Shown here: positions 1-37,069 of the stretch, in pieces
Layout: each line of letters starts with the position of its first letter
How positions within the stretch are numbered: the stretch's first letter is position 1
Source of the DNA: Flavobacteriales bacterium
Lineage (GTDB): Bacteria; Bacteroidota; Bacteroidia; Flavobacteriales_D; Crocinitomicaceae
Direction: 5' to 3'
Assembly (NCBI GenBank): GCA_947463385.1
Contig: CANHSL010000015.1
Location: 1 to 37,069, forward strand
Length of the DNA: 37,069 nt
Made by a program: the position numbers and the translations under genes
Notes under the pieces: generated by a model
The model's input: only the letters and a program-made list of their open reading frames with translations
Database searches by the model: none
Told to the model about the DNA's origin: nothing

Positions 1-1
1 A

Positions 2-700
2 TCGGGGTCCTTTATGTACATGGATCCAGGAATTCAAATGGAAACTATTTTTGGTGATGGCTCACAGCAGCAAAGCGGATTCATGAATAAATTATGGGGT
101 GCGGGTAAACGCTTATTAACGGGTGAAAGCTTGTTTATGACGGCCTTTACGCATACTGGTTCGGGAAAAGCAAAAGTGGCCTTTGCCTCCCCTTATCCGG
201 GTAAAATCATTCCTATCGACTTACAACAGTATGGCGGAAAAATAATCTGTCAAAAAGATTCCTTTCTTGCCGCGGCCAAGGGGGTTTCGGTAGGCATAGA
301 ATTTCAACGCAAACTGGGCACGGGACTTTTTGGTGGCGAAGGATTTATTATGCAGAAACTGGAAGGCGATGGCTTAGCATTTTGTCATGCGGGTGGATAC
401 GTTATGAAACGCACCCTGAATCCAGGAGAAACGCTTAGAATTGACACCGGATGCATTGTCGCATATACACAAACTATTGATTATGATATTCAGTTTGTAG
501 GTGGAATAAAAAACACCTTGTTTGGTGGAGAGGGCTTATTCTTTGCTACGCTTACAGGTCCAGGAGAAGTATGGTTACAGAGTTTACCCGTTTCACGGCT
601 TGCATCAAGAATATTAGCCTATGGCACGGGGACCCGAAAAGAAGAGGGTTCTGGTCTGCTTGGGGGCTTAGGAAACCTGCTCGACGGAGACGGAAGATAA
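2..700 (+). CDS. AIM24 / TIGR00266 family protein, 5'-truncated by the window edge
   Basis: The reading frame is open to base 2, so the start codon lies outside the window; the visible part begins S-G-S-F-M-Y-M-D-P-G-I. The family (TIGR00266, AIM24-like beta-sandwich) normally has a few dozen residues before this point, so the internal ATG at 14 is probably not the real start. Typical family features are the E-T-I-x-G-D-G segment, the K-R-L-L-T-G-E-S-L-F-M-T block, two F-G-G-E-G-(F/L) repeats and a Gly/Asp-rich tail ending L-L-D-G-D-G-R. There is no signal peptide in the visible part. The molecular function of bacterial members is not established; the yeast relative is a mitochondrial inner-membrane protein. 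The gene ends in front of a bidirectional terminator shared with the convergent glycine-rich gene. Confidence 0.85.
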   Translation, partial: SGSFMYMDPGIQMETIFGDGSQQQSGFMNKLWGAGKRLLTGESLFMTAFTHTGSGKAKVAFASPYPGKIIPIDLQQYGGKIICQKDSFLAAAKGVSVGIEFQRKLGTGLFGGEGFIMQKLEGDGLAFCHAGGYVMKRTLNPGETLRIDTGCIVAYTQTIDYDIQFVGGIKNTLFGGEGLFFATLTGPGEVWLQSLPVSRLASRILAYGTGTRKEEGSGLLGGLGNLLDGDGR

Positions 701-719
701 ATCAAGATTAGTATTAAAA

Positions 720-746
720 GAAAAACGCCCCATGAGGGCGTTTTTC
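720..746. terminator. Bidirectional rho-independent terminator
   Basis: The 11-bp inverted repeat GAAAAACGCCC (720-730) / GGGCGTTTTTC (736-746) flanks a 5-nt loop CATGA. The A-tract before and the T-tract after the GC-rich core let it work on both strands, which fits its place between two convergent genes (stop codons at 698-700 and 765-767). Confidence 0.85.
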
Positions 747-764
747 ATATCTATGTAAAGCGTA

Positions 765-3104
765 TTACAATTTAATAATTCGAACGGTTTTAACGCCTTG
801 CTTATCTGCTGCGTTTACAAAATAAATACCTTGTGGCGCATCTAAGTGGGTGGTCACTTCTTTTTGATTGATTACTTGGGTTTCGAAAAGTATTTTTCCT
901 CCCATATCTGTGATCGTCAGTTGACCCGAAAAATCTGTTGCGAAGCTTATACCTAGTTCGCTAACTACCGGATTTGGCGCCACGCTAAACGGTGCTGAAG
1001 ACATTTCATCTAAGCCAATGTTATTGACGGTGACGCAATTTGAAGTGTCTGAACAGCCTCCGGCGTTGGTGCTAATCACCGCATACGTTCCGTTCTGCGT
1101 TACTAAAAGCGAAGTACCATTTGCCCCAGGTAAGCTTGCGCCCGTGGTGCAATTTATCCATTGATACGTTAATCCCGTTGTATTCGAACACAAAAGCTCC
1201 GTACCATTCGAGGGATTCAGAGCAACCGTATTCGTTATCTGGTCTACAAACAAATGAAGAGTAACCAAACTATCACATCCTTGTATTGTATTATAGGTTG
1301 CGGTATAATCTCCCGCTTGGGTGTAATATTGTCCGTTAAACAATACTTGTTCTCCTTGACAGATGGTTTGGGTTGATTCGCTGGTTTGACTTGCGCAACC
1401 AATATAAATGAAATCGCGGTACGTTGTTGACGCCAAGGCATCCACTTGCGCATCGATTGTAGTATATCCCGTGGCCCCGTTTACAAAATTACTTGGATTC
1501 GTTGTGCTATTTGAAACTGAAATCGGCGTACTGATTCCCCAAAGTACCGTGCTTGCACCGATTGCCTCTGCGATCATGGTAGCATTAGAACATAACACAT
1601 AAGACACATGAATTACCGGTTGATTTTGTAAATTAAAGGTATCTATTTGATTTAACAGTGTATCCCCATAAACAAGGAACACTGCTTGGCTAATTCCATT
1701 CGCGCCATCGCCTCCTTTGCCGCCTGCTCCGCCAGCCCCACCGGCTCCACCGGCTCCACCATCACCAATTTCTGCTGTACACGTAGCCTGAACGCCACCG
1801 CCTGAACCGCCATTTCCACCAGTACCTCCGTTTCCACCAACACCGCCAGTGCCTGCAGCACCTGCCTGAATATAACAATCTAAGAGATTTCCATTAGCGC
1901 CGTTGTAATTAATATAAATTCCAAACGAACTTCCGGCACCATATCCGCCTTGACCACCTTGGCCGCCTTGGCCACCGCCGCCGCCGCCAGATCCACCATT
2001 TCCTGGACCATTATTGCAAAAAGTACAGGTCTGACGTCCACCGCCGCCACCAGAACCGCCACCAGAACCGCCGCATCCATCTGTACCGTTAGCGGCTTGA
2101 GTTCCTGGGGCCCAAAAACCAGCTTGATTGGTTCCTGATGGCCCATTCGCACCAGGCACTCCTGCCGTTCCTGCCACACCGTTTCCTCCGGCAGTTCCAT
2201 TTCCTCCCGGATCCCCTTCGTTTCCTTTGTTTCCTGCAGCACCTCCATTTCCACATGCTGATGCGCCACCAACGGCCCCTAATCCAGCATTATTATTAGA
2301 ACACTCATCTCCTCCTGCACCGCCTCCTGCACCTGAGCCTCCATTTCTTCCTGTTCCTGCCAAGCCCACAGAACCAGGATTCGAATTTCCTGTTTGTTGG
2401 GCTCCTCCTGCACCACCCGCAACGCCGCCGCCGCCTTGACCGCCAATACCACCGTTTCCTCCAGGGTCTCCACTACCGAAAGTACAATCTCCTCCATTAC
2501 AGCTTCCTGAACCTCCTTGTGCACCATTTCCGCCATTAACCCCATTAGACCCTACCGAACTGCTTAATCCTGCTCCAGCAGCACCTGCTAATACTTGACA
2601 GCGAACTAAATCGTATGAAGAACAACTATCCATATAAATTCCATACACCGAAACGCCATAAGGCTGTGCTTGTGACGGTGCGGGCGCATTCGCTGTTTGA
2701 ATCGTTAAATCCTGGAAGCGGAACCCGCTTTTATTAACCAATTCTATGGCTGATAAACGAAGTGCATTGGTGGGACCTGCCGGATTAAGATTTGATCGCA
2801 AAATAGTGGTAGCACCCGCTAAGCTGGTTTTAGTCCAAGCCAAGGTATCTAGAAATCCACCTTCAACCACCACGTTCTGACCATTTAAGGTTAATGAACT
2901 TTGTATGGTATACGTTCCTGCAGCCACTCTAATGTAACTGCCATTGGGCGCGGTTGTAAACGCCGTCGTTAAATCCATGGGGTCGTTCTGTGAACCAATG
3001 CCCGTTGGTAAACCACTCGTAGTTACATAAATAATTTCACATTGAGAAAAAGCTGTAATTGCTAAAAAAAGCGAAAACACAACTAAGTATATACGTTTGT
3101 TCAT
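765..3104 (-). CDS. T9SS-secreted glycine-rich beta-helix surface protein
   Basis: A 779-residue protein starting at the ATG at 3104. That start is chosen over an upstream in-frame ATG (3203) because it begins a clean signal peptide, M-N-K-R-I-Y-L-V-V-F ending A-F-S-Q (residues 1-21). Residues 22-175 look like right-handed beta-helix rungs (G-S-Y-I-R-V-A-A-G-T-Y-T-I, then N-V-V-V-E-G-G-F). Residues about 176-390 and 414-470 are over half glycine, with Asn, Ala, Ser and scattered paired cysteines (C-N-G-G-D-C, C-T-F-C). Residues 575-622 form the Bacteroidota repeat ending G-C-D-S-L-V-T-L. The last 85 residues are a T9SS type A sorting domain (V-A-P-N-P, D-M-G-G-K, G-I-Y-F-V-N-A, V-R-I-I-K-L). 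It is probably attached to or shed from the cell surface; substrate and role are unknown. Two strongly similar rungs precede the two glycine-rich blocks, suggesting an internal duplication. Confidence 0.85.
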   Translation of the reverse strand: MNKRIYLVVFSLFLAITAFSQCEIIYVTTSGLPTGIGSQNDPMDLTTAFTTAPNGSYIRVAAGTYTIQSSLTLNGQNVVVEGGFLDTLAWTKTSLAGATTILRSNLNPAGPTNALRLSAIELVNKSGFRFQDLTIQTANAPAPSQAQPYGVSVYGIYMDSCSSYDLVRCQVLAGAAGAGLSSSVGSNGVNGGNGAQGGSGSCNGGDCTFGSGDPGGNGGIGGQGGGGVAGGAGGAQQTGNSNPGSVGLAGTGRNGGSGAGGGAGGDECSNNNAGLGAVGGASACGNGGAAGNKGNEGDPGGNGTAGGNGVAGTAGVPGANGPSGTNQAGFWAPGTQAANGTDGCGGSGGGSGGGGGRQTCTFCNNGPGNGGSGGGGGGQGGQGGQGGYGAGSSFGIYINYNGANGNLLDCYIQAGAAGTGGVGGNGGTGGNGGSGGGVQATCTAEIGDGGAGGAGGAGGAGGKGGDGANGISQAVFLVYGDTLLNQIDTFNLQNQPVIHVSYVLCSNATMIAEAIGASTVLWGISTPISVSNSTTNPSNFVNGATGYTTIDAQVDALASTTYRDFIYIGCASQTSESTQTICQGEQVLFNGQYYTQAGDYTATYNTIQGCDSLVTLHLFVDQITNTVALNPSNGTELLCSNTTGLTYQWINCTTGASLPGANGTSLLVTQNGTYAVISTNAGGCSDTSNCVTVNNIGLDEMSSAPFSVAPNPVVSELGISFATDFSGQLTITDMGGKILFETQVINQKEVTTHLDAPQGIYFVNAADKQGVKTVRIIKL

Positions 3105-3119
3105 AGGGTAGAATTTAAG

Positions 3120-3150
3120 CGAATGTACATTTTTAGGGGAGGATATCCAA
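3120..3150 (-). promoter_or_regulatory. Candidate promoter of the glycine-rich T9SS gene
   Basis: On the minus strand TTG (3150-3148) is followed after 20 nt by TACATTCG (3127-3120), a 7/8 match to the Bacteroidota -7 element TAnnTTTG with the right spacing. The box ends 15 nt before the ATG at 3104. This is a match by eye only. Confidence 0.35.
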
Positions 3151-3249
3151 GTGTTTTTTGTTATCAACCTGTTCATTAAACCGCGTAATCGCTTCTGTAA
3201 CATTGTATTGAACTTGCGTTTTTAAGCCCTAAATGCCATTTAACGTTTA

Positions 3250-3276
3250 TTGACTTTTTCTTGCTATTTAAATTTT
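3250..3276 (+). promoter_or_regulatory. Candidate promoter of the 61-residue basic protein
   Basis: TTG (3250-3252), a 16-nt spacer and TAAATTTT (3269-3276, 7/8 to TAnnTTTG) lie 53 nt before the ATG at 3330. The spacer is one nucleotide shorter than the usual 17-23, so the call is weak. Confidence 0.25.
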
Positions 3277-3329
3277 TACCTTACAACTAAGTCAACGGAC
3301 AAGAGTATTCACGTTTAATTCTTCATACT

Positions 3330-3515
3330 ATGAAACGGATCATCACCAAATGGGACAAATTCAAACTGGGACGGCGCTTACATTACCTTCAAAAAAGATT
3401 GCATCGCGCGGAAGAAAACGGATATAAAGAAAAAATTGACATGTATTCACGTTATATCCGTGAAGTTCGTGAAAAACTGAAACACGTTAAAGAACCGATT
3501 CGGCGCTTGGGTTAA
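3330..3515 (+). CDS. Small basic helical protein of unknown function
   Basis: A 61-residue ORF, not recognised as a named family. It is rich in Lys and Arg (K-R-I-I-T-K at the start, R-R-L-H-Y-L-Q-K-R-L-H-R in the middle, R-R-L-G at the end) with Leu, Ile and Tyr at helical spacing, so it is probably one or two amphipathic helices. There is no signal peptide or cysteine. Such composition fits a nucleic-acid- or ribosome-binding role, but that is only inference. It has its own 5' leader with a weak candidate promoter. Its last 29 bp overlap the 3' end of truB on the other strand. It is kept because the intergenic space before it is otherwise unexplained and the composition is protein-like and not a mirror of a neighbouring gene. 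Confidence 0.55.
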   Translation: MKRIITKWDKFKLGRRLHYLQKRLHRAEENGYKEKIDMYSRYIREVREKLKHVKEPIRRLG

Positions 3516-4185
3516 TTTGTTGAATCCATTGATCAACGGATGCTGCTTGGTCAATGGTAAATCGTCCAGACCTTGTTCGACGCAACGCAATCAAGGTCGC
3601 CCCGGCATTTAAACGTAGGCCAAAATCTTGAGCAATGGAACGAATATACGTTCCTTTAGTACATGCTATCTCAAAGTCTATTTCCGGAAAACGTTCGGTG
3701 TTAACCGTAAATTTACTGATGGTGATTTGATGTGCTTTAATGGTAACTTCTTTTCCCGCTCGAGCAAATAAATACGCGCGCTTGCCATCGATTTGTTTTG
3801 CTGAATATACCGGAGCTGTTTGTGTTTGTTCGCCTAGAAAACCAAAAGCAACTTCATTAATTAATTCCGGTGTGATATGATCGATATCAAAGGTTTGATT
3901 GTACTCCGTTTCTAAATCGAATGACGGAGTGGTCTTGCCTAGTAAAAACGTGCCGGTGTATGTTTTCTCATCCGCCATGTAGGTCTCTACGTTTTTTGTT
4001 TGTTTGCCGGTGCATATGATGAGTAATCCGGTCGCCAGTGGATCAAGGGTACCTGCATGACCTACTTTAATTTTTTTAACCTTAAGCGCTTGTTTTAGGT
4101 TCCAACGGATTTTATTTACCACATCAAAGGATGTCCACCCATAAGGCTTATCCACTAACAATACTTCGCCTTCTTGGAAATTCAT
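3487..4185 (-). CDS. truB: tRNA pseudouridine(55) synthase TruB
   Basis: Converts U55 of the tRNA T-arm to pseudouridine in the cytoplasm. The protein has 232 residues. The opening V-D-K-P-Y-G-W-T-S-F-D-V-V (11-23) and the catalytic block G-H-A-G-T-L-D-P-L-A-T-G (42-53) are diagnostic; the nucleophile is Asp48, the same number as in E. coli. The K-R-A-Y segment and the C-T-K-G-T-Y-I-R-S motif of the family are also present. It is shorter than E. coli TruB (314) because the C-terminal PUA-like extension is absent or vestigial, as is usual in Bacteroidota. Its ATG overlaps the uppP stop by four bases (ATGA), so the two are co-translated; the 3' end runs 29 bp into a small plus-strand gene. Confidence 0.96.
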   Translation of the reverse strand: MNFQEGEVLLVDKPYGWTSFDVVNKIRWNLKQALKVKKIKVGHAGTLDPLATGLLIICTGKQTKNVETYMADEKTYTGTFLLGKTTPSFDLETEYNQTFDIDHITPELINEVAFGFLGEQTQTAPVYSAKQIDGKRAYLFARAGKEVTIKAHQITISKFTVNTERFPEIDFEIACTKGTYIRSIAQDFGLRLNAGATLIALRRTRSGRFTIDQAASVDQWIQQINPSAESVL

Positions 4186-5057
4186 CGCTTAGCAGAACGT
4201 TGAGTTTCGCACGACGGCTTCTTTTGCTGGTCGGATTCGTTCGGAGCTTGATTTATAAATAGGGCGAACAAAATAACACCCACCACAATGCGATAAATTC
4301 CCCAAACTTTAAATCCATACTTCTGTAAAAATGAAATGAAACTTTTGATGGCAATAAAGGCCACAATAAATGAGGCTACATTTCCAATCAGAAATACCAG
4401 GGTGTTTTCCGTAGAACTTAAGATCATTTCAAATCCTTTCACTTCGTACCCATCAACACACCAATCCTTTAAAAACACAGAATAAAGCGTTACCGCAGCC
4501 ATGGTCGGCACGGCCAAAAAGAAACTAAACTCTGCCGCAGATTTTCTATTTAACCCTTGTTGCATTCCACCAATAATAGAAGCGGCAGAGCGACTTACGC
4601 CGGGCATCATCGCTAAACATTGCCAAAGCCCTATAAACAAGCCCTTTCGGAGAGAAACCTCTTGGTCTTTAATTTCTGCTTGATTTGAAAAGATTCGGTC
4701 GATAAACAATAAAACCACGCCCCCTAAAATCAACACAACAGCAATAATAAGCGGCTTTTCAAATACGGATTCGATTGTATCATCAAATAGTTTACCTAAT
4801 ACTAAGGCGGGAATCACGGCGATGGCCAACACCCGATAAAATGTCCATTGGATGTTTATAAAAAACCGTTTCCAATACGCGACAACCACCGCCAAAATAG
4901 CTCCAAACTGAATTGAAACTGTAAACATTTTTACATATTCACTTTGTTGGATTCCAAGTAATTCTTCAGTAAACAATAAATGTGCGGTACTCGAAACAGG
5001 TAAAAACTCGGTTAAACCCTCAACGAGTGCAAGAATTAATGCATGAAGAATTGACAT
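4182..5057 (-). CDS. uppP: Undecaprenyl-diphosphatase UppP (BacA family)
   Basis: Integral membrane phosphatase that turns undecaprenyl diphosphate into the lipid carrier used for peptidoglycan and other glycans. It has 291 residues with about eight hydrophobic segments. Both catalytic signatures are visible: E-G-L-T-E-F-L-P-V-S-S-T-A-H (13-26) and P-G-V-S-R-S-A-A-S (152-160), supplying the acidic residues, His26 and Arg156. The last 23 residues form a charged tail (N-Q-A-P-N-E-S-D ... Q-R-S-A-K-R) beyond the final membrane helix. Order ftsX, DUF3098, uppP, truB with gaps of 1-4 bp or overlaps marks one operon mixing division and cell-wall lipid recycling. Confidence 0.95.
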   Translation of the reverse strand: MSILHALILALVEGLTEFLPVSSTAHLLFTEELLGIQQSEYVKMFTVSIQFGAILAVVVAYWKRFFINIQWTFYRVLAIAVIPALVLGKLFDDTIESVFEKPLIIAVVLILGGVVLLFIDRIFSNQAEIKDQEVSLRKGLFIGLWQCLAMMPGVSRSAASIIGGMQQGLNRKSAAEFSFFLAVPTMAAVTLYSVFLKDWCVDGYEVKGFEMILSSTENTLVFLIGNVASFIVAFIAIKSFISFLQKYGFKVWGIYRIVVGVILFALFINQAPNESDQQKKPSCETQRSAKR

Positions 5058-5060
5058 GAA

Positions 5061-5330
5061 CTAGTTTAATTTTGGGGTATCCCCTTGGTTACTTTCGTCT
5101 GAGGGATTTTTTTTCATGATGGAATAAAAAATCACCACATACCCTAAAACAATTAGAAAGGGTGCCAAAGTAATTCGAATTGGACTAAAAAGCTCATCCC
5201 CATTAAACTTGCTTGGGTCCTCTGAACCACCACCGATCATTAAAACAAATCCTAGGATGTTAATGATTAAACCAATAATCAAAAACTTATAATTCTTAGG
5301 GTTGAACCCAAAATGTTTAATCTTACTCAT
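5061..5330 (-). CDS. DUF3098 family small membrane protein
   Basis: An 89-residue protein with two membrane segments (about residues 14-33 and 50-69: F-L-I-I-G-L-I-I-N-I-L-G-F-V-L-M-I and I-T-L-A-P-F-L-I-V-L-G-Y-V-V-I-F), separated by a short loop containing S-E-D-P-S-K-F-N-G-D-E-L-F. The opening F-G-F-N-P-K-N-Y and the loop are typical of DUF3098, a Bacteroidota family usually found directly after ftsX. Function is unknown. It starts one base after the ftsX stop and ends 3 bp before the uppP start, so co-expression is likely; a small accessory role near the division or cell-wall machinery is inference from position only. Confidence 0.85.
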   Translation of the reverse strand: MSKIKHFGFNPKNYKFLIIGLIINILGFVLMIGGGSEDPSKFNGDELFSPIRITLAPFLIVLGYVVIFYSIMKKNPSDESNQGDTPKLN

Positions 5331-5331
5331 A

Positions 5332-6216
5332 CTAATATAATTTGTCCAATTTCATTCGCAAATACTTGTTTAATGCGAACCATGTGGACACGAAAGTAAT
5401 AAAAACACCGGTGGCAATCAATCCACCAATTAAGATTAATAGATTAATTAGTGAAAAGGTTAAGTCGATTGTTTCAAGGGTATTATTCAAGGCGTAAAAA
5501 ACAGTAACCAGTAAAACTAACGCAATCATTGCTGAAATTAGTCCATTGCGGATCGCTTGAACCAAGAATGGTTTGCGAACAAAGGCCGATGTGGCCCCCA
5601 CCAACTGCATCGTTTTTATGGTAAATCGACGCGAATAAAGCGCCATACGAATGGTGTTGTTTATCATTGCCACCGCAATTACAATAAGCAAAAGGGCAAT
5701 CGATATAAAAAGAATTACAAACTGCTTAAATCCTAGATTTACCCGCTCCACGGAAGACGCATCGTAACTTACCTCATCGATTACATCTTTGTATGAGTTA
5801 AGTAATTTTTTTTTGATGGTGATAAGACCAGTTTTGGTTGCATGTTTTTCCTTCGGTGAAAAACATAGCGATGGCGGAAGTGGGTTTTCTTCTTCAAACA
5901 ACACCTTAATGTCTTCCGACCCATCTCCTGTAAATTCCTCCACAGCACGTTCTGCAGAAACGAACCAAACGCGCTTTAATTCCGGCCATGATTTAATTTG
6001 AGCCTCTATTTGCTTGATATCGGAATCCTTAACGTCTGCATTAAAAAAGATATCACACTGAATACTCTCTTTTGCTTGTTTTTGAATCGATTGAAGCGCC
6101 ATAGAGCCACTTAATACAATACCAGTTAAGAATAATACTAATGAAATTCCAATAATGGTAGAAAGGTAACTGCTTCGTATGCCTCGTTTTGTATATTTTT
6201 CGATAGAATCCGTCAT
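5332..6216 (-). CDS. ftsX: Cell division protein FtsX, ABC-transporter-like permease
   Basis: Inner-membrane partner of the ATPase FtsE, which couples division to control of peptidoglycan hydrolases. It has 294 residues with the FtsX topology: a short cytoplasmic N-terminus, TM1 at about 20-42, an extracytoplasmic domain at about 43-165 (containing S-W-P-E-L-K-R-V-W-F-V-S and E-N-P-L-P-P-S), then three TM segments (about 168-190, 220-245, 255-282). The cytoplasmic M-Q-L-V-G-A-T motif before TM3 is the usual coupling region. No ftsE adjoins it; an ftsE-like gene lies about 23 kb away at 28991. A candidate promoter box ends only 4 nt before the ATG. Confidence 0.93.
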   Translation of the reverse strand: MTDSIEKYTKRGIRSSYLSTIIGISLVLFLTGIVLSGSMALQSIQKQAKESIQCDIFFNADVKDSDIKQIEAQIKSWPELKRVWFVSAERAVEEFTGDGSEDIKVLFEEENPLPPSLCFSPKEKHATKTGLITIKKKLLNSYKDVIDEVSYDASSVERVNLGFKQFVILFISIALLLIVIAVAMINNTIRMALYSRRFTIKTMQLVGATSAFVRKPFLVQAIRNGLISAMIALVLLVTVFYALNNTLETIDLTFSLINLLILIGGLIATGVFITFVSTWFALNKYLRMKLDKLY

Positions 6217-6220
6217 GAAG

Positions 6221-6252
6221 CGAAATTACAACGCACAAGCAATTAAAAACAA
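6221..6252 (-). promoter_or_regulatory. Candidate promoter of the ftsX-DUF3098-uppP-truB operon
   Basis: On the minus strand TTG (6252-6250), a 21-nt spacer and TAATTTCG (6228-6221, 7/8 to TAnnTTTG). Only four bases separate the box from the ATG at 6216, so the transcript would be leaderless or nearly so. Confidence 0.45.
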
Positions 6253-6284
6253 CGACTATCCATGAATATTCAACGATACATTGT

Positions 6285-8204
6285 TTATAGCGATTCCGAT
6301 ATAGGATCTACCCAATCGCCATGTTCTTTGATTAATTCAACTAAGGCATCCACCGCCTCCATCGTATTCACATTTTTTCGAACTACTTCTTTTTCTTTAT
6401 AAAGGGTTATTTTTCCCGGACCAGATCCAACATATCCATAGTCAGCATCGGCCATTTCTCCAGGACCATTTACAATGCATCCCATAATTCCTATTTTCAA
6501 TCCTTTTAAATGGCTGGTTCTTTTTCTAATGTTGGCCGTGGTTTCTTGTAAATCGAACAGGGTCCTTCCACAACTTGGACAAGAAATATATTCCGTTTTC
6601 GATGTGCGAAGACGCGTAGCTTGTAATACCCCAAACGCCGTTGAATTAACGGTTGTTTTGGGTTGATTTGGTGCAGTTAACCAAATTCCGTCGCCAAGCC
6701 CATCCACAAATAAAGACCCCGCTTTAACACCGGCTTCCAATTGGAATGTTTCTTCATTTTCTGTTTCAATGGTTAATTTGAAGATAACCGGATTGGCTTT
6801 ATTGGCTTGTTTCAATAGCATAAAAGCCCATCGCATCCATTGCACGCTATTGTCATAAGACGAAGTTAACACCAAGACGTCCTGCGGATTTAACTTTTCT
6901 AGGTATTCGGATAACTCCTCTGGACTTGATTCACAAAAGCAAACGTGTTGGGAAGAAATAGTGTGGCGATCTCTTATTGAAATCACCGGAAAATAACCCG
7001 GGATATTTTGTGCGGTTGAGGACCATGTTTTTCCATCAACCAATACCCTCAAGGTTCCAGGTAATTCAAAATCAATGGATTGATTGCCAAGGTATAAGAA
7101 ATCAGCTGCCGCATCTTGAATGTTCCATTTATCTAAGGATGGAGAATAAACATATCCTGCAGCATAAAGGTTAGCTGGAGTAATTGCCGTATTACTTGAA
7201 AAATCAGCAATAACTACAGGTACTTGCCCACCGCCAATTGTAGCGCATGAAACAGAAGGTCTGCGTTCAAAAGAAAATGGATTAAAAGGGAGTTCTTCCG
7301 GATATTCAGGGATGGGTAAGACATTCGTTAATCGTGTAAGGTCTATTAACTTTCGAGCCACCGGGATTTCAAATTCAGGAGCTTCGGTTAAAGAAACGCG
7401 TATCGTATCCCCTAATCCATCAATCAATAAGGCCCCAATTCCAACCGCAGATTTAATTCTTCCATCCTCGCCGTCACCAGCTTCCGTCACACCCAAATGT
7501 AAAGGATACACGCGCTTGCGTTTAATCATTTCACTCGCTAACAAGCGATAGGCTTGAACCATGACCAAGGTGTTGCTCGCCTTCATGGAAATCACCAAAT
7601 TGAAATATCCGTTTTTCTCGCATACCTCAATAAATTCATACGCTGATGCCACCATGCCTTCCGGGGTATCTCCGTAACGACTTAAAATACGATCCGATAA
7701 AGAACCGTGGTTGGTGCCAATGCGCATCGCGCGATTTAAGGATTTACATAGAATCACTAAAGGGGTAAACTTCTCCTCAATTCGAACCAACTCAGCGCTG
7801 TAGGACTCATCCGTATACTCCAGCGTTTCAAACTTCTTTTTGTCCGCGTAATTCCCTGGATTTACACGAACTTTTTCTACATATTTCGCAGCAATTTCTG
7901 CTGCATTCGGCGTAAAATGTATATCAGCAACTAAGGGTTGGTTATAGCCCAGGGCAAGTAATGCGTGTTTAATTTCATTTAAATTCTCTGCTTCCGTTTT
8001 ACTCGGCGCTGTTAACCGAACCAATTCACACCCCGCCTCTAACATTCTCACCGATTCTTCCACAGAGGACAAGGTATCCGCGGTGTCTGCGGTGGTCATT
8101 GATTGTACTCGTATGGGATAGTCGCCGCCTAATCGCAAATCCCCTACTTGTACTTCTGTAGCACGCAATCGGATTTGTTGATACGGGTTATTGCAATATT
8201 TCAT
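6285..8204 (-). CDS. ispG: 4-hydroxy-3-methylbut-2-enyl diphosphate synthase IspG (GcpE), long form
   Basis: Iron-sulfur enzyme of the MEP pathway that reduces methylerythritol cyclodiphosphate to HMBPP for isoprenoid synthesis. At 639 residues it is much longer than E. coli IspG (372): it is the three-domain form found in Bacteroidota, Chlamydiae and plants, with an insertion of roughly 250 residues (about 290-530) between the TIM barrel and the cluster domain. The barrel starts with the I-R-V-Q-S-M-T-T block. The 4Fe-4S ligands are Cys542 and Cys545 (S-C-P-S-C-G-R), Cys576 (M-G-C-I-V-N-G-P-G-E) and Glu583. The gene follows udk by 21 bp and probably shares its transcript. UppP downstream acts on the isoprenoid end product, a pathway link in the same neighbourhood. 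Confidence 0.96.
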   Translation of the reverse strand: MKYCNNPYQQIRLRATEVQVGDLRLGGDYPIRVQSMTTADTADTLSSVEESVRMLEAGCELVRLTAPSKTEAENLNEIKHALLALGYNQPLVADIHFTPNAAEIAAKYVEKVRVNPGNYADKKKFETLEYTDESYSAELVRIEEKFTPLVILCKSLNRAMRIGTNHGSLSDRILSRYGDTPEGMVASAYEFIEVCEKNGYFNLVISMKASNTLVMVQAYRLLASEMIKRKRVYPLHLGVTEAGDGEDGRIKSAVGIGALLIDGLGDTIRVSLTEAPEFEIPVARKLIDLTRLTNVLPIPEYPEELPFNPFSFERRPSVSCATIGGGQVPVVIADFSSNTAITPANLYAAGYVYSPSLDKWNIQDAAADFLYLGNQSIDFELPGTLRVLVDGKTWSSTAQNIPGYFPVISIRDRHTISSQHVCFCESSPEELSEYLEKLNPQDVLVLTSSYDNSVQWMRWAFMLLKQANKANPVIFKLTIETENEETFQLEAGVKAGSLFVDGLGDGIWLTAPNQPKTTVNSTAFGVLQATRLRTSKTEYISCPSCGRTLFDLQETTANIRKRTSHLKGLKIGIMGCIVNGPGEMADADYGYVGSGPGKITLYKEKEVVRKNVNTMEAVDALVELIKEHGDWVDPISESL

Positions 8205-8225
8205 AAGCTTATAACACCTGTTAGA

Positions 8226-8864
8226 TTAGGATTGTTTCGTGTGTATTAAACCGCGAAGCGAATCCATGAGTAAATTAAAATCTGTTTCAGCGCGATGGTC
8301 GTTGCGAAAATGAAAATCAGCCATCGAAACATATGGCGCAATAAATGAGTCATAACAAGGCATCACATGGTTGTCCCATTGATAAATTATATCACTTCGC
8401 TTATACCCCCTGTTGTCTTGATCACGATAAATTCTTCGGTCCAATTGAATGGCGTGTTCAACATCAACAAAAACTGAATAATCAAGCATTGAATGAACCG
8501 CTTGGTAATGATATAAAAACAAGCCTTCTACAAGCACCAATTCACTCGGCTGAATAGTTAGTAATACATTTTTAACAGGCGTGGTATTAAAAAAATATTC
8601 CTTCACCTCAATCTGTTTACCAGACACTAAAGTCCTTAGATCGGATGTTAATTGTGCTTCATTCAACGCCGTTGGTAAATCGAAATTAACTATCCCGTTT
8701 TCATCCAGTTGTTGCTCTTCAATCGGGTGATAATAATTATCCATGGTGAACAAGGCAGGATTCAACTGCGAAAACTCCTCAGCAACACGCCTAAGTAAGG
8801 TGGTTTTTCCAGAGCCGCTTCCGCCACAAATCCCAATAACCACAGGTCCTTTTTTCTCGTTCAT
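8226..8864 (-). CDS. udk: Uridine kinase
   Basis: Phosphorylates uridine (and cytidine) in pyrimidine salvage. It has 212 residues if started at the ATG at 8864 (M-N-E-K-K-G-P-V-V-I-G-I), chosen over an upstream in-frame codon (8885) because it leaves the usual short lead to the P-loop G-G-S-G-S-G-K-T-T. Other family blocks are F-T-M-D-N-Y-Y-H, V-N-F-D-L-P-T-A, V-E-G-L-F-L-Y and the D-R-R-I-Y-R-D lid region. It heads a transcript with ispG. A perfect TAnnTTTG box lies 4 nt upstream of the start. Phosphoribulokinase is a structural relative, but the length and motifs fit Udk. Confidence 0.9.
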   Translation of the reverse strand: MNEKKGPVVIGICGGSGSGKTTLLRRVAEEFSQLNPALFTMDNYYHPIEEQQLDENGIVNFDLPTALNEAQLTSDLRTLVSGKQIEVKEYFFNTTPVKNVLLTIQPSELVLVEGLFLYHYQAVHSMLDYSVFVDVEHAIQLDRRIYRDQDNRGYKRSDIIYQWDNHVMPCYDSFIAPYVSMADFHFRNDHRAETDFNLLMDSLRGLIHTKQS

Positions 8865-8868
8865 CAAG

Positions 8869-8876
8869 CAAAGATA
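8869..8876 (-). promoter_or_regulatory. Candidate -7 box of udk
   Basis: TATCTTTG on the minus strand is a perfect match to TAnnTTTG, four bases before the ATG at 8864. No TTG is seen at the expected distance upstream. The spacing implies a leaderless transcript. Confidence 0.45.
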
Positions 8877-8900
8877 ACCATTCAATTATTCTCATTTTAA

Positions 8901-8931
8901 TTGCTTTGCCATTAATTTTTAACTAATCTTG
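8901..8931 (+). promoter_or_regulatory. Candidate promoter of the thioredoxin-fold / protease / hemW operon
   Basis: TTG (8901-8903), a 20-nt spacer and TAATCTTG (8924-8931, 7/8 to TAnnTTTG) fit the Bacteroidota promoter form. The box ends 18 nt before the ATG at 8950, giving a leader of roughly 13 nt. It overlaps the upstream in-frame TTG at 8929, which argues against that codon as the start. Confidence 0.5.
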
Positions 8932-8949
8932 CAATATATTAACATTCAC

Positions 8950-9573
8950 ATGAAATTACTTTTTAGCACCGCTTTTATCGTATTTACCATAAGCACTTGG
9001 GCGCAATTACGTGTCAAGGATAAGGCACCAATGCAGCAAGTAGATATGAAATCTGTTAATGGCAGCATATATAACTTAAACAACCTAAAAAAAGACAAGG
9101 GCTTAATTGTTATTTTTTCCTGCAATTCGTGTCCATTTGTAGTGGGTTCAGATGATTTTCCGGGTTGGGAAAAGCAATATGATTCCTTATATAATGAAGC
9201 CTTGGCTAATGATATAGGTTTCGTGTTGGTTAATTCAAACGAAGGGAAACGTAGCCAAGCAGATTCTTACGAGGAAATGGTAAAACACGCAAAAGAACAA
9301 AATTACACGATGCCTTATGTGGTAGACGAACAAGCCGCACTAGCGAATGCGTTTGGAGCTAAAACCACGCCCCATGTGTACTTTTTTGACCAAACATTAA
9401 CATTGATTTATACGGGTTCCATTGATAATTCATGGGATAAAGGCAGAAAGAGCGATCAATCCTATTTATTTAATGCGATTAAAGCCCACGGAAAAGGAAA
9501 AAAAATCAAACCCAACACCTCGGAGCCTAAAGGCTGTGGAATTAAGCGTGTTGTTACCCCACCTAAAAACTAA
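8950..9573 (+). CDS. Exported peroxiredoxin/thioredoxin-fold protein with a CxxC motif
   Basis: A 207-residue protein; the ATG at 8950 gives a signal peptide M-K-L-L-F-S-T-A-F-I ending T-W-A-Q (1-19). The mature part has the thioredoxin fold with C-N-S-C-P-F-V (Cys58, Cys61), close to the C-N-x-C-P-Y-V signature of the PRX-like group of AhpC/TSA-type proteins, and the cis-proline loop K-T-T-P-H-V-Y-F-F. Both cysteines are present, so it can act as a dithiol oxidoreductase or thiol peroxidase in the periplasm; the substrate is unknown. The stop is 6 bp before the T9SS protease start, and that protease has many cysteines, so a helper role in its redox state is possible but inferred. Confidence 0.85.
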   Translation: MKLLFSTAFIVFTISTWAQLRVKDKAPMQQVDMKSVNGSIYNLNNLKKDKGLIVIFSCNSCPFVVGSDDFPGWEKQYDSLYNEALANDIGFVLVNSNEGKRSQADSYEEMVKHAKEQNYTMPYVVDEQAALANAFGAKTTPHVYFFDQTLTLIYTGSIDNSWDKGRKSDQSYLFNAIKAHGKGKKIKPNTSEPKGCGIKRVVTPPKN

Positions 9574-9579
9574 TACGTT

Positions 9580-11841
9580 ATGAAAAAATTATTATTCTTT
9601 TTGAGTGTATTAACAGCTTTTCACGGGAGCTTTGCACAACAAGGAAACGGAGGTACAGGACATTACTTTCCTGAAGCAGGATGGAAAACGATTCCGTTAA
9701 TTACGTATCCTACCCCTGATGTCGAAGCCTTAAGGCAAGAAGATTTAATCTTAGATGAACAAGGAGAACAACCGTGGAGATTTGGTTTCAATCACCCCAC
9801 ACAAATTAACAGCAGTTCTAATGGCACCTGGATACAAGCAAAAAACGGAGACTTAATTTGGTTGGTTCGAATCAAATGCCCCGAAGCATTAACCATCAAC
9901 CTTGCCTTTAATCAAACAGAAATTCCTACTGGAAATGAACTCTATGTTTACAATCCAGATAAAACATTCATTCTTGGTAAATTCACTCAAGAACATCTTT
10001 ATGAAGGACAACTGGGTACTGAATTGGTTCCTGGAGATGAGGTGATCATTGAATATTATGTACCGGCAAGCAATGAAAAGGGTCATGTGCAACTTAACAA
10101 CGTAACGCACGGGTATAGAACAGCTAGGGAATTTCATGAAAAAGCCTTTGGAAGTTCTGGAAACTGTAACCTGAATGTGAATTGTCCGCAAGGTGGACCT
10201 TGGCAACTAGAGCGAAACGGTGTGGTTATGCTGGTTTCCGGAAACAGCGGGTTTTGTTCAGGTTCCTTAATCAATAATTCGTTGAATAATGGTAAGCCTT
10301 ATGTTCTTACAGCCAACCATTGCTTCAGTAATCCTGCTACCTGGGTTTTTCGATTTAATTGGCAAAGCGCGGGATGTAATAACCCGGCCACGGAGCCCAC
10401 ATTTCAATCCTTGAGTGGAGGCGTTTTACGCGCTAGAGCAAGTGCTTCTGATTTTTGCCTCGTTGAAATTACAGGGGGTCTGCAAGGAGGAACCGTACCG
10501 GCGGCATATACACCCTACTTTAATGGCTGGGATAATTCCGGGAACACACCTACTTCAGCTGTTGGTATCCATCATCCATCCGGTGACATTAAGAAAATAT
10601 CGTTTGAAAATAACCCACTTATTTCCACAACCTTTGGTGGAAGTCCCGCAAATTCACACTGGGGAGTAACAAGTTGGGATGAAGGTGTTACTGAGGGTGG
10701 GTCTTCAGGGTCTCCTTTGTTTGATCAAAACCATAGAATCATTGGTCAATTACACGGGGGAGCATCTGCCTGTGGAGCACCTGTATTATCGGATGAATAT
10801 GGAAAAATTAGTTATTCTTGGACCCCAGCGAACAGCGATAGTACAAACCAACTCAAGTATTGGTTAGACCCAACGCAGTCAAACGCTACATTTGTTAATG
10901 GATACGATCCTTCTGGCGGTGTTCCAATTCAAGTTGACCCGATAGTATCAGCCGTTGGTGGAGTCTCTGGAACCTTTTGTAGCGCCGAAGTAACGCCAAC
11001 CGTAACCATTGCAAACGGTGGCGCTGTTACCTTAACTTCAGTAACGATTACCTATGGGTTTGACGGAAACAACAACCTTACTTACAACTGGACTGGATCA
11101 CTTGCTCAATGGCAATCCACAACCATAACACTACCTACAGCTAGTCTGAGTAACGGAATACATACGTTTAACGCAATCGTCGGTAATCCAAATACCGGAG
11201 TTGACGAAAACAATGTAAACAATACACAAAGCAGTACCTTAAATGTGGTGTTAAACGGACAGTCTGTTATATTGGGTCTTACTTTAGATTGTTACGGGTC
11301 TGAAACCTCCTGGGAACTCCAAAATGCTACAGGTACTGTAATTTATTCGGGTAGTGGATATCAAGACGATGCGGCGGGCTTGGTTACGGAAACGTGGTGT
11401 TTAGACTTTGGATGTTATGCCTATGTGATTGAAGATTCTTATGGCGATGGGATTTACGGCTTACCGTGGTGTCAAACCAGTGGAAGCGTTTTAATTTCTA
11501 CACTCGGTGATTCGTTAACGGGAATTTCTGAAGCTAATTCAGACTTCGGAGCCTCAACAACACTTAATTTTTGCGTAACCGGCGGCGGCGTAAATTCATT
11601 AAACGAAGAAACGTTTACTGTTTATCCAAATCCAAGTCATGAGTTAATTCATTGGGTTTCTTCTTCACCTGTCACATCGTATTCACTGAGCGATATTCAG
11701 GGAAAACGAATCATTGAAAATCACGTGGTAAAAACTACCCAATTCAATATTTCATTAGAAAATCTAAGCATTGGAATGTATTTCTTGGATTGCATATTTG
11801 AAAACGGGAGATCCGGACAAATTCAGGTAATTAAAAACTAA
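9580..11841 (+). CDS. T9SS-secreted trypsin-fold serine protease (lysyl endopeptidase-like)
   Basis: A 753-residue protein. The signal peptide ends S-F-A-Q (residue 20). Residues about 30-190 form a propeptide-like beta-rich region. The S1 protease domain (about 205-440) has the triad His247 (L-T-A-N-H-C-F), Asp291 (A-S-D-F-C-L-V) and Ser376 (G-G-S-S-G-S-P-L-F-D), with cysteines that could form disulfides. The S-S-G-S-P form in place of G-D-S-G-G-P is typical of lysyl endopeptidase-like S1 members of Bacteroidota. After it come a CARDB-like beta domain (about 450-560), a Cys-containing beta domain with D-S-Y-G-D-G-I-Y-G (about 560-665), and a T9SS type A sorting domain from 681 (V-Y-P-N-P, I-Q-G-K-R, G-M-Y-F-L). 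It is expected on the surface or in the medium. Substrate specificity is not proven by sequence. Confidence 0.9.
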   Translation: MKKLLFFLSVLTAFHGSFAQQGNGGTGHYFPEAGWKTIPLITYPTPDVEALRQEDLILDEQGEQPWRFGFNHPTQINSSSNGTWIQAKNGDLIWLVRIKCPEALTINLAFNQTEIPTGNELYVYNPDKTFILGKFTQEHLYEGQLGTELVPGDEVIIEYYVPASNEKGHVQLNNVTHGYRTAREFHEKAFGSSGNCNLNVNCPQGGPWQLERNGVVMLVSGNSGFCSGSLINNSLNNGKPYVLTANHCFSNPATWVFRFNWQSAGCNNPATEPTFQSLSGGVLRARASASDFCLVEITGGLQGGTVPAAYTPYFNGWDNSGNTPTSAVGIHHPSGDIKKISFENNPLISTTFGGSPANSHWGVTSWDEGVTEGGSSGSPLFDQNHRIIGQLHGGASACGAPVLSDEYGKISYSWTPANSDSTNQLKYWLDPTQSNATFVNGYDPSGGVPIQVDPIVSAVGGVSGTFCSAEVTPTVTIANGGAVTLTSVTITYGFDGNNNLTYNWTGSLAQWQSTTITLPTASLSNGIHTFNAIVGNPNTGVDENNVNNTQSSTLNVVLNGQSVILGLTLDCYGSETSWELQNATGTVIYSGSGYQDDAAGLVTETWCLDFGCYAYVIEDSYGDGIYGLPWCQTSGSVLISTLGDSLTGISEANSDFGASTTLNFCVTGGGVNSLNEETFTVYPNPSHELIHWVSSSPVTSYSLSDIQGKRIIENHVVKTTQFNISLENLSIGMYFLDCIFENGRSGQIQVIKN

Positions 11842-11846
11842 TTGCT

Positions 11847-12953
11847 TTGGCGGGGATTTATTTTCATGTCCCATTTTGTAGAAAGAAATGCACCTATTGT
11901 GATTTTCATTTTTCAACCACCTTTAGTGGATATAGAACGCCATTGCTTGAATTAATGTCCAGCGAATTTAACCAACGGTTAAACGAGATAAATGAACCCA
12001 TTGAGACTATATATTTTGGGGGTGGATCGCCGGGTTTACTTACACCAAAGGAGCTCGAAATGCTCTTAAAAGAGCCCTTGCGAATTGCCGGTAATCAGTT
12101 GGTGGAATTAACCCTTGAAGCAAACCCAGAGGATGTTACCCAAGCCAATTTAAGTGCATGGAAAACGCTTGGTATTAACCGAATAAGCTTAGGTATTCAA
12201 TCCGTAAATAAAGATATTTTGCGCTGGATGAATAGAAATCATACCGTTGAACAATCAATAAGCGCCTTAAAATTATTGGAAGCCTACGGTTTTTCTTTGT
12301 CTATTGACTTAATTTATGGGGTTCCGAATCAGGAAGTTAGTGATGTACTTAAGGTAATAGAACTGTTGGATTTATTCCACATTGAGCACCTTTCAGCGTA
12401 TGCTTTGACAAAAGAACCGAATACCGCATTAGACCGTTGGATTCAACAGGGTAAAACCGCTGAAATAGATGATGAAATGCAAATTAAGCATTTTTATACA
12501 ATCCAACACGAACTTAAGGTCCGGAACTTTACACAATACGAAGTGTCCAATTATGCAAAAATTGGGCAAGTAGCAAAACACAACACCAACTACTGGGAAG
12601 GAAAACCATATATAGGTATTGGACCAGGCGCTCACTCATTTGATGGAGTAAACACACGAAGGTGGAATGTATCTAATAATCAACGCTATGTAAAACAACA
12701 GCAATGGTTTGAATTAGAGGTTTTATCAGAAAATAATATATGGAATGAATGCTGGTTAACTGGATTAAGAACCGTCAACGGAGTGTCGCTCGATAAACTT
12801 CAATCGCTCGGGGGTATAAGTAGCAAAGAAGCAGAAGAACTTAAAAAACTCATGGTAGAGGGGTTCCTTCGCTTGGAAAACAATCAGTATAAGCTCACGG
12901 ATTCTGGCTTTCTTTCAGCAGACCGATTAGCCAGCGTGATGTTCAGAGTTTAA
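11847..12953 (+). CDS. hemW: HemW, radical SAM heme chaperone (coproporphyrinogen oxidase-like)
   Basis: A 368-residue radical SAM protein. Cys11, Cys15 and Cys18 (F-C-R-K-K-C-T-Y-C-D-F-H-F) bind the 4Fe-4S cluster, followed by the F-G-G-G-S-P SAM-binding block, N-R-I-S-L-G-I-Q-S, Y-E-V-S-N-Y-A and the family-typical G-I-G-P-G-A-H-S-F. It is the HemW type (heme trafficking) and not the longer, true oxygen-independent oxidase HemN, judging by length and the lack of a HemN-like N-terminal extension. The start codon is TTG: family members begin M-A-G-I-Y-x-H-x-P-F-C, which matches exactly, and the first internal ATG would remove the cluster. The start is 5 bp after the protease stop; the end overlaps rpiB by 4 bp. 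Confidence 0.93.
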   Translation: MAGIYFHVPFCRKKCTYCDFHFSTTFSGYRTPLLELMSSEFNQRLNEINEPIETIYFGGGSPGLLTPKELEMLLKEPLRIAGNQLVELTLEANPEDVTQANLSAWKTLGINRISLGIQSVNKDILRWMNRNHTVEQSISALKLLEAYGFSLSIDLIYGVPNQEVSDVLKVIELLDLFHIEHLSAYALTKEPNTALDRWIQQGKTAEIDDEMQIKHFYTIQHELKVRNFTQYEVSNYAKIGQVAKHNTNYWEGKPYIGIGPGAHSFDGVNTRRWNVSNNQRYVKQQQWFELEVLSENNIWNECWLTGLRTVNGVSLDKLQSLGGISSKEAEELKKLMVEGFLRLENNQYKLTDSGFLSADRLASVMFRV

Positions 12954-13381
12954 CTGCACGCAATTTTAGAAACTCTATTGGCATGTCTCCCCCCTTCAAA
13001 TTCAGCGGATAAAAATGCGGCGAGAATTTCATGTGCCATTTCGTCAGTAACAAAACGCGCCGGTAATGAAAGTATATTTGCATCGTTGTGTTGACGTGCT
13101 AAGGAAGCAATTTCTGGATTCCAACACAACGCACATCGAATGCCTTGATGTTTATTTGCTGTCATGCTAATTCCATTACCAGAACCACAAATTAAAACGC
13201 CTAATGTTGCTCTTTTCTGCTCAATTTCTTCAGCCACTGGATGCGCATAATCCGGATAATCTATACTGTCTTCACTAAAACAACCAAAATCTTTTACTTG
13301 ATGCCCTTGCGCTTCTAAGGTTGTAATTAACTTTGTTTTCAATGCAAAACCGGCATGATCGGATCCAATAGCGATATTCAT
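12950..13381 (-). CDS. rpiB: Ribose-5-phosphate isomerase B
   Basis: Interconverts ribose 5-phosphate and ribulose 5-phosphate in the pentose phosphate pathway. It has 143 residues from the ATG at 13381 (M-N-I-A-I-G-S-D-H-A-G-F), the family's normal N-terminus; an upstream ATG at 13408 would add nine extra residues. The catalytic base Cys65 sits in L-I-C-G-S-G-N-G-I-S-M, and His98-Asn99 in H-N-D-A-N-I-L-S-L-P-A-R. The usual C-terminal G-G-R-H-x-x-R-V is present. LacA/B isomerases are relatives, but the Cys65 motif fits RpiB. It is convergent with hemW, sharing four bases at the stop codons. It is the first gene left of the large AT-rich gap. Confidence 0.94.
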   Translation of the reverse strand: MNIAIGSDHAGFALKTKLITTLEAQGHQVKDFGCFSEDSIDYPDYAHPVAEEIEQKRATLGVLICGSGNGISMTANKHQGIRCALCWNPEIASLARQHNDANILSLPARFVTDEMAHEILAAFLSAEFEGGRHANRVSKIACS

Positions 13382-13859
13382 GTTGTTCTTTTTGGTAAAA
13401 TTAGTCATTTGATAACATGTGTATAGGCTTGTTAATTAGTATTGAAAAATGCTCAAAGAAAAAGCTAGGAATTTTCAATCCTTTATCTCTATATACAAGT
13501 AATTATAATATGTACTAAAAGTTTAAAGATTCTTTCCGTTTTTGATGCACCGCTTATTAACGAAAATCAGTTACTTAAAAGATGAAACTTATACACGCGA
13601 TGAAGTTATACATAGAAGTTAATAAGGAATCATAAACAAAGGTAATAAAGGGAATATTCGCATTAATTAATGTTAATAAACCGTTGAAATCCCGTTAATA
13701 GTAATCGATGGTTAACAAAAGCATCTTATTTTTACACAAATGAACAGCCTTAATAGAATTAATAAAAATTCTTTTAAATAAATATCTTTTAATACAATTA
13801 ACTGCTGTGAATAGAATTAACTAGGTAGTATTGATTCGAATTTTTACTTTTATCACAAG
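13382..13859. other. 478-bp gene-free AT-rich region; candidate replication origin
   Basis: No gene is supported here. Both flanking genes point away from it. Five 9-mers match TTATNCACA with one mismatch: 13418-13426 (-, CTATACACA), 13589-13597 (+, TTATACACG), 13606-13614 (+, TTATACATA), 13730-13738 (+, TTTTACACA) and 13806-13814 (-, CTATTCACA). GTTAATA occurs at 13618, 13672 and 13694, and the 11-mer AATAGAATTAA at 13752 and 13810. Bases 13750-13800 are almost pure A/T and could serve as an unwinding element. A parS match lies 4.2 kb downstream, near mnmG, a frequent oriC neighbour in other phyla. There is no dnaA here and no perfect DnaA box, so the origin call is an inference. Promoters for rpiB and the DUF4175 operon must also lie here. 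Confidence 0.45.
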
Positions 13860-16800
13860 ATGAGCAAGCAACAAGATGACATTTTAAATTTATATGCAGA
13901 GATTGAAAAATTTGTAGATAAATTCTATTTGAATCGCATGGTGAAGGGCGGAATCATTTCCTTAGGCGTTTTTTCAATTAGTTATTTATTCTTTTCAAGT
14001 GCTGCTTATTTCTTTGAGTTGATGAGTTGGATTCGCTTGTGTTTTTTAATTGGTTTTATCGGATTGAATTTAATCGTTTTTATTCGACTTTTTCTTATAC
14101 CCTTTGGGCAGTATCTTAGAATAATAAAGCGAATTACACAAGTTGATGCGGCATCATACATTGGCAAAATGTTCCCGGATATTTCAGACCGCTTGCTCAA
14201 TACCTTACAATTAATAAATCAATCTACTTCAGCTAATGAGAATTTAGATTTATTAACGGCTTCCATTGCTCAGAAAACTTCGCAATTAAAAGTTTTTAAT
14301 TTCAGTGCTGCGATTGATTTGTCTCTAAACAAGAAATATGCAAAGTATGTGCTTCCTTCACTATTAACCTTATTGGTTCTTATCATTTTTATTCCTGCTA
14401 TTTTAACGCAAGGTACCTATCGAATTATTCAGTTTAACCAGGTATTTCTCCCTTTTAAGTTCCAGTTAACAGATGGTAAATCATCGTACGAAGAAGGTTC
14501 AGATATTCCGATTCAAGTGACCTTAACTGGAGAGCGAATTCCAGATAGAGTTTATTTAGTTTCGGATCAAGGTAAATTCTTAATGCAACGTGCTTTAAAA
14601 AACAGGTATGATTTCGTACTGAAAAAAGTAAAAACAAGCGGAACTTTTTATTTTGAAGCAAACGGTTATGAGAGTAAGGAATATAAGTACAACATAACAG
14701 GTAAAAGCTTGTTAGGTAAGGTATCTCTTAAAATTCACTATCCATCGTATTTAAATAAGAAAGACGAGGTCATTCAAAATGTTGGTGATATTACCGTTCC
14801 AGAAGGAAGTCAATTAACATGGACAGGATCCACTAAGAATACAGAACGGATTGAAATTCAGCATGCTAAGGAAATTAAAACCTTCAATAATTCCTCGTTT
14901 ACTTATAAGCTTAAAGCAAGAAATACGCAGAAATTAACCATACGTTTAGCCAACTTATTTTCACATAAAGTAGATTCATCGGCCTTTCAAATCGCTGTGA
15001 TTAAAGACGCACATCCAAGCATTCAGGTTGGTGAATCAACAGACTCCATACAAGAGGGATTGCGCTTTTTCAGTGGTCAAATTGGTGATGATTACGGCTT
15101 ATCTGCCTTAACTTTTAATTATTCAATATTGCGTAATGGAAAGTCGATTAAGACACGTAAACTGCCTGTTTCTTTTGAGTCTGGAACACGAAGTAACTTT
15201 TCTTTTGCTGTGGATTTTCGACTAGAAGAGGTAAAGTTAGAAGACAAAATCGAATACTTTTTTACAGTATCGGATAACGATGGTGTGAACGGGAGTAAAA
15301 GCACTAAAAGCTATGTGGGGCAGTATCAATTACCAGATCTCAAAGAATTAAACGAGCAACGGGATGAACAACAAGCCCAAACAAAGCAAGATTTAGAACG
15401 GATTTTATCCAAAACAAAAGAGTTTGAAAAGTCTGTGGATAAACTTAAAAAAGATTTAACTAATTCTAAATCAAATGATTGGAATAATAAGCAACAGTTA
15501 AAACAACTGCAAGAAGAACAAAAGTCCTTAGCGAATGAGCTTCAGCAGATAAAAGATCAACTTGAGCAAACTACACAAGAAAAGAATCAACTTTCGGAAA
15601 TAGATAAAGCCTTATTAGAAAAGCAAGAAATGATTGAAAAATTGTTGGAAGAGGTTATGGATGATGAGTTAAAAAAATTACTTGAAGACTTAGAGAAATT
15701 ATTCAATGAACGGGCGGACCAAGAGATTCAAAAGGAAATGAATAAATTGGACCAGCAAGCTGAAAATATGAATAAGCAATTAGATCGCACCTTGGAAATG
15801 CTAAAGAAGTTGCAAGTGAACGAGAAGATAGATGATATAGAGAAAGAACTCAAAGAGAATGCTGCAGACCAAGAAGCGCTTAAAAAGGATATGGCTTCGG
15901 ATAAAATAAGTAAAGAGGAAGCGGATAAAAAACAGGAGGAGATCAATAAACGATTCGATGAAATTCAAAAGAAATTAGAAGAGACTAAAGCCTTAAATAA
16001 GGAATTAGAAAGCCCCTTAAATTTAGAAGATTCTAAGGCCTTGGAAGAATCTATTGATAATGAGCTCAAAAATGCTTCAGAAGAGGTTAAAAGTGGTAAG
16101 AAAAGTAAATCTCAAGAATCCCAACAGCAAGCAGCGGACCAAATGGAGCAGTTAGCGGATATGTTGGATCAACAACAACAGGAATCCAATCAGCAGCAGG
16201 AAGAGGAGGACATGGAATTGGTTCGACGAATTTTAGAGAGTTTAATGATACTTAGTTTTGATCAAGAAGCGCTCATTGGTAAGTTTAATAAAGTGAATAC
16301 TACGGATCCAAAGTACAAGAAATTAGGTCGCGAACAAATTCGAATTAATACCGATACAAAAACAGTAAGCGATAGTTTACTCGCACTAGCAAAACGTCAA
16401 CCTAAGATAGCATCTTTTGTAGATAAAGAATTAGCTGACATTAATTTCTCACAAAATGCGGCCGTTGATGCCATTGATGACCATAGGAAGCAGGATATAA
16501 TGAAAAGTGAACAGCAAGTCATGACCGCATATAATAATTTAGCCTTGTTACTCAATGAGGCCTTACAGCAAATGCAATCACAGATGCAATCTCAAATGCA
16601 AAGCAGCGGAAGTTGCAGTAAGCCTGGTAATGGAAAACCTAAACCAGGAAATAATATGTCGCCAGGAGACATGAAAGAAATGCTTAAGAAGCAATTAGAG
16701 AAAATGCAGAAAGGGCAAAATCCTGGAGGAAAAAAACCGGGCGACAAAGAGGGTGATAGTCCAGGTATGAAACCGGGTCAATCGGGAATGAATATGTTGG

Positions 16801-17228
16801 GATTGGGTAATAAAGAAATTGCAAAAATGGCGGCAGAACAAACGGCCATACGTCAACGTTTGGAACAGTTAAAAAATGAATTGAATAAAGATGGTAAAGG
16901 CAAGGGTAATCAGTTAAATCCTTTATTGAAGGAGTTGGAACAACAAGAGAAGGACTTGATAAATAAGAATTTTACTCCGGAGATGATTAATCGACAAAAG
17001 GATATTATGACACGCTTACTGGAAAGTGAAAAAGCAATGATGGAACGTGGGTTTGAGGATAAAAGAGAATCTAAAACGGGAGTTGATCAAATTAAGAGTA
17101 ACCTTATTGAGATTAAGACGTACAATCGGGATAAATTAAAGCAAGTTGAAATGCTTCGTGTGGTAGACCCTGCGTTCAGTATCTACTACAAATCAAAGGC
17201 TGAGACTTATTTTAATTTAGTTGATTAA
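13860..17228 (+). CDS. DUF4175 family large membrane-anchored coiled-coil protein
   Basis: A 1122-residue protein of a Bacteroidota family of unknown function. Membrane segments lie at about 30-52, 57-81 and 161-182. A beta-rich extracytoplasmic-type region (about 190-490) follows, with S-L-K-I-H-Y-P-S-Y and D-D-Y-G-L-S motifs. A very long Lys/Glu/Gln coiled coil runs from about 494 to 780, then a helical stretch, a Q-M-Q-S-Q-M-Q-S-Q-M repeat (about 903-915) and a Gly/Pro/Lys/Met-rich linker (about 915-980). The C-terminal helix region includes E-Q-T-A-I-R-Q-R-L. The length and three TM segments suit a scaffold or tether across the envelope. It heads an operon with a HATPase, ybeY and mnmG. 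A weak TACTTTTA box lies 7 nt before the ATG. Confidence 0.8.
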   Translation: MSKQQDDILNLYAEIEKFVDKFYLNRMVKGGIISLGVFSISYLFFSSAAYFFELMSWIRLCFLIGFIGLNLIVFIRLFLIPFGQYLRIIKRITQVDAASYIGKMFPDISDRLLNTLQLINQSTSANENLDLLTASIAQKTSQLKVFNFSAAIDLSLNKKYAKYVLPSLLTLLVLIIFIPAILTQGTYRIIQFNQVFLPFKFQLTDGKSSYEEGSDIPIQVTLTGERIPDRVYLVSDQGKFLMQRALKNRYDFVLKKVKTSGTFYFEANGYESKEYKYNITGKSLLGKVSLKIHYPSYLNKKDEVIQNVGDITVPEGSQLTWTGSTKNTERIEIQHAKEIKTFNNSSFTYKLKARNTQKLTIRLANLFSHKVDSSAFQIAVIKDAHPSIQVGESTDSIQEGLRFFSGQIGDDYGLSALTFNYSILRNGKSIKTRKLPVSFESGTRSNFSFAVDFRLEEVKLEDKIEYFFTVSDNDGVNGSKSTKSYVGQYQLPDLKELNEQRDEQQAQTKQDLERILSKTKEFEKSVDKLKKDLTNSKSNDWNNKQQLKQLQEEQKSLANELQQIKDQLEQTTQEKNQLSEIDKALLEKQEMIEKLLEEVMDDELKKLLEDLEKLFNERADQEIQKEMNKLDQQAENMNKQLDRTLEMLKKLQVNEKIDDIEKELKENAADQEALKKDMASDKISKEEADKKQEEINKRFDEIQKKLEETKALNKELESPLNLEDSKALEESIDNELKNASEEVKSGKKSKSQESQQQAADQMEQLADMLDQQQQESNQQQEEEDMELVRRILESLMILSFDQEALIGKFNKVNTTDPKYKKLGREQIRINTDTKTVSDSLLALAKRQPKIASFVDKELADINFSQNAAVDAIDDHRKQDIMKSEQQVMTAYNNLALLLNEALQQMQSQMQSQMQSSGSCSKPGNGKPKPGNNMSPGDMKEMLKKQLEKMQKGQNPGGKKPGDKEGDSPGMKPGQSGMNMLGLGNKEIAKMAAEQTAIRQRLEQLKNELNKDGKGKGNQLNPLLKELEQQEKDLINKNFTPEMINRQKDIMTRLLESEKAMMERGFEDKRESKTGVDQIKSNLIEIKTYNRDKLKQVEMLRVVDPAFSIYYKSKAETYFNLVD

Positions 17229-17237
17229 ATTTATAGC

Positions 17238-17651
17238 ATGAAACATCAATTACAATTAATCCATGAAGTAACTCTACCTTCAACACCAGCCTCCATTACG
17301 GATGTTGAAAGTTTAATTGATGTAGCTTGTGGTGAGTTAGCGCTTAGTGAAGACGCGTATGGTAATATTTTAATCGCGGTAACAGAAGCGGTAAACAATG
17401 CCATCATCCACGGGAATAAGTTGGATGCAACCTTATCTGTACATGTTGGAGTTCACAACAACGAAGAATGGGTGTGTTTTTCTGTCAAGGACCAAGGAAC
17501 AGGGTTTGATCCTGAAATAATTCCAGATCCAACCGCACCTGAGAATCTTTTAAAAGAAAATGGACGTGGTATTTTCCTTATGAAAAACTTATCTGATGAA
17601 GTTAGTTATGATGAAAATGGTACCGTGGTAAATGTTTGTTTTCGTCGATGA
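17238..17651 (+). CDS. HATPase domain protein, RsbW/anti-sigma kinase-like
   Basis: A 137-residue stand-alone GHKL ATPase of the HATPase_c_2 group. The N-box is at E50-A-V-N-N54-A-I-I-H-G, the G1 box at D85-Q-G87-T-G89-F-D, and the G2 box at N-G109-R-G111-I-F-L-M. Relatives include the anti-sigma factor serine kinases RsbW and SpoIIAB. No sigma factor, STAS antagonist or phosphatase is adjacent, so the partner is unknown; in Bacteroidota this gene is commonly found beside ybeY. It follows the DUF4175 gene by 9 bp, and its stop codon overlaps the ybeY start (ATGA), so translational coupling is likely. Confidence 0.85.
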   Translation: MKHQLQLIHEVTLPSTPASITDVESLIDVACGELALSEDAYGNILIAVTEAVNNAIIHGNKLDATLSVHVGVHNNEEWVCFSVKDQGTGFDPEIIPDPTAPENLLKENGRGIFLMKNLSDEVSYDENGTVVNVCFRR

Positions 17652-18073
17652 TTTCAGTTGATTATTACTCGAACGAAATTCCTGGACTTCCTTTAGACTC
17701 TTTGGTTAATACCCTTCCTGTGTTGGTGGAAACCGAAGGGTGTGATTTAGGAGAAATTACGATTGTTTTCTGTACAGACGAAGAGCTACTTGAGCTGAAT
17801 AAGCAGCATTTGTCCCATGATTATTTTACGGATATTATTACGTTTAACTACAATGATGGAAAAACGCTAAGCGGCGATTTGTTTGTTTCTACGGATAGAA
17901 TTCTTGATAACGCTAAACAATTGGAAGTTCCATTTACAGAGGAATTACACCGAGTATGTTATCACGGTGTGCTGCATTTAGTGGGGTATAACGATAAAAC
18001 AGATGCAGATTGTTTACTCATGCGCGAGAAAGAGAACTACTATTTAAATAAATTGTTTCACGTGAAACAATGA
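17648..18073 (+). CDS. ybeY: Endoribonuclease YbeY (rRNA maturation factor)
   Basis: Metal-dependent RNase involved in 16S rRNA 3'-end maturation and ribosome quality control. It has 141 residues from the ATG at 17648, which overlaps the preceding stop (ATGA); an upstream TTG would add four residues and is less likely. Family blocks are D-I-I-T-F-N-Y (62-68), G-D-L-F-V-S (76-81) and the metal motif H106-G-V-L-H110-L-V-G-Y-N-D116. The third ligand, His in E. coli (H-x3-H-x5-H), is Asp here, a substitution I recall as usual in Bacteroidota. The last six residues, L-F-H-V-K-Q, are encoded by a palindrome matching parS. MnmG starts 12 bp downstream. Confidence 0.93.
   Translation: MISVDYYSNEIPGLPLDSLVNTLPVLVETEGCDLGEITIVFCTDEELLELNKQHLSHDYFTDIITFNYNDGKTLSGDLFVSTDRILDNAKQLEVPFTEELHRVCYHGVLHLVGYNDKTDADCLLMREKENYYLNKLFHVKQ
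18052..18071. other. parS: parS-like centromere site (ParB-binding palindrome)
   Basis: A perfect 20-bp palindrome whose core TGTTTCACGTGAAACA (18054-18069) is identical to the consensus chromosomal parS bound by ParB/Spo0J. It lies inside the coding sequence, supplying the ybeY codons for Leu-Phe-His-Val-Lys-Gln before TGA. Known parS sites cluster near chromosome origins, so this suggests the window is origin-proximal. No parA or parB gene is present in the window. It could in principle be a terminator-like inverted repeat, but it has no loop, no T-tract and an exact parS sequence, so I favour parS. Confidence 0.85.
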
Positions 18074-18085
18074 TTCAATTTTACC

Positions 18086-19954
18086 ATGTTAGATACCTAT
18101 GACGTTATTGTAGTTGGTGCGGGTCATGCCGGGTGTGAAGCCGCAAATGCCGCCGCCAAGATGGGTAGTAAGGTCTTGTTACTTACTATGAATATGAACA
18201 CCATAGCTCAAATGAGTTGTAATCCAGCAATGGGGGGTGTCGCTAAAGGACAAATCGTTCGTGAAATAGATGCCTTGGGTGGTGGTTCTGGGATAGTTAG
18301 TGATAAAAGTGCCTTGCAATTTAGAATGTTAAACCTTTCTAAAGGTCCTGCGATGTGGTCGCCAAGAACACAGAACGATCGCATGATGTTTGCTGCTGAA
18401 TGGCGTTACCTCTTGGAACAAAATCCGAATGTTGATTTCTGGCAAGATATGGGAACGGGTATTATTGTAGAAGATAATAAGGTTGTTGGTGTTAAAACTA
18501 GTCTAGGTATAAACATTTATAGTCGGGCTGTTGTACTAACAAATGGAACCTTTCTTAATGGAATTATTCACCTAGGAGAAAAACAATTTGGTGGTGGAAG
18601 AGCTGCCGAGCGGGCATCTACAGGAATAACCGAAGACCTGATTTCTTTAGGGTTTGAGTCTGGCAGAATGAAGACCGGAACACCGCCTCGAGTAGATGGT
18701 AGAAGTTTGGATTATACTAAAATGGAAATCCAACACGGCGATGAAAACCCCTCTAAATTTAGTTATTGGGACACCAATGCGTTGGCTCATCAATTACCTT
18801 GTTATATCACCTATACCAATCCCGAAACACACGATAAGTTACGGCTTGGGTTTGATCGATCGCCAATGTTTAATGGGGCAATAAAAAGTACAGGTCCAAG
18901 GTATTGTCCAAGCATTGAGGATAAAATTAATCGCTTTGCGGACCGTGATCGGCATCAAATTTTTGTGGAGCCCGAAGGGTGGAACACCGTTGAAATCTAT
19001 GTGAATGGGTTCAGTACCTCCTTACCAGAAGATGTGCAAGTAAATGCGATAAAGTCAATTCCTGGTTTTGAACACGCCAAGTTATTTAGACCGGGGTATG
19101 CCATTGAATACGATTATTTTCCACCAACGCAACTGAAACATACCTTAGAAACTAAATTAATTAATGGACTGTATTTTGCCGGACAGATTAATGGTACCAC
19201 AGGTTATGAGGAAGCCGCATGTCAAGGCCTGATGGCGGGCATAAATGCCCACCTGGCTGTAAATGGTAAGGATCCGTTTACACTCCAACGAAGCGAAGCA
19301 TATATCGGTGTGTTAATTGATGACCTTGTAACGAAAGGAACGAAAGAACCTTACCGCATGTTTACCAGCAGGGCGGAATACAGAATTTTGTTGCGTCAAG
19401 ATAATGCGGATTTACGACTCAGCGTCAAAGCGAAAGCCTTGGGATTGATTAGCTCGGAACAACACGATCAAGTAATTAAAAAGGAGCAACAAACCCAATG
19501 GCTTAAAAAAGAACTTAAATCCATAGGCATTACTCCTCAAGAAATTAACCCTCATTTAATTCAACTGGACTCTGCGCCTATTTCGCAGCAAGTAAAATTA
19601 TCGAGCGTATTAACGAGACCAGGAGTCACCATGGATATGCTCACCAACGCATCAAATTTATTATCTAATACATTGATAAACAATGATATAGGTGAGGATG
19701 TGGTGGTTCAAACCGAAATTCAAGTCAAATATGAAGGATATATAGAACGTGAGGAAGAAATCGCTGAAAAAATGCATCGATTGGAACGTGTTCAAATTCC
19801 TTCGGATTTGAATTATGCCCAATTGAAAAGTTTAAGCACAGAAGCTGTTGAGAAATTAACACAGATTCAACCCGTGACCATTGGACAAGCATCCCGGATT
19901 TCAGGTGTTTCACCAAGTGATATCTCTGTACTTTTAATCTATTTGGGAAGATAA
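18086..19954 (+). CDS. mnmG: tRNA uridine-5-carboxymethylaminomethyl(34) synthesis enzyme MnmG (GidA)
   Basis: FAD enzyme that, with MnmE, adds the carboxymethylaminomethyl group at the wobble uridine of certain tRNAs. It has 622 residues, the usual length. The N-terminal FAD-binding motif is G11-A-G-H-A-G16, followed by the family signatures [11 protein letters not shown] (45-55), [10 protein letters not shown] and [13 protein letters not shown]. Further on are [10 protein letters not shown] and the C-terminal helical domain that contacts MnmE and tRNA (Y-E-G-Y-I-E-R, then I-S-G-V-S-P). It closes the DUF4175 operon. mnmG lies beside oriC or parS in many bacteria; here the parS match is 16 bp before its start. 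No rsmG follows. Confidence 0.97.
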
Positions 19955-20107
19955 AATACATTTTCGAACGATTTAAGCGCGTTTCAACCCTTTCAATGTA
20001 AAACCACAAAGAACGTGTTTAAAAAGTTTATTAGAATCAAACTATAAAAGCCGTTTTTTTTGCCTTTCAGCTAGTTATGTCAACTTCATTGTTTACTTTA
20101 GTAATAC

Positions 20108-21052
20108 ATGAAGGTATTTTTTATTGATAAGGTTCATCCGGTACTTCAAGAGCGATTAGTTCGAAATGGTTTTGATTGCATCGATGCAACGCATTTTTCT
20201 ATGGATGATTTGTTGCAACGTAAAAATGAAGTCCAAGGCTTTGTAATTCGTGCTAGATTTTTTTTAAATACTGAATTCTTATCCAACTTTCTAAACCTCT
20301 CATTTATTGCGCGTTCCGGTTCCGGTTTAGAGAATATTGATGCAGCATATTGCAAAGCGCATCAGATCCAGTTGTTTAATTCTCCCGAAGGAAATCGAAA
20401 TGCGGTGGCTGAACACGCACTGGGTATGTTACTCGCCTTAATGAATAAACTCTGTAAAGCAAACGAACAAATAAATCGGGGAATTTGGAAGCGCGAAGAA
20501 AACCGTGGCGAAGAATTGGATGGTAAAACGGTTGGAATCATTGGCTACGGAAATAACGGTGCTGCCTTCGCGAAGAAGTTGAGGGGCTTCGATGTGAAGG
20601 TGCTGGCTTATGATAAATTCAAACAAGGATTCGGCGATACCTTTGTTCAGGAAAGCACCTTAGAAGCGATTTTTAATACCGCAGATGTTCTTTCTCTTCA
20701 TATTCCGCAAAACAAAGAAACAGTAGCTTTTGTAAATGAGGCCTTTATTAATTCGTTTAAAAAGCCTTTTTACTTATTGAATTTGTCCAGGGGTAAAATC
20801 GTTCATACGGAATCCTTAATTAAGGCATTAGAATCTAATAAAATAAAAGCCGCAGGTTTAGATGTGCTTGAATATGAATCCAAAGATTTTGAATCCATTT
20901 TCGCTAATCAACTACCCGCGGCGTTTCAATACCTTCTTGATTCAGATCGCGTGTTGCTCAGTCCGCATGTAGGCGGCTGGACCAAAGAAAGTTACTTCAA
21001 ACTGAGCGATGTGCTCGCTGATAAAATAATTTCCTTTTACGAACATCAATAG
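20108..21052 (+). CDS. D-2-hydroxyacid dehydrogenase (phosphoglycerate dehydrogenase-like)
   Basis: A 314-residue NAD-dependent dehydrogenase. The Rossmann motif is G146-Y-G148-N-N-G151. Catalytic residues can be assigned as Arg228 (N-L-S-R-G-K), Glu257 (L-D-V-L-E-Y-E) and His287 (S-P-H-V-G-G-W). The substrate-side R-S-G-S-G-L-E-N-I-D (69-78) is like SerA of Bacteroidota. There is no ACT domain, so if it is 3-phosphoglycerate dehydrogenase it is the short form without serine feedback; no serC or serB adjoins to confirm this, and glycerate or lactate-type dehydrogenases remain possible. It is transcribed alone; 153 bp upstream hold a weak TACTTTAG box 6 nt before the ATG. Its 3' end overlaps the convergent amidase by 7 bp. 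Confidence 0.85.
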   Translation: MKVFFIDKVHPVLQERLVRNGFDCIDATHFSMDDLLQRKNEVQGFVIRARFFLNTEFLSNFLNLSFIARSGSGLENIDAAYCKAHQIQLFNSPEGNRNAVAEHALGMLLALMNKLCKANEQINRGIWKREENRGEELDGKTVGIIGYGNNGAAFAKKLRGFDVKVLAYDKFKQGFGDTFVQESTLEAIFNTADVLSLHIPQNKETVAFVNEAFINSFKKPFYLLNLSRGKIVHTESLIKALESNKIKAAGLDVLEYESKDFESIFANQLPAAFQYLLDSDRVLLSPHVGGWTKESYFKLSDVLADKIISFYEHQ

Positions 21053-23991
21053 GAAACCAGTTGCTTCGTTAATTCATACCCATTACCAGTAAGTTTAACG
21101 ATATACAGACCCGTGTTTATTGACAGCTTCACGCTCCCATCATGGGGGAGTTCTTGCGTATAGATTAATTTTCCGTTTAAGTCAAACACTTCAACTGCCA
21201 CAGGGAACAGGAGGTTCTCAATGTGTAATATTCCTTCTTGAATTGGATTCGGATACAATAGTATATTAACTAAGGGATTTGCCAACTCGATATTGGCTTG
21301 ATTGATGTATCGCTGCCCGTCTGAACAGCTTGTAGCATTAATTCCCGCGTGGTTCCCACAGGTCAGCGAGGTGTAATACATAGTGTTTGGTGTAAGACTT
21401 AAGGAGTTTATCATGAATGCATTGCTTGCTGTGCTTTGGTTTTGTATAATGTCATTCCCAAACGGAGTAGTTCCAATATCAAAAAAGGCACTGCTAATTC
21501 CCGAATTTGGGTCGTTTACTACCCAATTTCCTTCAAGAATTGGCTGGTACACGCTGTCTATATCGCTTGCAGCGCCATCATTCAACGCTGTAAGTACCGG
21601 CGCGGTCCAGTCCACTTGAACCAATGTTTCATGTGGAACGTTCCAATTTTCGAGGCTATCCATAGCAATAACTCGAATCTTTCCACTTTCTTGTTGTTGG
21701 TCACTTTGATGAGCGATTTCTTGCCCAGGTCCAACCGTAATTTGTTCGCTATGTGAGTGGTTTTTATATACATAAACCTCATCAAATGTTACGGTACACG
21801 CGCCAGAACGCAAGGAAATAGCCGTGCCTTGTTGGAGCGGATTAGCATCGGTCCAACTACAAACGTGCACAGAATTTAGGTACACTTGAATTAACCCACT
21901 TTGTGGATTATAGGTAACATAAACTTGGTCCCATTGGTTTACTAAGATATTAACTGAATCTTCTTTCACCAAGGTAAAGGCATCGTTCAATACTTTGTAT
22001 AATTGAACCTTATCCGTTTCTTCTCTAAAATAAACAAAGTAGGAATTGCCTCGATTCGGTAGGGTAGGATCGCTACAGAAAAAGTGCATTCCCGCGCGTT
22101 GATTGGCGTTCGACGAAGTTATGCGTTGTTTCCATGTATATAAGTACGTGTGTTGTGACGTTTGACTAACTTGGGCATATGCGTTTGAATTATTCTGTGT
22201 GGCATCATTCAAGAGAAAGCTTCCATTCATAGCTTGAAAATTACCGGATTGATTGGTCCAAAGCCCCGTATTGGCAGTGAATTCATCTACAAAAAAGCCC
22301 ATCGTTTGATTGGATAAGAATGGTGTTGTTGCGGATGTTCTTGAAGCGACATGATAGAATTTATGTTTTATTCCAGAGGCGTCTGTATCTTGAAAAGAGG
22401 CCGTGAACGCTTGAGTTTGCCAAATCCCCGAATAGCTAATGCTGCTTGTGGGTGGACTAAGGTCTACGTTAAGTGCCACGCTTTGATAGCTTGCTACCCA
22501 TCCAGCAAGTTGCGTAGCACAATCGGAACGAAACTCAAGTGTTAGGGTATTTCCCGTAGATTGAATGTTTGGCGGAAGAGCGTTTCCTGTATAGGTTCCA
22601 AGCACAGGCGCATTAACCGTCGACCCATTGTATATAATTAACTTATCAAAAGATGTTTCCAGTTCGAATGCGGCAAATTGGATGTAAATGCTGCTTCCTT
22701 GAGGAGCTTGAATGAGCCACACGGTTCGTTCGTCTGCCGCGTAGTTTCCATTCGGTCCTCCTGAATCATAGAGTGTTCCCGAAGAATTCGTGAGTACCGT
22801 TGGTGTGTAGGTATCGTTAATTAACCCGTAATATTTGTTCCAGTTCCAATGTATTCCAGGATCGGTATGGCTCTGATTCGCATAATGCTGATGTCCTTTG
22901 ATTCGGATGCAATTCCCTAGTAATTGCGTGCTCGTGGAACCCGCGCCGTCATAGGTTCTTTTCGGGTTTATTCCATATCCACTTTGGGTAATGTCTTTAA
23001 CCAAATTCGCTGAAGATTGGTAGAGGGACTGGGTATACCATGCGGCATTAGATACATAGCCCTCATGTTCGATCCCAACTGTGTAGGAGTTTTCATTCCC
23101 TACGTGCCATGCTTTATTGCTTTCTAATACCATTTGGGTTACCTGTCCATCTGAACTTCGAACCACATAATGATAAGAAACTTGCGCATTACAATTAAGT
23201 CCCCACGAAATTGCCCCCGCATAGGTTCCTTGAACCGTATGTATGGTTACCGCTGAAATCGGGGTACCGTTTCTACCACTGAAATTACATGAAGGAGCGG
23301 CATTCCAAAGCGCGGGACCGTAATTAATTGATTTTAATGAGTTTCCGGCATGGTACCTTGTGTTCTCTTGGTTCTTAACACCAGTTGAATCAATGGTAAT
23401 GTGCGTAGCGGTTAACACAGAAAAATTGCTTTTTCCAAAGAAATCCTTCAGGTTTATTTCATACAAAGGAAAACCATAACTCGCGGAATGATATTCATCC
23501 GTTAAGAAACGAAACACTTCTAACACACTGGATTCGAAGGCAAAGTGGTTGATGCTTCCTTCTCTTGGAATCTCACTCAATTCCCACATTAGGTTATAGA
23601 TTAATTCCGGGGTGTTTTCTCCGGATACCGTATAGCTTTGAATTAGGCTTGCGCAAGCCGCGGCGTAGGCTTCAACCTGCACGTATGTACTGTTTTTTTG
23701 ATCAGCAATACTAATTCCACTTAAGGATTCAATGCGTTTACCATTTTCAATAAAATAATTCTGGCCATGATCATAAACGCCCATGATTCCATAAGGAATT
23801 GGAATACCAGAACAGCTCACGTGTTCTTGGCTGGATATGTCATGAAATCGGGTATGGGTATAGGAAATTGCTTCTAAAAATCCAGGAGGAATTTCTGGGT
23901 GATGTTGATAGGCGGGTGAAAAAAACGAACCCTGGCTGAACACCGACAAGTGCAGGGATAGGACGAGATAAATAAAAAGTAGTTTAGGCAT
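21046..23991 (-). CDS. T9SS-secreted N-acetylmuramoyl-L-alanine amidase with CUB and lectin-like domains
   Basis: A 981-residue protein. The signal peptide ends S-V-F-S-Q (residue 20). Residues 21-240 are an N-terminal region of unknown type. An Amidase_2 (AmpD/PGRP-like) domain spans about 243-395: zinc ligands His251 (V-T-I-H-T), His367 (K-G-H-Q-H) and Asp377 (S-H-T-D-P-G-I-H-W), with Glu308 in V-G-I-E-H-E-G. The 10-residue His-Asp spacing equals that of AmpD. A CUB domain (398-505) follows, then an Ig-like stretch, a LamG/concanavalin-like domain (about 566-744), a short fibronectin-like part and a T9SS type A domain from 912 (L-Y-P-N-P, D-L-N-G-K, G-L-Y-I-V-K). It should cleave the MurNAc-L-alanine bond outside the cell. 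Natural targets are unknown. Confidence 0.9.
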   Translation of the reverse strand: MPKLLFIYLVLSLHLSVFSQGSFFSPAYQHHPEIPPGFLEAISYTHTRFHDISSQEHVSCSGIPIPYGIMGVYDHGQNYFIENGKRIESLSGISIADQKNSTYVQVEAYAAACASLIQSYTVSGENTPELIYNLMWELSEIPREGSINHFAFESSVLEVFRFLTDEYHSASYGFPLYEINLKDFFGKSNFSVLTATHITIDSTGVKNQENTRYHAGNSLKSINYGPALWNAAPSCNFSGRNGTPISAVTIHTVQGTYAGAISWGLNCNAQVSYHYVVRSSDGQVTQMVLESNKAWHVGNENSYTVGIEHEGYVSNAAWYTQSLYQSSANLVKDITQSGYGINPKRTYDGAGSTSTQLLGNCIRIKGHQHYANQSHTDPGIHWNWNKYYGLINDTYTPTVLTNSSGTLYDSGGPNGNYAADERTVWLIQAPQGSSIYIQFAAFELETSFDKLIIYNGSTVNAPVLGTYTGNALPPNIQSTGNTLTLEFRSDCATQLAGWVASYQSVALNVDLSPPTSSISYSGIWQTQAFTASFQDTDASGIKHKFYHVASRTSATTPFLSNQTMGFFVDEFTANTGLWTNQSGNFQAMNGSFLLNDATQNNSNAYAQVSQTSQHTYLYTWKQRITSSNANQRAGMHFFCSDPTLPNRGNSYFVYFREETDKVQLYKVLNDAFTLVKEDSVNILVNQWDQVYVTYNPQSGLIQVYLNSVHVCSWTDANPLQQGTAISLRSGACTVTFDEVYVYKNHSHSEQITVGPGQEIAHQSDQQQESGKIRVIAMDSLENWNVPHETLVQVDWTAPVLTALNDGAASDIDSVYQPILEGNWVVNDPNSGISSAFFDIGTTPFGNDIIQNQSTASNAFMINSLSLTPNTMYYTSLTCGNHAGINATSCSDGQRYINQANIELANPLVNILLYPNPIQEGILHIENLLFPVAVEVFDLNGKLIYTQELPHDGSVKLSINTGLYIVKLTGNGYELTKQLVSY

Positions 23992-23995
23992 AAAT

Positions 23996-24019
23996 AAAAA
24001 TTTGCGAGCTAACGCAAAT
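23996..24019 (-). terminator. Hairpin with T-tract between the barrel gene and the amidase gene
   Basis: Read on the minus strand, ATTTGCG - TTAGCT - CGCAAAT forms a 7-bp stem (24019-24013 with 24006-24000), followed by a run of T. It could end transcripts of the TPR/barrel pair. It sits only 4 nt before the amidase ATG, so alternatively it is a leader hairpin controlling amidase translation or readthrough. Confidence 0.5.
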
Positions 24020-24068
24020 CTTTACTTAATAGTATTTTTAAATTTATAATTAACTGATAAACAGTGTT

Positions 24069-25787
24069 TTAAAATTTAATAGTTACTCCACCAAACACTG
24101 AAATAGGCATAACAGGATAGTTGTAAAACTTGAGGTATCGTTGCGATGCGATGTTATTAAGTTGAACGAATCCAGAAATTCGCTTATTATATCGATACTC
24201 TAACCCAAGATTACCATCAATTATATTTCCCATGTTATAGGCAAATTGGTTGTTGATTTCGCTAACATGTTCACCGGCTTCATACACTTTAGCATATCGT
24301 CCGAATGACATATCCAGTCCGGCTTTCACAAGAAACTTATCGAATAAATTATAGGTCATATTTAATAAAACCTCAGCGGTTGGTAGATTCCAAGCCTTAG
24401 CCTCATTAAACATTTCATATGAATGATATCGAGCAATTAAGTCGGCACTTAGTTTCTTATTGGCTTCATACCCAAATCGACCTTCGATTTTTGTGTGATT
24501 TAAGGAATCATACACCAACATAAATTTGTTTCCTGTGGAAATTAGGGTGTCGTTCACAAAAAATGCGCGGTTATTTTCCTTTACAAAATTTGCCATTAAA
24601 CCGTAACTTATGGCTTTCTTGCTTCTTCCTTTAATTCCCAATTGGATGTCGTACGGATTTATTTCATTTTGTATGTTCATGTTAGGGAGCACAAAATTAT
24701 TTTCTTGGTAAAAAGACGTTAACGAACCTTGTTTAACCTGTCCGTTTAACTTTATAAAGGGAATCAACTGGTCGTTTAATAGTGCGTATTGCATATGGAT
24801 CGCGGGGAAGAAATAAGCGCGTGTTTGCTCTGCCACATCAATACTTACCTTGAATCCAGCATCTATGGTTAATTTGTTTTGTACTAAATGACTTTTAACA
24901 CCAGGATTTAAATCAATTACGGTGTTTTTTCTAACGATACCACTATCGGATAGGTTTAAAATAGAATCTTGTATACCGTAAGTATACCCGTTGTATCGAA
25001 GGCCTAAATCTCCATAAAATAAGGTAGAACCACTTCTAAATGTACCTAATCCACTTAAGCTGAATCCTTGTTCTTTTGCCTTCCAGTCGGACAAACTATC
25101 TATAAACGGCGCATCTGTTCCGGTATATCTAAAGTTTAGGCTTGTTTTTAAGTTAAAAACACCGGTATCCCCGCGATTTGTAGTGATATCCGCATGTGCA
25201 TTTACCAATTGATAACGCTGAGCAATAGAATCCTTATTTACATCCGGTTGAGTTAACCCGTAATAATGAAACCCGTGGTTAGTGTAATTTAATTTACTGC
25301 TTATGCTCACGTTCTTTTGAAAGGTTTCAAAATTTCCTTGGACGCTTGTTTTATCAAAGCTAGCGGGAGCCATGAGTTGTTTTTCTCTGTTTTTTATGTC
25401 TCCAAAAAAACTAAGGTGTTTCACGTGTAATCCATAATAATTAGATCTAGAACGTGTCGAATTAACATAAAGCTCCCCTAATGGCATTAATGTGGACCCC
25501 ATCCCCAGTTTTAAATAAAAGGGATAAAACTTTTCTAGCAACTGTTCTGTTTCAATGCTTGCTGCTTGAATGGTATCCACTTGGATTTTCACGTTTAATT
25601 TTGGTCCAAGTAAGGCACGATTAGGAACGGCTGATGTTTTAATGGAGTCAATTATCTTTGGCGCAGAGGAAATACGATGGGCACGTTCAATATCTCTGTT
25701 TCCTTTTCCATCGGTTTCAAAAACGTCAGATTGAGCAAAAAGCAAAGGAACCCAACCCCCAATCAATAAAATCAAAAAGTACTTCAT
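24069..25787 (-). CDS. Predicted outer-membrane beta-barrel protein (TonB-receptor-like)
   Basis: A 572-residue protein from the ATG at 25787, which begins the signal peptide M-K-Y-F-L-I-L-L-I-G-G-W ending L-L-F-A-Q (1-19). The upstream in-frame ATG at 25832 would put 15 polar residues before it and overlap the TPR gene. After a short N-terminal region with repeated Ile/Thr/Asp, alternating hydrophobic and polar strands continue to the end (for example L-N-Y-T-N-H-G-F-H-Y-Y-G, L-G-L-E-Y-R-Y-N-K-R). The last residue is Phe (V-T-I-K-F), the outer-membrane assembly signature. There is no clear plug domain or TonB box, so porin-like is as likely as TonB-dependent. It starts one base after the TPR gene stop, so the two products probably work together. 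Confidence 0.75.
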   Translation of the reverse strand: MKYFLILLIGGWVPLLFAQSDVFETDGKGNRDIERAHRISSAPKIIDSIKTSAVPNRALLGPKLNVKIQVDTIQAASIETEQLLEKFYPFYLKLGMGSTLMPLGELYVNSTRSRSNYYGLHVKHLSFFGDIKNREKQLMAPASFDKTSVQGNFETFQKNVSISSKLNYTNHGFHYYGLTQPDVNKDSIAQRYQLVNAHADITTNRGDTGVFNLKTSLNFRYTGTDAPFIDSLSDWKAKEQGFSLSGLGTFRSGSTLFYGDLGLRYNGYTYGIQDSILNLSDSGIVRKNTVIDLNPGVKSHLVQNKLTIDAGFKVSIDVAEQTRAYFFPAIHMQYALLNDQLIPFIKLNGQVKQGSLTSFYQENNFVLPNMNIQNEINPYDIQLGIKGRSKKAISYGLMANFVKENNRAFFVNDTLISTGNKFMLVYDSLNHTKIEGRFGYEANKKLSADLIARYHSYEMFNEAKAWNLPTAEVLLNMTYNLFDKFLVKAGLDMSFGRYAKVYEAGEHVSEINNQFAYNMGNIIDGNLGLEYRYNKRISGFVQLNNIASQRYLKFYNYPVMPISVFGGVTIKF

Positions 25788-25788
25788 G

Positions 25789-28700
25789 TTATTCGGGTTT
25801 AATGTCAATGGTTTTTTGTGGATCACTTTCAATGGTTTTCGCTGGATTCATTAAGTGTTCAATCTCAAGTTTAAGGGCATTTGCTTCGGTTAAAATTCCA
25901 TCTTCTTCTTTAATTGGATAGAAGTCTATAACAGAGGTTATGGTTTGCTCTGCTTCTAATAATTCTCCCTGTTGCATATGTACTTTGGTCTGAAGAATTA
26001 AGCCTTTTGCTACCCAGTAATTATAGCTCGGTTTCATTTTAAGTAGTTCTTTAACAAGGATTACAGCAGAGTCAAGTGCGCTATTTTTAAATTGAATTTC
26101 CGCAAGGGTATATTTCGCTTCCGCGCCTTTAATGGTTCCTGTATTTTTAACCAACCATCGCAAGGAAGGTTCTGCTATGGCATAGGAGTTCAAATAAAAA
26201 GCACTCATTCCATAGGCATATTCAGCTTCTACTTTTAATGATTGATTGAGTCCCCCGGTCATACGAACTTGTTGTGCGTAGGTATTTGCTTCCTTGTAAT
26301 TTTTCAAAAGAAAATAACAACGCATTAAGCCAATTTTCGCTGCGTTAATGTTGTTCGGTTTAGCGGCGTATTGTTCGAGTTTGATGTAATTAATTAATGC
26401 GGACTCATAATTCTTCTTCTCATAGTAATAGGTTGCAATTTTGTAGGCTACTGGTTCAAAATAGCTTGCTGTTGGACCAGCCAAATACGCTTCGTAATGC
26501 GGCAGGGCGGCCAGGGTATCTTTTAATCTTAAACAGGCATTCCCTGCATAGAAATGCGCATCCTGGGAGAACTTTCCATTCGGGAATTTGGATAAATATT
26601 GATTAAATTTAGGAATAGCCTCTACGTAATTACTATCCACGTAACTTTGAAGGGCGGGGTTAAAATATAGATTCTCTTTTTCATCTGTTGATAAACCAGC
26701 GCAGTCGTATTCATTTGCCACCTCTTCTGCACGTTCTGGGCTTTTCATTGCTACATAAACATCCATTAGTCCTTTTGCGGCCACAGCGCAAATGTCTTTT
26801 TTATTCCCAAACTCTAACAGTATCGAACGGTATGCACTTTCGGCAAGTTGATATTTCCATTGTTTGTAGTATATGTCAGCCATTTCAATGCGGCAATTTA
26901 TAACTTTAGGTGATTTCGGATAATTAAGTACATATCGCTCAAAGCCTTCAAAGGATTTAACGAATTCAGATTGTGCTTTGTAGCTCATCGCTAATTCATA
27001 TGAAGCGTTTTGAACAAACTTGGATAAGGGATAATCCGCGATTAATTCCTCTAGTGTTGAGATTTTCAATAGGGCTTGTTTATTATACCCATATGATTTT
27101 GCCAAATAAAATGAGGCGCGATCTGCTTGTTCTGTTTTTTTAGAAAGGATTTCTTTATAATATTTAATGGCTTGTTCGTCTTTACCCTGAGAATAATTAC
27201 CATCAGCTAATTGAAACATAGCGTCGAGCTTTTTTTCTGAATTTTGGGGTTTAGATTGAAGGTAAATACCGAAATATTCAAGCGCATCAGTTAATTGATC
27301 TAGTTCTAAATAGGCATATGCAATGCTATAATACGCATCGGGTTTCTCTTCCAATAAATTAGCTGAGGGAGAAGCCAAGAATTTTTTAAATTCTCCAATC
27401 GACTCTTTATAAGATGATTTTTTGAAATATATATCAGCTTTCCAATAGCGGGATTTTGCAATAATTTCTGGCTCATTCGGGTATTTATCAACTAAACCAA
27501 AGAGTGTAAACGCCGAATCCAACAACCCTTTTTGATAAAGATCTACCCCATAATTAAACGCTACCGTTTGATAAACACTCTTCAGTTGTGCGTCTTTATT
27601 GGGTATTTTATTCAGTGATTCTAGCGCCTTTGCATAGTTACTGGTAGAGGCGTAAACATTCACTAAATATTGAAAAATATCAGCTTTTCGAGTGGAGTTT
27701 GGATATTTACTGAGGTAGTTTTCAAAGGCCCGAACTGATTCGTCGTATGGGTTAATGTCTATTTTAAAAGATATAACAGCAAATTGATAGAGTGCATCCT
27801 CAGAGAGTGCTGGTTTTGCGGTCATTTTAGATACGCGCTCAAAGGCGTTTCGTGCCGGAAGCATCTTGTTTGCATTTAAATAACAGTTTGCAATGTGATA
27901 CATTGCGGTTTGACCAAGACTATCATCTATTCGTGCTGCGCGCTCTAAATAGGTGATTGCTTGATCACTTTGTGCCGAATTCATTAAGGAAAACCCTAAT
28001 TGATAATCGTCTATTCGGGTGGTTTTTGCACGTTTATCATAGCTTGATAAATAGTGTGCCGCTTCTTTGTATTGATTCAATTTAAAATAGGAATCACCCA
28101 AAAGATGTAAGATGTCGTTATAGTTTCCTAGTTCGGCGGTATCTAATACGGAAGGGGCATACGCAATTACACTATCGTAAAGCCCTTGTTTGTGGTTTAT
28201 TTGAACAATATAGTACGGCGCAATGGTAGTAAATTCCGGTTTATATTTTAGCTGATGAAAGGTGGATTTTGATTCAGATAAGTTGCCGAGGGTATAGTTT
28301 AAATGTGCATAATAATATAAACTTATCGATCCGTATTGACCGGTAGAGTTTTTCACTTCCTTAAATGCTGTTAGTGCCTCTTTTTCTTGACCTTCTACAA
28401 AATAGCTATACCCCTTTTTGAAAAAATATATTTCTGTATTTATCGAATCTAATTCATCGCTATGGACCAATTCATAATATGGTAGGGCCCCAATATAATC
28501 CTCTTTTTGAAAAAAGTAATTTCCTATTTCAAGGTTAATGTTGTTTTTATATGCGTTTTCAGGATAGGATGCATTAAATGAGCTCAGTAAAGGAATAGCA
28601 TCCTCATTATACAAGGACAACGCGGCCATGCCTCTATAATAATACGCTTTAATAATAAATGGATCGTTACGATCGATGGGTTGATTAATGAAATTTTCAA

Positions 28701-28857
28701 ATTCAATGCGTGCCGCAGTGAACTGACTTTTTTCATATAATTCCACCGCCCGGTGATAGTCACGATAGCCTGTGGTTGTTTTAATGGTCTCCTGCCCATA
28801 AAAGCAAGAACCAAGACCTACCCAAATAAAGAATAGAAAAAAGATACTTTTTCGCAT
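25789..28857 (-). CDS. Giant tetratricopeptide repeat envelope protein
   Basis: A 1022-residue protein made almost wholly of TPR-like helical repeats (such as A-L-P-Y-Y-E-L-V, A-I-T-Y-L-E-R-A-A and A-L-P-H-Y-E-A-Y-L-A, spread over about residues 30-1000). The N-terminus is an export signal; L15-G-S-C18 could be a lipobox, making it a lipoprotein, or cleavage could follow F-Y-G-Q (22). The end is a polar tail (K-T-I-E-S-D-P-Q-K). TPR solenoids of this size in Bacteroidota usually act as periplasmic or outer-membrane scaffolds. The next gene is an outer-membrane barrel one base away, and the divergent neighbour is ftsE. A role linking the barrel with cell-wall growth is inference. A perfect TAnnTTTG box lies 4 nt before the ATG. 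Confidence 0.85.
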   Translation of the reverse strand: MRKSIFFLFFIWVGLGSCFYGQETIKTTTGYRDYHRAVELYEKSQFTAARIEFENFINQPIDRNDPFIIKAYYYRGMAALSLYNEDAIPLLSSFNASYPENAYKNNINLEIGNYFFQKEDYIGALPYYELVHSDELDSINTEIYFFKKGYSYFVEGQEKEALTAFKEVKNSTGQYGSISLYYYAHLNYTLGNLSESKSTFHQLKYKPEFTTIAPYYIVQINHKQGLYDSVIAYAPSVLDTAELGNYNDILHLLGDSYFKLNQYKEAAHYLSSYDKRAKTTRIDDYQLGFSLMNSAQSDQAITYLERAARIDDSLGQTAMYHIANCYLNANKMLPARNAFERVSKMTAKPALSEDALYQFAVISFKIDINPYDESVRAFENYLSKYPNSTRKADIFQYLVNVYASTSNYAKALESLNKIPNKDAQLKSVYQTVAFNYGVDLYQKGLLDSAFTLFGLVDKYPNEPEIIAKSRYWKADIYFKKSSYKESIGEFKKFLASPSANLLEEKPDAYYSIAYAYLELDQLTDALEYFGIYLQSKPQNSEKKLDAMFQLADGNYSQGKDEQAIKYYKEILSKKTEQADRASFYLAKSYGYNKQALLKISTLEELIADYPLSKFVQNASYELAMSYKAQSEFVKSFEGFERYVLNYPKSPKVINCRIEMADIYYKQWKYQLAESAYRSILLEFGNKKDICAVAAKGLMDVYVAMKSPERAEEVANEYDCAGLSTDEKENLYFNPALQSYVDSNYVEAIPKFNQYLSKFPNGKFSQDAHFYAGNACLRLKDTLAALPHYEAYLAGPTASYFEPVAYKIATYYYEKKNYESALINYIKLEQYAAKPNNINAAKIGLMRCYFLLKNYKEANTYAQQVRMTGGLNQSLKVEAEYAYGMSAFYLNSYAIAEPSLRWLVKNTGTIKGAEAKYTLAEIQFKNSALDSAVILVKELLKMKPSYNYWVAKGLILQTKVHMQQGELLEAEQTITSVIDFYPIKEEDGILTEANALKLEIEHLMNPAKTIESDPQKTIDIKPE

Positions 28858-28861
28858 GGAA

Positions 28862-28896
28862 CAAAATTATACCGCATGGAACGCTTGAATTCGCAA
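28862..28896 (-). promoter_or_regulatory. Candidate promoter of the TPR / barrel operon
   Basis: On the minus strand TTG (28896-28894), a 24-nt spacer and TAATTTTG (28869-28862), a perfect TAnnTTTG. Only four bases separate it from the ATG at 28857, implying a leaderless transcript. The spacer is one longer than the usual range. Confidence 0.5.
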
Positions 28897-28944
28897 AGGG
28901 TTAAAAGTTTTTCACTCATTTTTGTTAAGAGATATTTTATTGTC

Positions 28945-28977
28945 TTGTGAATTGACTCGTTCTCTGTTACATCTTTG
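28945..28977 (+). promoter_or_regulatory. Weak candidate promoter of ftsE
   Basis: TTG (28945-28947), a 22-nt spacer and CATCTTTG (28970-28977, 7/8 to TAnnTTTG), ending 13 nt before the GTG start at 28991. The mismatch is in the conserved first T. Confidence 0.25.
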
Positions 28978-28990
28978 TAAAAAATGACAC

Positions 28991-29656
28991 GTGGAGCAAA
29001 TCATTAGTTTAACGGACGTTACAATCCGTCAAGGAGAAAAGACCATACTTAAACAGGTTAATTTATCAGTCGCAGAAGCTGAGTTTGTTTATTTAATCGG
29101 AAAAACGGGCAGCGGTAAAAGCTCCTTATTAAAAACCTTATACGGCGAATTGTCTATTTCAGAAGGTGAAGGGGCAATTGCTGGGTATAATTTAAAAACG
29201 ATAAAACAAAAAGAGGTTCCGTTTTTGCGACGAAAATTGGGTATTGTGTTTCAAGATTTTCAATTATTATTGGATCGCACAGTTATTCAGAATTTATATT
29301 TTGTTCTCAAGGCTACCGGCTGGAAAGAAAAAGCGGAAATTCATAAACGCGCAATGAGTGTCTTGCAACTGGTTGGAATAGAACAAAAAGCGGATCAAAT
29401 GCCCCACACCCTTTCTGGAGGAGAACAACAACGTGTATCCATCGCACGAGCTCTACTAAACGACCCAAAAATTATTCTTGCGGACGAACCAACAGGTAAT
29501 TTAGATGTAGAAACTTCCGAAGAAATCATGCAATTGTTGGTGGCCTTATCGAAAGAAGAAAATACAGCGGTATTGATGGCTACTCATGACCTTCAAATGG
29601 TACAAAAATTTCCCGCTCGTACGCTGCGCGTAGAAAACGAGGAAATTCACAGTTAA
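28991..29656 (+). CDS. ftsE: Cell division ABC ATPase FtsE
   Basis: ATPase partner of FtsX. It has 221 residues with a GTG start; the nearby ATG at 28984 is in another frame. ABC motifs are Walker A G37-K-T-G-S-G-K-S, Q-loop F-Q88-D-F, signature L141-S-G-G-E-Q, and Walker B I-I-L-A-D165-E166-P-T-G-N-L-D. The sequence between Walker A and the signature ([12 protein letters not shown]) is FtsE-like; a LolD/MacB-type ATPase is the main alternative, since no permease adjoins. FtsX is encoded in this window at 5332-6216, so the usual ftsEX pair is split. It is divergent from the TPR gene; its stop abuts the PhoH gene stop within TTAATTAA. Confidence 0.85.
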
Positions 29657-30982
29657 TTAAAGCAAGTCGTTCGCAAGATTTGCCAATTCAGAGCGCTCCC
29701 CTTTTTCAAGTTTCACGTGTGCAAACAAGGGTTGATTCTTGATTTTCTGAATTAAATACGCAAGCCCATTGCTATATTCATCTAAATAAGGCGTGTCAAT
29801 TTGATGTACATCACCGGTGAATACAATTTTTGTATTCTCACCTGCACGCGTAATAATGGTTTTAATCTCGTGAGGCGTTAAATTTTGTGCCTCATCAATG
29901 ATGAACATGATGTTAGAAAAGCTTCTGCCTCGAATAAATGCAAGTGGGGTAATCACAATTTTCTTGTTTTCCTCCATTTCACTTATTGCCTTATGCTTTT
30001 TTTCGTGCTCGCCATATTGCGCTTTTATAAACTTTAAGTTGTCCCATAAGGGCTCCATGTACGGACTAATTTTATCGTTTGCGTCTCCTGGGAGAAATCC
30101 AATTTCTTTATTAGACAAAGGCACAATGGGTCTGGCCAATATGATTTGATTAAACTTTTTTTCTTGCTCTAACGCGGCCGCTAATGCCAGTAGTGTTTTA
30201 CCGGTACCCGCAACCCCTTGAAGCGCAACCAGTTTTATTTCAGGATTTGTTAGTGCATGTAAGGCAAAGGCTTGTTCGGCATTTTTTGGTTTAATTCCAT
30301 AAACAAACTCTTTTTCGATACGCTCCAACATCCCAGACGTTTGGTTGTAATACACCAATGAAGAGGTTTTGCCATTTTTTAAAATATAATACCCATTGGT
30401 TCGCTTTAAAGAACCGAGAATTCCTTGTTCTTCGCAGGTTCCACGGGTAAACACTTCCCGGATTAAGTCGCTATCCACGTGATCAATAATATAGTCTGGT
30501 GCTAAATCATTTTTAAGTTCATAAACCTTACCTGTTTCATAATCCTCTGCGGCAACACCCAGGGCTTTTGCTTTGATTCTCAGGTTAATGTCTTTCGTTA
30601 CAAGCACTACATTTCGCGCGGGAAATTCTTCTTGTAGGATCAGTGCAGCATTGATTATTTTATGGTCATTTTTTGAGGAGGCATAAATCTTTTCTGCATT
30701 AATCATTTTGGGATCACTGTCCATAATGATTTTGAATTTTCCTAGGCCCGATTCAATATCAATCCAATTACTTAAGCGTTCATTTCCAACCAGCTTATCA
30801 ATAAAGCGAATTACTTCTCTCGCTGAAAAATTCTTTGTGTCATTTCCTAATTTAAACTTGTCCAGTTCTTCCAATACGGTTATTGGAATAGCGACATCAT
30901 GTTGTTTGAAATTAATGATTGCATGGTGGTCGTGAATTAACACCGAAGTGTCTAACACGAAAATTTTAGTTTTCTTTTTCAT
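29657..30982 (-). CDS. PhoH family PIN-domain ATPase (PhoH2-like)
   Basis: A 441-residue two-domain protein. The N-terminal PIN nuclease domain starts V-L-D11-T-S-V-L-I and carries further acidic residues (E39, D131 in T-K-D-I-N-L). The C-terminal PhoH ATPase domain has Walker A G256-V-A-G-T-G-K-T263, A-R-P-I-V-P-L-S, and Walker B I-I-D363-E364-A-Q-N-L-T, then F-T-G-D. PIN-PhoH fusions (PhoH2) are reported to unwind and cut RNA. There is no toxin-antitoxin partner upstream, so a housekeeping RNA role is more likely. Its start overlaps the end of the following epimerase gene by 17 bp, so both are probably on one transcript. Confidence 0.92.
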   Translation of the reverse strand: MKKKTKIFVLDTSVLIHDHHAIINFKQHDVAIPITVLEELDKFKLGNDTKNFSAREVIRFIDKLVGNERLSNWIDIESGLGKFKIIMDSDPKMINAEKIYASSKNDHKIINAALILQEEFPARNVVLVTKDINLRIKAKALGVAAEDYETGKVYELKNDLAPDYIIDHVDSDLIREVFTRGTCEEQGILGSLKRTNGYYILKNGKTSSLVYYNQTSGMLERIEKEFVYGIKPKNAEQAFALHALTNPEIKLVALQGVAGTGKTLLALAAALEQEKKFNQIILARPIVPLSNKEIGFLPGDANDKISPYMEPLWDNLKFIKAQYGEHEKKHKAISEMEENKKIVITPLAFIRGRSFSNIMFIIDEAQNLTPHEIKTIITRAGENTKIVFTGDVHQIDTPYLDEYSNGLAYLIQKIKNQPLFAHVKLEKGERSELANLANDLL

Positions 30983-31847
30983 AAATTAAATCTGATAGTT
31001 GGTTAAAACGAGTTTTATAAGCGGTTTGGCTGAGTTTTGTGCGGTCAATCCGAAGCGATTCCGTTAATAACATGCCCATTTCGCCAAAAATTAAACGAAT
31101 TACAAAGACCGGAATGTTTGGAAGAATTATTTTCGAACGTTCTTTATGGGCTATTGTTTGTGTTAATTCCTTCATGCTTGAATTATTAGAAACCACATGA
31201 ATTAAACCGACGGATTTGGTTTGAAGAACATGCAGTATAAAGCCAACCACATCATCTAAATGTATCCAAGGAACGAGCTGTTTTCCGCTGCCGGGAACAG
31301 CCCCCATGCAAAACTTCATCGGTACCGCAATTTTTCGATAGGCACCTCCCTGGCTAGACAAGACCATTCCTAGACGAAAGATACTGAATGAGGGAAGCTT
31401 ATCGAACAGGCGGTGCGACCCTTCCCATTGCTCCACTAAATTCGATAAAAAATCTGTTGCAAAGGGGTGGCTTTCATTGTAACACAAGGAATCATCAAAT
31501 CCGAAGGCATTTACTCCAGAAATCCCGATATAGCCTTCAAGAGACGGACAATGTTTGGAGCATTCGGTATAAAGAAACTGTGTAGCCTCTACCCGCGAAT
31601 TAATGAGTTCTTTCTTTCTTTCCCTTGTCCATCGTTTTTCTGCAATGCCCGCACCCGCTAAATTAATGATGTGAGTAATTGAGTTAAGCGAAGTATTGTC
31701 TAATTGTTGTTTGGCGGGATCCCAAAACACATGATTTGCTTTCGCGGGATGCCTGCTGAGAATTTTATATGATATTCCAGATAAATCAAGTGCTTTTTGG
31801 AGCGCTTTCCCTATAAATCCAGTCCCACCAACAATCAAAACCTCCAT
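30966..31847 (-). CDS. TIGR01777 family NAD(P)-dependent epimerase/reductase
   Basis: A 293-residue extended short-chain dehydrogenase. The nucleotide motif is G7-G-T-G10-F-I-G13 at the very start, so the ATG at 31847 is right. Family blocks include N-L-A-G-A-G-I-A-E-K-R-W-T (about 63-76), R-V-E-A-T, F-R-L-G-M-V-L-S and the P-W-I-H-L-D-D-V motif. The C-terminal DUF1731-type part ends the protein. Members are related to human SDR39U1 and E. coli YfcH; the substrate is unknown. It is upstream of and overlaps the PhoH gene. The 110 bp before it, shared with the divergent S41 gene, show no good promoter on this strand. Confidence 0.9.
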   Translation of the reverse strand: MEVLIVGGTGFIGKALQKALDLSGISYKILSRHPAKANHVFWDPAKQQLDNTSLNSITHIINLAGAGIAEKRWTRERKKELINSRVEATQFLYTECSKHCPSLEGYIGISGVNAFGFDDSLCYNESHPFATDFLSNLVEQWEGSHRLFDKLPSFSIFRLGMVLSSQGGAYRKIAVPMKFCMGAVPGSGKQLVPWIHLDDVVGFILHVLQTKSVGLIHVVSNNSSMKELTQTIAHKERSKIILPNIPVFVIRLIFGEMGMLLTESLRIDRTKLSQTAYKTRFNQLSDLIYEKEN

Positions 31848-31943
31848 AATCTTTTGGGTGTTAAATTAAAAAATATAGCCATTCAGCATCTCTTATAAAT
31901 AAAATTAATATGTTCATAATCTTAGCTACACGCGAAGCTTTTC

Positions 31944-31951
31944 TATTTTTG
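31944..31951 (+). promoter_or_regulatory. Candidate -7 box of the S41 protease operon
   Basis: TATTTTTG is a perfect TAnnTTTG, six bases before the ATG at 31958, again suggesting little or no leader. At the expected -33 position only TTA is found, not TTG. Confidence 0.4.
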
Positions 31952-31957
31952 TGAATA

Positions 31958-33406
31958 ATGCGTAAGATTCTAATGTTCTTGTGTTTATCGATTCTCCTAA
32001 CTCATGGATTTGCACAATCTTGTAAATCCTTTGTTTTTAGGTATAATACGAACCCTACACAGGAAAAAATCTGTTCAGGCGCATTAATTGAAGACTTAAA
32101 AGAGTTAAAGGAACGGCTCTTAGAAATCCACCCAGATTTGTATCGATACACGTCATCTAGGTCTTTGGATTCCGCATTTATATCTGCAATTGAACGATGT
32201 AGTACGGAAAGAACGCTGCTTGAATTTAGTCAAATTTTAAATGATTACTTGTTAGAAATCAGGGATTCACATACCTTTTTTAATGTGCGGGAGCTGTTAT
32301 CTTATGACCGATATTCTAGGCATTATCTTCCATTCTGGATTACTCAAATGAACGAGAAGTTTTTAATTGCTAAAGCCTGGAAGTCGAGTTTCCCTATTGG
32401 TTGTGAATTGTTAGCTTTTAATCACTTAGAACCACAGAAAACAATCAAAACAGCATTAGGTTTTTCGCCCATAGAGGCATACACATCGTTTGCGCAAGAA
32501 GAATTGTCATCTTATGTACTATCTGGAATATTAAACTTACAAAGTCCTATGAAAACCGCTATGGTAACCTATGTTTATAACGGGGATACCATCATAAAAG
32601 AGGTCAAGAGTCCGCGTTTACGAAAGGTGCTGAATTCCCCTGAGTTTTTAGGAGATAATGCCCAAATCACGTATCAACACTATAACAAGAAAGCGGTGTT
32701 AAGCATTACATCATTCTCTCCTACTTCGATCGGTTCATTTAAAAAACGTTTGGATGACATTTTCAAAAAAATTAAAGCGGATTCAATTGAATCCTTAGCG
32801 ATAGATTTAAGAAACAACACGGGAGGATATATTTTATTACAAGAGTATTTGATGAGTTTTCTTACACCAGAGGGAACGAAATATAGTAACCATTATGTGT
32901 ATAAGCGGAGCGATTATGATCGATTTGAACAGTTATCAAGGGTCCAAAAATGGAGATTCAGAAAAACAGCAAAGCGCTATTACCCGAATGGGGCGATAGC
33001 TCAAGAGTGGGATTTTTATAACAGCCCCAAAGGAACGATAGATACAGTACTTAATGAACCAATCCTTAGTAATCGGTACAAGCAAGAATTCAGAGGCAAG
33101 TGCACCTTATTTATTAACGGGATGTCCATGTCTGCTTCGGCAAATTTTGCCGCCTGGTTTGCTACATCCAATAGAGGAAGCATTGCGGGTACTCCGGCAA
33201 CAGGAACATATACCGGAACCTTTGCTAATCCAGTTACCATATATTTAAACAATACCGCACTCCCCATTATGATTTCAACAATGAAGGTTAATTCACAACA
33301 AGACCCAAGTAATAAACCAATTCTACCTACTGTGTTATTAACCCCAACTGCTGTTGATATTCAAGAAGGCAAAGACATTCATTTAACTTATTTTCTTTCT
33401 CACTAA
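31958..33406 (+). CDS. Exported S41 family peptidase (C-terminal processing protease-like)
   Basis: A 482-residue protein with a signal peptide ending H-G-F-A-Q (residue 20). An N-terminal helical domain (about 40-110, L-L-E-I-H-P-D-L-Y) is followed by a PDZ-like beta region and the S41 catalytic core: A-I-D-L-R-N-N-T-G-G (281-290) and the nucleophile Ser392 in N-G-M-S-M-S-A-S-A-N-F. No canonical PDZ is obvious. There is no T9SS domain, so it is probably periplasmic. Its stop overlaps the next ATG as TAATG, coupling it with the aminotransferase. Substrates are unknown; a lysine base is not identified with confidence. Confidence 0.83.
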   Translation: MRKILMFLCLSILLTHGFAQSCKSFVFRYNTNPTQEKICSGALIEDLKELKERLLEIHPDLYRYTSSRSLDSAFISAIERCSTERTLLEFSQILNDYLLEIRDSHTFFNVRELLSYDRYSRHYLPFWITQMNEKFLIAKAWKSSFPIGCELLAFNHLEPQKTIKTALGFSPIEAYTSFAQEELSSYVLSGILNLQSPMKTAMVTYVYNGDTIIKEVKSPRLRKVLNSPEFLGDNAQITYQHYNKKAVLSITSFSPTSIGSFKKRLDDIFKKIKADSIESLAIDLRNNTGGYILLQEYLMSFLTPEGTKYSNHYVYKRSDYDRFEQLSRVQKWRFRKTAKRYYPNGAIAQEWDFYNSPKGTIDTVLNEPILSNRYKQEFRGKCTLFINGMSMSASANFAAWFATSNRGSIAGTPATGTYTGTFANPVTIYLNNTALPIMISTMKVNSQQDPSNKPILPTVLLTPTAVDIQEGKDIHLTYFLSH

Positions 33407-34533
33407 TGCCATCACGATCTATCCCATCTACTCCGAGTATTTTTTCCGTTATGTCGCAATTAGCGAATGAATACGGGGCGATAAACTTAGCACAAGGATT
33501 TCCCAATTTCCCAATAGATCAAGCGTTGCGCGATGCGGTTTCTGATGCGGCTCAAAGTGAAGCGCATCAATATGCACCATATCAAGGCCAGTTGACCCTA
33601 CGAAAGGCAATTAAAGACTTGATTGAACAAAACAACGGATACCCAATCACGACCGATGAAATTTTAATTACTGCAGGCGCTACACAAGCAATCTTTACAA
33701 CGGTTCAAGCCCTAGTTTCAACCGGGGATGAGGTGGTCCTGTTAGACCCCTGTTACGATTGTTATGAAACCCCAGTTTTATTAGTGGGAGGAACGCCCGT
33801 ACACGTTGAACTTGGACAAGATTTTTTACCGGATTGGCAAGCAATTAATTCGGCAGTAAACACCAAAACAACCCTGCTTATTATCAATAGCCCACATAAC
33901 CCAAGCGGCCGTGTTTGGTCTCCCGAAGACTTTTCACAGCTTGTGCATTTAGTTTCTATGTATCCAAACCTTACCATCCTTTCTGATGAGGTGTATGAGT
34001 ATTTAACGTATTCAAGCGCACACATTTCGGTAAGGTCTTACGAAGCGTTAAGAGCGCGTTCTGTTGTGGTGTCTTCCTTTGGCAAAACACTTCAGGTTAC
34101 TGGGTGGAAAATGGGGTATTTGAGCGCTCCTACAGACTTAATGCAACGCATATTGAACGTACATCAGTATTTAGTGTTTAGTGTGAATTCAGTCATGCAA
34201 GATGCGATTTCCAGGTATTTACCAACCTTTAATCCGGCATTGATCCGAATCGAATATGAAGAACGAATGGAGTATTTTAGACACGGATTATCAGCGAGTA
34301 GATTTACCTGCTTACCCTGCGAAGGCACCTATTTTCAAACGGTAGACTATAGTCAGATTTCAACCCAGAATGATGTGGATTTTTGTGTGTGGTTAATTAA
34401 AGAGCACGGCGTAGCAGCCATTCCTCTTTCAGTGTTCTATAACTCTAAAAAAGACCTTCATCACATTCGCTTGTGTTTCGCCAAGGATCAAGCAACGCTC
34501 ACCAATGCCTTAGAAAAACTATGCAAGATTTAA
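33406..34533 (+). CDS. PLP-dependent aminotransferase, YbdL/methionine aminotransferase-like
   Basis: A 375-residue fold-type I aminotransferase. The PLP lysine is Lys227 (S-S-F-G-K-T-L-Q-V-T-G-W-K), with Asn165 (S-P-H-N-P-S-G) and Asp194 (I-L-S-D-E-V-Y-E) as cofactor contacts. The N-terminal I-N-L-A-Q-G-F-P-N-F and Y-A-P-Y-Q-G segments match the YbdL / kynurenine aminotransferase group, which prefers methionine, glutamine or aromatic amino acids. The next gene overlaps by 13 bp and encodes a YafV-type omega-amidase, the known partner for clearing the oxo-amide made when glutamine is the amino donor. That pairing supports a glutamine/methionine transaminase. True substrate range is not shown by sequence. 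Confidence 0.9.
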   Translation: MPSRSIPSTPSIFSVMSQLANEYGAINLAQGFPNFPIDQALRDAVSDAAQSEAHQYAPYQGQLTLRKAIKDLIEQNNGYPITTDEILITAGATQAIFTTVQALVSTGDEVVLLDPCYDCYETPVLLVGGTPVHVELGQDFLPDWQAINSAVNTKTTLLIINSPHNPSGRVWSPEDFSQLVHLVSMYPNLTILSDEVYEYLTYSSAHISVRSYEALRARSVVVSSFGKTLQVTGWKMGYLSAPTDLMQRILNVHQYLVFSVNSVMQDAISRYLPTFNPALIRIEYEERMEYFRHGLSASRFTCLPCEGTYFQTVDYSQISTQNDVDFCVWLIKEHGVAAIPLSVFYNSKKDLHHIRLCFAKDQATLTNALEKLCKI

Positions 34534-35300
34534 TAATTGGCTTATTACAGGTTGACCAAGCGTGGCAAAATCCCCAAGAAAATAGAAATCGGATCGAAGC
34601 GACGATAAAAAACCAATCTAGTGCAGACTTAATATTAATTCCCGAAATGGCTTTTACGGGATTTACCATGAACGCCGAGGAACACGCTGAGGAATGGGAT
34701 AACTCAGAATCTATTTCATGGTTGAAGGAACAATCAATCCGTTATAACACTGCATTCTACACTTCTTTATTAATTAAATCCCATGGACAATTCTACAACC
34801 GAGGGGTGTTTGTTTCAGAAGGAATGGTGATAGCGCATTACGACAAACAACATTTATTTGCTTTTGCCGGTGAAGATTCGGTGTTTGAATCTGGAAAGAC
34901 CCAAACAATCGTCTCTTTTAAAGGCTGGAAAATAAATCTTCAAATTTGTTTTGACCTTCGTTTTCCTGAAGGGGCCAGAAACCTAGTTGCAGCAGGTAAT
35001 CCAGCGTATGATTTGTTGTTATATGTCGCAAATTGGCCCAGCCGTAGAATTTCTCATTGGGATTCGTTATTGCTTGCTCGGGCTATAGAGAATCAATGTT
35101 ATGTAGCCGCAGTTAATCGAGTTGGCGTTGATGGCAATCACATAGAATATAATGGGCATTCATGTTTAATTGCTGCCGATGGCAGTTATGTGGAGCCGCC
35201 CGTGCAAGGTAAAGAAGGCTTGGTTCTTCAGCCTATTTCATTTGATAAACTGATTGATTTAAGAAAATCACTACCCTTTCTAAAAGAAAGAAAAGGATAA
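34521..35300 (+). CDS. Nitrilase superfamily omega-amidase, YafV-like
   Basis: A 259-residue carbon-nitrogen hydrolase. The catalytic triad is Glu42 (L-I-P-E-M-A-F-T-G-F), Lys109 (H-Y-D-K-Q-H-L-F) and Cys143 (L-Q-I-C-F-D-L-R-F-P-E). The ATG at 34521 gives the normal N-terminus M-Q-D-L-I-I-G-L-L-Q; an upstream frame start at 34473 would lie within the aminotransferase and add 16 unrelated residues. Known YafV/Nit2 enzymes hydrolyse alpha-ketoglutaramate and ketosuccinamate to oxoacid plus ammonia. Overlap with the aminotransferase fits the transaminase/omega-amidase route. There is no signal peptide, so it is cytoplasmic. No strong terminator hairpin follows in the 48 bp before the next gene. 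Confidence 0.9.
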   Translation: MQDLIIGLLQVDQAWQNPQENRNRIEATIKNQSSADLILIPEMAFTGFTMNAEEHAEEWDNSESISWLKEQSIRYNTAFYTSLLIKSHGQFYNRGVFVSEGMVIAHYDKQHLFAFAGEDSVFESGKTQTIVSFKGWKINLQICFDLRFPEGARNLVAAGNPAYDLLLYVANWPSRRISHWDSLLLARAIENQCYVAAVNRVGVDGNHIEYNGHSCLIAADGSYVEPPVQGKEGLVLQPISFDKLIDLRKSLPFLKERKG

Positions 35301-35348
35301 ATAAATTTTTTACTTTATTTTTACGTGACCTATAAATAAAATTAACCC

Positions 35349-37069
35349 ATGAAAAAAACTTTACTCTTTTCTTTAGTGGCACTTGGCTCAATGGCGTATG
35401 CACAAAAGAAGCCCCTTGTGCCAACGGCGAATGCATTAGTTCCTTCTGCAAATGCAATCACTGCTAAACCCGAAACAAACACTAAAACCCTGGGCGTAAC
35501 CCTGTGGTCTGATAATTTCGATAACGCAGCCAACTGGACCGTGGACAATAGTGGACAAGCTGGAATTGAATACGGATGGAATATTAATAATGCCTCTGAT
35601 GGCTGGTGGTCTGCCAATGGCATTACTTCAACCGGTGGTGGAAATTATGCGGAATTGGTTAATGGAGACCCCACACAAACTCCAGGAACTCAAGCCTTAG
35701 CGGTTACCTACAATTTAACCACAGCCGCTCCAATCAATATTACGGCACTTGGTGGCACAAGCCAAGTAAGTTTAGAATTTGAACAGTTTGGTGCGCGATT
35801 CAATGACCTACAAGACATTCAAATTAGTACGGACGGAACTAACTTTTTCTCTGTTGGAAATAATTTAGACAAACCCGTTCTTTCCGCATCGGGAGGTACA
35901 CCGTTTACCAACCCAGATGTGAAAATTATAAACCTTGCCACGGTATTACCAGCAAATCCAGGAAATGTTTGGATTCGTTTTAGTTGGACTACCAATTATC
36001 CGGCTCAAGCAGCAAATGCGAATGTTTGGATTACCTATGGTTGGTATATTGATAACGTTAAGATTGTTACTAATCCAACGAATGACCTAAGCATTACTTC
36101 AAAGTATTGGGGTACAGCGGGACTTCCGTATTTCCAAATCCCAACCACACAAACAGCACCAATTGATTTCGAAATTAACGCATTCAATGGCGGAATTAAC
36201 AGCCAGTCTGGTGTTCAATACAGCATTAACGTAAATGGCGGTGCGTTTACATCGTCAAGTCCAGCAACTACGATTCCTTCGTTAGATACAGCAACTTTAA
36301 CTGTAAGCAATCCGTTTACTCCGGCTGCCCTTGGAAATTACACAGTAGTTCATGCGTTGACGGCAGATTCAACGGACGATGTGCCAACAAATAACGTAAT
36401 CGCTAATACGGCATTTAGTGTTACAAACTACATCTACGCACGTGACAATGGAACTCCAGCAGGATCAACCTCAAACGGAACAGATGGTTTCGAGTCAGGA
36501 AATTTATTTGATATTTGGAATGCTCAAACCTTAAAAGGAATTGACGTTAGAATGTTAGGTGGAGCCAGTGGAACGACGGTAGGAACTGAGGTATTTGTGA
36601 AATTGTATTCAATTGATGCAACCACGGGTGACTTTGTTTTTGAATCTGAATCGGATCCATACATCGTAACAGCAGCGGATTTGAATGTAAACAAAATGCT
36701 TATGTTGAATGTCCCTGTAAATTTGGTTGCAAATACAACCTATTTAGCGGTTATGGGAGCTTATAGCCAGGGATTGAAAGTAGTAAACGCAGGGTCATCT
36801 GAACCGCAAACCTCATTCTTCTTTGATTATTTTGACAATACATGGTATTATCAAACAGGTACACCATGGGTTAGAATGAATTTCGATCCAACGATCGGTA
36901 TAAACGAAGAATCTGCAAGTATTGCTACCTTGGTTTACCCAAATCCAGCGAATGAGGTGTTGAATGTTAAAATGGAAATCAACAACGCAACAACTGGCGT
37001 AATAGCAATTTATAATGCAGCAGGAAGCAAAGTAAAAGAAACATCGTTCAATGCTTCAAATGGCGTATC
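35349..37069 (+). CDS. T9SS-secreted multidomain protein with choice-of-anchor-J-like domain, 3'-truncated by the window edge
   Basis: The frame is open from the ATG at 35349 to the end of the window, at least 573 codons. The signal peptide is M-K-K-T-L-L-F-S-L-V ending M-A-Y-A-Q (1-19). A low-complexity linker with P-T-A-N-A / P-S-A-N-A (24-34) leads to a jelly-roll domain (about 50-240: W-S-D-N-F-D-N-A-A-N-W-T-V, then W-Y-I-D-N-V-K-I-V) of the choice-of-anchor J / MAM-like type. A middle beta domain (about 245-360) and a second jelly-roll domain (about 365-515) follow. From about residue 528 the T9SS type A domain begins (V-Y-P-N-P-A-N-E, Y-N-A-A-G-S-K-V) and is cut off; probably only 20-25 residues are missing. 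A secreted adhesin- or matrix-like role is likely but not proven. A TATTTTTA box (35316-35323) lies 25 nt upstream. Confidence 0.85.
   Translation, partial: MKKTLLFSLVALGSMAYAQKKPLVPTANALVPSANAITAKPETNTKTLGVTLWSDNFDNAANWTVDNSGQAGIEYGWNINNASDGWWSANGITSTGGGNYAELVNGDPTQTPGTQALAVTYNLTTAAPINITALGGTSQVSLEFEQFGARFNDLQDIQISTDGTNFFSVGNNLDKPVLSASGGTPFTNPDVKIINLATVLPANPGNVWIRFSWTTNYPAQAANANVWITYGWYIDNVKIVTNPTNDLSITSKYWGTAGLPYFQIPTTQTAPIDFEINAFNGGINSQSGVQYSINVNGGAFTSSSPATTIPSLDTATLTVSNPFTPAALGNYTVVHALTADSTDDVPTNNVIANTAFSVTNYIYARDNGTPAGSTSNGTDGFESGNLFDIWNAQTLKGIDVRMLGGASGTTVGTEVFVKLYSIDATTGDFVFESESDPYIVTAADLNVNKMLMLNVPVNLVANTTYLAVMGAYSQGLKVVNAGSSEPQTSFFFDYFDNTWYYQTGTPWVRMNFDPTIGINEESASIATLVYPNPANEVLNVKMEINNATTGVIAIYNAAGSKVKETSFNASNGV

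Follow-up and report, generated by a model that had tools for sequence, protein, structure and literature searches.

ParB, a chromosome-sorting protein, forms a CTP-dependent clamp. This clamp is described in the available parts of two reports (PMC7053999, PMC8367383). The word TGTTTCACGTGAAACA serves as the consensus by which parS sites are located, according to accessible portions of a third (PMC10197239) and, through it, the survey of Livny et al. 2007. In the same portions, the parS sites cluster at the origin in 12 gut bacteria, two of them Bacteroidetes and so of the same phylum as the DNA analysed here, and the clusters themselves served to decide between skew shifts when the origin was placed. 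There, dnaA is not always at the origin, no known condensin was found in the two Bacteroidetes and the genes around parS are unnamed (PMC10197239).

Two further reports, each represented by excerpts, bear on the subject. R173 and G201 are absolutely conserved in ParB and are Q and R in Noc, marking parS versus NBS binding, and position 170 is a conserved parS-contacting Gly (PMC7383237). In Mariniflexile (Flavobacteriaceae), a region beside mnmG is predicted as oriC and dnaA lies off the GC skew; this oriC is an Ori-Finder 2022 prediction, one legend swaps the oriC and ter labels, and parS is not discussed in the excerpt (PMC11278836).

Here, we analysed a whole stretch of 37,069 nucleotides from a Flavobacteriales bacterium, called the window below. 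It carries a palindrome at the ybeY-mnmG junction that is almost certainly the docking site of ParB. We examined its conservation, its position relative to the replication origin and parAB, and the protein tail that it encodes.

Results

The parS core in the window is an exact match of the consensus and is enclosed by a perfect palindrome of 20 bp (Table 1), whereas the surrounding 22 bp are not palindromic in a self reverse-complement check. Its first base lies 32 bp 5′ of the mnmG start. By translation, YbeY ends in ...NKLFHVKQ*, and the six final codons (LFHVKQ) read the parS DNA in frame 1. At the base composition of the window, 1.4e-5 exact copies of TGTTTCACGTGAAACA are expected by chance per window and 0.001 per 2.6-Mb genome. 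The preliminary description had claimed the identity with the consensus, the extension to 20 bp, the reading as LFHVKQ next to mnmG and the improbability of such a match in 37 kb, and all of these stand.

Table 1. Positions of the parS site, its neighbouring genes and the parS-like arrays of other loci
Feature	Sequence	Position	Strand	Remarks
parS core TGTTTCACGTGAAACA, predicted ParB nucleation site	window	18054..18069	.	exact consensus match; same word at same junction in relatives
20-bp perfect palindrome ATTGTTTCACGTGAAACAAT, encloses parS core	window	18052..18071	.	equals its own reverse complement
ybeY, rRNA maturation RNase	window	17648..18073	+	TIGR00043, 91 bits, cut-off 45
mnmG (gidA)	window	18086..19954	+	TIGR00136, 857 bits, cut-off 525; neighbour in most sampled relatives
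RsbW-like HATPase gene	window	17238..17651	+	PF13581, 95 bits; upstream of ybeY with 4-bp overlap
parS-like array	L111 (Flavobacterium)	1310-2421		
parS-like array	L110 (Terrimonas)	1557-2452		
parS-like array	L264	1502-1928		one genus shared with L265 and L266
parS-like array	L265	1434-1776		one genus shared with L264 and L266
parS-like array	L266	1297-1793		one genus shared with L264 and L265

Looser searches were made around the site and in the genome. The window holds 3 places at ≤3 mismatches versus 0.24 expected from shuffling, and the junction scanned at 17600-18300 holds no second, decayed site at ≤4 mismatches. Weak parS-like matches with 3 mismatches each are found within genes at 21625-21640 and 25417-25432. 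The whole-genome search at 0–2 mismatches, proposed in the preliminary description, returns this site as the sole place at ≤2 mismatches in the 171 contigs. The reversed control word also has 1 place at ≤2 mismatches, so the weight of the own-genome search rests only on the exactness of the match.

Among the neighbours, the RsbW-like HATPase gene is also found by tblastn 5′ of ybeY in G016 and L251-L255. The best named matches of MnmG, with 73–78% identity, are from metagenome-assembled genomes (MAGs) that carry the labels Flavobacteriales, Chryseobacterium gleum, Fluviicola and Crocinitomicaceae. On this basis, the window is assigned to a Crocinitomicaceae-like bacterium of the Bacteroidota, and the Chryseobacterium label is probably wrong. 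Two MAG contigs, L034 and L040, are titled Chryseobacterium gleum and Limnohabitans, respectively. In the MnmG tree, L034 clusters with one genome from the genus of the window at a support of 100/99, and the L040 MnmG is 67% identical to that of the window; both are probably mislabelled bins. Elsewhere in the window, a trypsin-like peptidase (9580-11841) and an AmpD-like amidase (21046-23991) both carry type IX secretion sorting tails.

The site is retained in near relatives. At ≤1 mismatch to TGTTTCACGTGAAACA, a search that is blind to the common form TGTTCCACGTGGAACA, it is present in 45/60 relatives and the reversed word in 5/60. Within the genus, 34/37 genomes have it, and the three without are 66, 68 and 88% complete. 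Two or three sites occur in 28 of the 34 and one in the other six (G000, G001, G004, G011, G024 and G036), the window's genome being among these six. The two sites start 24–50 bp apart in 26 of the 28 multi-site genomes, and in G013 and G029 they are ~1.9 kb apart, which is the length of mnmG.

In all 30 loci taken from the 45 positive relatives with flanks of ≤1.5 kb, mnmG and/or ybeY is present; in L004 and L005, the site lies 0.7–0.85 kb past the mnmG end. The preliminary description had taken scattered hits as evidence against a centromere. They are not scattered, as each of the 34 positive genus genomes has its ≤1-mismatch sites at one place, save an extra 1-mismatch variant on another contig in G019, G025 and G033.

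To look beyond the genus, 80 Bacteroidota loci were chosen by MnmG alone, as the top 80 among at least 591 matches, and lean towards near relatives. In their 533 kb, TGTTYCACGTGRAACA is matched 147 times at ≤1 mismatch and the reversed word not once. Most of the sites (129/147) are ≤200 bp from an mnmG end and 18 are farther; 64/80 loci have at least one site this close to mnmG. In the 64 loci with a ybeY end <300 bp 5′ of mnmG, the site is found in 60, and the other four (L052, L088, L093 and L097) have a 2-mismatch site in the ybeY-mnmG junction. A site also lies just 3′ of mnmG, with no YbeY there, in 45/80.

The 16 loci without a site near mnmG comprise these four, one cut-off locus and 11 with no ybeY within 300 bp upstream. 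Those 11 are seven Saprospiraceae/Lewinella/Lewinellaceae, one Phaeodactylibacter and three without a family label. In a phylum sample, the exact site is present in 292/392 genomes, usually 1–3 times each, and absent from 100/392; the reversed word occurs in 2/392 by our own reading of the table. Thirty loci from the site-positive phylum genomes have mnmG within the 3-kb stretch in 23 and lack it in 7.

The ybeY-mnmG address is thus common to most of the sampled Bacteroidota. A chance match is ruled out by the exact site, the MnmG-selected loci and the phylum sample taken together. We found no publication stating an mnmG-linked parS in Bacteroidota in a search that left most subscription journals outside, so the link is not shown to be unpublished.

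Some lineages carry the site elsewhere. The whole genomes of 13 of the 16 site-less MnmG loci were searched and exact sites were found in 6. In four of these (L114, L116, L119 and L123) and the phylum locus L248, the site starts 4–95 bp past the end of thrC; in L115 it adjoins ybeY, and in L118 and the other six mnmG-less phylum loci different genes lie beside it. Hence, the site has moved in some lineages. Genomes with labels such as Lewinella and Phaeodactylibacter have a site or a pair at thrC (threonine synthase), and not at mnmG.

In five loci, arrays of 7 to 11 parS-like sites separate ybeY from mnmG (Table 1). L111 has a twelfth site 3′ of mnmG, and four of its sites fall within ~117-bp repeats with the variant TGTTCCACATGGAACA.

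The preliminary description called for parAB in the same genome, and both genes are there. The one ParB-family match, on contig C6, has the ParB_N, HTH_ParB and ParB_C domains (PF17762, PF02195, PF23552) and scores 180 bits with TIGR00180 at a cut-off of 58. Its gene is directly downstream of a ParA-type ATPase gene, named by family resemblance and position with no NCBIfam model above cut-off, and is followed 3′ by a short unnamed gene and by genes read as dapB and lepB. A ParB match is found in 53/60 relatives, and in 41/42 of those with ≥90% completeness and ≤5% contamination. Its relatives in the Protein Data Bank, 14 sequences, are chiefly chains of ParB, Spo0J and Noc, and KorB is among the weaker matches.

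In Caulobacter numbering counted from Q162, this ParB retains Q162, K171, S172, R173, N178, G201 and R204, and has S, H and K at 170, 179 and 184, respectively. Ser170 departs from the usual Gly and Lys184 matches Noc, both of which count against the parS reading. With R and G at 173 and 201 instead of the Q and R of Noc/NBS, the genome encodes a parS-type ParB together with a ParA, as in ParABS.

The site is away from these genes. Unlike in the classical cluster, no parS was found within a few kb of parAB. In the window's genome, parS is on C15 and parB on C6; in G016, they are also on different contigs. In both relatives with the two on one contig, the distance is 1.1–1.2 Mb: in G038, parB is at 2,878 kb of 3,980 kb, or 1.12 Mb from parS if the contig is a closed circle, and in G049 parS is at 468–470 kb and parB at 1,696 kb. 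G019 has, besides the pair at mnmG, a 1-mismatch variant 69 kb from parB.

The position relative to the origin was read from skew. In G038, a single 3.98-Mb contig, the cumulative GC skew from 20 samples of 20 kb, and so at 200-kb resolution, goes up to ~1.6 Mb and thereafter declines, apart from minor reversals at 2.0 and 3.4 Mb, until the last sample, where it is lowest. The G038 parS is 17 kb from the opposite contig end and, at this resolution, at the skew minimum. In the 2.21-Mb contig of G016, the GC skew is lowest at 979 kb, parS lies at 1,119 kb and the AT skew peaks at 1,227 kb. There, parS is 140 kb from the skew minimum within its flat bottom, as a random place would be ~13% of the time.

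Moreover, the distance to the skew minimum is shorter for parS than for the DnaA-motif match in G016, and in G038 it is shorter than for parB. The DnaA-motif match (G016:C1 548948, short word only) is separated from parS by 570 kb and from the GC-skew minimum by 430 kb. In the window, the cumulative GC skew is lowest near 9.0 kb, away from the site, and a 37-kb contig is too short to inform. The preliminary description had located the site near the origin: this is supported in G038 at 200-kb resolution, whereas G016 is off its minimum. Overall, a parS place near the replication origin is partly supported, not proven.

G016 also has three TTATNCACA boxes in 0.85 kb (C1 1113608-1114456), 4.2 kb from parS, as the sole such group on the contig. 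A group of three arises in 150/1000 random placements of the 102 boxes, and three box words were tried. The group extends into an intergenic gap between the rpiB-like and DUF4175 genes, and is a weak hint of a possible origin place. The matching gap in the window, 13409-13859, is 74% A+T with one looser DnaA box (13730).

Condensin was searched as ScpB and SMC. Neither ScpB nor SMC above the family cut-off is found in the genomes of 20 relatives (0/20 each), while 14 control genomes give ScpB over cut-off in 9 and SMC in 10. Matches to the SMC model below cut-off occur in 20/20 relatives with a best E of 3.7e-10, and are tentatively taken as coiled-coil and RecF-like proteins.

Discussion

The palindrome is, with high probability, a chromosomal parS, likely bound by the sole ParB of this genome. 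By analogy with the known family, this ParB would bind the palindrome, close into a CTP-dependent clamp and slide onto the adjoining ybeY/mnmG DNA, and ParA would move the loaded regions apart after replication. The site is very probably functional. Weighing against this reading, besides Ser170 and Lys184 of ParB, are the lone site in six of the 34 positive genus genomes, the 140-kb offset in G016, the skew minimum of the window, the reversed-word hits in 5/60 relatives, and the 100/392 phylum genomes and 16/80 MnmG loci that lack a site.

An opposite view of the ybeY end is that selection acts on the LFHVKQ tail of the protein, whose codons would yield the palindrome incidentally, and LFHVKQ/MFHVEQ-like tails do recur in many YbeY proteins. 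However, the same DNA in the same genus is read in the other frame as VSRET-like tails or lies past the stop. The ybeY end is readable in 111/141 loci, and the site overlaps it in 53, of which 28 are in frame 1 (FHV[KE] tails) and 25 in frame 2 (V[SP]RET tails). Among the remaining 58, 55 have a first site that begins 0–130 bp past the stop, and 3 have none within 400 bp. In a 29-row MnmG tree, the frame-1 tail is confined to one clade of three (the window, G001 and G036; support 100/99), with 23 rows in frame 2 and 3 with the site after the stop. The 19 FHV[KE] tails of the MnmG-selected loci, L105 (FHM) left out, all use CAC-GTG against a background of 40% CAC and 22% GTG, a count that gives no probability as the rows are related. 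Frame, peptide and stop position vary around a constant DNA word, so the selection is on the DNA and the site shapes the YbeY tail; the copies just after mnmG have no YbeY to encode. Selection on the peptide is ruled out by the frame changes and is left with a very slight probability. The preliminary description had proposed that a centromere site shaped this protein end and would have counted a palindrome conserved no further than the protein requires as refuting; the proposal is borne out and the refuting result is not seen. As ybeY ends inside the site, the final YbeY residues are best explained as a side effect of the parS DNA.

Apart from the protein, the palindrome could act as an RNA hairpin or terminator or as the operator of a local ybeY-mnmG regulator, and not as a centromere. 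Its place at the end of one gene and just 5′ of the next would suit this, and a bound ParB could also influence ybeY-mnmG transcription. Yet frequent variants such as TGTTCCACGTGAAACA (C opposite A) lose a hairpin pair and are still kept, from which the hairpin or terminator is judged unlikely. The same word also occurs 3′ of mnmG, and beside thrC in some genomes without it at mnmG, and it is the consensus for finding parS sites in the accessible portions of PMC10197239. This local role is therefore improbable as a whole, if a little less so than a selected peptide. Even fainter than both is the chance that the site serves a Noc-like nucleoid-occlusion protein instead of partition. Lys184 and a ParB score of 219 bits with the Noc model TIGR04285 speak for it, but 219 is under the cut-off of 315. 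The ParB is also the sole ParB-family match in the genome, lies beside a ParA-type gene and has R173 and G201 where Noc has Q and R in the excerpt of PMC7383237.

With parS as the preferred reading, the kind of site is already known, and the noteworthy part is a conserved address at ybeY-mnmG that has no linkage to parAB and comes without Smc-ScpAB. Our wider proposal, put forward tentatively and at somewhat less than even odds, is that the Bacteroidota centromere has been fixed at ybeY-mnmG through much of the phylum's history, despite parAB at least 1 Mb away and the missing Smc-ScpAB. The address, and not linkage to parAB, would then be selected, probably because an origin lies there, and ParABS would act without the usual condensin. 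The proposal includes arrays of 7–12 sites in some Flavobacterium-like genomes and a move to the thrC end in Lewinella/Phaeodactylibacter-type lineages.

As a simple sequence tag, the site can locate the centromere, and probably the region of the origin, across a large phylum for which dnaA is a poor guide. It also points to a ParABS seemingly working without Smc-ScpAB and far from its own genes. For YbeY, it is a clear case of a DNA function dictating a protein tail, and neither FHV[KE]Q nor V[SP]RET should be taken as a YbeY motif.

In comparison with known systems, this one is unlike the textbook ParABS in that parAB is away from the site, the site has a ybeY-mnmG address, and ScpB and SMC are over cut-off in 0/20. 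It is like the chromosomal parS of ParABS in its identical 16 bp, its few copies, their gathering in one cluster, and the presence of a ParA-type ATPase and a parS-type ParB.
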